Shown piece by piece: positions 1 to 64,000 of a stretch of 64,000 nucleotides of DNA. How positions within the stretch are numbered: position 1 is the first letter of the stretch; the number at the start of each line of letters is the position of its first letter. The position numbers were made by a program, and so were the translations under genes. Under the pieces are notes generated by a model. The model was given only the letters and a program-made list of their open reading frames with translations. It made no database searches and was not told the DNA's origin. Source of the DNA: Candidatus Gastranaerophilales bacterium (lineage in GTDB: Bacteria > Cyanobacteriota > Vampirovibrionia > Gastranaerophilales > Gastranaerophilaceae); contig CALUZA010000009.1 of assembly GCA_944325185.1 (NCBI GenBank), positions 1 through 64,000 on the forward strand, given 5' to 3'.

Positions 1-398
1 GGCAAGCTGAAAAAGACAAACTTAAAATTCAGTTAGATGAGATTGACAAATTAGATAAACAGTTTTATGAACAAGCAGACACTCTGCTTAGTTTTACTGA
101 TAATGCTTATGAATTTTACTTAAAGGGTAATACTACTCAACGAAGAAAAATATTAGAAATAATAAGTGAAAAAATCACCTATAAAGATAAAACTTTTAAC
201 CTCATATTAAAACCAGTTTTCCAAACAATAGTAGAAAATCAGTACAATTTACGCAATAATTTTACCAATAATCGAACTCTGGAATTGGGCGTTAAAAAAG
301 GGTTTGAACCTGATTCAGCCCAAAATAAACGAAAAAACTCCCCAGGTTGGACTCGAACCAACAACCTACCGGTTAACAGCCGGTTGCTCCGCCATTGA
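1..398 (+). CDS. Serine site-specific recombinase, C-terminal fragment (5' end outside window)
   Basis: An open frame enters from the left edge (first full codon at base 3) and gives 131 residues before TGA at 396-398. The stretch LLSFTDNAYEFYLKGNTTQR, followed by RKILEIISEKITYKDKTFNL, resembles the region after the zinc-ribbon/coiled-coil part of large serine recombinases, which move phages and conjugative elements. The catalytic domain is not in view. The last 20 or so codons (from about 338) are antisense to a tRNA-Asn gene, so the reading frame ends inside the tRNA. This suggests the native end of the protein was altered at an integration junction, or that the true stop was lost. The family call rests on a short tail only. 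Confidence 0.6.
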   Translation, partial: QAEKDKLKIQLDEIDKLDKQFYEQADTLLSFTDNAYEFYLKGNTTQRRKILEIISEKITYKDKTFNLILKPVFQTIVENQYNLRNNFTNNRTLELGVKKGFEPDSAQNKRKNSPGWTRTNNLPVNSRLLRH

Positions 399-409
399 GC
401 TACTGAGGA
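338..409 (-). tRNA. tRNA-Asn (anticodon GTT)
   Basis: On the minus strand the 72 bases fold as a complete cloverleaf. The acceptor stem has 7 pairs including one T-G wobble. There is a GCTC/GAGC D stem, an ACCGG/CCGGT anticodon stem around loop CTGTTAA, and a GTTGG/CCAAC T stem with loop TTCGAGT. The anticodon GTT lies at 375-377. The discriminator is G and no CCA is encoded. A run of six T follows the 3' end at once and may act as a terminator. A recombinase frame overlaps it antisense, which fits a tRNA gene used as an integration site. Confidence 0.95.
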
Positions 410-411
410 TT
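397..411. repeat. 15-bp direct repeat, copy 1 (5' end of tRNA-Asn)
   Basis: The 15 bases GAGCTACTGAGGATT at 397-411 cover the 5' end of the tRNA-Asn gene and two flanking bases. They recur exactly at 495-509. The copies are 98 bases apart. Confidence 0.8.
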
Positions 412-494
412 AGCGTTTTATAGTTTATTAAATTTTCATTATCGCTCAATAGCGGAGCTTGCTCCGGTTTCTTACCGTTCGTTCACTCACTTGG

Positions 495-509
495 GAGCTA
501 CTGAGGATT
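495..509. repeat. 15-bp direct repeat, copy 2 (possible tRNA remnant or att scar)
   Basis: This is an exact second copy of the 15 bases at 397-411. Upstream of it, TTGCTCCG at 459-466 also matches part of the tRNA gene (384-391). Bases 459-509 therefore look like a broken second copy of the tRNA 5' half with about 24 bases inserted. This could be an attachment-site scar or a simple duplication. Confidence 0.5.
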
Positions 510-514
510 TCATA

Positions 515-534
515 ACCCCTTTGGGGTACTTTTT
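515..534 (+). terminator. Probable rho-independent terminator
   Basis: The stem ACCCC/GGGGT at 515-519 and 523-527 has a three-T loop and is followed by ACTTTTT. It lies upstream of the ytxH-like operon, separating it from transcription that enters from the recombinase side. Confidence 0.5.
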
Positions 535-601
535 AAATATATCAAAAAAAATTTATTTTGCAAGTATTTTTTAAAATATTGATTATTAAACTTTTCGGGA
601 C

Positions 602-630
602 TTTAAAGTTAAATAAAAAAATGCTATAAT
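602..630 (+). promoter_or_regulatory. Extended -10 promoter of the ytxH-like operon
   Basis: TGC-TATAAT at 622-630 is a perfect extended -10 box. The -35 position (602-607, TTTAAA) is poor, as is usual for extended -10 promoters. Transcription would start near 637, giving a 5' leader of about 20 bases that contains AAGGAG. Confidence 0.7.
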
Positions 631-657
631 TACTTACAAGTTTACTAAGGAGATATT

Positions 658-969
658 ATGTGTAAAAAAGAAGATAGCTCATTTGGCTTCGCAATGGGAA
701 TTTTGGCAGGTGTTGTCGGTGGAATTGTTGCAGGTGTTTTGCTTGCTCCAAAATCCGGTGAAGAATCCAGAAAAGAATTAAAAGAGAAAATTGACAATCT
801 TTATGAAAAATATTCGCCTGAAGTGCTTCAAGCGAAAGAACAGGCTTTGTGCGCAATTAAAAGTTCTAAAGATAAAATTGAAGATGCTTATAAAAAATTC
901 AATGATTATTTAAAAGCTAAACAATTAGCTAAGGCAAAAAATAACGAAACAAATGTAGATGAAATGTAG
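658..969 (+). CDS. YtxH-like small membrane protein
   Basis: This 103-residue protein has a glycine/alanine-rich hydrophobic segment at about residues 9-30. It is followed by LLAPKSGEESRKEL, the hallmark of the YtxH family (Gly-rich helix, then APKSGxExR), and then a charged helical tail. Function in the family is poorly known; the members are stress-linked membrane-associated proteins in Bacillus. The start is fixed by AAGGAG seven bases upstream. It heads a three-gene operon with a DUF948-like gene and a second ytxH-like gene, the same pairing as ytxG-ytxH in Bacillus. Cys2, just after the start Met, is not a lipobox. Confidence 0.8.
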   Translation: MCKKEDSSFGFAMGILAGVVGGIVAGVLLAPKSGEESRKELKEKIDNLYEKYSPEVLQAKEQALCAIKSSKDKIEDAYKKFNDYLKAKQLAKAKNNETNVDEM

Positions 970-975
970 GTAGAT

Positions 976-1329
976 ATGCCGGAAGCAAGTGTTAGTTTTT
1001 CAATATTAATGTTTACAAGCGTCGTATGTCTTGTTGTGTTAACTGTTTTTGTTTGCAAGTTAATAATTAGTGCAACAAAACTTATAGATAACACAAATAT
1101 AATTGCAACTAGTGTACAAAAAGAAATTGAGCCTACTTTAAAAGAATTGAAAGAGGCGGCAAAATCAATTAATTCTATTGCAAATTCTGCAGATACAAAG
1201 TTTCAAAATACCAAAGCAAGCATATCATCGTTAATTGGTGCGGGTGCTTGTTTGGGTGGTAAGTTAAGAAGTTTTTCAAAAGGAATAATGAAAGGAATTT
1301 CTTTTGGATTAGGTTTGTTTAGAAAATAA
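976..1329 (+). CDS. DUF948-like (YtxG-type) membrane protein
   Basis: This 117-residue protein has one N-terminal transmembrane helix (about residues 8-31). An amphipathic helical region rich in Lys/Glu/Ser follows, and then a Gly/Lys-rich tail ending in GLGLFRK. This layout and the position between two ytxH-like genes fit the DUF948/YtxG family, whose biochemical role is unknown. It begins six bases after the upstream stop, so it is probably translated from the same mRNA. The family call leans on context more than on sequence identity. Confidence 0.6.
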   Translation: MPEASVSFSILMFTSVVCLVVLTVFVCKLIISATKLIDNTNIIATSVQKEIEPTLKELKEAAKSINSIANSADTKFQNTKASISSLIGAGACLGGKLRSFSKGIMKGISFGLGLFRK

Positions 1330-1347
1330 TAAAGAAAGGAAAATATT

Positions 1348-1620
1348 ATGTCAGCAGGTAAATTTATAGCAGGTTTTGTGGTTGGTGGCGTTGTAGGTGC
1401 TTTAGCAGGAATTTTGCTTGCTCCAAGATCAGGTGAAGAAACTCGTGAAATGATAAAAGATTCTTCTCAAAAAGCTTATGATAAAGCTCAATGTGCTGTT
1501 AAAGAAATTCAACAGAAAGCGGAAAATATCAGCAACGAAATGACTAAAAAAGGCGAAGAATTAATCAATAAAATTCAAGGAATGATTGATAAAAACAAAA
1601 ATCAAGAACAAGAAGCTTAA
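1348..1620 (+). CDS. YtxH-like small membrane protein, second copy
   Basis: This 90-residue protein has a Gly/Ala-rich hydrophobic segment (about residues 5-26), then LLAPRSGEETREMI, the YtxH signature. A Lys/Glu/Gln-rich helical tail follows. It is clearly a paralogue of the gene at 658-969 with a shorter tail. The start has an AAAGGAAAA site. It is the last gene of the operon and is followed directly by a strong terminator. Two YtxH proteins of different length flanking a DUF948 protein suggest a small membrane assembly, but no function can be read from the sequence. Confidence 0.8.
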   Translation: MSAGKFIAGFVVGGVVGALAGILLAPRSGEETREMIKDSSQKAYDKAQCAVKEIQQKAENISNEMTKKGEELINKIQGMIDKNKNQEQEA

Positions 1621-1647
1621 AAAACGAGGCATTTGCCTCGTTTTTTA
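1621..1647 (+). terminator. Rho-independent terminator after the ytxH-like operon
   Basis: An inverted repeat AACGAGGCA/TGCCTCGTT is followed by a run of six T. It starts immediately after the stop codon of the second ytxH-like gene. Confidence 0.9.
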
Positions 1648-1736
1648 TTGTGTATTTTTGTAAAATATATGGGGATATTGTGTAAATATTATATTTTATG
1701 GTTTTTAGTTAAATTGTCAGTGCAAAAAAAAATAAA

Positions 1737-2657
1737 ATGATAAATATAGATCAGTCAATATTTCCTTTTAATATGCCCAAAGTTTCAAGAGCTGTTCAAA
1801 ATGACAGTTCTGCTTCTGTTCTTCAAGATATAGGTATTAATTTAAAAAATGATGAGCAAGAAAATAAAGAATTCGAAAGATTAAACAATTTTAAATCAAA
1901 ACTCAAAATTAGCATGGCAGTACTTTTTGGAGTTTTTGCTGCAGCTATTTTACTTGCATTTAAGGGTGTGAAAAATAAAATGACGCTTGAACAATTCAAA
2001 TCCCAAAAAGGAAGATTTGATAAAGGAATAGCTAAAATTAAAAATCAACCGTATAGCGGAAGCATTATAGTTGAAAAAAATAATAGAAAATTTATCTTAA
2101 ATTATAAAGAAGGTCGGATTGTTCAATCTACTTGTTTTAGGAAATTTGATTGCATTGAAAAACCATTTTTTTATATGAATGATTTTAGAAAAAAATATTC
2201 TTATGGAATTGATTATAGAGTAATAAAACATTATAAATATACTATGGATGGAATGGAATACTTGGCACAAAAGACAACATTTAATGCTGATGAAGTCGTA
2301 TCTGAAAAGTCAAATAGATACATTAATCGTAATTTAAAATCAAGAGTTAAAATATATCCTAATGGTGATGTTTTTTCGGCGTCTGAAGTTATTGAAAAAA
2401 CCAATAACCCCAAGGCCTTTAGGATTAAAACGGTTAATAGTGCAACGGGCGAAGTCTTGAATTCTGAAATTGTTTTATCTAATAAACAAACAGTTGAAGA
2501 TTTTGTGAATGAATTATGGGGTGATAACGTTTTGGAAACTAAAAAAGGTAAAATAATTCAAATTGATAAAATTGGCACAAATGAGTCAGGAGAAAAATTT
2601 GCCATTGTAAATGATGGAAGCGGTTCTAAGAAAGTGGTGCTGGAGCAAAAAAAATAA
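1737..2657 (+). CDS. Hypothetical single-pass membrane protein
   Basis: I do not recognise a family. The 306-residue protein has a polar N-terminal 55 residues and one hydrophobic helix (about 58-76, ISMAVLFGVFAAAILLAFKG). A long basic, tyrosine-rich domain follows that looks beta-rich, with repeated short strands such as GSIIVEKNNRKFILNYKEG. The C-terminal third carries turns of the kind NxxTGEVLNSE and ends in EQKK. With the helix placed internally, one end is cytoplasmic and the other extracytoplasmic. No Shine-Dalgarno precedes the chosen ATG, which lies in an A-rich leader, so the start is uncertain. It is a single gene, convergent with the glycosyltransferase at 2718. Confidence 0.6.
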   Translation: MINIDQSIFPFNMPKVSRAVQNDSSASVLQDIGINLKNDEQENKEFERLNNFKSKLKISMAVLFGVFAAAILLAFKGVKNKMTLEQFKSQKGRFDKGIAKIKNQPYSGSIIVEKNNRKFILNYKEGRIVQSTCFRKFDCIEKPFFYMNDFRKKYSYGIDYRVIKHYKYTMDGMEYLAQKTTFNADEVVSEKSNRYINRNLKSRVKIYPNGDVFSASEVIEKTNNPKAFRIKTVNSATGEVLNSEIVLSNKQTVEDFVNELWGDNVLETKKGKIIQIDKIGTNESGEKFAIVNDGSGSKKVVLEQKK

Positions 2658-2717
2658 AGAATAAAATAATAAATGTAAATATGTGCTTATGATAGTGCGG
2701 TAGGCGAGTTTATTGAT

Positions 2718-3662
2718 TTAAGTTGTTGTTCTTTCTATTTTTTCAAGCATTTTTTTAACGCAATTTTTTGAATTATGATTTAGTTGAACAATTTCATAAG
2801 TTTTTTTTGTAATTTTTTGATATTCTTTTTCGTTGTTTAAATAAAAAGTTATTTTTTTTGTTAAATCATCAAAGCTTTCATAATACGGCAACAATCCTTC
2901 AAATAAGTCTAATTCCTTTCTTTTGTCGGAAATAATAAGTCTTTTACATGCTATAACTTGAAAAGTCCTGTAATTTAATGAACTTAGGCCTTGTGCGTTT
3001 ATATTGTATACAATTTTTGTTTCATTAATGGCTTCTGCCATGTCGTTTTCGTTATCTATAAAACCTTTGTAGGTGGATTTTATGATTTCTTTTTCTTCTT
3101 CGCTTTTACACCTTGAAAGTGCGTCTAAATAATGTTTTTCGATAGCATGCCAGCTAAATTTAAGATTTTTAAAGTATTTGTTTAGGTTTAAATATGTTTC
3201 GAGGCGGATTTTTGTATCCAATCTGCCCATAAAAGAAATATCGTATTTGGTTTTAGATAGAGGTTTTAGTTCTTTGTATATTTCACAATTAACAAAGTGC
3301 GGAAAATAAAAAATATCTTCTTTTTTTGCAAGTTCTCTATCCCAATAAAAAACAAAAATGTCGTTATTTTTTAAATATTTATTATATTTTAAGTATCCTA
3401 CCCCTGCCGTTTTTTCTCGAATAACGTCAGAAAAATACGCAATAGTAGGTATTGTAAGGTTATTTTCGATTTTAAACTTAATCGGTGAAAAATCGTACCC
3501 TACAATGTATTTATAATTTTTGAAATCAAAATTTAATTTGTTTGTATAAAGTTCGTCATAAATATCAATATCGTAATTATTTTGAACAAAGCCATCTTTA
3601 ATGCTTGATGTGGTTAATCTTCCGCCTATACTTTCAGGCATAATTATAAGAGCTTTTTTCAT
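2718..3662 (-). CDS. CgeB-like glycosyltransferase family protein
   Basis: From the chosen start the protein has about 314 residues and begins MKKALIIMPESIGGRLTTS. It has two halves. The N-terminal half carries the phrase YIVGYDFSPIKFK and a spore-coat/CgeB-like segment FPHFVNCEIYKELKP. The C-terminal half has a GT-B style donor region DISFMGRLDTKIRLETYLNL. The segment LNYRTFQVIACKRLIISDKR matches the 'R.FE..ACG.~~i.~' motif of the Glyco_trans_1_2 family. It probably adds a sugar to a lipid or surface glycan in the cytosol; donor and acceptor are unknown. The ATG at 3662 has AAGGA upstream and lies 7 bases after the recO stop, so it is preferred over the ATG at 3680, which would overlap recO. 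Confidence 0.6.
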   Translation of the reverse strand: MKKALIIMPESIGGRLTTSSIKDGFVQNNYDIDIYDELYTNKLNFDFKNYKYIVGYDFSPIKFKIENNLTIPTIAYFSDVIREKTAGVGYLKYNKYLKNNDIFVFYWDRELAKKEDIFYFPHFVNCEIYKELKPLSKTKYDISFMGRLDTKIRLETYLNLNKYFKNLKFSWHAIEKHYLDALSRCKSEEEKEIIKSTYKGFIDNENDMAEAINETKIVYNINAQGLSSLNYRTFQVIACKRLIISDKRKELDLFEGLLPYYESFDDLTKKITFYLNNEKEYQKITKKTYEIVQLNHNSKNCVKKMLEKIERTTT

Positions 3663-3669
3663 AAAATCC

Positions 3670-4440
3670 TTACTGAACAATGTCTAAAACTTCGAAAATT
3701 TTCGTTTTTTTGTGAGAGATATTATCTATGTATTTTTTCATAAACAAAAAGCATTTTTCTAAAACTGCCAAATTTGCAAGAGAATCGTATTTTGTTTCTT
3801 TGTTAAAATCAAAAATTAACAGTGTTTGCATAAACTCTCTTATTTTATCGTGTATTTTTATACAATTTGGACTATTTTTTGCGCATTTTGGACACAAAAA
3901 ACTTCCCATTTGAAATGAAAATACTGCATTTGTTTCAATTTCTTTTTGGCAAATGCTGCACATTTTAAAATCAATCCCCCAGCCTAAAATATTCATTAAT
4001 TTTATTTGAAATTTTAAAACGGAGAGAAGAACTTCCTCTTTTGTTTTTGCTGTTGAAATTTTATCAAAAGCATTGAAAATCAAATCATATATTTCTTCGT
4101 TGTTTTCATCTTGTTTATTTTGATTTGAGCAGAAATTGTTTATAGTTTCTGCTAAATACATTGAATAAGACAGTTTGTCTAAGTCATTTCTTATTTTTGA
4201 AAAAGTATTTAGACTTTGTGCTTCAGCTATTGTGTCTAAATTTTTTCCTTCAAAGAGCATTAATTTGTTTGCAATAAACATTTGGACTCTTGCGCCCAAT
4301 TTTGATTTTGGACGTTTAGCACCTTTTGCAACTGCCCTGATTAGCCCTTTTGTTTTTGAAAACATAACAACAATGCTGTCGTTATCATTTAAAGGGTAAT
4401 TTTTTAGGTTAATTGCTTCTGTTGTAAAATTTTTCTTCAA
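3670..4440 (-). CDS. recO: DNA repair protein RecO
   Basis: This 256-residue protein has the RecO plan. An N-terminal OB fold (about 1-80) includes DSIVVMFSKTKGLIRAVAKG and a basic patch GAKRPKSKLGARVQ that contacts DNA. A helical C-terminal part carries a zinc site (CSICQKE near residue 160, LCPKC near 180). RecO acts with RecR to load RecA at gaps and in the RecF recombination pathway. Translation appears to begin at TTG directly after the TAA of the upstream gene, since no ATG lies near the N-terminal OB fold. This implies translational coupling. It is the third gene of a minus-strand run that starts at pilT. Confidence 0.9.
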   Translation of the reverse strand: MKKNFTTEAINLKNYPLNDNDSIVVMFSKTKGLIRAVAKGAKRPKSKLGARVQMFIANKLMLFEGKNLDTIAEAQSLNTFSKIRNDLDKLSYSMYLAETINNFCSNQNKQDENNEEIYDLIFNAFDKISTAKTKEEVLLSVLKFQIKLMNILGWGIDFKMCSICQKEIETNAVFSFQMGSFLCPKCAKNSPNCIKIHDKIREFMQTLLIFDFNKETKYDSLANLAVLEKCFLFMKKYIDNISHKKTKIFEVLDIVQ

Positions 4441-5778
4441 TTATCTCACCAGATTTAAGAAATCTTCCAGTGCGCTTATTTGTATATTTATTCTCACCTC
4501 TTTATTTATTGAAGCAAATAAGCTTTTGAAGTTTTCTCTTGTGTTAATATCTTTGTCTAAAATGAAAATGTCTTTAATTTTGTTGTTTAGTTTTAATGCG
4601 CTTAAAAGCAGATTTGTTGTTGTTTTTTCGTCTGCAATCGGGTGAACTATAAACCAAGTTTCTGCATTTGCAAGTGAAATCAAGGCTTCATTGTAGTAAT
4701 CTAAATTTAATTCGCCATTGTTTTCAATTGCAAAAAACTCCGGAAACATTGCCCCTTTACATTTTGGACATTCTAAAACAAGAGAGGATATTTCATTGTT
4801 TTTGTTTAAATATTTTTCTTTGCAATTTTTGCAAACGAATAAATTTGAAAGCCCAAATAGAGGCATTAGTTTTGTTTGTGCTGTTTTATTTTCTTTTATG
4901 AATGAATATGAAAATTCGTTTGTTTCAAATAAATTAATTAAATCTTTGCTTGAAACGTTTGTTATTAGGCTTAATTTATGTTGAGTTTGTTTTAGTTGTT
5001 CAAAAAGATTTTTCAATTCTGAAACATTTGTATTTGTTTGCGTGTTGATTTCGCATAATAATTTTAGGGTTTCATCTATTGAATTATTTTGAGATTCTGA
5101 AATTAATTTTTTAAATTTTGAGATATTTTTTGATTTTTCAGATGAATTATCTTGCCCGTAAAAGATTGCTATATTTTTGGTTTTTTGTTCTTGTTGAGTA
5201 TTAATTTCCTCTTGATTGTTCGTTTGTTGAACTGTGTGGTTTTCTTGTTGAATTTCTTGTTGCGGTTCATTTTTTAATTGTTTGTTTTCGGTTAGAGTTG
5301 GCACGGGTGATGAAAATTCTTCAAATGGTTTTGCGCTGAAAGGACTTTGAGAATATGAATTTCTATTTTCTTCTTGTGGTTTGGTTCCAAAAGCATCAAA
5401 AGCATTAATTTTTTGCTCTTGTGTATGATATTCGCTTGGATTGTTTGCACTATAGCTTAAGGAAGTAAGGCTAGAAACCCTGTTTTGATTGAGCGCTTCA
5501 TAAGGAGATGTTGATGTATCCGCATTTACGCCTTGTTGAGATAAAATATCTTCTATTGTCGGAGCCAAAAGACTTTTAATGTCCTCAGGAATTGAAGTAT
5601 TATTTGAAATTTCGATAAATATTTCTTTTAGCAAATCTAAATATTCAAATTTATGACCTCCATGGTATTTTTCATGAAGTTTATATGCTCCGTCTTTTAA
5701 TAGTTTTATGTCCATTTTTCTTAAAGCTACTTCAAGTCTTTTAATTGTCATTATCTCTGTTTCCGGAAATGGCGTCAT
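4441..5778 (-). CDS. Hypothetical zinc-ribbon protein, possibly with a degenerate sirtuin-like C-terminal domain
   Basis: This 445-residue protein has no clear family match. Residues 1-100 are a helical domain. About 100-200 is a low-complexity linker rich in Gln, Asn and Ser. About 200-300 is helical. A four-cysteine zinc ribbon follows at about 315-340 (CKNC, then CPKC 21 residues later). The last 100 residues look like an alpha/beta domain. The order 'zinc ribbon - GAMFPEFFAIENNGEL - about 20 residues - AETWFIVHPIADEKT' recalls the zinc module and 'pdvvfFGE ... lviGTSl' strand of Sir2 enzymes, but without their catalytic His or NAD motifs. AAGGAG supports the start. It lies between pilT and recO and is coupled to recO. 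Confidence 0.55.
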   Translation of the reverse strand: MTPFPETEIMTIKRLEVALRKMDIKLLKDGAYKLHEKYHGGHKFEYLDLLKEIFIEISNNTSIPEDIKSLLAPTIEDILSQQGVNADTSTSPYEALNQNRVSSLTSLSYSANNPSEYHTQEQKINAFDAFGTKPQEENRNSYSQSPFSAKPFEEFSSPVPTLTENKQLKNEPQQEIQQENHTVQQTNNQEEINTQQEQKTKNIAIFYGQDNSSEKSKNISKFKKLISESQNNSIDETLKLLCEINTQTNTNVSELKNLFEQLKQTQHKLSLITNVSSKDLINLFETNEFSYSFIKENKTAQTKLMPLFGLSNLFVCKNCKEKYLNKNNEISSLVLECPKCKGAMFPEFFAIENNGELNLDYYNEALISLANAETWFIVHPIADEKTTTNLLLSALKLNNKIKDIFILDKDINTRENFKSLFASINKEVRINIQISALEDFLNLVR

Positions 5779-5799
5779 ACTTTTTACTCCTTGTTTTAA

Positions 5800-6897
5800 T
5801 TATAAAATTGATTCATCTATACTGTTATCTCTGTATATACCTCTTATCATTTGATCCATTTCGACTTTTTCAAGACTGTATTCCAGTGCAGTTTCTTTTG
5901 TGATAAGTCCTTTTTCATACAGTTCAAATAAAGAGGCATTCATAGTGACTAAATTTGGTTGTTTGCTTAATTGCATCAGATGATATATGTCATTAAATTT
6001 TCCATCTTTAACATAATCCATAACTGTAGAAGTAAAGCTCAAAATTTCAACAGCGGGAGTTAAAAGCCCGTTGTTAACTGTTGGCACAAGCTGTTGATGA
6101 ACTATGCCTCTTATGCAGTTTGCAAGTCGTTTCATAAATTGATTTTGACCGGATTCTTCAATAAAACCTTTTAGTCGATTTATCGAAGGTATTGTTCCGT
6201 TTGTGTGGAGAGTTGAAAAAACAAGATGTCCTGTTTCGGATGCTTCTATTGCGCTTAAAAGCGTTTCTTTATCACGTATTTCTCCGACAAGAATAACATT
6301 GGGGTCTTGTCTTAGGGCATATTTAATTCCTGATTTAAAGTCTTTTACATCGATATCAAGACTCCTTTGTGTGATAATTGATTTTTTATCTTCATATACA
6401 AATTCAACAGGATCTTCAATCGTTACAATATGTTCTTTTCTTGTTTGATTAATAATTTCAATTAAGCTTGCAAGGGTTGTGGATTTTCCGGAACCTGTTG
6501 CTCCTGTTACAAAAACAATTCCGTTATTAAATTTCGTGTATTCTTTGAGATATTCAGGAAGTGCAAGTTCATTTAAAGACTTTATATAATAAGGTATTGT
6601 TCTAAAGGTAAATTTTCCATGGTAAATATCTTTGCAATAATTTACCCTATATCTTGATACCCCTTTAATTTCATAGATATAGTCAAAATCTTTTGCATTT
6701 TTCATTGAGCTTCTGTATTCTGCAGGAAGGGTCTTATCAAGAATTGCTTGGATATCAGCGTATGATATCGGATTTGTTGAAATTTTATAAATTTCTCCGT
6801 TTATTCTTAGAGAAGGCACTTTGTTGCAGTTTAGATGAATATCTGATGCTTTCGCTTTTTGTGACTTTATTAAAAAATCATCTATATCGAATGACAC
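5800..6897 (-). CDS. pilT: Type IV pilus retraction ATPase PilT
   Basis: This 365-residue protein is a GspE/PilT-family secretion ATPase. It has Walker A GATGSGKSTT (about residues 130-140), an Asp box near VTIEDPVEFVYED, Walker B ILVGEIRD and the His box HLVFSTLHTNGT. The N-terminal PAS-like domain contains KASDIHLNC, typical of PilT. PilT hexamers depolymerise type IV pili from the cytoplasmic membrane and drive twitching motility and DNA uptake. The start codon is GTG with AAGGAG ten bases upstream. It is the first gene of a minus-strand run with the zinc-ribbon hypothetical and recO. The final DNSIDESIL tail is longer than the usual end. PilT rather than PilB is favoured by the 365-residue length. 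Confidence 0.92.
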   Translation of the reverse strand: MSFDIDDFLIKSQKAKASDIHLNCNKVPSLRINGEIYKISTNPISYADIQAILDKTLPAEYRSSMKNAKDFDYIYEIKGVSRYRVNYCKDIYHGKFTFRTIPYYIKSLNELALPEYLKEYTKFNNGIVFVTGATGSGKSTTLASLIEIINQTRKEHIVTIEDPVEFVYEDKKSIITQRSLDIDVKDFKSGIKYALRQDPNVILVGEIRDKETLLSAIEASETGHLVFSTLHTNGTIPSINRLKGFIEESGQNQFMKRLANCIRGIVHQQLVPTVNNGLLTPAVEILSFTSTVMDYVKDGKFNDIYHLMQLSKQPNLVTMNASLFELYEKGLITKETALEYSLEKVEMDQMIRGIYRDNSIDESIL

Positions 6898-6987
6898 TTT
6901 TGTAAACTCCTTATGATGTTATTTTATAATGTATTGCTTAAATATGCAATTTGTGTAAAATTGTTAAATTTTACTAAAAATCTTAAA

Positions 6988-6996
6988 TGTGATAAT
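6988..6996 (+). promoter_or_regulatory. Extended -10 promoter of def, probably leaderless
   Basis: TGT-GATAAT at 6988-6996 lies only 8 bases before the ATG of def at 7005. There is no Shine-Dalgarno sequence. Transcription would start at or within two bases of the start codon. Confidence 0.6.
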
Positions 6997-7004
6997 ATTA
7001 TACT

Positions 7005-7625
7005 ATGTCTATTTTAAAAATTATTGAATACGGAAATCCGATTTTAAGAGAAAAATCAAAAGAAGTTACTAAAGTTTCAAAGAAAATAAAAACCCTCATA
7101 ATGGATATGCTGGATACTATGTATAGCGCTAATGGTGTTGGTTTAGCTGCTCCACAGGTGGGTGAGAATTTAAGAATATTTGTAATTGATGTATCAGATC
7201 CTTCGGGTCCGATTAATCCTTTGGTGTTCGTAAATCCAAAAATAATTAAAAAATCCGGTGCGATAAACAGTTATGAAGGTTGCTTGAGCTTTCCAAAAGC
7301 TTATACCAACGTTCGCAGATATGCAAACGTTATGGTTAAAGCTTTAGATATTAATGGTCGTCCTTTTGTTAAAGAAGCACGTGACGGAGAGCTTTTGGCA
7401 AGAGCAATTCAACATGAGTTTGATCATCTTGAGGGCAGGCTTTTTATAGATCATTGCAGAAATAGATTTGAAGCAGATAATGTTCTTCATAAATTTAATC
7501 TTCCTCCGGTTGAAGTTGATAAATTGATTGAGGAAGATGAACTTGAGGAAGAAATAATTAAATACGAAAAAGAACATCCTGAAGTTGTCGAAAAACTAAA
7601 AAAAGAATTGGAGGAAAATCAATAA
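7005..7625 (+). CDS. def: Peptide deformylase
   Basis: This 206-residue enzyme removes the formyl group from nascent N-terminal formyl-methionine. All three signature motifs are present: GVGLAAPQVG (about residues 45-54), EGCLSFP with the metal-binding cysteine, and HEFDHLEG with two metal-binding histidines and the catalytic glutamate. The core ends near residue 165. The remaining 40 residues form an acidic helical tail (EEDELEEEIIKYEKEHPEV), longer than in E. coli. It precedes fmt by two bases, so the enzymes that remove and add the formyl group are co-transcribed, as in many bacteria. It has no ribosome-binding site and a -10 box close to ATG, suggesting a leaderless transcript. Confidence 0.95.
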   Translation: MSILKIIEYGNPILREKSKEVTKVSKKIKTLIMDMLDTMYSANGVGLAAPQVGENLRIFVIDVSDPSGPINPLVFVNPKIIKKSGAINSYEGCLSFPKAYTNVRRYANVMVKALDINGRPFVKEARDGELLARAIQHEFDHLEGRLFIDHCRNRFEADNVLHKFNLPPVEVDKLIEEDELEEEIIKYEKEHPEVVEKLKKELEENQ

Positions 7626-7627
7626 AA

Positions 7628-8563
7628 ATGATGAGAGTCGTTTTTTTTGCAACTCCTGATATAGCAATAAACAGTTTTAATTTTTTTATAAACTCGCCTG
7701 ATTATGAAGTTTTGGCTTTGGTAACTCAAAAAGCAAAACCTCAGGATAGGGGAAAAAAAGTTGTTCAACGAGAAATAACAAATATTGCAAAAAATAATGA
7801 TATTGCTGTTTTTGAGCCTGATAAAATTTCAAAAGAACCTGAAATTATTGAAAAATTAAAATCTTTAAAGCCGGATTTTTTTATTACATTTGCTTTTGGA
7901 CAAATTTTATCACAAGAGGTAATTGATATTCCGAAGTTTGCAACGATAAATTTGCATGCAAGCTTGTTGCCCGAATATAGAGGTGCTAATCCCATTGCTA
8001 CAGCAATTATAGACGGCAAAAAAATAACCGGAATTACTACTATGAAAACCGTTCTTGAATTGGATGCAGGTGATATTTGTTTGCAGGATAAAATTGAAAT
8101 AACTCCAAATATGAATGTTATTGAGTTGATGGATGAAATTTCAAAATGTTCTCCCAGCTTGTTAGATAAGACTTTAAAAGGTTTGTATGAGGGAAGTTTA
8201 AAATCTGTTGCTCAGGAAAATGATAAAGCAACTTTTACAAAAAAATTAAAAAAAGAAGATAAAAAAATAGATTGGATGGAGCCTGCTCAAAAGCTTCATA
8301 ATAAGATAAGAGGCATGTATAAAATAAATACTCCTCATACAATATTTAAAGATAAAATTGTAAAAATTTTAAAAACCGAAGTTGTTGAGGCTAATGCAGG
8401 ACAAGCGGGTGAAATTCTTGAAGTTTCAAAACTTGGAATTATTGTAAAATGCAAGGAAAATGCTTTGAAGTTACTTTTAATAAAGCCTGAGGGTAAGGGC
8501 GAAATGAGGGCTTTTGATTGGGCTAATGGTGCAAGAATTAAAAAGGGAGATTGTTTTCAGTAA
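7628..8563 (+). CDS. fmt: Methionyl-tRNA formyltransferase
   Basis: This 311-residue protein formylates initiator Met-tRNA using 10-formyl-tetrahydrofolate. The N-terminal Rossmann-like domain has VVFFATPDIAINSF and the active-site loop NLHASLLPEYRGANP (family motif HxSLLPxxRGxxP). The catalytic Asp lies in the region around ELDAGDICLQ. The C-terminal OB-like domain follows from about residue 205. Two ATG codons are adjacent (7628 and 7631) and cannot be told apart. The stop overlaps the start of aroH by one base (TAATG), showing tight coupling in the def-fmt-aroH run. Confidence 0.95.
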   Translation: MMRVVFFATPDIAINSFNFFINSPDYEVLALVTQKAKPQDRGKKVVQREITNIAKNNDIAVFEPDKISKEPEIIEKLKSLKPDFFITFAFGQILSQEVIDIPKFATINLHASLLPEYRGANPIATAIIDGKKITGITTMKTVLELDAGDICLQDKIEITPNMNVIELMDEISKCSPSLLDKTLKGLYEGSLKSVAQENDKATFTKKLKKEDKKIDWMEPAQKLHNKIRGMYKINTPHTIFKDKIVKILKTEVVEANAGQAGEILEVSKLGIIVKCKENALKLLLIKPEGKGEMRAFDWANGARIKKGDCFQ

Positions 8564-8922
8564 TGCAAAGAGGTATTAGAGGAGCAATAACGCTGGAGAA
8601 AAACTCTAAAGAAGAAATCAAATTTGCCGTAGTTGAGCTTTTGGGAAAAATTTTAGAGGAAAACAATGTTAAAACAGAAGATATTTCAAGTGTTATTTTT
8701 ACTTTAACAAAAGATTTAACAGCGGATTTTCCCGCTAAATATGCAAGAGAAAACTTTGATTTTAAATATGTTCCTATGATGTGTTATAACGAGGCAGAAG
8801 TTGATGGCGCAATAAAAATGTGTATGAGAATTTTGCTGAATTATGATACAAACAAAAGACAAGAAGAAATTAAACATATTTATCTTAAAGGTGCAGAGAT
8901 ATTAAGACAAGATTTGAAGTAG
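8563..8922 (+). CDS. aroH: Monofunctional chorismate mutase, AroH type
   Basis: This 119-residue protein begins MQRGIRGAITLEKNS, matching the AroH fold (trimeric barrel, Bacillus-type) with R at positions 3 and 6 for substrate binding. Further signatures are the central VIFTLTKDLTADFPAKYAR and the late KHIYLKGAEILRQDL. It converts chorismate to prephenate for phenylalanine and tyrosine synthesis. The ATG at 8563 overlaps the fmt stop (TAATG), with GGGAG about 14 bases upstream. An upstream in-frame TTG at 8551 is less likely. AroH-type enzymes differ from the AroQ type and are common in Firmicutes and cyanobacteria. Confidence 0.9.
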   Translation: MQRGIRGAITLEKNSKEEIKFAVVELLGKILEENNVKTEDISSVIFTLTKDLTADFPAKYARENFDFKYVPMMCYNEAEVDGAIKMCMRILLNYDTNKRQEEIKHIYLKGAEILRQDLK

Positions 8923-8928
8923 GTAAAA

Positions 8929-10278
8929 ATGTCAAAAATAATTAAAAAAGAAGAAGTTGAATATCCATATTTGGAAAAACCATTGAGTGTTTATACTTTT
9001 GAAAACGGTCACAAGGCAATTTTGGCTTACAAGAAAAGCCCTATGATAAATGTAAGCTCTTGGGTTAAAACGGGTTCGATAAATGAAAATGTTGAAAATA
9101 ATGGAGTTTCACATTTTGTTGAACATCTTTTATTTAAGGGAACAACAAAATATCCGGCAGGTTGTTTTGACAGAACAATGGAGCAAAAGGGCGGTATAAT
9201 TAATGCTGCAACTTGGAAAGATTACACTTTTTATTATATAAATATTCCAAAAGAACACTTTAATATTGCACTTGAAATGCATGCTGATATGATAGTTGAT
9301 GCGCAATTTCCAAAAGAGGAAATAGGCTCAAAATTTGATCCTGCAGGCAAAGAACCCGAAGATAAAAGAGAAAGATATGTTGTAATTGAAGAAATTAGAA
9401 TGGGTGAAGATAATAATTGGCGTAAAGTTTATAAAAATTTAAATTCTTCAATGTATGAAAATCATCCTTATAAGCGTGAAGTTATCGGTACAAAAGAAAT
9501 AATTGCAAATATTTCACAAGAAGATATTATTCGCTATTATAGAACTTTTTATACTCCGTCAAATATTACAACAATTGTTGTTGGTGAGTTTGATGAAGAT
9601 AAAGTTGTCAAATTAATACAGGATAATTTTAAATTTAAGGACAATTCTGATATTGAAAAATGCATTCCGGATAATAAAGAAAGGGAAATTTATATTAAAA
9701 ATCCTAAGGTTGTTGTTGACTATGCTCAAATTAATACAGGTTATATAATGATAGGCGCATTGGCAGACAGTGCTAAAAATTTAAAAGAAACAATAGCTTT
9801 AGATTTGCTATCAACGATTTTAGGTGACGGTAAAAGTTCAAGATTGTATTCGGATTTAATTGAAAGTAAGCAAGAACCTTATTATTATCAGCTTGAAAGC
9901 TGCCATTATCAATTTAAAGATGGCGATAACTTCTTTATTGAGGCAAACTTTGAAGCTTCAAAAAAAGACGTCGTCATTAATGATTTAAAAAATCATCTAA
10001 AAAAACTTGAAAAAATTGAATTAAATGAATTAACAAAAGCAAAAAAAAGAGCAAAAGTGAATTTTGCGCAAGATTCAGAAATGGTTGCAGACATTGCAGA
10101 TGCAATTGGTTACTGGACAACGGTTTGTGATGATATCACTCTTGCGAAAGAATATTTATCTACTCTTGAAGAAATTGACTGCGAATATTTACAAGAAATT
10201 GCAAGGAAATATTTGAATCCTGAAAATGTTGCAGTCAGCTTACTTTTGCCTGAAGGAGAAAATAATGAAACATTATAA
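8929..10278 (+). CDS. M16 family zinc peptidase, active subunit
   Basis: This 449-residue protein has the inverted zinc motif HFVEHLLFKGT (His62, Glu65, His66). A third metal ligand is expected in the VVIEEIRMGED region (about 150). Two halves of the pitrilysin/processing-peptidase fold follow. A short insertion with Asp, Pro and Lys/Glu (GSKFDPAGKEPEDKRER) sits just before the third-ligand helix and is unusual. The gene overlaps a second M16 gene that lacks the zinc motif, so the pair probably forms a heterodimer like PqqL/YmxG-type or mitochondrial processing peptidases. Its substrate is unknown. No signal peptide is seen, so it is likely cytoplasmic unless exported another way. Confidence 0.9.
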   Translation: MSKIIKKEEVEYPYLEKPLSVYTFENGHKAILAYKKSPMINVSSWVKTGSINENVENNGVSHFVEHLLFKGTTKYPAGCFDRTMEQKGGIINAATWKDYTFYYINIPKEHFNIALEMHADMIVDAQFPKEEIGSKFDPAGKEPEDKRERYVVIEEIRMGEDNNWRKVYKNLNSSMYENHPYKREVIGTKEIIANISQEDIIRYYRTFYTPSNITTIVVGEFDEDKVVKLIQDNFKFKDNSDIEKCIPDNKEREIYIKNPKVVVDYAQINTGYIMIGALADSAKNLKETIALDLLSTILGDGKSSRLYSDLIESKQEPYYYQLESCHYQFKDGDNFFIEANFEASKKDVVINDLKNHLKKLEKIELNELTKAKKRAKVNFAQDSEMVADIADAIGYWTTVCDDITLAKEYLSTLEEIDCEYLQEIARKYLNPENVAVSLLLPEGENNETL

Positions 10279-11494
10279 TCTTAACGGAGTTGATCTTCTT
10301 TTTGAAAGAACACCGAAAACACCCAGAATTTCCGTAAATTTTTTCTTTAAAGTGAATAAAAAAGAAAAATATTTTGGTGTTAATGCACTATTGGCAAGGC
10401 TTCTGCTTCAAGGTACCAAAAAATATAACGCACTTGAGCTTTCAAAAGAATTTGAAGAAGAATGTATAGATATAAATTTTAAATCAAAACAAGACTATAT
10501 TAAAGCCGGCATGGTATTTTTGAATGAAGATTTTAATAAGGCAATGACGCTTTTAAAGGAGTTGCTTTTAAATTCAACTTTTGATGATTTTAATAAAGAG
10601 GTTTTGAAAATTAAAGGTGAAATAGTTTCGGATTTAGATAATCCAAAAATGAAGTTAACAGATGCATTTGTAAAAAATATTTTTAAAAATCATCCTTATA
10701 GTTCAACTCACACAAGAATTTTAGAGGATATAGATAAAATCACTAAAGAAGATGTGATTAATGCACATAAAGATTTGCTGAATTCTCAAAAAACTATTGT
10801 GATAGTTGGTGATATTGAAGATGAGAATAATTTGTTTGAATATTTGGAAAAAGAATTTTCCTTTATGAAAACAAATAATTCATCTGATGAAATCGAAGAT
10901 ATTTTTTCTTTTGAAAAAGATGAAAACATTTGGCTTACTAAAAATGATGCATCGCAAGCGCAGATTATACAAGGATGTCTTGTTGAATCTTTTAAGAGTG
11001 ATTTATGTGCTAAGCTAGCAGTTTTAAATAATATTTTAGGTTCTTCTGGTTTATCATCAAGATTATTTGTTAATTTAAGGGACAAGCAAGGGCTTGCATA
11101 CACTGTAAGAAGTCAGTATGAAACTCTTTTGCATAGCGGAATATTCAATATGTATATTGGAACTGCGCCTGTAAATATAGAAAAATCTTTAAATGGATTT
11201 AAAGAAGAATTGCAAAAATTGGCAGATGTTCCTCCGAGTGATGTTGAGCTTCAGGGAGCAAAGGAAAATATTTCAGGTAGAATGAAATATTTTAGTCAAA
11301 ATAATTCTCAAATCGCCTCAGTTAGCGGATACAATTATATTATGGGGCTTGGATTGGATTATAATGATAGGTTTATTGAAGAAATTTATAAAGTTACAAA
11401 AAATGATGTTTCGGATATGGCAAAAAAACTTTTAGATTTTCCTAAAATGACTGTTATAATTGCTCCTGAGGAATTTAAGCCTAAAGGGTTTTAA
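10265..11494 (+). CDS. M16 family peptidase-like protein, non-catalytic subunit
   Basis: This protein has about 409 residues. It shows the M16 fold but no HxxEH: the equivalent region reads ALLARLLLQGTKKYNALELS. The C-terminal half keeps the family's SSRLFVNLRDKQGLAYTVRS segment, the R/Y substrate-binding region. By analogy with paired M16 proteins it would serve as the structural partner of the catalytic subunit encoded just upstream. ATG 10265 has GAAGGAG nine bases upstream and overlaps the previous gene by 14 bases. The upstream in-frame start at 10226 would sit deep inside that gene and is rejected. It is the last gene of the def operon. Confidence 0.88.
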   Translation: MKHYNLNGVDLLFERTPKTPRISVNFFFKVNKKEKYFGVNALLARLLLQGTKKYNALELSKEFEEECIDINFKSKQDYIKAGMVFLNEDFNKAMTLLKELLLNSTFDDFNKEVLKIKGEIVSDLDNPKMKLTDAFVKNIFKNHPYSSTHTRILEDIDKITKEDVINAHKDLLNSQKTIVIVGDIEDENNLFEYLEKEFSFMKTNNSSDEIEDIFSFEKDENIWLTKNDASQAQIIQGCLVESFKSDLCAKLAVLNNILGSSGLSSRLFVNLRDKQGLAYTVRSQYETLLHSGIFNMYIGTAPVNIEKSLNGFKEELQKLADVPPSDVELQGAKENISGRMKYFSQNNSQIASVSGYNYIMGLGLDYNDRFIEEIYKVTKNDVSDMAKKLLDFPKMTVIIAPEEFKPKGF

Positions 11495-11525
11495 TAATCT
11501 ACTACATTTATATTACATTTCTTAA

Positions 11526-11555
11526 CAATCTATTTTCTTTTATGAAAATAGATTG
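11526..11555 (+). other. Perfect AT-rich stem-loop after the def operon
   Basis: CAATCTATTTTC (11526-11537) and its exact complement (11544-11555) flank a six-base loop. There is no T run after it. It may stabilise or process the 3' end of the operon mRNA, ahead of the terminator at 11597-11620. Confidence 0.5.
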
Positions 11556-11596
11556 TATTATAAATATGTTGTTAATGCTTCGGCTAGTATGCGAAT

Positions 11597-11620
11597 TGGG
11601 GTAAGTACCCCATTTTTTTT
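11597..11620 (+). terminator. Rho-independent terminator
   Basis: TGGGGTA/TACCCCA forms a GC-rich hairpin (11597-11612) and is followed directly by eight T. It lies about 100 bases after the second M16 gene and closes the def transcription unit. Confidence 0.85.
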
Positions 11621-11697
11621 CCTCAAAATCATACTTTTAAACTAAATACATAACTAAAAAATATGCTAAACTTAACTTGTGAAAGGAGCATAGTTTA

Positions 11698-12165
11698 ATG
11701 GATCCGAAAGACGAAAAATATTTAATTTTGGAACAATATAGAATTTATTCAGATGCTAAAGAAAAGTTTATCGATAGACAGTTTTCAACAAACAGGTTTT
11801 ATCTTGTATTGAATATTATTATTTTAATTGCAACATATATTTTAAGCACATTAACACCTCAATATCCCCCTGTTATTGTTCTTTGTGTTATCGGGATTGC
11901 TGCTACATTGATGTGGTGGATGAATATAGATTCTTATCAACTTTTAATAAAAGTAAAATATGCAAAAGTTTTGGAATATTTGGAAACTAAACTTCCCGAG
12001 CAGCCTTATCATAAGGAATTTGTTGACTATAGTCAGATGAAAAAGAAGAATAATTTGATTGTATTTGGAGATTTCCAAAAGATTTTAACTTTGGTAATTG
12101 CTTGTGTATATTTTGTTGTTTGCACTTATAGCATTACTAATATGATTAAATACCAAATGATGTAA
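11698..12165 (+). CDS. Small integral membrane protein, possibly RipA/SLATT-like
   Basis: This 155-residue protein has a charged N-terminal helix (LILEQYRIYSDAKEKFIDRQ). A helical hairpin follows, with membrane segments at about 33-50 and 57-75. A cytosolic loop carries SYQLLIKVKYAKVLEYLETKLP, and a third membrane helix lies at about 122-143. The pattern of a helix ending in DRQFSTNRFYLVLNI before a membrane hairpin resembles RipA-type octameric membrane proteins and the SLATT two-helix effector family. I cannot choose between them or exclude a chance match. A strong GAAAGGAGC site supports the start. It is monocistronic, with a terminator on each side. Confidence 0.55.
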   Translation: MDPKDEKYLILEQYRIYSDAKEKFIDRQFSTNRFYLVLNIIILIATYILSTLTPQYPPVIVLCVIGIAATLMWWMNIDSYQLLIKVKYAKVLEYLETKLPEQPYHKEFVDYSQMKKKNNLIVFGDFQKILTLVIACVYFVVCTYSITNMIKYQMM

Positions 12166-12186
12166 TGAAAAAGATTAAATCTATTT

Positions 12187-12216
12187 AAAAGCCGAATTAT
12201 ATTCGGCTTTTATTTT
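12187..12216 (+). terminator. Rho-independent terminator
   Basis: AAAGCCGAAT/ATTCGGCTTT is a 10-bp stem with a three-base loop followed by TATTTT. It ends the small membrane protein gene just before the ribE promoter. Confidence 0.9.
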
Positions 12217-12226
12217 ACCTTTTTTG

Positions 12227-12235
12227 TGTTATTTT
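12227..12235 (+). promoter_or_regulatory. Extended -10 promoter of ribE, probably leaderless
   Basis: TGT-TATTTT at 12227-12235 lies exactly 6 bases before the ATG at 12242. There is no ribosome-binding site between them. The start codon would be at or next to the transcription start. Confidence 0.55.
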
Positions 12236-12241
12236 ATTATT

Positions 12242-12874
12242 ATGTTTACCGGTTTGATTGAAACAATTGGCAAGGTTGAAGTTTTTTCAATAAGTACATT
12301 AGGCGCAAAAATTAAAATTAAAATAAATAATTTTTGTGATTTTTCAGATGTAAAAATTGGGGATTCAATTTCGATAAATGGAGTTTGTCTTAGCGTTGTT
12401 TCAATTGATCAACCTTTTTTTGAAGCGGAAGTTATGAAAGAAACTTTAAATGTGACTAATTTAAAGTATTTAAAAAAAGGAGATGAAGTCAATCTTGAGC
12501 GTGCGCTGAAAATAAATTCAAGGCTAGATGGGCATATTGTATCGGGACATATCGATCTAGTTGCAAAAGTTAAATCAATTAAACAGGAAGGTTTTTCAAA
12601 AAAAATTGTCTTTTTGTGTAACTCGGATTTAATTATTAAAAAAGGTTCAATTGCAATTAATGGAGTGAGCCTTACTGTTAGTGATATTGGGGTTGATTTT
12701 TTTGAAGTTTCTTTAATTCCTGAGACTTTGAAAAGTACAAATTTAAAAAATTTAAAAATTGGTGATATAGTTAATATTGAATATGATTTATTTGCAAAAT
12801 ATATTAAAAAGTTTGTGGTTGGTTCAAAAGAAGAAAAAATCACACTTGAATTTTTAAAAGAAAACGGTTTCTAA
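12242..12874 (+). CDS. ribE: Riboflavin synthase, alpha subunit type
   Basis: This 210-residue enzyme dismutates two molecules of 6,7-dimethyl-8-ribityllumazine to riboflavin. It has the canonical N-terminus [13 protein letters not shown] and two lumazine-binding barrels, each starting with an IEtxGxV-like strand. [15 protein letters not shown] joins the halves. [14 protein letters not shown] in repeat two mirrors [14 protein letters not shown] in repeat one. The ATG at 12242 is chosen because the family begins with MFTG; the upstream in-frame start adds only MCYFII. It is followed 25 bases later by ribBA, giving most of the riboflavin pathway except RibD and lumazine synthase. No FMN riboswitch is visible upstream. 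Confidence 0.95.
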
Positions 12875-12899
12875 TTGTTTTCTTAAGGAGGTTGAAATT

Positions 12900-14099
12900 A
12901 TGTTTAGCACAATAGAAAATGCTCTTTTAGATTATGCAAAAGGTAAAATAATTATCGTTGTTGATGACGAAGATCGTGAAAATGAAGGCGATATGATTTG
13001 CAATGCAAAATTTGCAACCCCTGAAGCAATAAATTATATGGCGCAAAACGCTAGAGGTCTTATTTGTGTTGCTATAGATAAAGAAATTGCAGCTAAAATG
13101 AAGCTTGAGCAAATGGTGGTTCAAAACACAGAAAGTATGAAAACCGCTTTTACTGTTTCAATAGATGCTGATGAAAAATTCGGTGTTACAACAGGTATTT
13201 CCGCTTTTGATAGAGCAAAAACAATAGAAGTTTTGATTAATCCAAATTCTTCTCCTGAAGATTTAAGACGCCCCGGACATTTGTTTCCTTGTGTTTCAAG
13301 ACAAGGCGGAGTATTGGAGAGAATAGGGCATACTGAAGCTGTTGTTGATTTGGCAAAATTAACTAATCTTCCGCATGCAGGTGCTATGTGCGAAATGATG
13401 ACTCCGGACGGACACATGGCACGCAGAGATTATATTTTGGATTTTGCGAAAAAAAATGATATAAAAGTAATAACTGTTGCAGATTTGGTTAAATATCGTA
13501 TAAAAAATGAGTGTACGGTTAAGATGGAGGCAAGTGCAAAATTACCTACTCAATTTGGAGAGTTTGTGATTTTGGGTTATAGGAATATTTTAAACAATGA
13601 TGAATATGTTGCACTTGTAAAAGATGATAAATCTGATAAAATTCCTATGGTTAGAGTTCATTCGGAGTGTCTAACAGGTGATGTTTTTCATAGTTTAAGG
13701 TGCGATTGCAATTATCAACTTCATACTGCACTTTCAATGATAAATGAATACGGAAAAGGCGCACTTGTTTATATGAGAGGGCATGAAGGCAGAGGAATAG
13801 GTTTAATTAACAAGATAAAAGCTTATGCTCTGCAAGATATGGGCGAAGATACCGTTCAAGCCAATGTTTCTTTGGGGTTTGCTCCTGATTTAAGGGATTA
13901 TGGTACAGGAGCTCAAATTTTAAGGCAGCTGGGATATTCTAAATTTAATCTTTTGACAAATAATCCAAAAAAAATAAAGGGTTTAGAAGGATATGGTTTA
14001 GAAATTGTTGAAAGATTGCCGATTGAGCCAACTATAAATAAGTATAATGAAAAATATATAAAGACAAAAATTGAAAAAATGCACCATATGATAGGTTAA
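12900..14099 (+). CDS. ribBA: Bifunctional DHBP synthase / GTP cyclohydrolase II
   Basis: This 399-residue protein fuses two riboflavin enzymes. Residues 1-200 are 3,4-dihydroxy-2-butanone-4-phosphate synthase, with the acidic metal site [10 protein letters not shown] and HTEAVVDL. Residues 205-399 are GTP cyclohydrolase II, with zinc cysteines in [14 protein letters not shown] and the catalytic stretch [14 protein letters not shown]. It supplies both precursors of lumazine, from ribulose 5-phosphate and from GTP. The start has AAGGAGG eight bases upstream, a far stronger site than that of ribE. It is co-transcribed with ribE. Confidence 0.96.
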
Positions 14100-14201
14100 G
14101 GGTGTATTTGTAACAATTGTTGATACATTTCTACATAATTGTTTGATAATAACTTTACTTGTGTGGTACAATTTGTAAAAACCAAGGAAAGTATTGCTTT
14201 T

Positions 14202-15176
14202 ATGTATGATGTTGCTGTATTAGAAGAAAAATATTTTAGAGTATTCCAAGGGGCGTACAATGATTTTCGCCTGAGAGCCAGAACCGATTATAGATTTGAA
14301 ATTGACCCTCTTTTGTATGAAGATTTTATCGAATCTTTTGAAAAAGGTTTGATTAACTGTATTATTTTGCTTGAGGATTCAATTCCAACAGGCTTTTTAG
14401 CATATACTGCAGTTCCGCATGATGTTATTGAGTTGTTTGTTATACACTGTCTTGGTTGTGAAGATATAACTCAAAAAAGAAGATGTTTGTTTGAAAAATT
14501 TATGGAAATAACTAAAAGTCAAAGAAAGCATGCCGCAGTTAGTTATGCTATGCTTGGAGTTCAAGAAACATTTAAAAAAGATGTTGCGGAATTTGGTTTT
14601 AATTTCATTGATACCGGCGTTGTTGTATTTGATATTAAAAACAAACAACTAATTAAGGACATTTCACAGTTTAATTTTATGGAATTGCCTATAGGGTATA
14701 AATTAACTCCATATAGAGATATTTATTTTGAAGAATTGTCTGAAGCTATATATTATTCATTTAAAGATTCATCAGATGTGAATTTTGATGCGAGGTTTGC
14801 TTCAATTGATGGTTGCAGAGATATAACACATAAAATTACAACATCTATATATGGAAGATTTTTACCTCAGGCAAGCAAAATATTATTGTATGAAAACAGA
14901 CTTGTTGGTTTTTGTCTTGCAAATGTTACGGGAGATGGAATTGCAAATTTACCATTAATTGGAATATTGCCTGAACATCGTGGTCAAAAATTATCAAAGT
15001 CTCTTGTGAAAGCCGCAGTAGTTGATATAATTAAATTACATCAAGGCGGAATAGTAGATTTAAATGAATTAAATGCGAGTTTAGATTTAAATTTACAAAG
15101 TGCAGTTAAAATGTATGAATCCGTTGGATTTGTTCAATCATATAGATATTCGCAGGCATATTTGCCCAGAGGATAG
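14202..15176 (+). CDS. GNAT-like acetyltransferase, probable tandem domains
   Basis: This protein has about 324 residues. The N-terminal half (about 1-155) looks like a divergent GNAT fold without a clear acetyl-CoA loop. The C-terminal half (about 170-324) has a better match: strands KILLYENRLVGFCLANVTG, then LPLIGILPEHRGQKLSKSL, which fits the R/QxxGxG/A acetyl-CoA loop, and the family ending SAVKMYESVGFVQSYRY. It probably acetylates a small molecule or protein amine; the substrate is unknown. The ATG at 14202 has GGAAAG ten bases upstream. In-frame TTG (14139) and GTG (14163) starts are possible. serA follows after 12 bases. Confidence 0.65.
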   Translation: MYDVAVLEEKYFRVFQGAYNDFRLRARTDYRFEIDPLLYEDFIESFEKGLINCIILLEDSIPTGFLAYTAVPHDVIELFVIHCLGCEDITQKRRCLFEKFMEITKSQRKHAAVSYAMLGVQETFKKDVAEFGFNFIDTGVVVFDIKNKQLIKDISQFNFMELPIGYKLTPYRDIYFEELSEAIYYSFKDSSDVNFDARFASIDGCRDITHKITTSIYGRFLPQASKILLYENRLVGFCLANVTGDGIANLPLIGILPEHRGQKLSKSLVKAAVVDIIKLHQGGIVDLNELNASLDLNLQSAVKMYESVGFVQSYRYSQAYLPRG

Positions 15177-15188
15177 AAAGCGGGGAAA

Positions 15189-16766
15189 ATGTTTAAAGTA
15201 TTGGTGACGGATAAAATTAATGATTTAGCCGTAAAGATTGTAGCTCGCGTTGCGCAGGCAGATAATCTTCCTACAATGGATGAAGATGAATTATGTAAGA
15301 TTATTGGTGAATATGATGCTCTTTTGGTTCGTTCTCAAACAAAAGTTACCGAAAAAGTTATTGAAGCGGGAAAAAAGCTTAAAATAATCGGACGTGCGGG
15401 TGTTGGAGTTGATAATATTGACGTTAACGCCGCAACGCAAAAGGGTATTATTGTTGTTAATTCTCCTGATGGTAATACTCACGCTGCCGCAGAACATACA
15501 ATTGCAATGATGATGGCAATGTCAAGAAATATTCCTGCTGCAGATGCTTCTGTTAAAAACGGTTTATGGGAACGTTCAAAGTTTACCGGTGTCGAGGTTT
15601 ACAATAAAACATTGGGTATAATTGGGCTTGGAAAAATAGGTTCTCACGTTGCAAATGTTGCAATGGCATTAGGGATGAAGGTTGTTGTATGCGATCCTTA
15701 TGCAAACCCTGAAATGGTTGAAAAAATGGGTGCAAAGTATATTAAGCATTTAGATGATTTTTGGGGATTGTGTGATTATATAACAATTCATACTCCAAAA
15801 ACAAAAGAAACTACAGGTTTGATAAATGTTAATTCTTTAAACAGGATGAAAAAAGGAGTTAGGATAATTAACTGTGCAAGAGGCGGAATCATTGATGAAA
15901 AAGCTTTGTGTGAAGCGGTTAAATCGGGACAAGTTGCACAATGTGCTATTGATGTTTATGAAGATGAAAAAAATGTTTCAAATTCACCTTTGTTGGAGCT
16001 TGGAAAAAGTGCTATATTAACTCCTCATTTAGGTGCAAGCACCGATGAAGCACAAATAAATGTTGCGCTTGATGTTGCAAATCAGGTTGTAGAGGTTTTA
16101 TCCGGCGGTAATGCAACAAGCGCAATTAATATTCCTGCTCTAAAACCTCATAAATTGGAAGCAGTGAAAGAATATATGGATTTAGCGCAAAATATTGCAG
16201 AAATTGCTTCTCAAATGACAGCGGGTGCAATTAAGGAAATTTCTGTTGCAGTTGGCGGAAAGCTTTCTTCTTTAGATATTTCACCATTGGAAATCGCTAT
16301 TTTAAAAGGTGTTTTAAGTGCCAATATGGTTGGAATAAATTATGTTAATGCTCCTTTGATTGCAAAACAAAGGGGGATTGAAGTTAAAACATCCAAAACA
16401 AATGACAGCGAAAATTCAATCGAGGTTGTTATCAAAACACAGGATAATTCAACGGTTGTTAAAGGTTCTTTAATTGCAAAAGATATTAAGCATATTGTTA
16501 AAATAAATAATTATAAAGTTTCAATTGAGCCTAAAAAACACATGCTTTTGGTTCCGCATATTAATAAACCGAATATGGTAGCAAAAGTTGCAAGTGTGTT
16601 GGGGGCAGATGATATTAATATATCAGGCATGCAAGTTGCTCAATGTTCGGATAATTCTAATCAATCAATAATGATTATAAATACAGATAGTGAAGTAAAA
16701 AACGAAACAATAGAGAAGATAATATTAATAGATGGTGTTGATAAAGCTAAGTACATAGGGCTTTAA
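15189..16766 (+). CDS. serA: D-3-phosphoglycerate dehydrogenase
   Basis: This 525-residue protein is the long (type 1) form. It has substrate-binding and NAD-binding domains (dinucleotide motif [14 protein letters not shown] near residue 145) and the catalytic HLGAST motif near residue 277. An allosteric ASB domain (about 310-445) and a C-terminal ACT domain (about 452-525, with [20 protein letters not shown]) complete it. It oxidises 3-phosphoglycerate to start serine synthesis. The ACT and ASB domains suggest serine feedback. A GCGGGGAAA site precedes ATG. It lies 12 bases after the GNAT-like gene and ends before a strong hairpin. Confidence 0.95.
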
Positions 16767-16797
16767 GCTTTTTAGCAAAAAACCGTCAATTAACAAC

Positions 16798-16840
16798 AAA
16801 ATTACCCCACTTTACTAATATTAAGAGGGGTAATTTTTTT
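16798..16840 (+). terminator. Rho-independent terminator after serA
   Basis: AAAATTACCCC (16798-16808) pairs with GGGGTAATTTT (16827-16837) across an 18-base loop and is followed by more T. The remaining bases to 17050 are AT-rich and show no gene. Confidence 0.8.
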
Positions 16841-17050
16841 GTAAAATATTTCTAAAACAAACTATAAAAATTGTTGCTTTATGCTTGCGTTTGTAGTTTA
16901 CTAATTTTAAATAAATCAGTTTGTGTTGTGTGAAGTTTTGTAAATAAAATTGATTTTTTAAAGAGATTAAAAGCAAAAAAAATAAATCAGCAGTTTTATA
17001 AGAAGTATCAGTGTAAAAAAAATATAAAAGGTAAAGTGAGGTATAAAAAA

Positions 17051-18031
17051 ATGTCAGTAGTTGGTAGCGTAACAAGTCAATTTACTCCTGAGAACAAAAA
17101 AAGAAATGCTGTAGCCGGTGCTGCGGTCGGCGCAGTTGCAGCAGGTTCAGCAGGTTACTTAACAAAACAAATTGCTTCAGTTAAAGATAATGCAACTCAA
17201 ATCAATGATGATGTATTTGTTCGTGCAGTTAGACAAGCTAATGAAGCGATTAAAGAAGCAGACAAACCATTCCTTAAATTAGATGAATTAAAACAAGCAG
17301 CAGATAAAGCTAAAGCAGCATTAAAAGAAGCAACTGACGATGCGGCAAAAAAAGCAGCTAATGAAGCTTCAGAAAAAGCAGCTAAAGCATTAAAAGAAGC
17401 ACAAGAAAGTCTTTTAAAAGAAAATAAAATAGAAGTAAAAGATGGCATGGATTTGGGCGCTGCAATTAATGATTTAAGAACAAAAGCAAAAGGAGGCTTT
17501 TCTAATTTAGATAATATCATCCTTGCAACTTCTGATTTTGGAAAAAGATTTAAAGAATTAACTAAAGACGGTGCTGAAGTAGGCGCTGATAAGATGAAAG
17601 AATTTGTTAAGGAATATGCTGATTTAGCAGGCAAAAATTCAGAATATGCATTTAAAGATTTTGATCCAAAAACTGTAAACGAAGAATTTTTAAAAGATGA
17701 TGGCAAGGTAAAAGATTTATTTGGCAGAATCAGTAGTGCAGTTAAAAATGGTGAAGAAAATTCCGGTGGATTTAAAACTAAATTAAATAGCTTATTCGAA
17801 TCAGGCAAAACAAAATTAAAAGCTTTAGAAGAAGGTGCAACTGAAGAAGTTAAGAACTTACACGGCATACTTAAAAAAGCAATCAAATCCGCAAAAATGA
17901 AACAAGCTGCAATCTTTGGTGCAATCGGCGCAGTAGTTTTGGGTATAGCTGCTTTCTTGATTTCAAGCAGAGGAAAATCTGCAGCTGAAAAAACAGAAAA
18001 TACAGAAGCTGAAAAAACAGAAAAGGCTTAA
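17051..18031 (+). CDS. Hypothetical Ala/Lys-rich helical protein with hydrophobic ends
   Basis: I do not recognise a family. The 326-residue protein has a short hydrophobic Gly/Ala segment near the N-terminus (about 19-36, AVAGAAVGAVAAGSAGYLTK). A long Ala/Lys/Glu-rich helical middle has repeated AKAALKEA-like phrases at about 80-125. A C-terminal membrane helix lies at about 286-303, followed by a KTENTEAEKTEKA tail. The make-up suggests a membrane-tethered coiled coil, anchored at one or both ends. ATG 17051 is preferred, with GTGAGG nine bases upstream; an in-frame GTG exists at 17036. It is monocistronic, with its own terminator. The low-complexity middle makes similarity searches unreliable. 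Confidence 0.6.
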   Translation: MSVVGSVTSQFTPENKKRNAVAGAAVGAVAAGSAGYLTKQIASVKDNATQINDDVFVRAVRQANEAIKEADKPFLKLDELKQAADKAKAALKEATDDAAKKAANEASEKAAKALKEAQESLLKENKIEVKDGMDLGAAINDLRTKAKGGFSNLDNIILATSDFGKRFKELTKDGAEVGADKMKEFVKEYADLAGKNSEYAFKDFDPKTVNEEFLKDDGKVKDLFGRISSAVKNGEENSGGFKTKLNSLFESGKTKLKALEEGATEEVKNLHGILKKAIKSAKMKQAAIFGAIGAVVLGIAAFLISSRGKSAAEKTENTEAEKTEKA

Positions 18032-18060
18032 TAGTATAAATTGAACAAATAAAATTATAA

Positions 18061-18091
18061 AAAATACCAAGGTTAACCTTGGTATTTTTTT
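18061..18091 (+). terminator. Rho-independent terminator
   Basis: A perfect 12-bp stem AAAATACCAAGG/CCTTGGTATTTT with a TTAA loop, followed by T, ends the Ala/Lys-rich gene. Confidence 0.92.
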
Positions 18092-18147
18092 GCTAGTTCG
18101 TTTATACTAAATAATTTTTAAAATATGTTTAAAATTATTTTTTCATA

Positions 18148-18153
18148 TAAAAT
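18148..18153 (+). promoter_or_regulatory. -10 box close to mlaE start, probably leaderless
   Basis: TAAAAT at 18148-18153, inside TATAAAAT, lies 6 bases before the mlaE ATG. No Shine-Dalgarno sequence is seen. There is no TG extension, so this is weaker than the other examples. Confidence 0.45.
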
Positions 18154-18159
18154 AAAAGT

Positions 18160-18957
18160 ATGTTCGAACTAAACAAAACACTTACCTACCAGAGTTTTTC
18201 TTTGCTTTGGGAGGAGATAAGAGATTTTTTAATCACATTAGGCAGAATGGGATGTGATTTTTGCAGTGTTTTGAAATATATTTTGAGGTTGAAGATAAAC
18301 TTTAAAGAGGTTATTGAGCAATCCAAGCGTTTTGCTTATGATAGCATTCCGATTAGCTTAACTATTGTCGGGATGACCTCTGCAATTATTGCTATGCAGT
18401 TGGCACCTGAGTTAGCAAAGCAAGGCGGTGCTGATTATACGGGTATGTTGTCTGCTCTTGTAATGGTTAGAGAACTTGCAGTTGTTATGAGCGGATTTGC
18501 AATTATTTCTATGGTTGGTTCATCTTTTGCATCTGAAATCGCATCAATGTCTGTCACTGAACAACTTAATGCAATGAAGGTTCTAAAGGTTGATCCTATA
18601 GAATATCTTGTTGTTCCAAGGTTTGTTGCAGGGGTTCTTTTTATGCCTGCAGTTTTTATAATTTCTGCAACTTTCGGATTAATATGCGCAGGGTATGTTT
18701 CAAATATTACTGCCGATTTGAGTTTGCTGAATTATTTTACTTCCTTGTGGCATGGTTTATACGTCCGTGATATTTTTATTGCAATTTTAAAGGCATCTTT
18801 TTTTGGCGGAACAATTGCTTTGATTAGTTGTTCATGTGGATATTCAACAAGAGGTGGAGCAAAAGAGGTCGGTATTGCTACCACAAAAGCGGTTGTTTGG
18901 TCGTTTTTAGCAATTGCATTATGGGATTTTATTTTTGCATCAGTATTTTATCTATAG
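18160..18957 (+). CDS. mlaE: MlaE/YrbE-type ABC lipid transporter permease
   Basis: This 265-residue membrane protein has five to six helices. The MlaE family stretches are ELAVVMSGFAIISMVGSSFASEI and EQLNAMKVLKVDPIEYLVVPR, the cytoplasmic coupling helix and EQ/DA motif. It forms the inner-membrane channel of the Mla/MCE system that moves phospholipids between the inner and outer membranes. The next two genes supply the ATPase and the MCE-domain protein in the order E-F-D, as in Gram-negative bacteria and cyanobacteria. The start lacks a ribosome-binding site and has a -10 box close by. Confidence 0.93.
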   Translation: MFELNKTLTYQSFSLLWEEIRDFLITLGRMGCDFCSVLKYILRLKINFKEVIEQSKRFAYDSIPISLTIVGMTSAIIAMQLAPELAKQGGADYTGMLSALVMVRELAVVMSGFAIISMVGSSFASEIASMSVTEQLNAMKVLKVDPIEYLVVPRFVAGVLFMPAVFIISATFGLICAGYVSNITADLSLLNYFTSLWHGLYVRDIFIAILKASFFGGTIALISCSCGYSTRGGAKEVGIATTKAVVWSFLAIALWDFIFASVFYL

Positions 18958-18964
18958 GTAGCTT

Positions 18965-19690
18965 ATGTCTTTAGAAGTAAAAAATTTATCGAAATCATTT
19001 GATGGTAAAAAAGTTTTAAATAATATATCGTTTAAAATTGAAAACGGTCAAACTCTTGGAATAATTGGTTTTTCGGGTTCCGGAAAATCTACCCTTTTAA
19101 AGATTATATCAGGAATTTTAGAAAAAGATTCAGGAGAAATCATATATCCGAAAGATTCTGAGATTGCTATGTCTTTTCAATATAGTGCATTGTTTGATTT
19201 TCTTGATGTGTACGATAATATTGCTTTTCCTTTGGTTGAGAGAAAAGAATTTCGTCTAAAATATACAAAAGATGAGATTTCAAAAATTGTAAGCGAAAAA
19301 TTAAAAATGGTTGGACTCGAAGGCATAGAGGATTTATATCCTTCGGAGCTTTCGGGTGGTATGCAAAAAAGAGTCGGTTTTGCAAGGGCGATAGTTACAA
19401 ATCCGAGAATTATTTTATATGATGAACCGACAGCGGGACTTGATCCTGTGACATCTACTATGATTGAAGATTATATTGTTCAATTAAAAAAAGAATTAAA
19501 CGCTTCTTGCGTTGTTGTTACGCACCAACTTTCCACAATTAAGCGTGCGGTCGATTATGTAATAATGCTATATCAAGGTAACATTGTATTTAAAGGTACG
19601 GTGTTTGAGCTTTTGCAAGGTCAAAACGATTATGCAAGGCAATTTGTAAGTGCTTCCATAAATGGACCTATGAATATAGCTACGAGGTAA
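18965..19690 (+). CDS. mlaF: MlaF-type ABC lipid transporter ATPase
   Basis: This 241-residue ATPase has Walker A GFSGSGKST (about residues 36-44), the Q loop AMSFQYSALFDFLDVYDN, signature LSGGMQKR, Walker B IILYDEPTAGLDP and the H loop VVVTHQ. It powers lipid transport through MlaE. The FDFLDVYDNIAFPL segment after the Q loop is typical of MlaF. The gene starts seven bases after mlaE and is followed 11 bases later by mlaD. Confidence 0.95.
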   Translation: MSLEVKNLSKSFDGKKVLNNISFKIENGQTLGIIGFSGSGKSTLLKIISGILEKDSGEIIYPKDSEIAMSFQYSALFDFLDVYDNIAFPLVERKEFRLKYTKDEISKIVSEKLKMVGLEGIEDLYPSELSGGMQKRVGFARAIVTNPRIILYDEPTAGLDPVTSTMIEDYIVQLKKELNASCVVVTHQLSTIKRAVDYVIMLYQGNIVFKGTVFELLQGQNDYARQFVSASINGPMNIATR

Positions 19691-19701
19691 AAGGAATTAA
19701 A

Positions 19702-21066
19702 ATGGATAAAAAAGGAAAATATTCATCATCTTTAAAGGTCGGTATACTAACTTTAACTGCAATATCAATATTGATATTTACGGTTTTGTGGGTTAAAGGC
19801 AGAAGTTTGTCCGGTGGGGAACGTATAGATATAGCATTTAAAGATGTAAATGGTATGCGTCCTGGGTCTGCTGTTCAAATGATGGGACTTAGAATAGGTC
19901 AAGTTGAAGAAATAACTCCTGTTATACAAGGTAAAGATAGCTATGTCAAATTGAGATTTGTTGTAACCGAAAAAGGTGTGAAAATTCCTTATGCTTCAAC
20001 TATCTCAATTCAGCAATCAGGAATAATTGGAGAACAATTTTTAGAAGTTACTCCTCCGAAGACCGAATATATTTACGGAGAAATTAATAAAACAACAACA
20101 GATATTCAAAAAAATCAGCCGATTTATATGGAGCTGTCCGATGGAGTTGTTGAAATTGGAAAGGTTTTAGATGTTGAAGTTTTGAAAAAATCTCAATTAC
20201 CGTACGAGATAAGGCAAAAAATCAAAACTAAAAATGTTGTAAAACTTGCATACACTATTGATTTGCCGGGGTTAATCCTTGAAGAAGATATGCTTGGAAT
20301 AAAAACAAGCAAAGATAAATTGATGTTTTATGTTACAGATGGTGAAATTCCGATAACACCAAATAAAAATTTAAAATATACAGTAATAGAACCAATGCGT
20401 TTATCTGATTTTATGGATTTACAATTTAGGGCTGCACGTTCATTGGCTGAAACAAATGATAGAGTGTCTGAAATTTTATCTGATGAATTTATAGGAAGCT
20501 TGAAAAGTTCGGTTGACAATATTCGAATTTTGACTGCAAGCGCAAATACAACTCTTGATAAGGCAACAGTTTTAATTGATTCAAGCAGGCAAGAAATTGA
20601 AACTTTGATTTCGCAATCTGAGGATTTGATTTCAAGCTTAACAAAACTTTCGGATAATTTAAATACTATTGTATCTGATGAAACCTTGAAAAATGATGTT
20701 GTTTCAAGTATTAAGTCGGTTGGAAGAATGTCGGATAATATAAATAAGATTTTAGAAGATTCTCAAACTGCAGAAATAATTTCAAATGCGGATGAAACAA
20801 TGAGAAATCTTTCAGATATTACAAGTTATATAAATGAATATACTAAAGATGAAAAATTGAAAGAAGATATTACAACTACAGTTGGTAATCTTGCAAATAT
20901 AACGGAAAATATATCGAATTTAATCAGTGAATATAATAAATTGGAAGATAGTGAAAAGTTGAAGTTAAGAAGCACTGTAAAAGATGTCTTAATTATCACT
21001 AGAAATGTTAAAAAATTCTCTGAAAAATTAAATAAAAGATTTTTATTATTTAGATTGATGTTTTAA
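19702..21066 (+). CDS. mlaD: MlaD-like MCE-domain lipid-binding protein
   Basis: This 454-residue protein has one N-terminal membrane helix (about 12-30). The MCE domain follows (about 38-125, DIAFKDVNGMRPGSAVQMMG and LRIGQVEEITP). A long periplasmic extension of about 300 residues is mostly helical, with repeated 'SDNLNTI..' and 'TMRNLSDITSYIN' coiled-coil phrases. It is far longer than E. coli MlaD (183) and closer to cyanobacterial and chloroplast TGD2-like or PqiB-like forms, in which the helical tail can form a tunnel. It binds phospholipid in the periplasm and docks on MlaE. AAAGGAA precedes the start. Confidence 0.92.
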   Translation: MDKKGKYSSSLKVGILTLTAISILIFTVLWVKGRSLSGGERIDIAFKDVNGMRPGSAVQMMGLRIGQVEEITPVIQGKDSYVKLRFVVTEKGVKIPYASTISIQQSGIIGEQFLEVTPPKTEYIYGEINKTTTDIQKNQPIYMELSDGVVEIGKVLDVEVLKKSQLPYEIRQKIKTKNVVKLAYTIDLPGLILEEDMLGIKTSKDKLMFYVTDGEIPITPNKNLKYTVIEPMRLSDFMDLQFRAARSLAETNDRVSEILSDEFIGSLKSSVDNIRILTASANTTLDKATVLIDSSRQEIETLISQSEDLISSLTKLSDNLNTIVSDETLKNDVVSSIKSVGRMSDNINKILEDSQTAEIISNADETMRNLSDITSYINEYTKDEKLKEDITTTVGNLANITENISNLISEYNKLEDSEKLKLRSTVKDVLIITRNVKKFSEKLNKRFLLFRLMF

Positions 21067-21068
21067 AT

Positions 21069-22130
21069 ATGACAGTAAATATTAAAAATTATTTTCAAGA
21101 TATACATTATTCAAGGCAAAACGCAGGTTTTGTCTTGAATTTTGGACTTACTTTTTTTGAGTTTTTTTATGGCGTGGTTATTAATTTTAAAAATTTTTTG
21201 TATAAAAAGGAAATTTTAAAAGAAAAAAAAGTTAATGCCTATGTGATATGTGTTGGAAATTTAACTACGGGTGGCGTTGGCAAAACTCCCATTGTCATAG
21301 AATTAGCAAACAAAATCGCAAAAGAAAAAAAGGTCGCAGTTATTTCACGAGGCTATCAAGCCAGGCTTTCAAATAAATATCCGAATGTAATTAAAGATTT
21401 TAAGGGTTTAAAATATGAAAACGGATTATTGTGTGGAGATGAACCTTATCAATTAGCAAAGAAGGTGTTAAAAAATGTTGTGGTTTTGACTTGTAAAAAC
21501 AGGTATTTAGCGGCGCAAGAAGCAATAATCAAGTATGGTTGCGAGGTGATTGTTCTTGATGACGGTTTTTCGAATAGAAAAATAAAAAAAGACAAGATAA
21601 TTTTAGCTATAGATTCTAAAATGAGATTTGGAAATAATTGTCTTTTGCCAAAAGGCCCTTTAAGAGAACCGTTAAATCAAATAAAAAGAGCGGATGAAAT
21701 AATTATTGTAAATAAGGGCGACGTTGAAATTAAAGAAGCATTAGTTTGGGCAGAAAAGTTTAATTTACCTTTAAGCGTATGCACCATGAAGCCTAAAAAA
21801 GTGTATAATGCTGTTACAAAAGCTCAAATTATAGAAAATATTAATGAAAAGCAAGGTATAATTGCTTTTTGTGCCATAGGACAACCTGAACAATTTTATT
21901 CTTTTTTGGAAGAAAAATATATTTTGCTTGATAAAATTTCTTTTGATGATCATCATAATTATTCAAAAGATGATATTAAAAAGCTGATTAAATCCGCAGA
22001 TTATAATGGAACAAGAACATTTATCACGACCCAGAAGGATGAAACAAAGCTTTTTGAGTTAATTCGTGATATTAAAGGATATTCTTTTAATGTTTTAGAA
22101 CTTGAAAATATTATTGAAAAAATTAAATAA
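21069..22130 (+). CDS. lpxK: Tetraacyldisaccharide 4'-kinase
   Basis: This 353-residue protein phosphorylates the 4' position of the lipid A precursor at the inner membrane. It begins with an N-terminal membrane-associated helix. The P-loop is GNLTTGGVGKTP (about residues 61-72). Other LpxK signatures are VISRGYQ, GDEPYQLAKK, LDDGFSNRKIKKD and LLPKGPLREP. It is transcribed with the Mla genes, two bases after mlaD, linking lipid A synthesis with lipid transport. Its 3' end overlaps the convergent regulator gene by eight bases. Confidence 0.93.
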   Translation: MTVNIKNYFQDIHYSRQNAGFVLNFGLTFFEFFYGVVINFKNFLYKKEILKEKKVNAYVICVGNLTTGGVGKTPIVIELANKIAKEKKVAVISRGYQARLSNKYPNVIKDFKGLKYENGLLCGDEPYQLAKKVLKNVVVLTCKNRYLAAQEAIIKYGCEVIVLDDGFSNRKIKKDKIILAIDSKMRFGNNCLLPKGPLREPLNQIKRADEIIIVNKGDVEIKEALVWAEKFNLPLSVCTMKPKKVYNAVTKAQIIENINEKQGIIAFCAIGQPEQFYSFLEEKYILLDKISFDDHHNYSKDDIKKLIKSADYNGTRTFITTQKDETKLFELIRDIKGYSFNVLELENIIEKIK

Positions 22131-23037
22131 GATTATTCATTTCAATGTATTCAACGGCTTCTTCCATTGTATTGAAAATTGGAATTGCGTCGTTTAAAAA
22201 TACGAATTCAAGCGCTTTAAGCACATCTTCGCAGGGTTTTACCAGAATAAACATACCTTCTTTTGAGCTGGTTGCTTTATAAACTTCTGCAAATAGATTT
22301 GCAAAGTTATCTGAGAATATCTTAATATGCTCCATATTGAAAATGATATTTTGTTTGCCTGTTAAAACGTTGGTATTAACTTCTCTTATTATTTTATCAA
22401 CATATTTTTCGTTGTTAATTTTATATAAAGTTAAAGAGCAGATGTTGTCGTTTACGTAGTACCTTGTAAATTCTTCATTTGTCATTTTGTTTGTTGAATT
22501 AGAGATAAATTTTAAAACTTTTTCATGCCACATTGGCGCTTTTGAAATAAATTCATCTATTTCAAGTTTATAAGCGTCTTGTATTATTTTGGGGTTATCT
22601 GTTCCGGATATTGCAATAATTCTAAAATCTCTACCTTCTTCATTTCTTAGTCTGTTTGCTTCAGTAATTAAATCAAATCCGTCTTTGTAATCAGGAAGGT
22701 ATAAGTCTAAAATAAGAAAATCAAAGTTTTTCTTTTTGAATTCAGCCAGCGCTTCTTCTTTGCTTCTTGCGACATATACATTCATACCGATTTTTTCAAG
22801 CATAACGGATAGCTGAAAAATAGAAAGTTCGGTATCATCAACTATTAAAACGTTTGTAATTTCGGCTGTAAAAAAGCTCAGAGGATAATTAAAATAGTTG
22901 AGTTTTCTTTCAAGCGAAATCAAGGCTCTTGAAACTAAATCTTGAGTATCCTCTTCGGCATCAGCAGCAATTTCAATATCAGACAATTTTAAAAGATTAT
23001 CAAATTGTTCTTGTGTAATTCTAATTTCTTTTTCCAT
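22123..23037 (-). CDS. Response regulator with REC and C-terminal STAS-like domain
   Basis: This protein has about 304 residues. The N-terminal 60 form a helical extension. A receiver domain follows, with the acidic pair Asp67-Asp68 (VLIVDDTE), phosphoacceptor Asp111 (LILDLYLPD) and a Thr/Ser switch in AISGTD. The last 100 residues, SLTLYKINNEKY to VEYIEM, resemble a STAS domain (NIIFNMEHIKIFSDNFANL as the core strand and helix). That would couple phosphorylation to protein-protein signalling rather than to DNA binding. No kinase gene is next to it. The ATG at 23037 is preferred; it has a -10 box seven bases upstream and no Shine-Dalgarno. The 3' end overlaps lpxK. Confidence 0.78.
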   Translation of the reverse strand: MEKEIRITQEQFDNLLKLSDIEIAADAEEDTQDLVSRALISLERKLNYFNYPLSFFTAEITNVLIVDDTELSIFQLSVMLEKIGMNVYVARSKEEALAEFKKKNFDFLILDLYLPDYKDGFDLITEANRLRNEEGRDFRIIAISGTDNPKIIQDAYKLEIDEFISKAPMWHEKVLKFISNSTNKMTNEEFTRYYVNDNICSLTLYKINNEKYVDKIIREVNTNVLTGKQNIIFNMEHIKIFSDNFANLFAEVYKATSSKEGMFILVKPCEDVLKALEFVFLNDAIPIFNTMEEAVEYIEMNNLI

Positions 23038-23044
23038 ACAGTAA

Positions 23045-23050
23045 ATTATA
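23045..23050 (-). promoter_or_regulatory. -10 box of the REC-STAS gene, probably leaderless
   Basis: TATAAT on the minus strand (23050 to 23045) lies 7 bases before the ATG at 23037, with no Shine-Dalgarno in between. Confidence 0.55.
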
Positions 23051-23090
23051 CAATTATTTTTTGAAAAATGCCACAACTAAATTTTTATTA

Positions 23091-23096
23091 TATAAT
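23091..23096 (+). promoter_or_regulatory. -10 box of the phosphohexomutase gene
   Basis: TATAAT at 23091-23096 is 27 bases before the ATG. The leader contains AAGGAGC. It is divergent from the REC-STAS promoter 40 bases away. Confidence 0.5.
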
Positions 23097-23123
23097 TATT
23101 TTAGTTAAATTTAAGGAGCTTTA

Positions 23124-24626
23124 ATGGAAAATACCGTAAATACACAGGCATTTGGAAAAAATGATATTAGAGGGATTTTTCCTTCGGAAGTAAATTCAGA
23201 AGTATTTTTTTATGCAGCAAAAGGGTACGTTGCATTTGTCTTGAATGAATTTAAAAAAATAAATCAAGAAAAAAAGCCTAGGGATTTGTTGTTTACGGTT
23301 AGTATGGATGCAAGAGTTCATTCTCTTGAATTAAAAAAAGCTATAATTCAAGGTGTTAATTCAATGGGCGCAAATATCTTGGACTTAGGGCTTGTTCCGA
23401 CCCCTTTAGGTTATTTTTCTGAATTTGCAAAAATTGATTCTGAAGTAACGGAAAACAAAAAAGTTGTCGGCGCTTTGATAGTAACTGCTTCACATAATCC
23501 TCCGGAATATAACGGTTTAAAAATGACGTTTAACAAACAAAGTTTAAACGAAGAGCAAATTAAAGAAGTTAAGCGTTTAACTTTGGAAGTACACCAAAGC
23601 AGCTGTGGCTATAGGCAAATTATATCGGGTTTTGTTAAAACTTACGATATAGTTTCTAATTATCAAAGTAAAATTTCTGACATGTTTGGAAAAATAGGGA
23701 CAGGAATTAAGGTTGTAGTTGATAGTGCAAATGCTACGGGCGGAATTGTTGCGCCTCAATTATACAGAGATTTGGGCTGTGAAGTTGTGGAATTATTTTC
23801 TGAACCCGATGGTAATTTTCCAAATCATCATCCAAATCCTTCAGATATTAAAACTCTGGAAACTATAGTCCAAAAAGTTAAAGAAGAAAAAGCGGACATC
23901 GGAATAGCTTTTGACGGTGATTCAGATAGAATTGGAGCGATTGCAGACGATGGAACAATTATCTCCGGTGATAAGTTGTTATATATTTATGCGCAAGATC
24001 TTATCAAAACTCTTGCACCCAGGGGAGAAAAGCCGGTTGTAGTTTCGGAAGTTAAATGTTCTCAAGTTTTATATGATAAAATTGATGAAATGGGCGGAAT
24101 TTCGGTTATGACTAAAACCGGCCATGGTTATATTAAATCTATGATGAGAGAAAAAAATGCGCTTTTAGCGGGCGAAATGTCCGGTCATACGTTTTTTAAA
24201 GACAGATATTACGGTTATGATGATGCAATATATGCAGGTTGCAGGTTAATTGAAATAGTGGCAAAAAATAAAAAAATAAATCCTAATTTTAAATTGACTG
24301 ATTTATTGGAACCATTCGGTGCTGTTTGTCTTTCAAATGAAGTGCGTTTAAAATGCCCTAACGAATTTAAGAAAGAAGTTCTTGAAAAATTAAAAGGTTT
24401 AATTAATGATGAGCTTTTCAATTCAAAAATTAAAGAAATCATAACCATTGACGGTCTTAGAATTATTTTTGAGGACGGTTTTGCACTTATTCGTCAAAGT
24501 AATACCGAACCTGTTTTTACATTGAGATTTGAAGCAAAAACAAAGGAAAAATGCGAACAATATAAAAATACACTGGTCGATTTAACTTGTAATATAGTAG
24601 AAGAAATGACTTTGAAAAAGGTATAA
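23124..24626 (+). CDS. manB: Phosphomannomutase/phosphoglucomutase
   Basis: This 500-residue protein is an alpha-D-phosphohexomutase. The active-site serine loop is TASHNPPEYNG (Ser123). The metal-binding loop is FDGDSDRIGA (about 266-271). The sugar-binding loop GEMSGHTFFKD and phosphate-binding RQSNTEPVFTLRFEA complete the four domains. It interconverts hexose 1- and 6-phosphates for LPS, exopolysaccharide or glycogen precursors. The C-terminal RQSNTEP variant is typical of AlgC-type dual-specificity enzymes, but mannose versus glucose preference cannot be read here. AAGGAGC supports the start. Confidence 0.9.
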   Translation: MENTVNTQAFGKNDIRGIFPSEVNSEVFFYAAKGYVAFVLNEFKKINQEKKPRDLLFTVSMDARVHSLELKKAIIQGVNSMGANILDLGLVPTPLGYFSEFAKIDSEVTENKKVVGALIVTASHNPPEYNGLKMTFNKQSLNEEQIKEVKRLTLEVHQSSCGYRQIISGFVKTYDIVSNYQSKISDMFGKIGTGIKVVVDSANATGGIVAPQLYRDLGCEVVELFSEPDGNFPNHHPNPSDIKTLETIVQKVKEEKADIGIAFDGDSDRIGAIADDGTIISGDKLLYIYAQDLIKTLAPRGEKPVVVSEVKCSQVLYDKIDEMGGISVMTKTGHGYIKSMMREKNALLAGEMSGHTFFKDRYYGYDDAIYAGCRLIEIVAKNKKINPNFKLTDLLEPFGAVCLSNEVRLKCPNEFKKEVLEKLKGLINDELFNSKIKEIITIDGLRIIFEDGFALIRQSNTEPVFTLRFEAKTKEKCEQYKNTLVDLTCNIVEEMTLKKV

Positions 24627-24678
24627 AAAATATACTTTAATTCTAATACTTACTTCCAAGAAAAAATCATTAAAGACC

Positions 24679-24687
24679 TGATATAAT
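24679..24687 (+). promoter_or_regulatory. Extended -10 promoter, probably leaderless
   Basis: TGA-TATAAT at 24679-24687 is a perfect extended -10 box exactly 6 bases before the ATG at 24694. There is no room for a Shine-Dalgarno sequence. Confidence 0.65.
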
Positions 24688-24693
24688 ATCATT

Positions 24694-25545
24694 ATGTTTA
24701 GAATAAATTTTATAATTTTTATAATGTTTTTATGTTTGGGCACCAATTTTTCTTTTGGAGCACAAAGCCCTGTAAGTGAACAAATTTCAAAAATAGAAAA
24801 TTCTATTTGGGGATTTGAATATTCTAAGGATGATAATGCAAAAAGAATTTCAAGAATTGAAAATAATGTTTTTGGTACAACAAATTCTAAGCTGTCAATT
24901 GAACAGAGAATTAAAAAATTAAACGAAGCAATGGGTTTTGAAAGTTATGAAGACAGTATAAAGCCTGCTTATGAAATAAATTCAGATGAAGTCGCAGGAA
25001 TTAATTATCCTCAAATTGATACTTTGGAATATCAACTTTTTAATTCAACATACGAAAAGGAAAATATATATAAAAGATTAGACAGGCTTGAAAAAAAGAT
25101 ATTTGGTTCAACTCAAGAGGGCGATTTGGCTTCAAGAACAGACAGATTGAAAGCTTATGTTAGAAAAGATGTAGTTGCGCAAAATCCTTCATACCATGTT
25201 GAACAACCATATAGTCCTACTAAAGATATAGAACAATATATGGGGTCACAGAATAAATATGAAAATTCTGATATGCATATTCAATTATCGGGACTCGAGA
25301 CTCTTTTGTTTTCAAAAACATATTCGCAAGATCCTGTAGGCTTGAGGTTAAATCGTCTTGAAAGAAAGATTTTTCAGAGAGATTTTTCATCCGACGACGA
25401 TTATTTAAGAATGCAAAGGCTTCAAGCTGCAGCAAATGCTCAACAAACAGCAAAACTATATGAAGCAAACAAAATTCAAAAATTTACTTCAACAGGACTC
25501 CAGATAGGTTCAATAATTTTGATGATTTTGGCTTTGATTTTATAG
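24694..25545 (+). CDS. Exported hypothetical protein with three ~50-residue repeats
   Basis: This 283-residue protein has a signal peptide (about 1-22, ending FSFGA) and a C-terminal membrane helix (about 265-283). Between them are three copies of a motif of about 50 residues with the pattern LExxxFxxxYxxxxxxxRLxRLExxIFG. They begin near ISKIENSIWGFEY, IDTLEYQLFNSTY and LSGLETLLFSKTY. Each copy contains an amphipathic RLxRLE helix followed by a Phe-rich turn. The likely location is the periplasm or outer surface, tethered by the C-terminus. I know similar RLxRLE/FG repeats from this lineage but no function. Translation is probably from a leaderless mRNA. bioF follows from its own promoter. 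Confidence 0.65.
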   Translation: MFRINFIIFIMFLCLGTNFSFGAQSPVSEQISKIENSIWGFEYSKDDNAKRISRIENNVFGTTNSKLSIEQRIKKLNEAMGFESYEDSIKPAYEINSDEVAGINYPQIDTLEYQLFNSTYEKENIYKRLDRLEKKIFGSTQEGDLASRTDRLKAYVRKDVVAQNPSYHVEQPYSPTKDIEQYMGSQNKYENSDMHIQLSGLETLLFSKTYSQDPVGLRLNRLERKIFQRDFSSDDDYLRMQRLQAAANAQQTAKLYEANKIQKFTSTGLQIGSIILMILALIL

Positions 25546-25555
25546 TAAAAGTTTG

Positions 25556-25564
25556 TGCTATGAT
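25556..25564 (+). promoter_or_regulatory. Extended -10 promoter of bioF, probably leaderless
   Basis: TGC-TATGAT at 25556-25564 lies exactly 6 bases before the bioF ATG at 25571, in the 25-base gap after the preceding gene. No Shine-Dalgarno is present. Confidence 0.6.
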
Positions 25565-25570
25565 AATTTT

Positions 25571-26722
25571 ATGCAAAATTACATAACAGAACTTAATAAG
25601 TTGAAAGAAAACGCCAGTTTTCGTTCAATTAAAAATATAGATGAAAAGTTTTCAAAATATATTTTGTCTGAAAACAAAAAGATGTTAAATTTTTCATCTA
25701 ATGATTACTTGAATATCAGTACAAACAGAGATTTGATTTCAGAATTTTGCGAAAAATATAAAAATCATCCGGAATTTTTGTTTTCCTCGGCTTCTGCACG
25801 TTTGCTTACGGGTAATTCTTCTTGTTATCGAGCATTAGAAGAAAAATTTGCCACTCTTTTTAATAAAGAGCGAGCTTTGCTTTTTAATACCGGTTATCAG
25901 TGCAATCAAAGTATTGTGAGCACTTTGTTTACAAAGTCGGACTGTATTTTTTCGGATAAATTAAACCATGCAAGCATTGTGTCCGGCTTAAAATTATCCC
26001 CTGCAACACATTTTAGATATAAACATAATGATTATGATGCTCTTGAAAGGTTACTTATAACACACAGAAATAAGTTTCAAAATGCTATTATTATTTCAGA
26101 ATCGGTATTTTCAATGGATGGAGATATTGCAGATATTAAAAAATTGGTTGAATTAAAGAAAAAATATAACTGTCTTTTGATGATTGATGAAGCACATGCT
26201 TTTGGGGTTTTTGGAGACAACCTTACCGGCGTTTCAAGAGAGTTAAATTTGTCTTGTGATGTGGATATTTTTACTGTTACTCTTGGGAAGTCTTTGGCTT
26301 CTTGCGGTGCTGTTGCAATTTCAAATAATATAATAATAGACTATTTAATCAATAAGGCTTCAGGATTTATTTTTTCTACTGCACTTCCATCGGTTAATAT
26401 TTTATGGAGCAAATTTTTGCTTGATGAAAAGTTTGATTTTTTGCTAAAACAAAAGGAAAAATTAAACGATTTATTTAAAAGAGTACATAAAATATATCCT
26501 ACTGTCAGTTCTTCTCAAATTATACCTGTGGTTTTGGGTGATGCGGAAAAAACAAAATCTATGGCACAATATCTTCAAAGTGAAGGTTTTTATGTTTTAC
26601 CTATAAACCCTCCGACCGTACCTGTTGGAACTTCAAGATTAAGGCTATCATTGACTTCCGATATACAATTTGAAGAAATTAGAGAGTTGTTGGAGAAAGT
26701 AAATTGCAATATTTCTGGTTAA
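25571..26722 (+). CDS. bioF: 8-amino-7-oxononanoate synthase
   Basis: This protein has about 383 residues. It is a PLP enzyme of the alpha-oxoamine synthase family that condenses pimeloyl-ACP with alanine in biotin synthesis. It shows FSSNDYLNIS, the glycine-rich substrate region SARLLTGNSSCYRALE, LMIDEAHAFGVFG with the PLP-contacting Asp and His, and the PLP lysine in TVTLGKSLASCG. ATG 25571 is chosen because MQNYITELNKLKE matches the family N-terminus. It is the first gene of bioF-bioG-bioC. Family members include KBL and SPT, but the biotin neighbours settle the assignment. Confidence 0.93.
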   Translation: MQNYITELNKLKENASFRSIKNIDEKFSKYILSENKKMLNFSSNDYLNISTNRDLISEFCEKYKNHPEFLFSSASARLLTGNSSCYRALEEKFATLFNKERALLFNTGYQCNQSIVSTLFTKSDCIFSDKLNHASIVSGLKLSPATHFRYKHNDYDALERLLITHRNKFQNAIIISESVFSMDGDIADIKKLVELKKKYNCLLMIDEAHAFGVFGDNLTGVSRELNLSCDVDIFTVTLGKSLASCGAVAISNNIIIDYLINKASGFIFSTALPSVNILWSKFLLDEKFDFLLKQKEKLNDLFKRVHKIYPTVSSSQIIPVVLGDAEKTKSMAQYLQSEGFYVLPINPPTVPVGTSRLRLSLTSDIQFEEIRELLEKVNCNISG

Positions 26723-27342
26723 ATAAAGAAAATAATAAAAATTTGATTGTGTTTTTTAATGGCTGGGGTATGAACGAAACGCCGGTTAAACATCTTGTTA
26801 AAGCTAATTTTGACATACTTTTTTTATACGATTATCGTGATTTAGATTTTGATTTTTCAATTTTTGATTTTGCAAAATATGAAAAAAAATATTTGATTTG
26901 TTGGTCAATGGGTGTCTTTGCCGTTAACAATTTTTATAATATTTTTAATAACTTTGATAAAAAAATTGCAATAAACGGAACAACAAAAGTAATAGATGAT
27001 AATTTTGGAATACCTGAAAAAATATATAAAATTACAGTTAAGTTCTTAAATGAAGATTCTTTGGATAAGTTTATAAAAAATATGTTTAAAGGTGGAAGTT
27101 TAAATCCCGAAATTACCATTACAAGAACATTGGCGGAGTTGAAAGAAGAATTAATTGAAATTCAAAAAATGTCTTTTGAAAATGAAATTGATTTTAATAA
27201 AGCGATAATTTCAAATGATGACAGAATAATTCCGACTAAAAATCAATTAAATTTTTGGCAAAATAAAACAAATATTTCTTTAATAGATTCTACTCATTGT
27301 CCTTTTCAAAATTATTCAAGCTGGCAGGAGCTTTTATGTTGA
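26704..27342 (+). CDS. bioG: Pimeloyl-ACP methyl ester esterase BioG
   Basis: This 212-residue protein is an alpha/beta hydrolase of the BioG (DUF452) type. It has FFNGWGMNE near the N-terminus (family FxxGWGmD), the nucleophile serine in CWSMGVFA, and the final catalytic His in DSTHCPFQN. It removes the methyl group from pimeloyl-ACP methyl ester, ending the fatty-acid-like elongation begun by BioC. The start is TTG at 26704, with GGAG upstream and a 19-base overlap with bioF. The 3' end overlaps bioC by seven bases. BioG replaces the better-known BioH. Confidence 0.88.
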   Translation: MQYFWLNKENNKNLIVFFNGWGMNETPVKHLVKANFDILFLYDYRDLDFDFSIFDFAKYEKKYLICWSMGVFAVNNFYNIFNNFDKKIAINGTTKVIDDNFGIPEKIYKITVKFLNEDSLDKFIKNMFKGGSLNPEITITRTLAELKEELIEIQKMSFENEIDFNKAIISNDDRIIPTKNQLNFWQNKTNISLIDSTHCPFQNYSSWQELLC

Positions 27343-28055
27343 ATAAGGAATTAATTAAAACCAGATTTAAAAGAAGCATAAAAACCTACGATGAAAATGC
27401 TTTTGTGCAAAAAACTATGGCAGATGAGCTTATTTTTTTATTGGGTGAAAAAAAATTTAAAAATATTCTTGAAATAGGCTCTTATACGGGGATTTTAACG
27501 GAAAGATTGGTTAAGAAAAATCCGGATTTTATATCTTATACCGCCTTGGATATAATTTCTAATTCGGGTGAATGTATTAAAAGAATTGACGATAGAATTT
27601 CTTTTTTAAATGTGGATATTGAAGAATTTACGACTGAAAAAAAATTTGATTTAATAATTGCAAATGCAAGCTTGCAGTGGTGTGCAGATTTTGAAAAAGT
27701 TGTTAAAAAATTAAGAAATTTTCTTGAGATAAATGGAACTGTTGCACTTTCTGTATTTGCAAAAGATAATTTTTTTGAGATAAAAGATATTTTTGATGTT
27801 GGACTAAATTATCTTTCTATAGATGAGATAGGGAAAATATTTCAAAATAGGGCTGAAATTATTGAAAAAGAATATGAACTTAAATTTGATGATATTTTTG
27901 ATGTTTTGCGCCACCTGAAGGCTACAGGCGTTAATGCTATTACAAATAAAAGTTTTTCTATTTGTAAGTTAAAGGATAAATTAAAAATATACAAGCAAAA
28001 ATACGGTAATAAATTAACCTATAAGCCTCTATATATTATATATCCACACCCTTAA
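27336..28055 (+). CDS. bioC: Malonyl-ACP O-methyltransferase
   Basis: This protein has about 239 residues. It is an S-adenosylmethionine methyltransferase that methylates malonyl-ACP so that fatty acid enzymes can build pimelate. It begins MLNKELIKTRFKRSIKTYDE, the BioC-type opening (F.rAa.tYd..A..Q). The SAM motif is ILEIGSYTGILTERL. LIIANASLQWCADFEKV matches the family 'SN.alQWc' motif. ATG 27336 has AGGAG upstream and overlaps bioG. Its last 20 bases overlap the convergent bioD gene. Confidence 0.92.
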   Translation: MLNKELIKTRFKRSIKTYDENAFVQKTMADELIFLLGEKKFKNILEIGSYTGILTERLVKKNPDFISYTALDIISNSGECIKRIDDRISFLNVDIEEFTTEKKFDLIIANASLQWCADFEKVVKKLRNFLEINGTVALSVFAKDNFFEIKDIFDVGLNYLSIDEIGKIFQNRAEIIEKEYELKFDDIFDVLRHLKATGVNAITNKSFSICKLKDKLKIYKQKYGNKLTYKPLYIIYPHP

Positions 28056-28698
28056 AAGCTTTTAGAATATTTTCTTTTGTTAAAGATTTTATTTCAGGAA
28101 TAATGCCTAAAATTTTAACATCTGAAAATAAATTTAATTCTCTAACGAAATTTTTTTCTGAAAGTGTTTTATTTTCCGGCATTTTATTAATTATAATTCC
28201 TTTGATTTTTATATTATTATATTTAGCACATTCTATCGTCATTAATGTATGATTTAGACGTCCTAATGATGGGGTGGTTACAATTATGATTTCACTATTT
28301 AGGTCTTTTATTATGTCTGAAAATAATTTTCCTTTAATTGCAGGACACAATAGTCCTCCTGCGCCTTCAATTACAATAAAGTCTTTGTCTTTTGAGAAAT
28401 CTTGAAGGTCACTTTTGACTTTGATTATATCTGCTTCTACATCATTTAAAATACTTGCAAGATGCGGGGAGACCTCTCCTTCAAAAAGATATGAATATTT
28501 GGATGGAATTGTAGAGTATTTTTTTAATTCGGCTAAATCAGGAGCAATTAATTCCCCGTTTTTTTTATAAGCTCCGCTTTGAAAAGGTTTAAAATATCCT
28601 GTTTTTTTGCCTTCGTTTTCTTTTAATAAAGCTATACCTACGGATACAAATGTTTTTCCTATATCGGTATCGACTCCTGTTATAAAAATACTTTTCAT
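28036..28698 (-). CDS. bioD: Dethiobiotin synthetase
   Basis: This protein has about 220 residues. The P-loop is FITGVDTDIGKTFVS at the start. PFQSGAYK, the substrate-binding EGAGGLLCP, and the later TPSLGRLNHTLMTIE follow. It closes the ureido ring using CO2 and ATP. The ATG at 28698 has AAAGG upstream; a longer in-frame start would add about 12 residues through the promoter. It is on the opposite strand from all other biotin genes here, with its 3' end overlapping bioC and its promoter overlapping that of bioB. Confidence 0.93.
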   Translation of the reverse strand: MKSIFITGVDTDIGKTFVSVGIALLKENEGKKTGYFKPFQSGAYKKNGELIAPDLAELKKYSTIPSKYSYLFEGEVSPHLASILNDVEADIIKVKSDLQDFSKDKDFIVIEGAGGLLCPAIKGKLFSDIIKDLNSEIIIVTTPSLGRLNHTLMTIECAKYNNIKIKGIIINKMPENKTLSEKNFVRELNLFSDVKILGIIPEIKSLTKENILKAFKGVDI

Positions 28699-28718
28699 AT
28701 ACAAGCCTTTCTTTATAG

Positions 28719-28728
28719 TATAATTATA
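28719..28728. promoter_or_regulatory. Overlapping divergent -10 boxes of bioB and bioD
   Basis: TATAAT on the plus strand (28719-28724, for bioB) overlaps TATAAT on the minus strand (28728-28723, for bioD) by two bases. RNA polymerase could occupy only one at a time. No BirA-type operator is recognised. Confidence 0.5.
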
Positions 28729-28753
28729 AAACAAGAATGAGGATAAAGATTAA

Positions 28754-29677
28754 ATGTGTGAATTAAATAAAGAAAAGCTTCTTGAATTATATAATATGCC
28801 TTTATGTGATTTATTAGAGGAATCTAAAAAATATACTTTTCCTGAGTTTGAATTTTGTTCTTTAATTTCTGCTCGTACAGGTAAGTGTTCGCAAGATTGT
28901 AAATATTGTGCTCAATCTACCAGATACAATACTCAAATACATACCCACCCATTAGTTAGCGTGGATGAAGTTATAAAAGCTGCAAAAGAGTCAAAAGAAA
29001 ATGGTGCAATTAATTTTGCAATAGTTACATCAGGTAAAACTCCCGATGAAGCAAAAGATTTTGAAGAGCTTTTAAAAATGATAAAAGAAATTAATGCGCT
29101 TGGTTTAAAAAGCTGTGCAAGTATTGGTATTTTAAATGAGCAACAAGCATTTGAGTTAAAGAAAGCAGGATTAAATCGTTTTCATCATAACATTAATACC
29201 TGTAGAAGTTATCATGATAGAATTTGTACAACTCATACTTATGAAGATAGGATAAATACCTGTAAGTATGTTAAAAGTGCCGGCATGGAGCTTTGTTGCG
29301 GGGTAATTATTGGCATGGGTGAAACTGTTGAGCAAAGAGTTGAGATGGCGCTAGAGCTTGCTGAAATTGCTCCAAATAGCATACCTGTTAATATTTTGAC
29401 TCCTATTAAAGGAACTCCTTTTGAAAATTATTTTGATAAAATAGACGAGGAAAATATTTTAAGAACATTAGCTATTTTTAAAATAGCAAATCCAAAATCA
29501 AGCATTCGTCTTGCCGGAGGTAAAAAAGCAAGATTGTCTGAAGAAAATATACTTATTGCAATGGAATATGCGCTTGATAGTGCGATAGTCGGTAATTATT
29601 TGACTACAACCGGTTTTAGCGCTGAAGATGACAAGAAAAAAGTTCTTTCGGTGAATAAAAAATTAAAAAGCCTGTAA
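28754..29677 (+). CDS. bioB: Biotin synthase
   Basis: This 307-residue radical SAM enzyme inserts sulfur into dethiobiotin. The 4Fe-4S cysteines are Cys45, Cys49 and Cys52 in KCSQDCKYCAQS. The auxiliary cluster ligands lie in later conserved segments such as HHNINTCRSY, ELCCGVIIGMGE and SIRLAGGK. GAGG lies 11 bases before ATG. The stop codon is inside the terminator stem. With BioC, G, F and D it gives nearly the whole pathway; bioA is not in the window. Confidence 0.95.
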   Translation: MCELNKEKLLELYNMPLCDLLEESKKYTFPEFEFCSLISARTGKCSQDCKYCAQSTRYNTQIHTHPLVSVDEVIKAAKESKENGAINFAIVTSGKTPDEAKDFEELLKMIKEINALGLKSCASIGILNEQQAFELKKAGLNRFHHNINTCRSYHDRICTTHTYEDRINTCKYVKSAGMELCCGVIIGMGETVEQRVEMALELAEIAPNSIPVNILTPIKGTPFENYFDKIDEENILRTLAIFKIANPKSSIRLAGGKKARLSEENILIAMEYALDSAIVGNYLTTTGFSAEDDKKKVLSVNKKLKSL

Positions 29678-29692
29678 AAATACAGGCTTTTT
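29665..29692. terminator. Bidirectional terminator between bioB and the 948-residue gene
   Basis: A perfect 12-bp stem AAAAAGCCTGTA/TACAGGCTTTTT with loop AAAA has T runs on both strands. It contains the bioB stop codon and lies three bases from the convergent stop. Confidence 0.92.
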
Positions 29693-29695
29693 AAT

Positions 29696-32542
29696 TTATC
29701 CGTTAATGTACTTTTGCAACATTTGCTGAGCGAGTTCTTCTGCTGTTTTGTCTTGCATAAAGTTTCTGTTGTTTTGTTGTTCAACACAAAGATCTGCAAG
29801 AGCCACAACTGTCATATCGCTTAATCCGGCGCCATCAAAAGCTTCATTGAATGCATTATATATTGCTTCTTCTCTTTCACTATCAAAACCGAGATCATTT
29901 ACATTTACTGTAATATTTGCTTCATCTTGTGCCGCTTTTAGTATGTCAACTACTTCTTGAGCTGTTTTAGCTTCTCCGTTTTTAAGCATTTCCATAATTT
30001 TATCTGCATTTGGAGCGACTCCGTTTTGTGCGCATAAAATTATCGCACTCCAAGCTTCTTTTTGGTATCCTTTTTCATCTTCAAGAGCATTTTCTTGAGC
30101 TATCATATTTTTGTATGAATCAATTACGCCTTGAGCAGAAAGACTTCCATCGGTGATATAGATACCTTTTGCTTGTTCCATATCAATAACTATACCTTCT
30201 TGTGCTGCAAGATTAACTATTTCTTTTTGTACTGATGCCCAACTATCGGCATTACTTAATGCTGCTGCTTTGTTGCTTGCCCTTAAAAGTTGTGCATTTT
30301 CATCTTTATCTATTCTGTCCATGGTTTTGTCAAACAGCGCTCTTGCTTCTTGTGCTGCTTGTCCTGCATTAGTCAGGATATTGATATCGCTAAAGACATC
30401 TCCAAAGACTGATGTAAATTTATCAAATTCACCATAGTTTTTGTCCATTACTGTTTGGATATCATCTTCTGACATTCCAAGATTAAAGTTTTTACCGTAG
30501 GCATCTTTATAAACTGCATCCATAAAATAATTTGTGTCATCTTTTCTTGTTGCAGTCATTTCTTCGCCATTTAGAGTGAATTTAAAATTGTCATTAAACA
30601 GTTCGGAGTTGTTTATATCTGTTTTATTTTGAGATTGATTTACTTGATTTTCAAGTCCTTGTAGATTAATTTCTTCTATTCCGAGCTTTTGAGCGTCTGT
30701 TAGTTCATATTGAATATTTGTCGTTTGTTCGTTTAGATATTTGCCTCCTGTATATGTAGTTTGAGCATTATCCGTATATGCTGAGCCAAGAACTTTTAAA
30801 TTTTTAAGTTCTTCTCCGGTTAATTTTCCATCGTTGTTTGCATCAAGTGATTTCAGGTCATCAAGCCAGCTTGCGCTTTCTGTACCACCGACAAAATCTT
30901 CTTTCCCGCTGAAGGCACCGTCATTATTTCTGTCAATAACAAAAGCATATTCTTGATTATTGTTTAATTTGAATGTAATCGGGTCGGTTTTATCGATATT
31001 TGATGTAGCGTCATTGTTGTTATCAAGGGTTTCATCATTGCCGTCATAGTTTTCAACATCTGCACCCCTTGATGGTTTTATGCCCCATATATCATATATT
31101 TTAGTTGCTAAATTTTTATACATTTCAGCTGTTTCATCGTCGCCTGCAAGCTCAATGAAATAATTTGGATTGTCACCTTGCAATTTTGGATCATAAATAA
31201 CACCGCTGTCTTTAAAAAGACCCGTGTCCGGATTAAACAATGCATACATTGCTTCTTTGAATGTAAATTTTGGTTCTTCGGTGCTCATTTTATTGAGTAT
31301 TTCATCATAATTTTCAGCTAATGCTGCAATTTGTTTATTTGATGAAATTGTATTACCGCCTTCTTTATCCCAAGTATTAAGAGTACCTTTAAAATTGTCT
31401 TTGCTCCAGTTTGAAGTGTTATCGGAGAGTTTATTGTTTTCTATAAAATCAGTAATTTTCGAGAATATTTTTTGTGCTTCATCGCCATGACCATAAGGAA
31501 TTTGCAACTTTCCGTCATCAGAGTATTTAATTTGCGCACCTGAAAAATTATTAACAAGAAAATCTGTTAATTCTTTCCCATGGATACCTGCTGTGTTTAA
31601 AGCTTCCAGCATGCCGTTGTTTATTGCATCGCCAAGTTTTTTTACTGCTTCATTATTTGCGCTGAAAGCATCGACCCCATTTGTTGCCGTATTTGAAAAA
31701 TATTGCCCATAGTTTTGTTTTACATTGTCGATGTTTGGAATTTGTGTTCCTTCAATATAATTTTTATTTAATCCTGACTCGACATTATAAGCAGGATTTT
31801 CAAATAAATCGCTTACTATGTCTGTTTTTTCAAGTGAATATACAGGGATAGAAGTGTTGTAGTCTGAATTTGTATAATTAGTTTCGGTGTTTCCAATTTG
31901 TTTTAAATTTGCGTTCAATAATTCATATGTTGATTTTGTTACGCCATATTGTGATTGTAGAAGATTTTTCTGATCAATCCATTTTGTAGCATCATTTACA
32001 AGTGCATCAACCTCTGCTTCTTTTGCATCAAGTTTTCCTAGAAGTTTTTCAATAGCAGCAGATTCTCTATCTTTATATGCACTATCTTTAATTCTTTTTT
32101 TGATTTCACCGGATACTGCATCTTTTCCAATTAATCCTTTTTCGTACTCATAGAAAACATCTTCTATAGTATTTTTTACATTTCTTTTTTGTTGTTCTTC
32201 AAGCGCTTCTGATTTATCTTGAACAGAAGCAATTAGATTTGTTATTTCATCTGCATGACGCGCAATTTCTTGTTGATTTTTGGATAGCTCTTCTTCGAGT
32301 ACAGCCATTTTTGCTTCAAGTCTTTCAACTTTATCTTGGAGCTGTTCTTTTTTTGTTAAAAGTGCTTTTCTTTCGCTAGTAGTTACGTCATTTGAGGCAA
32401 CAACCGTAAAAACTTTCTTTAATTCATTTTGTTGATCAGCTTTTTGGACACCATATAAGTTTTTTAGCCAAGAATCATTCATGACGGTTGAGCTTAATTT
32501 TTTTAAAAGTTCATTGTTTGAAGATGTTAAGTCGCTACCCAT
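29696..32542 (-). CDS. Large hypothetical coiled-coil protein with paired EF-hand loops
   Basis: I do not recognise a family for this 948-residue protein. A coiled coil lies at about 45-125 (LLTKKEQLQDKVERLEAKMA and following). A Ser/Thr/Asn-rich middle follows. Two canonical calcium loops are DRNNDGAFSGKE (about 534-545) and DANNDGKLTGEE (about 564-575). A helical C-terminus ends EELAQQMLQKYING. There is no signal peptide or membrane helix, so export, if any, would be non-classical. The amino-acid make-up, low in Cys and rich in Asn, Asp and Gln, resembles surface or secreted proteins. AAAGGAAT supports the start. It may be the largest member of a lineage-specific family. Confidence 0.6.
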   Translation of the reverse strand: MGSDLTSSNNELLKKLSSTVMNDSWLKNLYGVQKADQQNELKKVFTVVASNDVTTSERKALLTKKEQLQDKVERLEAKMAVLEEELSKNQQEIARHADEITNLIASVQDKSEALEEQQKRNVKNTIEDVFYEYEKGLIGKDAVSGEIKKRIKDSAYKDRESAAIEKLLGKLDAKEAEVDALVNDATKWIDQKNLLQSQYGVTKSTYELLNANLKQIGNTETNYTNSDYNTSIPVYSLEKTDIVSDLFENPAYNVESGLNKNYIEGTQIPNIDNVKQNYGQYFSNTATNGVDAFSANNEAVKKLGDAINNGMLEALNTAGIHGKELTDFLVNNFSGAQIKYSDDGKLQIPYGHGDEAQKIFSKITDFIENNKLSDNTSNWSKDNFKGTLNTWDKEGGNTISSNKQIAALAENYDEILNKMSTEEPKFTFKEAMYALFNPDTGLFKDSGVIYDPKLQGDNPNYFIELAGDDETAEMYKNLATKIYDIWGIKPSRGADVENYDGNDETLDNNNDATSNIDKTDPITFKLNNNQEYAFVIDRNNDGAFSGKEDFVGGTESASWLDDLKSLDANNDGKLTGEELKNLKVLGSAYTDNAQTTYTGGKYLNEQTTNIQYELTDAQKLGIEEINLQGLENQVNQSQNKTDINNSELFNDNFKFTLNGEEMTATRKDDTNYFMDAVYKDAYGKNFNLGMSEDDIQTVMDKNYGEFDKFTSVFGDVFSDINILTNAGQAAQEARALFDKTMDRIDKDENAQLLRASNKAAALSNADSWASVQKEIVNLAAQEGIVIDMEQAKGIYITDGSLSAQGVIDSYKNMIAQENALEDEKGYQKEAWSAIILCAQNGVAPNADKIMEMLKNGEAKTAQEVVDILKAAQDEANITVNVNDLGFDSEREEAIYNAFNEAFDGAGLSDMTVVALADLCVEQQNNRNFMQDKTAEELAQQMLQKYING

Positions 32543-32654
32543 ATTCCTTTGTCCCTTTCAAAAATAAAATTATTGTCCAGATACGATAACGACAGTTTGA
32601 GTATATAACTTTATGGTTTTTTAAAATTAATTTACAAATTTTTACAATTAAATT

Positions 32655-32682
32655 AAAAAGCCTTATCAATAATGATAAGGCT
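32655..32682 (-). terminator. Rho-independent terminator of the 85-residue gene
   Basis: On the minus strand AGCCTTATCA/TGATAAGGCT forms a 10-bp stem followed by TTTTTAATTT. It lies about 57 bases after the stop of the gene at 32739-32996. Confidence 0.85.
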
Positions 32683-32738
32683 GTGTTGTTTGTTGTTTAT
32701 GCTTCGAGATTGTGTTGTTAGGTGTTGATAATGCTTAT

Positions 32739-32996
32739 TTACGCAATTGCGTTAATCTTGTTTGCTTGGGTTTCTAATCCTTTTTCTATGCTTTTTTGTC
32801 TTTCTTGGAAAGTTTCATAGAATAAAGGTGATTGTTTAATTGTACCCAAGAAGTCAGTTAAAAAATTTCCTTCGTGTTTTATATCTGAAGTGTAATTAAC
32901 AACATCTGCTCCGTAGTTGGTTCTTACACCTGATTTAAAGCTTATATTTTTATTAATTGTACTTTGTACATTTCTTATTGCATTTACTGATAACAT
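32739..32996 (-). CDS. Small hypothetical protein (85 residues)
   Basis: This is a real small gene: GAGGTG lies before the ATG, a near-consensus promoter lies upstream and a strong terminator lies downstream, so it is probably well expressed on its own mRNA. The protein begins MLSVNAIRNVQSTINKNISF, then KSGVRTNYG, with a helical second half (ETFQERQKSIEKGLETQANK). It has no signal peptide, membrane helix or known domain. The short N-terminal stretch with an ISFK/INFS-like phrase recurs in the ribonucleotide-reductase-like protein at 43984 (QQSINFSN). That is weak evidence for a shared N-terminal signal. Confidence 0.7.
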   Translation of the reverse strand: MLSVNAIRNVQSTINKNISFKSGVRTNYGADVVNYTSDIKHEGNFLTDFLGTIKQSPLFYETFQERQKSIEKGLETQANKINAIA

Positions 32997-33064
32997 TTTG
33001 GTTGTTTCACCTCTTTTTTGATTTAGTTTTTAGTGTTTGATTAACACTTTATCTTTATGTTTTT

Positions 33065-33093
33065 ATTATGCACCTAAAAATTATATTTGTCAA
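33065..33093 (-). promoter_or_regulatory. Near-consensus sigma-70 promoter of the 85-residue gene
   Basis: On the minus strand TTGACA (33093-33088), a 17-base spacer and CATAAT (33070-33065) form the best sigma-70-like promoter I see in the window. Transcription would start near 33058, giving a leader of about 60 bases. Confidence 0.8.
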
Positions 33094-33276
33094 CCCCATG
33101 ATTTAAATATTTTTTTTCAAGCTATTGTTGAATTTGAGCCTATTCATTCATGCAAATCTTAATAACTGTTAAAAATACACTTAATAAAAAATTGATAGAA
33201 AAATTACTAATATCTAAAAATTACCCATGTGTGTAATTGTTTTTCGCTGACAAGTATTTAATTATATAATTAATCT

Positions 33277-33337
33277 TTTTCATACTTCCAGCTATTCTTA
33301 ATTCCAGACAGTTTGGGGCTATAGGCCCCTTTTTTTT
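33277..33337 (+). ncRNA. Candidate small RNA with orphan terminator
   Basis: TATAAT at 33265-33270 would start a transcript near 33277. A hairpin GGGGC/GCCCC (33315-33329) with eight T then ends it at about 33337. The roughly 60-base product has no start codon or ribosome-binding site. The T run is on the plus strand only, so the hairpin cannot serve either neighbouring minus-strand gene. The -35 region is poor. Expression is inferred. Confidence 0.35.
33315..33337 (+). terminator. Rho-independent terminator, no upstream protein gene
   Basis: The GGGGC-TATAG-GCCCC hairpin is followed by eight T on the plus strand. Both flanking genes are on the minus strand. Confidence 0.8.
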
Positions 33338-33375
33338 ATCTGTGTTTATTTAATATTATCGGTGTTGGTTCGTGT

Positions 33376-34185
33376 TTATTCGTGACTGGGTTTGCCTTGA
33401 GCACATTCTCCGACTTCGGTTCCCAATATATAGTATATTAATGGCAGTGCTCTATCTAGCGGCAGTCCTGCAAGCATGCTATCTTTTGAGGATATAAGTA
33501 TTGGAATGATATCATCTACATGAACCAGGAAGTCTTTTGGTTTGATTGTTTTTTTGCTTGGATCCTCAGGATCTAATATTTTTGAATTAATTGTATTAGT
33601 TACACTAATACTTGCTGCCATACCTCCTGCTAAGCCCAAAAGAACTGCTATATTCTTTAATATTTTATTATTTGCTATTTTTTTCAGAATTGTTCTTTCG
33701 CTGGAATTTTTGGAAACAAGAAGTATGTGTTCAACTGTTTTTGCAAATGCAGTAGGAATAGCAACATTATTTATTACAAATATTGCTTCTTTGACTTTTT
33801 CTTCCCTGTTTTCTTTGTGATTATCAAACAAGGATCCACCGACAAGGCTCCCGATTGCTGCCCCGCTTGCTTGAAGAAGCATATAAATATATCCTCTCAA
33901 GCCTTCATAGTCAAGTTTTGTGTAATTTAAAAGATTTTTAAAGCTTTGTCTTGCATTATTTTTTATAAAAATATCTTTAATAGGTTGATTTTTTCTTGCC
34001 AGAGCAACAGATGCAGCAAAACCTATGCCGACACCAATTAAGCTTCCAAGTGAACTTGCTTTTTTAATTTTTTCTTCTTCTCTTTTTTCTTTTTGCGTTG
34101 AATCCGGAGTTTTTTCTGAAACATTTGGAGTTTTTTGTGTGGAGTGTTTTAGATTTTCAATTGAGTTGTTTTTTAATTTTTCCAT
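33376..34185 (-). CDS. Hypothetical membrane protein with Gly/Ala-rich segments
   Basis: I do not recognise a family for this 269-residue protein. A polar, Lys/Glu-rich N-terminus (about 1-42) precedes hydrophobic Gly-rich segments at about 45-63 (SLIGVGIGFAASVALA), 108-122 (ASGAAIGSLVGGSLF), 130-150 and 176-196 (AVLLGLAGGMAASIS). The C-terminal 60 residues are more polar and end in GECAQGKPSHE. Three or four membrane passes are likely. There is no clear Shine-Dalgarno before ATG. It lies alone, divergent from minC. Confidence 0.55.
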   Translation of the reverse strand: MEKLKNNSIENLKHSTQKTPNVSEKTPDSTQKEKREEEKIKKASSLGSLIGVGIGFAASVALARKNQPIKDIFIKNNARQSFKNLLNYTKLDYEGLRGYIYMLLQASGAAIGSLVGGSLFDNHKENREEKVKEAIFVINNVAIPTAFAKTVEHILLVSKNSSERTILKKIANNKILKNIAVLLGLAGGMAASISVTNTINSKILDPEDPSKKTIKPKDFLVHVDDIIPILISSKDSMLAGLPLDRALPLIYYILGTEVGECAQGKPSHE

Positions 34186-34325
34186 AGGTATTTATTTAAA
34201 AACGCTCAATAAAAAAAATTAACCCCCTAATAAATTAATTTTACATTCCTTTATAAATAATTGTAGTGTGTTTTTTTTTAATGTAGTCTTGGATAAAGAC
34301 ACAGATTTTAAGGTAGAAAAATTAT

Positions 34326-35441
34326 ATGTATGATAATGAATTTTTCGTAGTAGACATGGCGTCTTGCTCATCAACCGGTGAAATTATAAACAGCCTTTCT
34401 TTGGCATTGGAGACGCTTAATCATTCCGGAAAAAGAATTGTATTGAAATTAAATGATAGTGCGCTAAATCAATCTCAAATGCTTAGCATACAATCTTTAG
34501 TTACAAGTTATGGATGCATTTTGGATACAATTGAGTCAATAAATCCACAGACTCTTGCTGTAGCTGAAAATATGAATATTGCAGTTCAAAAACCAATTGA
34601 AAAAAGAGTTGAAAATACCTCTGAGTTTTCGGATAAAAGGGCAGATTTTGAACAATTTACAATGAATACTGCTTCAAATCAAAGTGATGCAATAGCTTTG
34701 AAGGATGTTGACGGGTTGCATTTTCAGGCTGATTTAGATGCAATTAAAACTCGTCAGGATAATATTAATATAAGTTCTGATTTGAGAAATGCAGGAATCA
34801 ACCCTAAGGAAGATTTTAGTGAAATAGAAAAACAAATTATATCTCAATATCAAATTCCTGATTCAGGAGTAGAAACTTATGAGCCTTTTAAATCAGTGGA
34901 TAAAACTGTTGATATGGCTCAAGAAAGCTCTTCTGTTGGAATTGAGGATATTGAAGATTATACAAATGCTGAAAAAAATTCTATAGGCGTGTATAAAAAA
35001 GCTTACGATGAAAATGATATCACAGCAGATGACTGGGAAGAAGTTGATTTTTATGAAACTCCCACTACAGATCCTGTTGTTTCTGATACAAAAAGTACTA
35101 CATATATAAATCAAACATTGCGTTCGGGGCAAATTTTAGAATCTGACGGAAATGTTGTTATTATCGGGGATTGCCATCCGGGAAGCGAAATTAGAGCCAT
35201 TGGTGATATAACAGTATGGGGTGTCTTGTCGGGAATTGCTCATGCTGGATATAAAGGCAATAAAAACGCAAAAGTTAGAGCTCTGAAGATGAATGCGGTT
35301 CAGCTTAGAATAGCAAATTGTTATTCCAGACGTCCGGATAGCACAAACATTCCTTATATTATAAGGTCGTCCATATTTACGCCCGAGGAGGCAAGAATTG
35401 TGGACAATGAAATTATGTTGTTTAAGATTAATCAAAATTAA
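34326..35441 (+). CDS. minC: Septum site-determining protein MinC
   Basis: This 371-residue protein has an N-terminal FtsZ-inhibiting domain (about 1-95). A long, acidic, poorly conserved linker of about 150 residues follows. The C-terminal beta-helix domain is at about 258-365, with TLRSGQILESDGNVVIIGDC and VWGVLSGIAHAGYKGNKNAK, the RSGQ...G.G motif for MinD binding. It blocks FtsZ ring formation away from midcell. The linker is much longer than in E. coli (231 residues in total), as in cyanobacteria. It is followed directly by minD and minE. Confidence 0.92.
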   Translation: MYDNEFFVVDMASCSSTGEIINSLSLALETLNHSGKRIVLKLNDSALNQSQMLSIQSLVTSYGCILDTIESINPQTLAVAENMNIAVQKPIEKRVENTSEFSDKRADFEQFTMNTASNQSDAIALKDVDGLHFQADLDAIKTRQDNINISSDLRNAGINPKEDFSEIEKQIISQYQIPDSGVETYEPFKSVDKTVDMAQESSSVGIEDIEDYTNAEKNSIGVYKKAYDENDITADDWEEVDFYETPTTDPVVSDTKSTTYINQTLRSGQILESDGNVVIIGDCHPGSEIRAIGDITVWGVLSGIAHAGYKGNKNAKVRALKMNAVQLRIANCYSRRPDSTNIPYIIRSSIFTPEEARIVDNEIMLFKINQN

Positions 35442-35453
35442 AGGAGCAAATAA

Positions 35454-36263
35454 ATGGCTGGTTCAGTTATAGTAATTACTTCCGGAAAGGGTGGAGTTGG
35501 TAAAACTACAACTTCGGCAAATATTGGTACGGCATTAGCTCATATGGGAAATAAGGTCGTATTGATTGATACAGATATAGGTTTAAGAAACCTTGATTTA
35601 TTGTTGGGTTTAGAAAATAGAATTGTATATACAATTGTAGATGTTGTTGAAGAGCGCTGCAAATTAAAGCAAGCTTTAGTAAAAGACAAGAAAAATCCTA
35701 ATTTATGCCTTTTGGCTGCTGCTCAAACCAGAGATAAATCAGCTGTTGATGCTGATCAATTAAAGGATATATGCGAACAATTAAAAAAAGATTTTGATTA
35801 TGTTCTTGTTGATTGTCCCGCGGGTATTGAACAAGGCTTTCAAAATGCAGTTGCAGGAGCAAATGAAGCGATAGTAGTTACAACTCCTGAAATGAGTGCG
35901 ATACGTGATGCAGACAGAATAATTGGACTTTTGGAATCAAAAGAAGGAGTTGAAAAATATCGTCTTTTAGTTAATCGTGTACGTCCGAAATTAATAAAAT
36001 CAAATGATATGATGGGCGTTGATGATGTTGTTGAGATATTATCTTGTGATTTGATAGGTGTAATACCTGAAGATACAAATATAATTACTTCAACAAATAA
36101 AGGCGAACCTGTTGTAAATGATGAAAAATCATTAGCAGGACAAGCTTATTTAAATGTTGCAAGAAGGATAATGGGCGAAGATGTTCCATTGTTAGATATA
36201 GATGAACCTACGACACTTATTGATAAAATAAAAAAATTCTTTATAAAGAAAGTGCAGGGCTAG
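35454..36263 (+). CDS. minD: Septum site-determining ATPase MinD
   Basis: This 269-residue protein carries the deviant Walker A GKGGVGKTT at residues 10-18, switch I and II DTDIGLRNLD and DCPAGIEQGF, and a C-terminal amphipathic membrane-targeting helix (LIDKIKKFFIKKVQG). ATP-bound dimers bind the inner membrane and recruit MinC; MinE triggers release. AAAGGAGC precedes ATG. It is separated from minE by one base. Confidence 0.97.
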   Translation: MAGSVIVITSGKGGVGKTTTSANIGTALAHMGNKVVLIDTDIGLRNLDLLLGLENRIVYTIVDVVEERCKLKQALVKDKKNPNLCLLAAAQTRDKSAVDADQLKDICEQLKKDFDYVLVDCPAGIEQGFQNAVAGANEAIVVTTPEMSAIRDADRIIGLLESKEGVEKYRLLVNRVRPKLIKSNDMMGVDDVVEILSCDLIGVIPEDTNIITSTNKGEPVVNDEKSLAGQAYLNVARRIMGEDVPLLDIDEPTTLIDKIKKFFIKKVQG

Positions 36264-36264
36264 C

Positions 36265-36807
36265 ATGAAGGATATTTTTTCGGATATATATGATAAGGTT
36301 TTGAGTTTTTTCACATCTCAAAATGACGATACAAAGGTTGTTGCAAAAAGCAGACTTAAAACTGTTTTAATGCAGGATAGAGTTGGTTTTTCGGAACGTG
36401 CAATGCAAATGCTTAAAGATGATATGATAGACAGTATTTCAAGATATCTTGAGATTGATGTTGATTCTTTTGATTTGAGTATAGACGCAACTGAAAATGC
36501 TACAATTTTAAATTTAAGTATTCCTGTTTTAAGACCTAAAACAGATGAAGAAATTGATGAGGCTTTATCGATTCAAGAAAAAGCAAAAATTGAAAAAACA
36601 GAAGAAATTGTTGGAGAATTAAAAGAACTTGTAAAAGAAAAAGCTCAGGAACTGGCAGGACAGATGGCTGAATCTGAAAATGTAGAAAATAAAATCGATA
36701 CAGATGAAAATTCATCTGATGATATTGAAACATCTGAAAAAGAAGATAATAAAGAAGAAAGTAAAGAACAAGAAAAAACAGAAAAAAACATAAAGAAAAA
36801 TAAATAA
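36265..36807 (+). CDS. minE: Cell division topological specificity factor MinE, with acidic extension
   Basis: This 180-residue protein has the normal MinE domain in residues 1-95: an N-terminal amphipathic helix, the anti-MinCD segment AKSRLKTVLMQDRVGFSER, and the dimer domain SRYLEIDVDSFDLSI. Usual MinE proteins have 85-110 residues. Here a further 80 residues form an acidic, Glu/Lys-rich helix (ELVKEKAQELAGQMAESENV) ending in a basic KNIKKNK tail. The tail has no known role. It completes minCDE, a set found in cyanobacteria and many Gram-negative rods. Confidence 0.9.
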   Translation: MKDIFSDIYDKVLSFFTSQNDDTKVVAKSRLKTVLMQDRVGFSERAMQMLKDDMIDSISRYLEIDVDSFDLSIDATENATILNLSIPVLRPKTDEEIDEALSIQEKAKIEKTEEIVGELKELVKEKAQELAGQMAESENVENKIDTDENSSDDIETSEKEDNKEESKEQEKTEKNIKKNK

Positions 36808-36898
36808 ATTTAGCATGCTTGAATTTTAAGTATGTTTTAAATATGATTATTTTTAGCTCATCACAATGACTGATTATTAAGCAAAAGGAGAAAACCAA

Positions 36899-37393
36899 AT
36901 GCAGGTTATATTAAAAAAAGACGTACAAAATATAGGTGAAATGGGTGATCTTGTTAATGTTAAAGACGGATATGCAAGAAATTACCTAATCCCTAATTCA
37001 TTAGCAGAAGTTGCTACTGCTGGGGCTTTAGCTCAAAGAGAAAGAAACATTGCACGCATTAAAGCAAAAGCTGAAAAATTACATCAAGAAGCCCTAAAAG
37101 CAAAAGAAGAAATTGAAAATATTGGTGTAATTCAATTAAGTGCAAAAGCAGGTGAATCGGGTAAATTGTTCGGTACAATCACAACTAAAAAATTAGCTGA
37201 AGAATTACTTGCAAAAACCGGAAAAGAAATTGATAAAAAAGCTATTATATTAGATAGCCCTATAAATCATATAGGTAATTTTGTTATGACAATCAAGCTT
37301 TCTTCAAAAGTTAAAGCTCAATTAAATGTTGAAGTAAGTGCTTCTGAAACAATAAAAGAAGTTTTTGAAGAAGAAACAACTGAAGAAGCATAA
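36899..37393 (+). CDS. rplI: Ribosomal protein L9 (bL9)
   Basis: This 164-residue protein has the N-terminal rRNA-binding domain MQVILKKDVQNIGEMGDLVN VKDGYARN-YLIP, a long connecting helix (about 42-75) and the C-terminal domain with GKLFGTITTKKLAEEL. It binds 23S rRNA at the L1 stalk base. GGAG lies ten bases before ATG. A 12-residue acidic tail (EVFEEETTEEA) extends the usual end. It has its own strong terminator. The usual partners rpsF, ssb and rpsR are not adjacent. Confidence 0.97.
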   Translation: MQVILKKDVQNIGEMGDLVNVKDGYARNYLIPNSLAEVATAGALAQRERNIARIKAKAEKLHQEALKAKEEIENIGVIQLSAKAGESGKLFGTITTKKLAEELLAKTGKEIDKKAIILDSPINHIGNFVMTIKLSSKVKAQLNVEVSASETIKEVFEEETTEEA

Positions 37394-37412
37394 GAAATTA
37401 GATATTTATATT

Positions 37413-37445
37413 AAAAAGCCTCTCTTGTTTTAAGAGAGGCTTTTT
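37413..37445 (+). terminator. Rho-independent terminator of rplI
   Basis: The 14-bp stem AAAAAGCCTCTCTT/AAGAGAGGCTTTTT has a five-base loop. It is one of the strongest terminators in the window. Confidence 0.95.
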
Positions 37446-37574
37446 AATTGTTAATTTTTGTAAATATAAAAAATATTTTTTTGTTATTGATAAAAAAAAG
37501 TGGGAACTAACTAATTGGATAAAAGAACATCTAATTTTTGATGTCAAAATCTGCAAAAGTAATTAATAGCAAAG

Positions 37575-38816
37575 GTGGTAAAAATGGGATTATCGGCAAG
37601 TCAAGGCAGAATGTTATTATTAACTGCCAGAAAGAGCGACCTTGAATATAGGGCGCAACAAATTTCGCAAAAAAGATTAGTTTTGGCTCAACAACTTGAA
37701 GAAATTGCAGTGGATTATGAGGAAGCTACTTCAAATAGACAGATGAAGATTTCTTTGGCTTTGGCTGCAACTAACTCGGGAAACGACAATGTAAACAGAA
37801 CAACTAATTTAACTTATGCCGCATTAGTCAGTGGTACATTAAATCAATTTTCTTCCGATGATAGTGGTATTCAAGCATACGACAGAACAGCAGGTCAGGA
37901 ATATGCAAGTACTTCTGCATATCGTTTGGTTGATGCTTATGGGGCTATTGTTGTTTCAAGCGTAGAAGAAATTCCTGGTACACAAACAAAAACATCTAAC
38001 ATTGCAACAGCGCAAGATGCTGATGGCGTTTATAGAGTAGGTTCGACATCTTCTGATGGCACAAAAGAAAATAGTGGCGATAATTATATTGTTATTCCAA
38101 AAGAATCAAACGGAACTGCAACAGCACTTGGTAATTTATTGAGCTCTTCCAATGGAATCAACACAAAGAGTTTGCAAATAGATACTCAACAAGGAATAGT
38201 AGCAGTTGTTAAAACTGATGGCACAACTGCTTATTACAATTATAGAACAGGTGCTGAGATAACTGATGAAAATCAAAAAAATAATTTTACAAGTTCAGAA
38301 ACCGCTAGTCTTGTAAATGATGCTTCATCAATTCCAAATTCTACATTAAAAACAGCAACCAATGTCAATAAAGTTGAGGGCGCTGATGGTAAATATAGCC
38401 TTATTGATGAAAATGGTGTTGTTATTCAAAGATATGTTGTAGATGAAACTTTAAAGTATGGAACAACTGATGTAGACGGCACTACTGATGGTCCAAATTA
38501 TCTTCAAGAATGTCTTAGAAATGGTAAATATTTACTTGAAAAAGGTAGTATTGACTCCGAAACAAGTAAGGTAAAATGGAATAGTTTATCTTGGGATTCG
38601 ACTGCAAATATTTCTGATTCTTACTATACAGAAGATGATGATAGAGCAAAAGCAAAATATGATAGATTGCAAACACAAATTCAAAACCAAGACAAAAAAT
38701 TAGAATTAGAACTGGATAATATTGAAACTCAAAGAAGCGCAGTTACTACTGAGGTAGAATCAGTACAAAAAGTAATTGACGATAATATTGAAGGTTCTTT
38801 TAAAACATTTGCTTAA
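37575..38816 (+). CDS. Hypothetical protein with conserved helical ends, reminiscent of flagellar axial proteins
   Basis: I do not recognise a named family for this 413-residue protein. The N-terminal helix GLSASQGRMLLLTARKSDLE and the C-terminal helical region NIETQRSAVTTEVESV plus QKVIDDNIEGSFKTF frame a Ser/Thr/Asn/Gly-rich middle of about 270 residues. Two long helical ends around a variable core is the plan of flagellins and hook/rod proteins, and GLSASQ..L...A is loosely like their N-terminus. No membrane helix or signal peptide is seen. A good ribosome-binding site (AAAGGTGG) is present. It stands alone between terminators. Confidence 0.55.
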   Translation: MVKMGLSASQGRMLLLTARKSDLEYRAQQISQKRLVLAQQLEEIAVDYEEATSNRQMKISLALAATNSGNDNVNRTTNLTYAALVSGTLNQFSSDDSGIQAYDRTAGQEYASTSAYRLVDAYGAIVVSSVEEIPGTQTKTSNIATAQDADGVYRVGSTSSDGTKENSGDNYIVIPKESNGTATALGNLLSSSNGINTKSLQIDTQQGIVAVVKTDGTTAYYNYRTGAEITDENQKNNFTSSETASLVNDASSIPNSTLKTATNVNKVEGADGKYSLIDENGVVIQRYVVDETLKYGTTDVDGTTDGPNYLQECLRNGKYLLEKGSIDSETSKVKWNSLSWDSTANISDSYYTEDDDRAKAKYDRLQTQIQNQDKKLELELDNIETQRSAVTTEVESVQKVIDDNIEGSFKTFA

Positions 38817-38853
38817 CCTATAAACCCACATTCCGCTTAAATTAATTACTTTT

Positions 38854-38885
38854 AATGCAAGCATACTTATGCTTGCATTTTTTTT
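38854..38885. terminator. Bidirectional terminator between the rod-like protein and the histidine kinase gene
   Basis: AATGCAAGCATA/TATGCTTGCATT is a 12-bp inverted repeat with T runs on the plus strand and shorter ones on the minus strand. It lies directly next to the stop of the kinase gene at 38884. Confidence 0.85.
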
Positions 38886-39570
38886 ATTTTTCAGGAATTA
38901 CAAAGCCAAATATATTAATATTATCAGGATAACTTTTTGCAATCATTTTTCCAAAGTGTGCATGGATAATTTCTTTCGATAAATATAATCCTAACCCCAC
39001 TCCTGCTTTGTTATAATTTGAAGGATGAGTTTTAAATTTTTCAAAAATTTCTTTTAAAATTTTGGGTTCTATAAAATGACTGTTGTTTCTTATTTCTACT
39101 GTAACATTTCCTTTTTTGAGCTCGGCATTTATGTTTATCGTGGTATTTTTAAAAGCATAATTAACGGCATTTGAAATTAAATTTTCTAAAACCCTTTTTA
39201 TTTGAAGCTTGTCAGCATTTACAATTATGTCATTATTAAAATTAAATTCGACGTTTAAATTGTAATATTTTAATAAAATTTTTAATTCGTTTATTGTGTT
39301 TTGAATTAAATGTATCAGATTGAATTTTTCATAACTTAGAGATAACTCTTCGAAGTTTAACTTATAAACCGAACCAAATATGTCTATTAGTTTTTGCATA
39401 TAGTTGCAAGAGTTCAATGTTAGTTCTATTAAATCTCGTTCATCTTCTGTTATTTTGTTGGAACATGCGACAAGAAACGATTCCAGTGCTTTTATTTGTG
39501 CTATAGTCGGAGTTTTTAAGTCATGAATAATTTTAGCTAAAAATTCATCTTTCTTGGTTTGTGTTTTCAT
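38884..39570 (-). CDS. Soluble histidine kinase core (HisKA-HATPase)
   Basis: This 228-residue protein consists only of the kinase core. It begins almost at the dimerisation helix with the H box AKIIHDLKTPTIAQI (His at about 16), then the N box RVLENLISNAVNYAF. A weak G1 box follows (RNNSHFIEPKIL, lacking the usual DxGxG) and then a good G2 box AGVGLGLYLSKEI. There is no sensor or membrane segment. It is either a soluble hybrid partner taking input from another protein or the 3' part of a longer gene. The G1 Asp is replaced, so ATP binding may be weakened. No response regulator is adjacent. No clear ribosome-binding site is seen. Confidence 0.8.
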   Translation of the reverse strand: MKTQTKKDEFLAKIIHDLKTPTIAQIKALESFLVACSNKITEDERDLIELTLNSCNYMQKLIDIFGSVYKLNFEELSLSYEKFNLIHLIQNTINELKILLKYYNLNVEFNFNNDIIVNADKLQIKRVLENLISNAVNYAFKNTTININAELKKGNVTVEIRNNSHFIEPKILKEIFEKFKTHPSNYNKAGVGLGLYLSKEIIHAHFGKMIAKSYPDNINIFGFVIPEK

Positions 39571-39673
39571 TGCAATCTTTTCATTGAGTATGTCAAATTA
39601 AGATAATTCTACTACAAAACTTTAAAAAAATAAATACTATTTATATAAAATATATAAATTTAATTTATATATT

Positions 39674-40291
39674 TTAGATTTCATTTTTACTAATGACAAA
39701 AATTGCTTCTTCGGAGAAAAAGTTAGCTATATTTTTTATTAAAAAGCCGCTTCTTGATTTTCTTTTGGTAAGATAAACCGATTTTTCAATATTTATATTT
39801 CTTTTTTTGCAAAATTCAAAAAAATCATTTATGGTAAGCAAATGAACGTTTGGTGTATCATACCATTCGTATGGAAGTGCTTTTGATTTAGGCATTTTGC
39901 CCTTAAAAAAAAGATAAAATCTTACTTTCCAATATGCAAAATTCGGAAATGATACAATGCATTTATTTGCAACTCTGAGCATTTCATATAATACAAATTC
40001 AGGATTTTTGGTTGATTGGAGAGTTTGGTTTAAAATTGCATAGTCAAAACTTTTGTCTTGAAATTCTTCAAGTCCTTTATCTAAGTCCCCTTGAACAATA
40101 TTTAACCCCTTTTGCAGTGCTTCAAGAACATAATCTTGGTTTATTTCAATTCCAAGACTTTCAATATTTTTTTCATTTTTTAGGATTTTTAAAAGTTTTC
40201 CATCTCCGCAACCAAGGTCTAAAACTCTTGTGTTGCTTGGTATAAGATTGCATACTGTTTTATAATTTAGATTAAATTCTTTAGTTGTCAT
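39674..40291 (-). CDS. metW: Methionine biosynthesis methyltransferase-like protein MetW
   Basis: This 205-residue protein has the SAM-binding motif VLDLGCGDGKLLKIL and the MetW signatures NQTLQSTKNPEFVLYEMLRV, SFPNFAYWKVRFYL and LPYEWYDTPNVHLLTI. MetW is found with MetX and is needed with it for homoserine acylation in some bacteria, though its exact reaction is unsettled. It starts directly after the metX stop codon (TAA ATG), so the two are coupled. No terminator or third gene is seen before the histidine kinase 100 bases later. Confidence 0.93.
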   Translation of the reverse strand: MTTKEFNLNYKTVCNLIPSNTRVLDLGCGDGKLLKILKNEKNIESLGIEINQDYVLEALQKGLNIVQGDLDKGLEEFQDKSFDYAILNQTLQSTKNPEFVLYEMLRVANKCIVSFPNFAYWKVRFYLFFKGKMPKSKALPYEWYDTPNVHLLTINDFFEFCKKRNINIEKSVYLTKRKSRSGFLIKNIANFFSEEAIFVISKNEI

Positions 40292-41386
40292 TTATACTCC
40301 CAGAAAACTTTTTATTATTTTTGTTTGTTTTTCAAATTCTAAAAGGAATGCATCATGGCCGCATTTGCTTTCCAGCTCAACAAAAGAGACATTTTTGTTT
40401 AATTTGATTAATGTACGTACGATTTGTTTTGACTGTTCGGTTGTAAAAAGCCAATCTGTTGAAAAAGAAATAATAAGAAAATTGGACTTACTTTCTTTTA
40501 AGGCGTTTTCAAGGCTTCCATGGGTTTTAATCGGATCATAATAATCAAGTGCTTTTGTAATGTAGAGGTAGCTGTTAGCATCAAATCTATCTACAAAAAT
40601 TTTACCTTGGTGTTCTAAGTAACTTTCTACTTGAAAATCAACTCCAAAATCAAAACTTGGCTTTTCCTTAAATTCTCTGCCAAATTTTTTATACATTGCT
40701 TCTTGACATAAATATGTTATATGTCCAACCATTCTTGCAATAGCAAGCCCGTTTTCGGGATGTTTTGAATCATAGTAGTTTCCATTATTAAAATTAGCAT
40801 CTTTTAAAATAGCATTTCTTGCGACAGCGTTAAATGCTATTGCTTGCGCATTCAATCTTGCACTTGTTGCAATTAATATTGTAGATTTAACATATTCAGG
40901 ATAAGCTATAGACCACTCAAGGGCTTGCATGCCACCCATAGAACCACCTGCAACAATTATTTTTTTGATGCCTAAATAGTCTATTAATTTTTTTTGAACA
41001 TTTACCATATCTTCTATGGTAATAACAGGAAAATCAAGCGCCCAAGGCTTTTTGGTTTCTTTATTAATTGAGCTTGGTCCAGTTGTTCCTTTGCAGCCGC
41101 CTAATACGTTAGATGAAATAATAAAGAATTTATTTGTGTCAAAGGCTTTATTTTCGCCTATCATATCATCCCACCATCCGGGTTTGGTTGCGTTTTTATG
41201 ATAATATGCAGCGTGCGCATCTCCTGTTAGTGCATGCAAAACAAGTATTGCATTGCTTTTGTCCTCGTTTAATTTTCCATAAGTTTCGTATGCGATTTCA
41301 TATTCTTCTAATGTTTTTCCGCATTGGAGTTTTATAGGTTCATTTATTTTTAATATTTTTGTTTCTACAATTTTAGTGTTTCCCAT
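40292..41386 (-). CDS. metX: Homoserine O-acetyltransferase MetX
   Basis: This 364-residue alpha/beta hydrolase-fold enzyme activates homoserine in methionine synthesis. It has the ALTGDAHA region, the nucleophile elbow GGSMGGMQALEW with its serine, SARLNAQAIAFNAVAR, and the catalytic Asp/His near FSTDWLF and CGHDAFLLEF. The acyl donor (acetyl versus succinyl) cannot be fixed from the sequence. It is the first gene of metX-metW. The ATG at 41386 has an extended -10 box exactly six bases upstream and no ribosome-binding site. Confidence 0.94.
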   Translation of the reverse strand: MGNTKIVETKILKINEPIKLQCGKTLEEYEIAYETYGKLNEDKSNAILVLHALTGDAHAAYYHKNATKPGWWDDMIGENKAFDTNKFFIISSNVLGGCKGTTGPSSINKETKKPWALDFPVITIEDMVNVQKKLIDYLGIKKIIVAGGSMGGMQALEWSIAYPEYVKSTILIATSARLNAQAIAFNAVARNAILKDANFNNGNYYDSKHPENGLAIARMVGHITYLCQEAMYKKFGREFKEKPSFDFGVDFQVESYLEHQGKIFVDRFDANSYLYITKALDYYDPIKTHGSLENALKESKSNFLIISFSTDWLFTTEQSKQIVRTLIKLNKNVSFVELESKCGHDAFLLEFEKQTKIIKSFLGV

Positions 41387-41392
41387 ATATTT

Positions 41393-41401
41393 ATTTTATC
41401 A
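41393..41401 (-). promoter_or_regulatory. Extended -10 promoter of metX, probably leaderless
   Basis: On the minus strand TGA-TAAAAT (41401-41393) lies 6 bases before the metX ATG at 41386. No Shine-Dalgarno sequence is seen. Confidence 0.6.
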
Positions 41402-41516
41402 TCTATAACAAAAGTATAAAAATATATTAACTAATGTATAAATTTTTAAAAAAATACTTCAGTTTTTTAAAAAAGTGTCGTATCTAAAAATATAAACGGC
41501 ACAGGATTAGGTATTT

Positions 41517-42803
41517 ATGAGTAAAACAAAAAAAACGAAGTCACAAAACGATGCTTCGGTTTACACAAGGAATATAAATCTTCTTCAAGATGATCCTTTA
41601 GAGGAAATTTTTGCCCTTAATTTAGGTGATTTTTTAACAGAACAGCTAATTAATCCAGAGCTTGTGGATAAAATCTCCAAAAAAGCAAAAGAAAAAGATA
41701 AAAAAGAGAGCCTAAAAGCTCAGTTGAATGAGTTGATTTCAATATATTCAATAGATAATACGTTGAGTTTATTGGGTTTTGAGAACAATGAAGATTTTGT
41801 GATTTATAATTCAATAGCAAAAACAATAAAATTAATGTTAAATCTCGTTGAGTGCAATATTTTTCTTGCGAAAAAAGGCGAACCTTTGTGCCATGCAGGA
41901 TCTTCAGATGAAGAATTGTCCGATGATAATATAGTTGACTATATTAAAGAAGTTATGCAAAAGGAAGAAGAATATTGCTTTGAAAAAGACGAATTGCAGT
42001 TTTCTGTTTTCCCTATGAAAAATAATTTTGAATGCATAGGCGTAATTGAGGTTATAAGAAAGGTTGAACGACCGCTGGAATTTGAATATGCTGATTTAAT
42101 TCAAAATATGGCAGGATTATTTGTAACTTCAATGGGCCTACAAAAGCTAATTGACGAGGTTAAACGCTTGGTTGCCCTTGAAAATGTTTCAACGTTGGAA
42201 TTGCAAAATTTAAGAGCGCAATTAACAGCAATAATTGGTGATCTTGGAGATCAACAGCAAACATTTGTTGAAAAATTGGCTTATGCAGTGGATTTGAAGG
42301 GTCAATATAAGCGTTCACATTCAAACGAATGCGCTAATTTATCAAGAGAAATATGCGAGCATTTGGGCCTAAATGAAAAAACGACTGATTTAATATATTA
42401 TGCCGGATTGTTACAAAATATAGGTAAAATTACATTATCCGAAGAATTGTTTACGAAAAAAGATAAATTAACAGATGCAGAATGGAATGAACTTAAAAAT
42501 CATCCTAATGTTGGGGTTGATTTGTTGATGAATATTAATTTTATGTCTGAAGTTGTACCATACATAAACTATCAGGAAGAAAGATATAATGGAAAAGGTT
42601 ATCCTGAAGGGTTAAAAGGTAATTCTATACCATTGGGTTCAAGAATTATTGCTCTTGCGGGTGCTTATTGCGCGCTTACACAAGATAGGGTTCACAGGAA
42701 GGCTTTATCTAATTTAGAGGCTCTTGAAATAATTAAAAAAGAATCCGGAATAAAGTGGGATCCTAAGATAGTTGAAGTCCTTCTTGAAATTAAAAAACAA
42801 TAA
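41517..42803 (+). CDS. GAF-like plus degenerate HD-GYP domain protein
   Basis: This 428-residue protein has a polar N-terminus, a GAF-like sensor region (about 90-210), a connecting helix (about 210-250) and an HD-GYP domain (about 255-428). HD-GYP enzymes degrade cyclic di-GMP using metal ligands. Here the HD pair of LLHDIGK reads LLQNIGK (Gln300-Asn301), the HHE..DG region reads QEERYNG (His-His and Asp lost), and the later Asp of 'ADaY' is Gly382 (ALAGAY). H268, H329-P330 and GYP at 361-363 remain. The domain is therefore probably unable to cut c-di-GMP and may bind it or another protein. AGGATTAGG precedes ATG. Confidence 0.88.
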   Translation: MSKTKKTKSQNDASVYTRNINLLQDDPLEEIFALNLGDFLTEQLINPELVDKISKKAKEKDKKESLKAQLNELISIYSIDNTLSLLGFENNEDFVIYNSIAKTIKLMLNLVECNIFLAKKGEPLCHAGSSDEELSDDNIVDYIKEVMQKEEEYCFEKDELQFSVFPMKNNFECIGVIEVIRKVERPLEFEYADLIQNMAGLFVTSMGLQKLIDEVKRLVALENVSTLELQNLRAQLTAIIGDLGDQQQTFVEKLAYAVDLKGQYKRSHSNECANLSREICEHLGLNEKTTDLIYYAGLLQNIGKITLSEELFTKKDKLTDAEWNELKNHPNVGVDLLMNINFMSEVVPYINYQEERYNGKGYPEGLKGNSIPLGSRIIALAGAYCALTQDRVHRKALSNLEALEIIKKESGIKWDPKIVEVLLEIKKQ

Positions 42804-42817
42804 TAAATTTTTATGTT

Positions 42818-42850
42818 AAAATCCTGATATGAATATTTTATCAGGATTTT
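42818..42850 (+). terminator. Terminator-like hairpin ending 4 bases before the ATP-grasp gene
   Basis: The perfect 12-bp stem AAAATCCTGATA/TATCAGGATTTT has a nine-base loop and only four T at the end. The AGGA that could serve as ribosome-binding site of the next gene (42843-42846, 8 bases before ATG) lies in the right arm. It may terminate the HD-GYP transcript, hide the ribosome-binding site, or both. Confidence 0.7.
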
Positions 42851-42854
42851 AATT

Positions 42855-43997
42855 ATGATAATACTTGAAAAACCTTATGTGTCTGATTTTTTGGTTGAAA
42901 CAATTAAAAAAAATAAATTTAGCGTACTAGAAAATGAAGTTTCCGCTACATTCTTTGCAAAAGATTTTTTGGTTAACCAAAAAGATGCAATAAAATGTAG
43001 TTCGAATGAACTTTTTTATTCAAATTCGGAAAATTCAACAGATTGGATTTTAGATAAATTTCCTTCTTTTGATGTTTCAAAATATATAAAAATAAGCAAA
43101 GACAAGACATTATTCAGAACTATTTTAAAAGAACTTTATCCTGATTTTTATTTTAGAGAAATCTCTATAGAAGAAATTGATTTGATTAATCCTGATGAGT
43201 TGAGTTTTCCTCTTATATTAAAACCTTCTGTCGGTTTTTTGAGTTTTGGCGTTCATCCGATTAAAGATTCTGCGGATTGGAAAAGAGTTTCTAAATTAGT
43301 TAAAGATGAAATAAATAAATTAAAAGGTATTTTTCCTCAAAGTGTTGTAAATTTTGATAAATTTATAATAGAGGAGATGATAGAAGGAGAAGAATATGCG
43401 CTTGACGCATATTTTGATGAAAATGGCGAAGCAACCATATTAAACATTTTTAAACATCCTTTTTTTGATGATAATGACGTTTCTGACAGAGTTTATTTTA
43501 CTTCTAAAAAAATAATTCAGGATTATCATGATAAATTTAAAAGTATGCTTGATAAAATTGGTAAGTGTGCCGGTTATAAAAATTTTCCGTTTCATTTAGA
43601 ATTAAGAACAAACGGTAAAAAAACAATACCTATTGAAATTAATCCTCTAAGATTTTGTGGTTGGTGTATAACCGATATTGCTTATTTTGCTTGGGGTATA
43701 AATGTTTATGAATATTATTTTAAAAAGTTAAAACCTGATTGGGATGAGATTTTTAAAAACATTGATGATTCATATTTTTATTTTACAATGGCAGACATTC
43801 CTTCAGATGTTCAGAAGGATAGAATAAAAAATGTGGATTATGGAAAATATTTGAAAAATATTCAAAATCCGCTTGAAGTAAGAAAAATTAATCCAAATAA
43901 CAATCCTGTTTTTGCTATTGTTTTTGCAAAAACAAATTCAATCGAGGAAATAAAAAATCTTTTAAAATTGGATATGAGGGATTTTATTGTTTTTTAA
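42855..43997 (+). CDS. ATP-grasp domain protein of unknown substrate
   Basis: This 380-residue protein has an N-terminal alpha/beta domain (about 1-95) followed by an ATP-grasp core. The ATP-binding lysine is in FPLILKPSVGFLSFG, the hinge in FIIEEMIEGEEYALDAYF, and metal ligands in EINPLRFCGW. This superfamily joins a carboxylate to an amine or similar nucleophile using ATP. The substrate is unknown; the core resembles the carbamoyl-phosphate/biotin carboxylase-like ATP-grasp fold. It follows the HD-GYP gene across a hairpin. Its 3' end overlaps the convergent ribonucleotide-reductase-like gene by 14 bases. No peptide-precursor or ligase partner is seen. Confidence 0.82.
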   Translation: MIILEKPYVSDFLVETIKKNKFSVLENEVSATFFAKDFLVNQKDAIKCSSNELFYSNSENSTDWILDKFPSFDVSKYIKISKDKTLFRTILKELYPDFYFREISIEEIDLINPDELSFPLILKPSVGFLSFGVHPIKDSADWKRVSKLVKDEINKLKGIFPQSVVNFDKFIIEEMIEGEEYALDAYFDENGEATILNIFKHPFFDDNDVSDRVYFTSKKIIQDYHDKFKSMLDKIGKCAGYKNFPFHLELRTNGKKTIPIEINPLRFCGWCITDIAYFAWGINVYEYYFKKLKPDWDEIFKNIDDSYFYFTMADIPSDVQKDRIKNVDYGKYLKNIQNPLEVRKINPNNNPVFAIVFAKTNSIEEIKNLLKLDMRDFIVF

Positions 43998-45321
43998 ATA
44001 CGGTTATTCCTTTTAAATTGTATTCTTTTGCTTTTCTTATTATTGTATCAATGTCTTTAGGGGATGCATTTTTGTCGAGTCGGATTGTTGTTGAAATGTT
44101 GCCATCAAGATATTTTTGGGCGGTTTGCAGCACCATGAGCTTTTTTGTGTAATCTGTTTTGTTTTTTGCTAACGGCTCTATAGCAGGAGTGGTGTTTAAG
44201 ATTCTTGAGGTTGTGCCTGTTGGCGATATTGCCATTTTTATGTTGTTTTTTTGAACCTCTTTTTTTATTGTTTTTAATATGTTTTCCAGTAGTTCATTTG
44301 CTTGAATACTGCCATAATTCAACTTAAAAAGGTTTAAAAGTTTTTGATAGCCCAGAATTCCGATGTATCCGTTATTGTCCAGTTTCGACATTGCTTTTGA
44401 TATTAAAGAGGCTGCTTTTTCAAGTTTTTTATAATCTATACCGTCGTTAAAATTATAAAATTTAGAAAGGTTTATGTGTGCTAAAGTAAGCCCTTCGTTT
44501 GCTTTTAAGGGGGCTGCTGCGCAGCAATCACAAATATAGTCTTTATTATTTGAAAAAATGATTCCCGGCTCTCCTTTTTTTAACATGGAATTTATTAGAG
44601 TTAAATAAATTTCTTTGGCGCTTATATTTATTCCGTTGGTTGTCGTTATATATTCGTTACCGTCAGCTTTTTTAAGAAAGTCATCAGGTATAACGACCGA
44701 TAAATCAAAGCACCAATCGTTATAATTTTCTTCATTTTTAAGTTGAATAAAATCAATAATTTTAGGATGATATATGCTTAAAAGAGCTATTCCTGCAGGC
44801 GGACGCTTAACATTTCCCTTTTTTTGCCTAAATAAAAAATACGAATTGATTTCTCTGATTATTTTTATCGGATCATCAAAATTTGAAAAATTTATTCCGA
44901 CACCTTCTTCGTTTTTTATATGTTCTTCTAAAACTAACAGATTTTTAGCTATATTGTCGCTGGGATTAAGTGATAAGCCAATAGCGCTATAGGGCTTTTT
45001 GGAATTTACAATGCCTTTATATGCAGACGTTGAAAAGGCTATGCACCCCTCGTTTAAAAGCTTTGTAAAATCTTTTTGTTCTTGAGGATTTAGAAAAAAA
45101 GTTTGCGAAATTTTTTTAAAAAAATCTTCTAAATTCTCATTTTTTCCTAAAATCCCTCTTTCTATAAGATAAAGGGAGTTTATGTTTTGTTTTATAATAT
45201 TATTTTGAGTTGATATATTTGAAAAATTTATTGATTGTTGATTGTAATTTTTAAAAATTTCGTTTTTTTGTTTTGCTAAATTGTTTTTGCAATTAACCGG
45301 TGTGATTTTTTCTATTTTCAT
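43984..45321 (-). CDS. Class II ribonucleotide-reductase-like pseudoenzyme
   Basis: This 445-residue protein aligns by eye with the catalytic barrel of B12-dependent or class I reductases: GVGINFSNFDDP, GIALLSIYHPKIIDFIQLK, KKGEPGIIFSNN, LTLAHINLSKF, AISPTGTTSRILNTTPAIEP, and the ending YNLKGITVFKK. It is far shorter than active enzymes (600-900). Key residues are changed: first redox Cys to Ile114 (YSAIGLSL), active Asn to Asp265, Glu to Ala269, second redox Cys to Leu278. The radical Cys267 remains. It should not reduce ribonucleotides. The N-terminal 50 residues (SINFSN) are extra. ATGA overlap couples it to scpB. Confidence 0.78.
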   Translation of the reverse strand: MKIEKITPVNCKNNLAKQKNEIFKNYNQQSINFSNISTQNNIIKQNINSLYLIERGILGKNENLEDFFKKISQTFFLNPQEQKDFTKLLNEGCIAFSTSAYKGIVNSKKPYSAIGLSLNPSDNIAKNLLVLEEHIKNEEGVGINFSNFDDPIKIIREINSYFLFRQKKGNVKRPPAGIALLSIYHPKIIDFIQLKNEENYNDWCFDLSVVIPDDFLKKADGNEYITTTNGINISAKEIYLTLINSMLKKGEPGIIFSNNKDYICDCCAAAPLKANEGLTLAHINLSKFYNFNDGIDYKKLEKAASLISKAMSKLDNNGYIGILGYQKLLNLFKLNYGSIQANELLENILKTIKKEVQKNNIKMAISPTGTTSRILNTTPAIEPLAKNKTDYTKKLMVLQTAQKYLDGNISTTIRLDKNASPKDIDTIIRKAKEYNLKGITVFKKQ

Positions 45322-45830
45322 AAATTTTTAAAGTCTTCAGCTGCGTCCAGCTTTTTAACCAATGCTTTTATATCTCCTTTTAATTTGAAATATTCTTGAA
45401 ATTTCTTTGTAGTTCTGATATTAAAGCTTCTTCCGTTTTTATCTTTTGTTTTTGAGATTAAACCTTGTTCCAATAATTCTGCTATATGTTCATAAGCATT
45501 TGAGCGCAATTCTTTTAGGGTTGTTTGCCTGATTGGTTCTTTTAGTGCAATAACTGTTAGCGTTTTTAAAACCGCAGGTTTTAATTCTACGGGGCAAAGT
45601 TTTTCAACTATGTCCATGTGTTCTGCTTTAACTTGTATAATATAGCCGTCTTCGTCGTCTATTTCCAAAGCTCCATTTCTCGATGAATAATCGAACATTA
45701 AGTCTAATAGCGCGTCGGTTATTTTTTCTTCTTCTATTCCAAGTATTTCAGCTATTTCAATAGGCTGCATTGCTTTTGAAGTTATAAATAAAACAGCTTC
45801 AACTTTTGCTTTTAGGGTTTCCATTTCCAT
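45318..45830 (-). CDS. scpB: Segregation and condensation protein B
   Basis: This 170-residue protein has two winged-helix domains: AVLFITSKAMQPIEIAEILGI in the first and LKTLTVIALKEPIRQTTLKEL plus GLISKTKDKNGRSFNI in the second. ScpB dimers bind ScpA and help SMC compact and separate chromosomes. The second domain contains the family RG..s-like region in altered form. Its start overlaps the scpA stop by one base (TAATG). It is followed by the ribonucleotide-reductase-like gene with a four-base overlap. Confidence 0.93.
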   Translation of the reverse strand: MEMETLKAKVEAVLFITSKAMQPIEIAEILGIEEEKITDALLDLMFDYSSRNGALEIDDEDGYIIQVKAEHMDIVEKLCPVELKPAVLKTLTVIALKEPIRQTTLKELRSNAYEHIAELLEQGLISKTKDKNGRSFNIRTTKKFQEYFKLKGDIKALVKKLDAAEDFKNL

Positions 45831-46699
45831 TATTCTATTTCAACCTCTTTTTCTTTTGCCTTTTGAACGTATAATTTTCCGTAGAAATCTTTTTGTGATA
45901 TTTCATATTCTTCTTCACGTGCTAAAAATAAAAGCGCAATGAATGCGGAGCTTCTATCAAACCCTAGCAGGCAAAGCTCTCTTAATTCTATGTTTTCTTC
46001 TCTCGATAAAATTTGGCATAAATTTTGCCTCATTTTTTCAACAACTTCTTCAACATATTCTTCATGGGCTAATTCTTTTATTTCTGCTGCTTTTAAGCTT
46101 GAATAGTTTCTAACCCTGCGTTCTTTTCTGTCTAATGCGCTTTTGATTGCATATTTTTTTTCTAAATCTTCGTAAAATTGAATGTGTCTTATTAAGTCTT
46201 TTAATGTTACATTTCTTTTTCTGTTTAAACGAACGGACGTTCTTCTTTGTAAAACTTCATCAAAGGAAACTATGTTGTTTGTCGGAATTTGCATTTGTTC
46301 ATAGTCTGCTTCAAAGTTGTCATCTTCAAAATAGTCCATAGGTTCGGGGTCAAAATCGTTTATCGAAATGCCTTGCAGAATGTCTGATTTTATTTTTAAA
46401 AGTGTAGATGAAAAAAGTATGGCTTTTCCGACGGATCTGAGATTGTCTTGCTTTAATTCCGAAATTCTTTTCATATATTTGTCATATAAATCAACAATAT
46501 CTATATTCCAAGGGTCAAGTTTGCCTTCTCTTACAAGGTCTAAAATTATTTCAATCGCATCGGTTTGGATATCTTTTTTAATCCCCGAACGAGAAATAAA
46601 TTCGGTATTCGAACCGAAATCAACAGTTCCGTCAAGAACTTTGATTTCATCATAATTTAATTTTTTATTTGAATAAAAATCACTAACTGCTTCTGTCAT
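45830..46699 (-). CDS. scpA: Segregation and condensation protein A
   Basis: This 289-residue kleisin joins the SMC heads and ScpB. The signature N-terminus is TDAIEIILDLVREGKLDPWNIDIVDL. GKAILFSSTLLKIKSDILQG follows, and then an acidic linker (about 115-140). The C-terminal winged helix has SSAFIALLFLAREEEYEISQ. An extra 30 residues (MTEAVSDFYSNKKLNYDEIK...) precede the usual start. It overlaps smc by one base (TAATG), so smc-scpA-scpB form one translational unit, unlike E. coli, which uses MukBEF. Confidence 0.95.
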   Translation of the reverse strand: MTEAVSDFYSNKKLNYDEIKVLDGTVDFGSNTEFISRSGIKKDIQTDAIEIILDLVREGKLDPWNIDIVDLYDKYMKRISELKQDNLRSVGKAILFSSTLLKIKSDILQGISINDFDPEPMDYFEDDNFEADYEQMQIPTNNIVSFDEVLQRRTSVRLNRKRNVTLKDLIRHIQFYEDLEKKYAIKSALDRKERRVRNYSSLKAAEIKELAHEEYVEEVVEKMRQNLCQILSREENIELRELCLLGFDRSSAFIALLFLAREEEYEISQKDFYGKLYVQKAKEKEVEIE

Positions 46700-49600
46700 T
46701 ATTCATCTTTCAATTTAATTCCGGAGATTTTAGTTACACCTTTGTCTTTTTGTGTAACCCCTATCATCCTGTCGGCATTATCCAGCATTGGTTTTCTTAA
46801 AGAAACAACAACAAATTGTGCTGTTTTTGATTGTTTTGTTATAATGGATGCTAATCTTTCGACATTTGGTCCATCCAAGTGCATATCTACTTCATCGAAC
46901 GCATAAAATGGTGAAGGCAGATATTTTTGTATTGCAAATACAAAAGCAAGTGCGGTGAGAGATTTTTCTCCCCCTGACATACCTGCAAGCTTTTGGTTTT
47001 TCTTATCTCTGATATTTGCTTCAAATGTTAATCCACCCGAGAAAGGATCGTTTTCATTTTCTAAAATCAAAGTACCTTCGCCTTCCGAAAGTTGCGCAAA
47101 TACTTCTCTAAAGTTTTTATTTATAGCGTTATATGCTTCGAGGAAGGTTTCTTTTTTGAGGTTTTGATAACCGTTCATACGTGTTTTTATTTCATTTTTT
47201 TCATTTTCAAGGGTCAAAACCTTTTCTTTATACGAATTTTGCCTTTCCATAACTTCGTCATATTCTGTTAAAGCCCGCATATTAACAGGTTCCAATTCAT
47301 CCATCTTCTTTTGTAATTTAGAGATTTTGGATGTAATTTCTTCAAGCGGTATTTCTGTTTGTTGAAGCTCCTTGGGGTTGATTCCTGCAGCTTCAAATTC
47401 TTTTAGTATGTTTTCTAATATAGGTTCAAGCTCTCTTCTTCTTGCTTTGTAGCTTTCTTCCTGTTCGAGCAGTCTTTCTATGTTGTCTTGTATTTTATTT
47501 TTGTCTGATTTGAATGCAAGAAGTGCTTCTTGAAGTTCATCTCTTTTGTTTTGAAGCTCTACAAGATTTTTGCCAAGTTCTTCTATTTCTTTTTCCAGAA
47601 TTTCAAGTTCTTTTTTAACTTTTTCAATTTCAAGGCTAAATTGTTCGCGTTCTGTTTTTAGATTTTCATTATCTTTGCCTAGTTTTTCTATGTCAGCTTG
47701 TCGAGTCAAAATTTGGCTTTGTTGAAATTTAATTTGATTTTCATCTTTTTCGATGTCGTTTTCAACTGTCATGATTGATTTTTCGATAGTTTTTATTTCT
47801 TCTTCAACACCGTTCGTTTTTTCTTTTAGTTTTTTTAATTCGCCTTCGTCAATTAATTTTTCTACATCTTCAAGATTTTTTTGAACTTCCTGAACTTTGT
47901 CATTTAGTTTTATGTGGCGGCTTTCAAATAAATCCAGTTCTTTTGAAAGCTTGGAATTCCTGTCTTTTAAGGTTTTTAAATCGTTTTTACCTTTTTCTAT
48001 TACGTCTGATGCCTGTTCATTGTTTGAGATTAAATTTTTAAGTTCAATTTTTGCTGAATTGAGTGCATTTAGTGCGTTTGAGTGTTTTTGTCTTATATCA
48101 TTTAATCTTCTTTCTAAATCTTTTTCTTTTTGATTTAAATTTTTTGCGTTTTCTTCAATATTTGTAAGTAACTTTTTATATTTTTCAAGTTCTTTTTCTT
48201 GGCTTTTGTCAAAGAATGACGTATTTTTCTTTCTTGCCCCACCTGTGATAAGACCGCTTTTTTCTGTAATATCTCCTTCAAGAGTAACAACTCTGTATTT
48301 TCCTGCAAGTTTTTTTGCAGTGTTTTCGTTTTCAACAACAACTGTTTCGCCAAGTGCGAAATAAAACGCATCGATATATTTATCATCAAAATCGATTAGG
48401 TTTATGGCAAAGTCTATTACCCCCTTTTCTTTTGGGAGTGCCATTCTTGTGGGGGCTTTTTTAATTATGCTTAAAGGTATAAAAGAGGCTCTATCTCTAC
48501 CTTGGGAACGCAAAACCTGAATTGCTTTATAGGCAGTATCTTGATCATCTACAACAATGGAATATGCTCTTGCGCCCATTGCTACATTTATTGCGTCAAT
48601 ATATTCACTTTCAACATCTGCTAACTGCGCAAGAGGTTCATGGACTCCTTGAATGTTTGCCCTCATAACTGTTTCAATCCCTGCGCCTTGCCCTACAGAT
48701 TTGTATGCGTTTTTGTTTGCATTTAAAATTGCAATTCTTTTTTCTGCTTGTTGAATTTGATAGAAGGCATCTTCTTTTTGTGTTTTTGTTTTATCAAGTT
48801 CTTCGAATGTTTTTGTTTGCAGAACTTTAAAATCCTTAACTTCGTTTTCCAGTGTTTCAATTTGGAGATTTAATTTATCTTTTTCTGCTTCAAAAACTTT
48901 TGCAGAGTTTAAAAGCTTATCCATTGTTTCTTTTGTTGTTTGGATTTTTTCTTCGTTATTTTTGTATTCATTTTCCAATGGAAGCTGTTCTTTTATTAAT
49001 TGAGTTTCCTCATCTTTAAGATTTTCCAGCTCTTTTCTTAATTTGTTTCTATTTTGAATATGTTCATCTGCGGATTTATTAAGACCCGTCATTTCGCTAA
49101 TTATTTTGTTTAGTTCAGCTTTTTTTTCTTCCAAGGCTTTGTTTAGATTTTCAAGTTCTGCGTTTTTATTTTCAATGGACTTTTTAAATTCTTCTATTTT
49201 TTGTTTTTGAACTTCTATTCCGTTTTTATAGCTTTCAATTGATTTTAAATTATCAAGTGTTGTTTTTTTAACTTGTGCTATTGCAGATTTTTTTCTTTCA
49301 ATTTCGCCCTTTTTTTCTTCTGCTGTTTTTTTGACTTCAAGTTGTTTTTCTTCCCCTTGTGCCTTAACTTGAGCATTTATTTCATCATATTTGACTTTTG
49401 TGTCGTTTATTTGAGATTCTGCCTCTTTTAATTTTTGGTTTAATTCTTTCTTTTCTTTTGTTGCAGCAAGAATATTCTGATGCACTAATTCCAAGGAACG
49501 AACAGTGTCAAAATATTTTGCGCTTTGTATTTGGTTTTCAAGAGCTGTTTTTTCATCTTTATATTTTTTGTATTTTAAGGCGACTTCCCGTTCTTCTTTT

Positions 49601-50205
49601 AGCTGTTCTATTCTGTTATCTATTTCGCCCATCAGGATGTTTGTGTTTGCAACTCTATCTTCAACACTTTGTATTTGTTCGCTCGCAAGTGTTATTTTTC
49701 TGTCAAAATCAGCAGTTCCTGCTATTTCATCTATGATTTTTCTTCTTTCCGTTGGGGAGCATTTTGTAATTTCTGTTACATCACCCTGCATCATAACATT
49801 GTAGCTATTTGGAGAGATATTGTATTTTTCAAGTTCAAGATGAATTTGAGTTAGAGTACAGGGTTTGTCATTATAGTAGTAATTTGATTGGACTCCGTTT
49901 TTACCTTTTTTTATATATCTTTTTACCGAAAATTCGTTTGCTGTGTTGCCGTTTTCATCTCCAAACGTAACTTTTACAGATGCTTCATTGCGTTTATTAT
50001 GGTTTGTGATTAAATCAGCAACTCCTTGTTCTGAACGCAGAGTACGCGCAGTAGTAAGTCCTAGTGCAAAAAGTACACTATCAATTATATTGCTTTTGCC
50101 TGAACCGTTAGGTCCCGAAATTGCGGTAAACCCTTCAAGTAACGGCACAGTAACTTTATTTGCAAAAGATTTAAAATTGTCTATTTCTATTTCTTTTATG
50201 TACAT
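46699..50205 (-). CDS. smc: Chromosome segregation protein SMC
   Basis: This 1168-residue protein has an N-terminal ATPase half with GPNGSGKSNIIDSVLFALG and LTQIHLELEKYNISPNSYN. Two long coiled coils follow, split by a hinge (about 510-660, with GVIDFAINLIDFDDKYIDAF). The C-terminal half has the signature LAGMSGGEKSLTALAFVFA and Walker B PFYAFDEVDMHLDGPN. It forms the ring that holds and extrudes DNA loops. A likely promoter lies upstream (50238-50267). It heads the smc-scpA-scpB operon. Confidence 0.98.
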   Translation of the reverse strand: MYIKEIEIDNFKSFANKVTVPLLEGFTAISGPNGSGKSNIIDSVLFALGLTTARTLRSEQGVADLITNHNKRNEASVKVTFGDENGNTANEFSVKRYIKKGKNGVQSNYYYNDKPCTLTQIHLELEKYNISPNSYNVMMQGDVTEITKCSPTERRKIIDEIAGTADFDRKITLASEQIQSVEDRVANTNILMGEIDNRIEQLKEEREVALKYKKYKDEKTALENQIQSAKYFDTVRSLELVHQNILAATKEKKELNQKLKEAESQINDTKVKYDEINAQVKAQGEEKQLEVKKTAEEKKGEIERKKSAIAQVKKTTLDNLKSIESYKNGIEVQKQKIEEFKKSIENKNAELENLNKALEEKKAELNKIISEMTGLNKSADEHIQNRNKLRKELENLKDEETQLIKEQLPLENEYKNNEEKIQTTKETMDKLLNSAKVFEAEKDKLNLQIETLENEVKDFKVLQTKTFEELDKTKTQKEDAFYQIQQAEKRIAILNANKNAYKSVGQGAGIETVMRANIQGVHEPLAQLADVESEYIDAINVAMGARAYSIVVDDQDTAYKAIQVLRSQGRDRASFIPLSIIKKAPTRMALPKEKGVIDFAINLIDFDDKYIDAFYFALGETVVVENENTAKKLAGKYRVVTLEGDITEKSGLITGGARKKNTSFFDKSQEKELEKYKKLLTNIEENAKNLNQKEKDLERRLNDIRQKHSNALNALNSAKIELKNLISNNEQASDVIEKGKNDLKTLKDRNSKLSKELDLFESRHIKLNDKVQEVQKNLEDVEKLIDEGELKKLKEKTNGVEEEIKTIEKSIMTVENDIEKDENQIKFQQSQILTRQADIEKLGKDNENLKTEREQFSLEIEKVKKELEILEKEIEELGKNLVELQNKRDELQEALLAFKSDKNKIQDNIERLLEQEESYKARRRELEPILENILKEFEAAGINPKELQQTEIPLEEITSKISKLQKKMDELEPVNMRALTEYDEVMERQNSYKEKVLTLENEKNEIKTRMNGYQNLKKETFLEAYNAINKNFREVFAQLSEGEGTLILENENDPFSGGLTFEANIRDKKNQKLAGMSGGEKSLTALAFVFAIQKYLPSPFYAFDEVDMHLDGPNVERLASIITKQSKTAQFVVVSLRKPMLDNADRMIGVTQKDKGVTKISGIKLKDE

Positions 50206-50237
50206 TGATTAATTTTCAAACCTACTCCGGTATATTA

Positions 50238-50267
50238 ATTACACTATAAAAGTTTGAGTCATGTCAA
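50238..50267 (-). promoter_or_regulatory. Probable promoter of the smc operon
   Basis: On the minus strand TTGACA (50267-50262) and TGTAAT (50243-50238) are separated by 18 bases. The leader to the smc ATG is about 30 bases and contains GGAG some 20 bases before ATG. The promoter sits in the 76-base gap after lepB. Confidence 0.5.
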
Positions 50268-50281
50268 ATTTTATATAAAAA

Positions 50282-51619
50282 TTAATATCTATCGACGATA
50301 TAGTTTGAATTTTCAATTATTTTTCCTGATATGTTTTTGTGTAGAGTCATATATTTGTCTTTAAGGATATTTATTCTTTTTATTGGAAAGAACATAAAAT
50401 TTGCTCTTCCGATTACTCTATTTTTATCTAAAAATCCCCAAAAACGGCTGTCTTGCGAGTTATTTCTGTTATCTCCCATCATAAAATAATGGTCTTTAGG
50501 AATTATGAAAGGTCCGCAAAACATATTATCAGAGCATGGTGTCCAGTTTGTTTTTGAACTTATATAAGGTTCGTTTAATGCTCTATCGTTAATGAAAACT
50601 CTGTATTGTCCATTAATTGTGTCTTTTTTTATTTCAAATTTGTCATTTGGCATTCCGACAACTCTTTTTATAAAAGCGATATCTTTACAGAAAATACCTG
50701 AAAGTCTTGAAAGGATTGCAAATGGCGAGTTTGATAGTTGCACTTCCGGCGGGTAGAACACAAGAATATCACCTCTTTGGATTTCTTTTTTTGGAAATTC
50801 CAGTTTTTCAACAAATACTCTGTCTTTTTCAAGTATTGTTGGGCGCATTGAACCAGATGGTATCCAGCGCAATTCGCCTATAAAATATCTTATTATAATT
50901 ACACAAAGTAAAACAAATACAATTGTGCTTATTATTTCTTTTGTGAAACTTGTTTCTTTTTCGTTACCATTTTCATCAATGTTGTCGTCAAAAAGGATTT
51001 TTTTAAGAAAATATGTTATACCCTTTTCTTTTGTTTTTTTAAATAAGTCTTTTGTTGATTCTTTTTTTTGATTTAAAAACTTTAAAATAGCTTCTTTTAT
51101 TGATTTTATGGATATTGTTTTATCAAAGAATAAATAAAGTAAAATATAAAAGATTATTAATGATACAAATAAAATGCCTAAAAATTTTAAAAAGGCAGAA
51201 TACGGATGGTTGTACGAGTTCCCGATTGAACTCACGTTGATTAGTTTTGAATTTGGTTCATTTTCAAAAATGTAATCAGAAATCTTGTTTATTTCTTGAA
51301 TTGTTTTTTTGTCCGGCAGCATTGGAATTTGAACTAAAAGAACATTTTTGTATGGTTCGTTTTCAAAATCGTAATCTTTTTCATCCAATTCATATTGCTG
51401 AGCAGTCAGATATTTTATTTTTAAGTTGTTTAGTTTATCTTCAATATTACTTTTATCTGATTTAATTGTATATTCTAAAATTAACCCTCTTTTTAGTATA
51501 TAATTTATGGTTGAATTGTTGATATTGTATATAAAACAAATGCCGATAAATACGAATAAAAATAAAATTAATTTATAGTTTTTTGAGAAAAAATCTTTAA
51601 TTTTCGCCGTATATGTCAA
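50282..51619 (-). CDS. lepB: Signal peptidase I with a large SecF-like N-terminal extension
   Basis: This protein has about 445 residues. The C-terminal 200 are a standard type I leader peptidase: PSGSMRPTILEKD with the catalytic Ser (about 257), FIKRVVGMPND with the general-base Lys (about 318) and MGDNRNNSQDSRFWG. The first 230 residues are unusual: a membrane helix (about 17-33), a periplasmic region with strand GLILEYTIKS and VLLVQIPML, then NVSSIGNSYNHPYS and a second membrane helix. This order recalls the head and flanking helices of SecF/SecD. A further helix (about 230-248) anchors the peptidase. TTG at 51619 with AAGGAG and a TTGA overlap is preferred; ATG at 51646 is the alternative. 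Confidence 0.9.
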   Translation of the reverse strand: MTYTAKIKDFFSKNYKLILFLFVFIGICFIYNINNSTINYILKRGLILEYTIKSDKSNIEDKLNNLKIKYLTAQQYELDEKDYDFENEPYKNVLLVQIPMLPDKKTIQEINKISDYIFENEPNSKLINVSSIGNSYNHPYSAFLKFLGILFVSLIIFYILLYLFFDKTISIKSIKEAILKFLNQKKESTKDLFKKTKEKGITYFLKKILFDDNIDENGNEKETSFTKEIISTIVFVLLCVIIIRYFIGELRWIPSGSMRPTILEKDRVFVEKLEFPKKEIQRGDILVFYPPEVQLSNSPFAILSRLSGIFCKDIAFIKRVVGMPNDKFEIKKDTINGQYRVFINDRALNEPYISSKTNWTPCSDNMFCGPFIIPKDHYFMMGDNRNNSQDSRFWGFLDKNRVIGRANFMFFPIKRINILKDKYMTLHKNISGKIIENSNYIVDRY

Positions 51620-52521
51620 AATTCGCTCCTTAAGGTATGATTGCATAAATCTATCAAAGCTTTTTTATAGGGTGTATCTTCGATTTTATTTAAAAAGCTT
51701 ATTGCATTTTTCTTAAAATTATCTGTTTCGTTAATTGCTTTATTTAAGCATTTTTGGAAACATTGGTCCTTGCAATCAAGAATATTTATATCGTATTCTT
51801 TGCAAAAGTATATCACAGGCAAGGTATAGTTTCCATTCTTAAAATCAGATAAGTTTTTATTTTTTATATTGTTTATATCGTTTTTTATTTGAAAGGCGAT
51901 TGTATAATTTTTAATGAAATTTATAAGATTATCTTTTGTGTTTTGTTCTGTTTTTTTGAGGGTAAAAAGCGATTCAATTCCTGCCAGAAAGAGATTTCCG
52001 GTTTTATTAAAGGTTTTTTTGTAATATGTTTTTTCATCTGTAATTTTGTTTAAAGATGCATTTTGTTCAATTTCTCCCTCTAGAGTTTTTTGAATTTTAT
52101 CTGAAAAAATTTTTAAAATCTCTAAATTAGTTTTGCTTAAAATGTTTAAAGCTAAACTTAAAAGCAAGTCACCTTCTAGTACTGCAATTTTAGCTCCGTA
52201 TTTATCATAAAATGTGGGATTGTTTCTTCTTAATTTTTCATTATCTATGATGTCATCATGGATTAATGAAGCATTATGTAAAATTTCTGTTATAAGTGAG
52301 ATGTTTTGTATGGTTTTCTTGTCTTTTATATTTAAAATCTTTGATAATAAAATTATGAAAATAGGGCGTAATCTTTTTGGATTCGAAAACATAAAAGACT
52401 TTAAGTCATTTGTTAAAAAATTATTACTTTTATTTATGCAATTTTCCAATTCATTTTCAAAAGCAATTAAATCATCTGATATGATTGATGTAATTTTTTT
52501 AATTTTATTAATTTCATCCAT
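51616..52521 (-). CDS. Polyprenyl synthetase-like protein with altered second Asp-rich motif
   Basis: This 301-residue protein is an all-helical trans-prenyltransferase. NPKRLRPIFIILLSKI, the first Asp-rich motif LIHDDIIDNEKLRRNN (Asp89-Asp93) and GDLLLSLALNIL are normal, and GNYTLPVIYF matches the family. The second motif, usually FQ..DD..D, reads FQIKNDINNIK (Asn214-Asp215...Asn218). Reduced metal binding and activity are expected, or a non-catalytic partner role as in heterodimeric prenyl synthases. It lies between an aminopeptidase and lepB and overlaps lepB by a TTGA. Confidence 0.85.
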   Translation of the reverse strand: MDEINKIKKITSIISDDLIAFENELENCINKSNNFLTNDLKSFMFSNPKRLRPIFIILLSKILNIKDKKTIQNISLITEILHNASLIHDDIIDNEKLRRNNPTFYDKYGAKIAVLEGDLLLSLALNILSKTNLEILKIFSDKIQKTLEGEIEQNASLNKITDEKTYYKKTFNKTGNLFLAGIESLFTLKKTEQNTKDNLINFIKNYTIAFQIKNDINNIKNKNLSDFKNGNYTLPVIYFCKEYDINILDCKDQCFQKCLNKAINETDNFKKNAISFLNKIEDTPYKKALIDLCNHTLRSEF

Positions 52522-52522
52522 T

Positions 52523-53629
52523 TTAAATTATAAATTTGCCGTTTTCATATATTAGTTTATCGTCAGCATATATTTTGCCGCCGTTTTTCATGTTCTTAAT
52601 CATATCCCAGTGTAAGCCGGATTGATTTTTGCCGCCTGCTTCAGGATAGCTTGAACCAAAAGCAATATGAATTGATCCACCAATTTTTTCGTCAAAAAGA
52701 ATATTGCCTGTAACATCTTGTATTCTTTCGTTTGTCCCAATTGCGATTTCTCCGACAAAGCGAGCGCCTTTATCCGTATTTAGCATACTTTGCAGAAACT
52801 TATCTCCGCTTTCAGCTTTAGCATCAACGACTTTACCATTTTCAAGTTTTATATAAACCTCTTTTGCGCTCGATCCGTGGTAATTTTGCGGAAAATCAAA
52901 ATAAATTGTGCCGCAACCACTATTTTCAACAGGTGAAGTAAATATTTCCCCGTCCGGAAAGTTCATGTTTCCCGAGCATGGAACCCATGTTCTTCCTTCG
53001 GTTGAAAATGTTACATCTGTTTTTTCCCCTGTAAATCTAATTTTTGAAGTTTTGTTTAAAATTTCGGCTATTCTTTTTTGTTCTTTGTCTATTTCTTCCC
53101 ATTTTTTGACAGGATTATCTAAGTCAAGATAGCAACTCTTAATTAGAAAGTCACTGTATTCTTCAAGGCTCATTGAAGCTTCCTGCGCAAGTGCGTTTGT
53201 GGGGTAATCTGCAATAGTCCAGCGCATTTCGTTTTTGGCCGAACGTTCAAGCCTTTTTGCTAAAATCGGGTGAGTTGCCTTTTGTCTTTTTGCAAGTTTT
53301 GCAGAATCCGCATTTGCCATGCTTTTAACATTATTCGGCGCACCAATAAATATCATCACGTCGGCTTTTTCAACTTCTATTTTTGACATTTCGTCAATAT
53401 ATTCAAGTTGTTCTTCGTTTGCATGTTTAATAAATGTTTCCGCTATCTCATCCATAGAGGTTCTAACTATCGGATGAGCACCATTTTTAAGACATGCTTT
53501 GTAAATTTCCTTTATTAGTGGCTGGGCTTCATAACCTCTTGCATAAATTATAACCATATCACCCTTTGAAACTTTTGTGGAATAATTTACAAGTACGTCT
53601 GCATATTTTTCTATTAGCGGATTAAACAT
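52523..53629 (-). CDS. M29 family aminopeptidase
   Basis: This 368-residue protein is a thermophilic-type aminopeptidase (AmpS/AmpT/PepS). The conserved metal ligands sit in FPDGEIFTSPVEN (Glu), VGEIAIGTNERI (Glu), SIHIAFGSSYPE (His) and SGLHWDMI (His, Asp). The N-terminal domain has YARGYEAQPLIKEIYKACLK. It removes N-terminal residues from peptides in the cytosol. It begins directly after the lpxA stop (TAA ATG). Its place in a lipid A run is likely an operon convenience, not a pathway link. Confidence 0.9.
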   Translation of the reverse strand: MFNPLIEKYADVLVNYSTKVSKGDMVIIYARGYEAQPLIKEIYKACLKNGAHPIVRTSMDEIAETFIKHANEEQLEYIDEMSKIEVEKADVMIFIGAPNNVKSMANADSAKLAKRQKATHPILAKRLERSAKNEMRWTIADYPTNALAQEASMSLEEYSDFLIKSCYLDLDNPVKKWEEIDKEQKRIAEILNKTSKIRFTGEKTDVTFSTEGRTWVPCSGNMNFPDGEIFTSPVENSGCGTIYFDFPQNYHGSSAKEVYIKLENGKVVDAKAESGDKFLQSMLNTDKGARFVGEIAIGTNERIQDVTGNILFDEKIGGSIHIAFGSSYPEAGGKNQSGLHWDMIKNMKNGGKIYADDKLIYENGKFII

Positions 53630-54454
53630 TTATTCATCTCCATCGTCTTCTATATGACCATGATAAGCTGCTTTAAATCTTAATGTACAGCCTCTTTTGG
53701 ATGATCTTACGAAATCCACAAGTCTATCTACGTATTTATTTCCTTTAAATTCTTTTTCTATTAATTCAAGAGCTTGAGATGTGTTGTATTGTTCGTTTCT
53801 TAAAAGTCTTATAGCTTTATGTATTGCGTCTCTTGATTCTTTATCTACATTTTTTCTTCTTAAACCAATAGCATTTAGCCCTATAGGCAAGCAAGGTATT
53901 CCTTCTGCTTTGCAGTATGGAATAATATCGCTCCTTGCAGCGGAAGCGCCGGATATAATCGCCATTTCGCCAATTCTAACGTGCTGATGGAATACTGACA
54001 TACCGCCAAGAAATGCACCAAATCCAACATGACAATGTCCGCCAATAGTTGCGGCATTTGCCATTATGACATTATCTTCTAAAACACAATTATGAGCAAC
54101 ATGGGTATATGCCATTAGCATACAGTTGTTACCGACAAGGGTATTATTGCCTTCGCCGGATGCGCGATTAACGGTTGCAAATTCTCTAATCCAACAGTTT
54201 TCACCTATTATGACCCCTGTTTTTTCATTTTTATACCCTAAGTCTTGAGGTTCTCCCCCTATTGAGGCAAAGGGAGAAATTCTTGTATTCTTGCCTATAT
54301 GTGCAAATTGAATATTTGCACTTTCTCCTATTTTGCAGCCTTCTTCAATAACTGTGTCTTTTCCTATTATTGCGTATGCGCCAATTTCTACATCAGGTGC
54401 AATTTTAGCGCTTTCATCAATTATTGCACTTGGATGAATTTTGTTAGAGGTCAT
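53630..54454 (-). CDS. lpxA: UDP-N-acetylglucosamine acyltransferase LpxA
   Basis: This 274-residue protein has hexapeptide repeats forming a left-handed beta helix. The catalytic histidine lies in AYTHVAHNCVLED (E. coli His125 region), with IGGEPQDLGYK upstream and GLNAIGLRRKNV at the end of the helix. A C-terminal helical domain follows, ending in an acidic tail. It performs the first step of lipid A synthesis, acylating UDP-GlcNAc with 3-hydroxyacyl-ACP. AAAGGAT precedes ATG. Order lpxD-lpxC-fabZ-lpxA is the typical cyanobacterial/Gram-negative arrangement. Confidence 0.96.
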   Translation of the reverse strand: MTSNKIHPSAIIDESAKIAPDVEIGAYAIIGKDTVIEEGCKIGESANIQFAHIGKNTRISPFASIGGEPQDLGYKNEKTGVIIGENCWIREFATVNRASGEGNNTLVGNNCMLMAYTHVAHNCVLEDNVIMANAATIGGHCHVGFGAFLGGMSVFHQHVRIGEMAIISGASAARSDIIPYCKAEGIPCLPIGLNAIGLRRKNVDKESRDAIHKAIRLLRNEQYNTSQALELIEKEFKGNKYVDRLVDFVRSSKRGCTLRFKAAYHGHIEDDGDE

Positions 54455-54467
54455 TTTTAATCCTTTA

Positions 54468-54914
54468 TTATTTTAATGCTACCGTTAATTCTGCTTCAGT
54501 ACATAGTTTTCCGTCGACATAGGCTCTGCCAAGACATTTTGCTATGGGGCCTTTAACTTTTAGGCACTCTGTTTCCATTTCAAGTTTGTCTCCGGGTCTT
54601 ACGATATTTTTAAATTTTGCGTTTTCAACTCCTGCAAAAAGTGTTAGTTTACCTTTGTATTTTTCCATTGTCATTAAAATTGGAGCTGAAGTTTGCGCCA
54701 GAGCTTCTATTTGCAACACTCCAGGCATAATCGGGTTATTTGGAAAGTGTCCTTGAAAGAATGGTTCGTTAAACGTAACGTTTTTATACCCCTTAGAATA
54801 TTTACCTGGGATACATTCCGTTATTCTATCTATCAATAAAAACGGATATCTGTGTGGCAACATCTCCAGAATTTGTTCATAATCAAGTGAAATTGGTGTA
54901 ATTATTGAATCCAT
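54468..54914 (-). CDS. fabZ: 3-hydroxyacyl-ACP dehydratase FabZ
   Basis: This 148-residue hotdog-fold enzyme shows LPHRYPFLLIDRI, FQGHFPNNPIMPGVLQIEAL (catalytic His in GHFP and the acidic residue in the helix), and GVENAKFKNIVRPGDKLEME. It dehydrates 3-hydroxyacyl-ACP in fatty acid elongation. It competes with LpxA/LpxD for the same substrate, which explains its place between lpxC and lpxA. GAGGAG lies eight bases before ATG. Confidence 0.96.
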   Translation of the reverse strand: MDSIITPISLDYEQILEMLPHRYPFLLIDRITECIPGKYSKGYKNVTFNEPFFQGHFPNNPIMPGVLQIEALAQTSAPILMTMEKYKGKLTLFAGVENAKFKNIVRPGDKLEMETECLKVKGPIAKCLGRAYVDGKLCTEAELTVALK

Positions 54915-54927
54915 TTTTATCTCCTCA

Positions 54928-55752
54928 TTATTTGCTTAACTTTTGTTTTAAAATTTTAGCGCACTCAACATGGTATCCGTGCCCTGCTTCTTTAACTAGA
55001 ATATTGGCATTTAGTTTTAGCGGATTAAATCCTGTTAAATATAAATCTCCTATTATATCGAGAATTTTATGCTTTGCAGGTTCAAATTCGCTTCTAAGTT
55101 CTGTCGTATATCCGTCGTCAGTTAATCCTACAGTGTTTTCGATTGTTACACCTTTTGAATATCCTGCAGCTTGGAATTTTTCAAGATCTTTTAAATAGCC
55201 AAATGTTCTTGCTTCAATAATTTCATTAATATTGTTTTCATTTAAGTTGACCCATCTTTGGCGTAAATCAGGATGATTGAAATTAACAGAATATGTAATT
55301 TCGGTTAAATTATTGCTGTTCGGCATAATTATTATTGATGAATTATTTTTTTGAAAGGTCACAATTTCATCTAAAGGTTTAATTTCTTCTGTTTCACCTT
55401 GGTATCCGATTTCATCAAATTTTTCAATCCATACTTTTGCGCTGCCGTCAAATATTGGCATTTCAAAACCTTGAGAGCTAAAGTATACATCAAGAGCATC
55501 TATACCTCTTATAGCGCAAGCCGCCATAAAGTGCTCCACAAGTGCAATTTTGTGTTTTGCACCGTTTGCAATGTCTGCAAGTATAACGCAATGTTCCGTT
55601 GAAACAACATTTTCAACTTTTGCTTCAACAAGACCATCTTGTATAAAAAACCTTATACCCTTTTGATTAGAAGGTTTTATTGTGAGTTCAACCGGCGCTG
55701 CAAACATCAGCCCTGCGCCATTTAATGTTAAATTAGATTTTAGCGTCTTCAT
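54928..55752 (-). CDS. lpxC: UDP-3-O-acyl-N-acetylglucosamine deacetylase LpxC
   Basis: This 274-residue zinc enzyme carries out the committed step of lipid A synthesis. Metal and catalytic residues are present: VEHFMAAC (Glu-His), [24 protein letters not shown] (His and Asp), and [10 protein letters not shown] with the general-base His. The usual N-terminal GxGLHSG motif instead reads [14 protein letters not shown], so its histidine is missing; that residue is structural or substrate-facing in E. coli. It overlaps lpxD by 20 bases. Confidence 0.94.
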
Positions 55753-56857
55753 TTAAAAATTTCTCATAATCTTCTAGTAAATGTTGATATTTTTTGTATT
55801 TTTGTACCATAATTTCTGCTTCATCAAGATACTTTAATCTTTTGATGAAATCTTTTCTTAAAACAGCAGGCGCACCCATAATTACAGATTTTTTCGGGAA
55901 TGATTTGGTTACTCCTGCTTTTGCAAGAATGATTGAATCATCGCCAATTTCAACGTGATCTTTTAGTCCTGCTTGACCTGCTATTACAACTCTATCACCT
56001 ATTATACAGCTTCCTGCAATACCAACCTGCGATACTATGGTGCATGCTTTTCCTATTTTGCAGTTGTGTCCTATCATAACAAGGTTATCTATCTTTGTTT
56101 GGTCTCCAATTGTTGTGTTTTCAATAGTTCCTCTGTCAATAGTTGTGTTTGCGCCAATTTCAACATCGTCACCTATTTCAACAGAGCCAAGTGAAGGAAT
56201 TTTAAATACTTTAACTTCTGTGTTTGTTTCTTTAATTGCGCCTTCTTGACGAGCTTGTTCAATGTTGCTTGGAGCTTCTGTTACAAAAGAAAAACCGTCT
56301 GCGCCAAGGCTAACGCCATGATGGAATATGCATCTTGAACCGATTTTAATAAAATCCCCAACGTTAACTGCAGGATGAAACAGACAATTTGAACCAATTT
56401 TAGTGTTTTTACCAATGTATACATTCGGCATTATTGCTGTGTTGTCACCTATTTCAACATTTCTTGAAATAACAACATTAGCGCCAATAGAAACATTTTT
56501 TCCTATTTTTGCACTTTCATCAATAATTGCAGTAGGATGTATACCTGATGGTGTATCAGGAGCTATATAAAAAATGTTTAAAAGCTTCATAAATGCAAGT
56601 CTTGGGCGCTCAACTTCTATTGTTGAAATACCTTCCAAATTAACCCCTAACGGAACCAAAACAGCTTTTGCTTTGGATTGTGCCATATTTTCAATTTCTT
56701 CTTCATTCATGGCAAGCGCTAAAGTATTTTCGTCCGCTAGCTTTGGTGGTGCTACCCTTGTTATTGTGGCATCTTGTGCTTTTGTTAATATGCCGCCTAC
56801 TAATTGAGATAACTCTTCAAGGCTAAATTTTTTTTCGCCTGCATTCATTTCACCCAT
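55733..56857 (-). CDS. lpxD: UDP-3-O-acylglucosamine N-acyltransferase LpxD
   Basis: This protein has about 374 residues. The N-terminal uridine-binding domain (about 1-100) includes [15 protein letters not shown] left-handed beta helix follows, with [14 protein letters not shown] and the catalytic His in [14 protein letters not shown]-terminal helices end KFLNEDAKI. It adds the second acyl chain, on nitrogen. ATG at 56857, with GGGAG five bases upstream, is preferred to the in-frame GTG two codons earlier. A promoter probably lies within TGTATATTTATTGTATAAC on the plus-strand side upstream. It heads the lipid A run. Confidence 0.95.
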
Positions 56858-56940
56858 TTTCACTCCCTCTGTACTAGTGTATATTTATTGTATAACAATA
56901 AATATTTTTTGCCAATTTTTTTAACAAAAAGTTAGAACTT

Positions 56941-57411
56941 TTATGAATTTTGGGTTTTTTTGATAATGTTTGTTGTGGATTTGCCTTGAACTAAATTTAT
57001 AAATTCAACCTTGCCGCCATTTTTTAATACGGTTTTTGCTTCCGGAAGAGTATCTATTGTGTAGTCTGCCCCTTTTGTATATATATCAGGCTTAATTGCA
57101 TCCAATAGTTTTTCGGGTGTGTCTTCGTCAAAAATTATCACGTAATCAACGAAATTGAGTGCACAGAGGATTTCTGCTCTGTCGTTTTCGTTGTTTATGG
57201 GGCGTGTTTCGCCTTTTAGTTTTTTAACGGATGAATCAGAGTTAAGTCCTACGATAAGAACATCTCCAAATTTCGATGATTCTTTAAGATATCTTACATG
57301 TCCGACATGTAAGATATCAAAACATCCGTTTGTAAAAACAATATTTTTATTTTCTTTTTTTAGTTTTTCAATTGTTTTTTCTATATCTTTTTTGTTTATA
57401 ATTTTTCCCAT
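56941..57411 (-). CDS. rfaE2: ADP-heptose synthase adenylyltransferase domain (RfaE2)
   Basis: This 156-residue nucleotidyltransferase has the signature FTNGCFDILHVGHVRYL. GDVLIVGLNSDSSVKKLKG and the later TKGADYT follow. It joins D-glycero-beta-D-manno-heptose 1-phosphate to AMP to make ADP-heptose for LPS core. Only the C-terminal half of the E. coli HldE fusion is present; the kinase half (RfaE1/HldA) is not in view. The codons for its DILHVGHVRY stretch form a perfect 15-bp inverted repeat. AAAGGA precedes ATG just after a hairpin that ends the PPIase gene. Confidence 0.9.
   Translation of the reverse strand: MGKIINKKDIEKTIEKLKKENKNIVFTNGCFDILHVGHVRYLKESSKFGDVLIVGLNSDSSVKKLKGETRPINNENDRAEILCALNFVDYVIIFDEDTPEKLLDAIKPDIYTKGADYTIDTLPEAKTVLKNGGKVEFINLVQGKSTTNIIKKTQNS
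57288..57318. repeat. Perfect 15-bp inverted repeat inside rfaE2
   Basis: The left arm at 57288-57302 and the right arm at 57304-57318 are exact complements with one base between them. It encodes the active-site stretch DILHVGHVRYL, so the repeat falls on the catalytic HVGH codons. Confidence 0.9.
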
Positions 57412-57425
57412 TTTTAATTCCTTTA

Positions 57426-57452
57426 AAATAACCGCCTTTTGGCGGTTATTAT
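57426..57452 (-). terminator. Hairpin between the PPIase and rfaE2 genes
   Basis: ATAACCGCC/GGCGGTTAT with loop AAAA on the minus strand is followed by TTTAAAGG. The T run is short, so it may end transcription only partly and set a lower rfaE2 level. The plus-strand reading has a better T run, with no plus-strand gene before it. Confidence 0.65.
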
Positions 57453-57454
57453 TT

Positions 57455-58627
57455 TTATTTTTCAGCTTCTTTTTCTTTTTTAATTTTATCTAAAACTTTT
57501 TGTTTTGATTTTGGAGCTCCTTGTTTTTTTTGAAATTCAATTTGTTTTGGAAGCGCTTCTTCCAATTGTTTTTTTATGTTATCAGGACTTAGAGAAGTGT
57601 CAACATATTCAATTTTTGCACTTTGTTTTAGTCCGTCAATAAGTTTTTGGAGTGTCTGAATTTTCTTTTGTTCCGTTAAATATGTTTTTAAATCATTTTT
57701 AACGGCAGATAAGGGTTGCACTCCTGCAGCTGCTTTATCTGTAACATAGATTATATGTTCCCCGAATTGTGATTTAACAATAGGGCTAATTGTGCCTACT
57801 TTTTGGCTGAATGCTACATCACCAAATTCTTTAACAACTTGTGTACGAGTTACAAAGCCTAAATCTCCGCCTTTTTGAGCGCTTCCGGGGTCCTCAGAAT
57901 ATTGTTTTGCAAGTTCTGCAAAGTTTTTTGGATTTTTAAGAGCTTTTTGCCTTACTTCTTCTGCAAGTTTTTCTTTTCTTGCAATTTCTTCTTTAACTTT
58001 TGAATCTATATCTGCAGTTGATAATTTTGCTTCTTTGTCTGCGTCAGTTATTTTTCTTTTTAAACTTTCCGGATTAGTGTCAAAAAGAATATGTGAAGCT
58101 TTAACTCTTTCCGGCATTGTAAATTGAATTTTATTTTGTTTGTAGTATTTTTCAACCTCTGAATTTGTAGCTTCTTTTCCGCCAAGTGTTTCAATTAACT
58201 TAGCTATTTTAACTTCGTTTGCCATGTCGGAATTAAGTCTTTGTTCCGAAATTTGATTTTGTTTTAAAATGTTGTTGAATTGTTCTTCGGAACCTATTTG
58301 AGCTATTATTTGAGCTTTTTTGTCCTTTATTTCTTTTTCTGAAGCTTCAATTTTTCTTTTTTCAAATTCTTGTTCTAAAAGGCTTCTTACAATAACATCG
58401 TTTAAAAATCTTTCTTTAAGAGCGATTACTGCATAACTGTCGTCTTTTTGAAGTTCTTTCGGTGCATTTTTAAGTTGTAGGTTTTTGATTCTGTTAAAAT
58501 CGCCGTAAAATTCTTGTCTTGTAATATTTTTATCATTTATTTTAAGTACGATATCGGAATCTTTTGCGCAGCCGCAAAAAAGCGCTATAGAACAAAAGAG
58601 TGTCAGTGCTATTTTTGTAAACTTCAT
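57455..58627 (-). CDS. Parvulin-type peptidyl-prolyl isomerase lipoprotein (SurA/PrsA-like)
   Basis: This 390-residue protein has an N-terminal lipoprotein signal (MKFTKIALTLFCSIALFCGC, lipid-modified Cys probably at 20). A SurA-type helical chaperone region follows. A PpiC domain lies at about 170-290 (RVKASHILFDT, ELAKQYSEDPGSAQKGGDLG, SPIVKSQFGEHIIYV). A Lys/Gln-rich C-terminal helix ends it. It folds exported or outer-membrane proteins in the periplasm. The lipobox is weak (Phe-Cys-Gly-Cys). AAGGAG precedes ATG. Confidence 0.9.
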   Translation of the reverse strand: MKFTKIALTLFCSIALFCGCAKDSDIVLKINDKNITRQEFYGDFNRIKNLQLKNAPKELQKDDSYAVIALKERFLNDVIVRSLLEQEFEKRKIEASEKEIKDKKAQIIAQIGSEEQFNNILKQNQISEQRLNSDMANEVKIAKLIETLGGKEATNSEVEKYYKQNKIQFTMPERVKASHILFDTNPESLKRKITDADKEAKLSTADIDSKVKEEIARKEKLAEEVRQKALKNPKNFAELAKQYSEDPGSAQKGGDLGFVTRTQVVKEFGDVAFSQKVGTISPIVKSQFGEHIIYVTDKAAAGVQPLSAVKNDLKTYLTEQKKIQTLQKLIDGLKQSAKIEYVDTSLSPDNIKKQLEEALPKQIEFQKKQGAPKSKQKVLDKIKKEKEAEK

Positions 58628-58648
58628 ATTTTTCTCCTTATAAGTAAA

Positions 58649-61600
58649 TTATTTATTTTCATTTCTAAAATTTAAAATTACTTCAGAAATATAATAAAAC
58701 AAATCCGCCAGTTTGTTAAATGTTTCATCAAAATCGTCTTCATTTTTGTTCATAAGTAAAATTCCTTTTGTTTTTGCAAGTGTTTTGGGGGGTTGAGTAA
58801 ATGTAAAGAATTTTGTTATTTTATATTCTATTTTTGATTTTAAAATCATCCATTCCTGAAGCGTATAAGGTGTATAAATTCTTATAGTGTTACCTGCTTG
58901 TCTTACCGTTGTAATTCCTGCGTTTGTTGCAAGAATTCTTAATTTTACAAGTTTGACAAGGTTTTCTACACATTTTGGAATTTGTCCGAATCTGTCTTTA
59001 AAGTTAAGTTCCATTTCTTCAAGTTCCGAAACGGTTGATACATCTGATATTCTTTTGTATTCAAGGATTTTTTGTTCGTATGTTTGTGCCCAATCATCCG
59101 GAATGTATGCTTCTGCGTTTATATCTACTATGGCAGGAGTTGTTTTTTCTTTTGGTTTTTCGTATGGATTTTTGTTTTGCTTTGCTTTTATGTCATCAAT
59201 ACATTCTTTGAGCAGATTACAATATGTATCAAATCCGACATTTACCATTTGTCCGTGCTGATGAACTCCTAAAATGTTTCCGACTCCCCTGATTTCTATA
59301 TCCCTTAGGGCTATTTGATAACCGCTTCCAAGGTTTGTGAAGTCTTTAATTGATTCAAGTCTTTTTCTTGCTTGTTCATTAAGTTCTTTTGATTTTTTAT
59401 AAAAACAAAAACAATATGCTTGTCTGTCTGAACGTCCTACTCTGCCTCTCAGTTGATATAGCTGAGCGAGTCCAAAATTATCAGCGTCATGAATTATTAT
59501 TGTATTTGCATTAGGAACATCTAATCCGGATTCAATTATTGTAGTGGAAAGAAGTATATCGTATTTGCGGTTAACAAAGTCGCATATAATTTCTTCTAGT
59601 TGTTTTTCGGGCATTTGCCCATGAGCCGTTGCAATTCTTGCATTGGGGACAATTTCTTGCAGTTTTTCTTTAAATCTTTGAATGGTTTCCACTCTGTTAT
59701 AAAGGTAGAAAACCTGTCCTTCTCTTTGTATTTCTTGATTGATGGCGTTTTTTGCATAATTTTGTGAAAATTCTCCGACATAAGTTTTTATGGGCAATCT
59801 GTTTTTGGGCGGGGTGTTTATAACGGATAAATCTTTTAAACCCGAAAGCGCCATATTTAGAGTTCTTGGAATGGGTGTTGCACTTAAAGATAAAACATCT
59901 ATATTTTCTTTGAACTTTTTAAGTTTTTCTTTGTGCCTTACTCCGAATTTATGCTCTTCATCAATTACTAAAAGTCCAAGATTTTTAAATTCAATGTCAT
60001 CTGATAAAAGCCTGTGTGTTCCAACTACAACATCTAATTCCCCTGATTTAATTTTTTCAACTATGTTTTTTTGTTCTTTTTTTGAACAAAATCTGTTTAA
60101 TACAGCCATTTTGATTTCAAAAGGCTCAAATCTTTCTTTTAAGGTTTCATAATGTTGCATTGTAAGTATTGTGGTGGGCGCAATAAGCGCTGTTTGATAC
60201 CCGCTCATGACCGCTTTAAACATTGCTCTGAGTGCAATTTCAGTTTTTCCAAAACCAACATCGGCACAAATTAATCTATCCATTGGTTTTTCGTCTTCCA
60301 TGTCTTTTTTGACATCTATTATGGCTTTCATTTGATCAGGGGTTTCTGTGTATTCGAAATTATCTTCCATTTCATATTGCCATGTTGAATCCTGCTCAAA
60401 TTGAATACCTCTGGATATTTTTCTTTTTGCGTACAAATCTAAAAGGTCGTATGCAATTAATTCAACTTCTTTTTTGGCTTTTGATTTTGTTGTTTCCCAA
60501 GCACTTCCTCCCATTTTAGAGAGTTTTGGTTTTGAGTTACCCGTACCTCTATATCTGTATAAGAGGTTGATTTGTTCTGCCGGCATAAACAGTTTGTCTG
60601 TTCCTTGGAATTGGATTTCAAGATAATCTTTTTGATTATCGTCTATGGTTTGTTTTGAAATGCCGTTATATATTCCTATTCCATGAACACTGTGAACAAC
60701 ATATTCGCCGATTTTTAAGTCATTAATGGAGTCTATAAAATCTTGTGTTTGTTTGTTTGAGTAGTATTTTTTTGTGGTGATTTCTCTTGAATGTTTATTA
60801 AATAACTCTTTGTCAGTTAGAAAAAGGAGCTTGTCGTCTGAAATTTTAGTGTCTTCTGAAATTGCTCCGCCACATGAAATGTCCGGATGATAAAATATGT
60901 TGTTTGAAAATATTTCGAATTCTTCAAAAATTTCTTTTAATCTGTTTGGAAAATTTGAACAGATGTGTATTTTATAATTTTCAGATAACATTTTTTTGAT
61001 ATATTTAGAAATTTTTGGTATATCTGATGAAAATATTGGAGTTAGTGCGGTAGTAAAATCAATGATTTTGTCATAATCATCAGAAAGAAAGTTATCCAGA
61101 TTAATTTTTTTAAATTTATTTAGATTTTTTGTAAATTCATCATAAGAAAGATGATTTAAGTTCTTTAACGGTAATTTTAAATTTGAAGCAATAGCGTCAT
61201 TGTAGTTTTGAATGAACATTTCATCCAAGGTTTTATATTTTGAAAATATTTGTGAACTTTCTTGAAAGATTAAAATATAATCATCAAAAAAATCCAAGGT
61301 TGAATTTGTTTTTTTAATGAAGCTGTTTAAATAATATTCAATTCCTTCAAAATATCCTATTTCATCGATTTTTTCAATCAGTTCGCTTTTTAAATTTTCA
61401 AGAAATTCGTTGTCTTTAATTGAAATATTTTTTATATCTTTTTTGAAAGCTTCTTTGTTTTCATTGCTTAAAACAAATTTATATAAAGGGGTTATTTTAA
61501 TTTTTTCAACATGTTCGTAGCTTTTTTGATTATTAGGATAGAAATATCTTATATCTTCAACCGTATCTGCAAAAAACTCTATTCTTACTGGATTTTTATC

Positions 61601-62125
61601 AAGTGTATATATATCAAGAATATCTCCTCTTAGGGCAAATTCTCCGATATCTGTAACTTGTGTTGTTCTTTTATAGCCTATTAGAGTAAGCTTTTCCGCT
61701 ATTTTTGAATAGTCAAGCGTATCATCTTTTTTTATTTCAATTATATTGTTTTTGTAAAAATCAATATTGTTGAATTTTTCGAACAGCGATTTTGCTGGCA
61801 TGAAAATAATATCAGGCTGATTAAAAATTATATTTATTTGTTCTTCGTATATATAGTAGTTTTTTTCAAGTTCGCTATAAAAGCTTATTTCTTGAGTCGG
61901 GAAGACTTCGCTTTCAATATTAAGTAAATTTTTTAAATCTTTTTGTGCCTTTAGTGCTGTTTGTTCATCAAGCGTTATGAATATAATTTTTTTGTTATTT
62001 TCTTTGATGTGTTTAATTAAAAATAAATCAAATGGTTTTAAAAGCCCTGACAATACGAGTTTTATTTTGCTTGGGCTTTTTATAAAATTATTGATACAGT
62101 TAAAATTAATGGTTTCGGATGACAT
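58649..62125 (-). CDS. mfd: Transcription-repair coupling factor Mfd
   Basis: This 1158-residue protein has an N-terminal UvrB-like part (about 1-420). The RNA polymerase interaction domain contains KIGEYVVHSVHGIGIYNGIS (about 470-540). The SF2 translocase has the P-loop ADVGFGKTEIAL, DEEHKFGVRHKEKL, SATPIPRTLNMAL and QLRGRVGRSDRQAYCF. A C-terminal TRCF domain (about 1000-1100) follows. Mfd removes stalled RNA polymerase and recruits UvrA to lesions. Its start overlaps the ROK kinase gene by 20 bases. Confidence 0.97.
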   Translation of the reverse strand: MSSETINFNCINNFIKSPSKIKLVLSGLLKPFDLFLIKHIKENNKKIIFITLDEQTALKAQKDLKNLLNIESEVFPTQEISFYSELEKNYYIYEEQINIIFNQPDIIFMPAKSLFEKFNNIDFYKNNIIEIKKDDTLDYSKIAEKLTLIGYKRTTQVTDIGEFALRGDILDIYTLDKNPVRIEFFADTVEDIRYFYPNNQKSYEHVEKIKITPLYKFVLSNENKEAFKKDIKNISIKDNEFLENLKSELIEKIDEIGYFEGIEYYLNSFIKKTNSTLDFFDDYILIFQESSQIFSKYKTLDEMFIQNYNDAIASNLKLPLKNLNHLSYDEFTKNLNKFKKINLDNFLSDDYDKIIDFTTALTPIFSSDIPKISKYIKKMLSENYKIHICSNFPNRLKEIFEEFEIFSNNIFYHPDISCGGAISEDTKISDDKLLFLTDKELFNKHSREITTKKYYSNKQTQDFIDSINDLKIGEYVVHSVHGIGIYNGISKQTIDDNQKDYLEIQFQGTDKLFMPAEQINLLYRYRGTGNSKPKLSKMGGSAWETTKSKAKKEVELIAYDLLDLYAKRKISRGIQFEQDSTWQYEMEDNFEYTETPDQMKAIIDVKKDMEDEKPMDRLICADVGFGKTEIALRAMFKAVMSGYQTALIAPTTILTMQHYETLKERFEPFEIKMAVLNRFCSKKEQKNIVEKIKSGELDVVVGTHRLLSDDIEFKNLGLLVIDEEHKFGVRHKEKLKKFKENIDVLSLSATPIPRTLNMALSGLKDLSVINTPPKNRLPIKTYVGEFSQNYAKNAINQEIQREGQVFYLYNRVETIQRFKEKLQEIVPNARIATAHGQMPEKQLEEIICDFVNRKYDILLSTTIIESGLDVPNANTIIIHDADNFGLAQLYQLRGRVGRSDRQAYCFCFYKKSKELNEQARKRLESIKDFTNLGSGYQIALRDIEIRGVGNILGVHQHGQMVNVGFDTYCNLLKECIDDIKAKQNKNPYEKPKEKTTPAIVDINAEAYIPDDWAQTYEQKILEYKRISDVSTVSELEEMELNFKDRFGQIPKCVENLVKLVKLRILATNAGITTVRQAGNTIRIYTPYTLQEWMILKSKIEYKITKFFTFTQPPKTLAKTKGILLMNKNEDDFDETFNKLADLFYYISEVILNFRNENK

Positions 62126-63092
62126 TATTGTATTCTTCTGTTAATGTTGCACCAATTACGCCGGAATAATCGCCAAGTTCAGCTTTTTTAAATTCTGTTT
62201 TTTCGCTTGCTACTTTGAGTGCTTTTGCTTTCGCAAGACGTATTGTTTTTAAATATATTTCATCTATTCCTTGAATTAAACCCCCGCCGAGTATTATAAG
62301 TTCAGGATTAAAAAAATTAATTGCACTTGCAAGCCCGCCTGATAAGTACTCTATTGCTTCATTTACATATTGAACGGTAACTTCATCGTGTGCATCCAGT
62401 GCTTGTTTAATGTGTTTTGTTGAAATGTGCTGACCGTCTGCAAGTTCTGTAATAATTGATTTTCTGCCTTTTTTAACAGCTCCTTGTATTCTTGATTCTA
62501 TTGCGCTTCTTGAGGCATAAGCTTCAAGGCATCCGACACCTCCACATGAGCAAGATCTTCCGTTTAAATCTACTATTATATGGCCGATTTCACCTGCAGA
62601 ACCAGATACACCGTGGAATATTTTTTTATCGATAATTATTGATGACCCTATTCCTGTTCCGATAAAAACACACAAGATATCTTTGTGGTTTTTTCCTGCT
62701 CCAAGGATTAATTCTCCTGTGGCTGCTGCTTCTACGTCATTATAAACCTGTGTTTTAATTGAATATTTTTCTTCGATAAGTTTTTTTATTTCAAGATTTT
62801 TGCACTCAAGATTGCAAGCATTTATAACCGTACCATTATTTCTGTCTATTTGACCTGCTATAGCAATTCCGATTGAGTTAATTTCTTCTTTTTTGATTTT
62901 TGAAATTTCAAACAGTTCATCAAGTGCTTCAAAAAGCCTTGCAGTTACTTTTTTGTTGCCTTTTTCTTTTTTTGTTTTTTTCTTGACTTCAAATAGAATT
63001 TTTCTTTCTTGCGGGTCTTTTTCGTTTTTTTCAATAAGTGCGCATAGCACTTTTGTTCCGCCTAAATCTATTCCTATATCATATTTTTTCAT
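62106..63092 (-). CDS. ROK family sugar kinase (glucokinase-like)
   Basis: This 328-residue kinase shows the ATP site DLGGTKVLCALIE, VFIGTGIGSSIIID and GSAGEIGHIIVD (the ROK catalytic and glucose-contacting region). The zinc-binding CSCGGVGCLEAYASR and LIILGGGLIQGI follow. It phosphorylates glucose or a related sugar or amino sugar. The substrate cannot be fixed, but the intact zinc motif and the absence of a DNA-binding N-terminus favour a kinase over a repressor. It overlaps the upstream acyltransferase by one base and mfd by 20. Confidence 0.88.
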   Translation of the reverse strand: MKKYDIGIDLGGTKVLCALIEKNEKDPQERKILFEVKKKTKKEKGNKKVTARLFEALDELFEISKIKKEEINSIGIAIAGQIDRNNGTVINACNLECKNLEIKKLIEEKYSIKTQVYNDVEAAATGELILGAGKNHKDILCVFIGTGIGSSIIIDKKIFHGVSGSAGEIGHIIVDLNGRSCSCGGVGCLEAYASRSAIESRIQGAVKKGRKSIITELADGQHISTKHIKQALDAHDEVTVQYVNEAIEYLSGGLASAINFFNPELIILGGGLIQGIDEIYLKTIRLAKAKALKVASEKTEFKKAELGDYSGVIGATLTEEYNNVIRNH

Positions 63093-63922
63093 TACTGTTC
63101 GATTTTATCTTTCATACCTATGTTTTTAAGTCTTCTTTCGATATCTCGCCACCAGCTAAGTTTGTCTTTAAATAAATATCTGTATCCTTCGAAATCCCCC
63201 TTTGATATTTGTTTTTGTTGATTATCGCAGAATATTTCAAATTCTTTCTCTAGCTTATGACAAAATTCTTTTCTATCATATTTAAAATCATGATACGTTG
63301 TAACTTCACCAAATTCAAGAACGATTTCGGGTTTATCTTGTCTTAAAAATGTATAATTAACCGCAACGGGGCAAAGATTTATTCCTCCGTAGTTTTTAAC
63401 GGCATTTTCAGTTAAGTATGCAAGTCCCGTTTGGAAAACTTCGGGTCTATAATGCGGTGGTCTTATTATCCCTTGGGGAAATAGCCAAAAATTAATATCA
63501 GGGTCTTTTAGGGTTGTTGCTGCATATTTTAGTGCTTTTATTGCATCTTGTGCAGATTTTTTATTTATTGGAAAGCAACCTATGTATTGAAAAAGAGGAA
63601 AACGATTCATCTCTTCAATCATAAGTCTGAGGCGACCTTTCATAATTCTTCTTGCAACATTAAATCCTAAAATTCCATCCCACCAGTTGTTGTGGTTTGT
63701 ATAAAAAAGCATGGCTTTGGTTTTATCTCTTTTTTCAATATTTTCAATACCTTTATACATAAGAGAATAAAATCTTTTTTCTATCATTTTTTTAAATACA
63801 TAATCTGCAATAAATAGCCAAAAGGGTATATCTTTTGCTGTTCTGAATTTTTCTTCTCTGTTCCTTAGTATTGTTGGCGGTGTGTCGCTGTACAAATGTT
63901 TCGGAGTTTCAATTATTGCCAT
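63092..63922 (-). CDS. PlsC-type acyltransferase
   Basis: This protein has about 276 residues. The acyltransferase motif HX4D is in YTNHNNWWDGILGF. Motif FPQGIIRPPHY is the phosphate-binding FPEG variant. The IGCFPINKKSAQDAIKAL segment follows the family. It probably transfers an acyl chain to lysophosphatidic acid or a related lipid at the inner membrane. ATG 63922 with GGGA upstream gives MAIIETPKHLYSD; the longer TTG start at 63967 is less likely. It is the first gene of the acyltransferase-ROK-mfd run, whose upstream region lies outside the window. Confidence 0.85.
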   Translation of the reverse strand: MAIIETPKHLYSDTPPTILRNREEKFRTAKDIPFWLFIADYVFKKMIEKRFYSLMYKGIENIEKRDKTKAMLFYTNHNNWWDGILGFNVARRIMKGRLRLMIEEMNRFPLFQYIGCFPINKKSAQDAIKALKYAATTLKDPDINFWLFPQGIIRPPHYRPEVFQTGLAYLTENAVKNYGGINLCPVAVNYTFLRQDKPEIVLEFGEVTTYHDFKYDRKEFCHKLEKEFEIFCDNQQKQISKGDFEGYRYLFKDKLSWWRDIERRLKNIGMKDKIEQ

Positions 63923-64000
63923 GATTTTCCCTGTTATTTGTCCTCTATTATTCTGTTTAATTGACAATGAGCCCTAAAAGAAGTTAAATCTTTTTCGGTT

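Follow-up and report, generated by a model that had tools for sequence, protein, structure and literature searches.

What does a protein resembling the catalytic subunit of ribonucleotide reductase (RNR) do in the condensin operon of a Gastranaerophilales bacterium, when most of the residues needed for ribonucleotide reduction have been replaced? The question is raised by a gene lying directly behind scpB in the window, i.e., the whole stretch of DNA analysed here (64,000 nucleotides). The features of the locus are as follows:

42855..43997, plus strand: ATP-grasp gene, convergent with the RNR-like gene, with a 14-nt overlap of the 3' ends
43984..45321, minus strand: short RNR-like protein, a proposed pseudoenzyme of 445 aa, with a predicted disordered tail (residues 1–44) and barrel fold (residues 45–445)
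44206..44226, minus strand: equivalent of the substrate-phosphate loop, residues 366–372 (S-P-T-G-T-T-S), conserved; coordinates computed from the open reading frame
44509..44532, minus strand: finger-loop codons, residues 264–271 (C264-D265-C266-C267-A-A-A-P), with NPCGE changed to D-x-C-A-A; coordinates computed from the open reading frame
45318..45830, minus strand: scpB, the stop codon overlapping the start of the RNR-like gene (ATGA); match to TIGR00281 above its cut-off
45830..46699, minus strand: scpA, overlapping scpB by 1 nt
46699..50205, minus strand: smc, sharing 1 nt with scpA; in relatives, scpA is preceded by SMC orthologues

The four genes smc, scpA, scpB and the RNR-like gene thus overlap one after another, and the last of them starts with ATG and encodes 445 aa. 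The original prediction, made from the window sequence, had pointed to the ATGA overlap with scpB and to the convergence with the ATP-grasp gene. Both were confirmed: scpB ends at 45318, and the 3' overlap with the ATP-grasp gene covers 14 nt (window 43984–43997). In all 24 homologous loci, as in the window, the RNR-like gene started between −4 and +6 nt from the scpB stop codon. In 17 of the 24 loci (L037–L060), an ATP-grasp gene converges on the RNR-like gene, and the tail-to-tail overlap of the two is conserved there at 11, 14 or 23 nt. The RNR-like gene was absent 3' of scpB in all 18 scpB loci read from other genera and families, where other genes were found at this place.

The protein belongs to the catalytic barrel family of class I and class II RNRs (PF02867). 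The Pfam model was matched with 79.7 bits (cut-off 23.9; E-value 2.4e-22), and all 25 homologues matched it as well. The best NCBIfam model was that of adenosylcobalamin-dependent NrdJ (NrdJ_Z, TIGR02504), with a score of 102.8 bits, far below the equivalog cut-off of 399.95. Among sequences of the PDB, the top match was NrdJ of Thermotoga maritima (1xje), with an E-value of 1.6e-11 for the single sequence and 7e-26 for the profile. The AlphaFold2 model obtained with 25 homologues from the genus (pLDDT 86.6, pTM 0.83) consisted of disordered residues 1–44 followed by alternating strands and helices. Foldseek comparison of the model with the PDB yielded NrdJ structures as the best matches (E-value about 1e-21; TM-score by query length 0.70–0.72), and class I R1 of yeast and human reached a TM-score by query length of up to 0.78. 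The proposed homology to the reductase barrel is borne out by these matches. Compared as a whole fold, the predicted structure agrees with NrdJ, so that the objection of a non-barrel structure falls away. The length had been put at about half that of active enzymes; it is in fact about two thirds. Canonical NrdJ of the order has 646–786 aa (typically about 660) and T. maritima NrdJ has 644 aa, whereas the open frames of the homologues are about 370–455 aa long in 26 of 28 species of the genus.

Residue positions were mapped by alignment to canonical NrdJ of the order and to T. maritima NrdJ, and 25 homologues were compared. The first redox cysteine (C225 in Escherichia coli, C134 in T. maritima) was replaced by I114 (I, V, L, K or T among the homologues), the catalytic asparagine (N437/N320) by D265 (Asp in 25/25), the catalytic glutamate (E441/E324) by A269 (Ala in 22, Thr in 3), and the second redox cysteine (C462/C333) by L278 (Leu in 22, Phe in 3). 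The radical cysteine (C439/C322) corresponded to C267 and was retained in all 25 homologues. The alignment therefore agrees with the original prediction, in which Cys225, Asn437, Glu441 and Cys462 were read as Ile, Asp, Ala and Leu, with Cys267 remaining. The count across Gastranaerophilales gave the same residue changes in 25/25 homologues and coupling to scpB throughout the genus (24 loci and the window).

Invariant among the 25 homologues were D265, C267, C204, S97, N144, R173, P367 and S372. The phosphate loop (PTGT.S...IEP) was well conserved: P367 and S372 were found in 25/25, G369 in 24/25, and T or S at position 368 in 23/25 homologues. Compared with canonical NrdJ, segments were deleted immediately N-terminal to the PTGT loop and past IEP. 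The C-terminal cysteine relay was missing: the final 40 residues of the window protein contain no cysteine, whereas canonical relatives end in a Cys-rich stretch. Around the radical cysteine, most homologues had C-D-x-C (residues 264–267; 44521–44532, minus strand), and the canonical sequence there is T-N-P-C. The C264xxC267 motif of the finger loop could possibly form a disulfide or a metal site.

Class I and class II RNRs require a cysteine pair, and a glutamate acts as the base; most class III RNRs require one redox cysteine, formate, and a glycyl radical (PMC4390871). The glycyl-radical motif RxxG[YF] was not found in the window protein, and the RNR-like protein had no match to PF13597 (NrdD). 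Since the residue sets of classes I, II and III are all incomplete, there would be no known route to ribonucleotide reduction, and we infer from the residues that this reaction should be impossible for the protein by known mechanisms. It is a PF02867 member that lies outside the definitions of RNR classes I, II and III. A functional class II RNR was rejected, with the redox cysteines, Asn, Glu and the adenosyltransferase all missing.

In its Gastranaerophilales genus, 26 of 28 genomes encoded the RNR-like protein and no other PF02867 match. When 84,980 species genomes were scanned, 24 close relatives came up, recorded as Candidatus Gastranaerophilales (18), Cyanobacteria bacterium (1), and uncultured bacterium (5). 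For ten pairs, dN/dS was 0.10–0.22 in the core, 0.21–0.78 in the disordered tail, and 0.00–0.05 in scpB; the lower values of the core than of the tail show purifying selection on the fold. The protein evolved far faster than ScpB (identity of 42–61% vs. 82–98%). An N-terminal 'F.G' leader motif, supposed to be common in the order, was not enriched within the 50 N-terminal residues of 576 open reading frames and was discarded. Two genus members lacked the gene: in G272, scpB abuts the ATP-grasp gene, and in G095, both the RNR-like and the ATP-grasp genes were missing at scpB. Both genomes nested inside the genus in the SMC+ScpA+ScpB tree, in which some inner supports were low; the most likely history is therefore presence of the gene at the root of the genus, followed by two losses.

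The best explanation of these data, which we are about equally ready to accept and to doubt, is a genus-specific RNR pseudoenzyme that responds to nucleotides and/or thiols and has SMC-ScpAB as its likeliest partner, with ligand, partner and function as we infer them. Of the two functions proposed earlier, a nucleotide-binding sensor and new radical chemistry, the sensor would, from the sequence, be the best choice. The protein would no longer reduce ribonucleotides; the former substrate pocket would accommodate a nucleotide (NDP/NTP or dNTP), and/or the C264-x-x-C267 finger loop together with the invariant Cys204 would sense thiol oxidation. The bound or thiol state would be relayed to a protein partner, most likely SMC-ScpAB, which is encoded alongside, and the role of the protein would be to tie chromosome organisation to nucleotide supply, with dNTP synthesis itself carried out by class III NrdD and NrdG. 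The complete chain, from sensing of nucleotide level and/or thiol state through action on SMC-ScpAB to coupling of dNTP supply with chromosome organisation, is tentative and rather doubtful as a whole. An invariant radical cysteine is unexpected for nucleotide binding alone, and therefore an extra role, e.g., that of a thiol switch, is needed. In Bacillus subtilis without smc, dNTP depletion by hydroxyurea partly restores viability, although the authors caution about other effects of hydroxyurea (PMC4634966); a functional link between dNTPs and SMC is therefore plausible. Further points against this explanation are that two members of the genus are viable without the RNR-like protein, and that its evolution is much faster than that of ScpB, which is unusual for a tight ScpAB subunit. 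Operon membership alone may reflect expression needs.

The partner of the pseudoenzyme could instead be NrdD or another protein of nucleotide metabolism, the linkage to scpB merely setting its expression together with the replication/segregation operon. Class III NrdD was found in 27 of 28 genus genomes, with an NrdG-like protein encoded beside it in G000, and no class I or class II RNR other than the RNR-like protein was detected in the 28 genomes. NrdD is the sole working RNR of the genus, and it provides the dNTPs in the absence of class II RNR and corrinoid adenosylation. Mixed functions are common in bacterial operons. However, five other genera (g3, g15, g16, g20 and g22) depend on NrdD without having the RNR-like protein, and both genus members that lost the RNR-like gene retain NrdD. 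NrdD therefore does not need the RNR-like protein; moreover, the conserved coupling is with scpB and not with nrdD. We regard a partnership with NrdD as not very likely. Among the genomes tested, genera devoid of NrdJ depend on NrdD, and NrdD is itself missing from some genomes that have NrdJ.

Reuse of the barrel solely as a protein-interaction surface, with nucleotide binding abandoned, would agree with the fast sequence change outside the core and with the missing loops and C-terminal part. A precedent is UL45 of cytomegalovirus: this R1 homologue has no activity and interacts with RIP1 and UL48 (PMC5469499). In a pure scaffold, however, the phosphate and finger loops would be free to drift, and both are strongly kept, which makes this explanation unlikely.

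An active radical enzyme would use a thiyl radical on Cys267, with Asp265 as the base replacing Glu441, and would carry out non-reductive chemistry, its substrate being a nucleotide or some other compound. Cys267 and Asp265 are indeed invariant (25/25 homologues), and a finger-loop carboxylate is retained, though shifted by four residues. A source of the radical is, however, hard to find: R2 (PF00268) and the PduO-type corrinoid adenosyltransferase (PF01923) were detected in 0/28 genus genomes, and the CobA-type adenosyltransferase (PF02572) in 0/18 of those tested. In other genera and families, the CobA-type enzyme was present in all 14 NrdJ-bearing genomes tested, and it was absent from all six NrdJ-lacking genomes tested from other genera; this co-occurrence across the tested genomes indicates that, in the family, class II reduction is tied to corrinoid adenosylation. 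The lack of the glycyl-radical motif and of the C-terminal cysteine relay and the deletion of several barrel-adjacent segments also speak against an active enzyme. Radical chemistry at Cys267 would require either uptake of ready-made AdoCbl, which is conceivable, or an activase of a kind not yet seen. The proposal of such chemistry in the original prediction is weakened accordingly, and we consider it improbable.

A decaying pseudogene, recently duplicated from nrdJ of the order, would account for the lost catalytic residues, and canonical nrdJ is common among other genera of the order, but 26 of 28 species have open frames, dN/dS lies far under 1, the locus at scpB is conserved, and the lineage is distinct from that of Gastranaerophilales NrdJ; this leaves the idea hardly any probability. 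The suggestion of a recent decayed copy was rejected on the genus-wide open frames, the low dN/dS (0.1–0.2), the different and conserved locus, and the separate lineage. It was true, as this suggestion anticipated, that homologues elsewhere keep all cysteines: canonical NrdJ of the family retains NPCGE and the Cys tail. The canonical gene, however, sits elsewhere (beside a transporter gene and ileS in three of the loci read) and apparently represents a separate lineage; therefore, its intact cysteines do not indicate recent decay.

The nearest relative outside the genus by score and tree, though not decisively, was a divergent RNR-like protein of 562 aa (L021 1405–3093, identical to L114; genome G273:C59), found once in 383 genomes of the order. 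In the tree, the short family and L021 formed a group separate from canonical NrdJ of Gastranaerophilales, with a support of 92/92 that falls short of the starred level of the tool. Branches of the outgroup tree were long, and its outgroup row L149 may be a wrong-frame open reading frame; only the grouping of the short family with L021 apart from the canonical Gastranaerophilales clade was used, with caution. The 562-aa protein retains the radical cysteine, the first redox cysteine and Glu, has Ser for Asn, Ala for the second redox cysteine and PSCSS in place of the PTGT loop, is not located at scpB, and coexists with canonical NrdJ. A gene resembling a radical SAM protein lies near it in G273, and the NrdD match of this genome is in two pieces (G273:C68:10182–11935), possibly due to a frameshift or an assembly error. 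No other intermediates between the short family and canonical NrdJ were found in the 383 genomes. Phages, plasmids, viral contigs and BFVD contained nothing closer to the RNR-like protein than ordinary RNRs, and a phage or plasmid origin was rejected on this ground. A defence-system protein was also rejected, with no PADLOC match.

The RNR-like protein persists in genomes that no longer have a genuine class I/II enzyme or corrinoid adenosylation, is encoded in the condensin operon, and preserves the radical cysteine without the remainder of the reductase chemistry. It offers a testable case of the fold of an essential enzyme being reused and, possibly, of nucleotide supply being linked to chromosome segregation. 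In the open-access literature, we found no description of this protein or of an RNR pseudoenzyme kept across a bacterial genus.

Among proteins of known structure, the class II NrdJ of T. maritima (1xje/3o0o) is the closest relative in sequence and fold. The two share the order of the barrel, the finger-loop cysteine (C322 = C267), the substrate-phosphate loop, and the LKGITV(F/Y) end; the RNR-like protein has lost the redox cysteines, Asn320, Glu324 and the C-terminal Cys tail and is about 200 aa shorter. No corrinoid adenosyltransferase was detected in its genus (PF01923 in 0/28, PF02572 in 0/18 genomes). Class III NrdD (G000:C27), the working RNR of the genus, belongs to the same 10-stranded barrel superfamily, but it is a glycyl-radical enzyme with NrdG adjacent, matches PF13597 and not PF02867, and is encoded at an unlinked locus. 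Among known proteins, those most similar in kind are the R1 homologues of betaherpesviruses, HCMV UL45 and MCMV M45, RNR large-subunit homologues that have no reductase activity and have been repurposed (PMC5469499); for the RNR-like protein, inactivity is suggested by its residues. UL45 and M45 differ from it in being class I-type viral proteins that act in host signalling, have no linkage to scpB, and are of independent origin.
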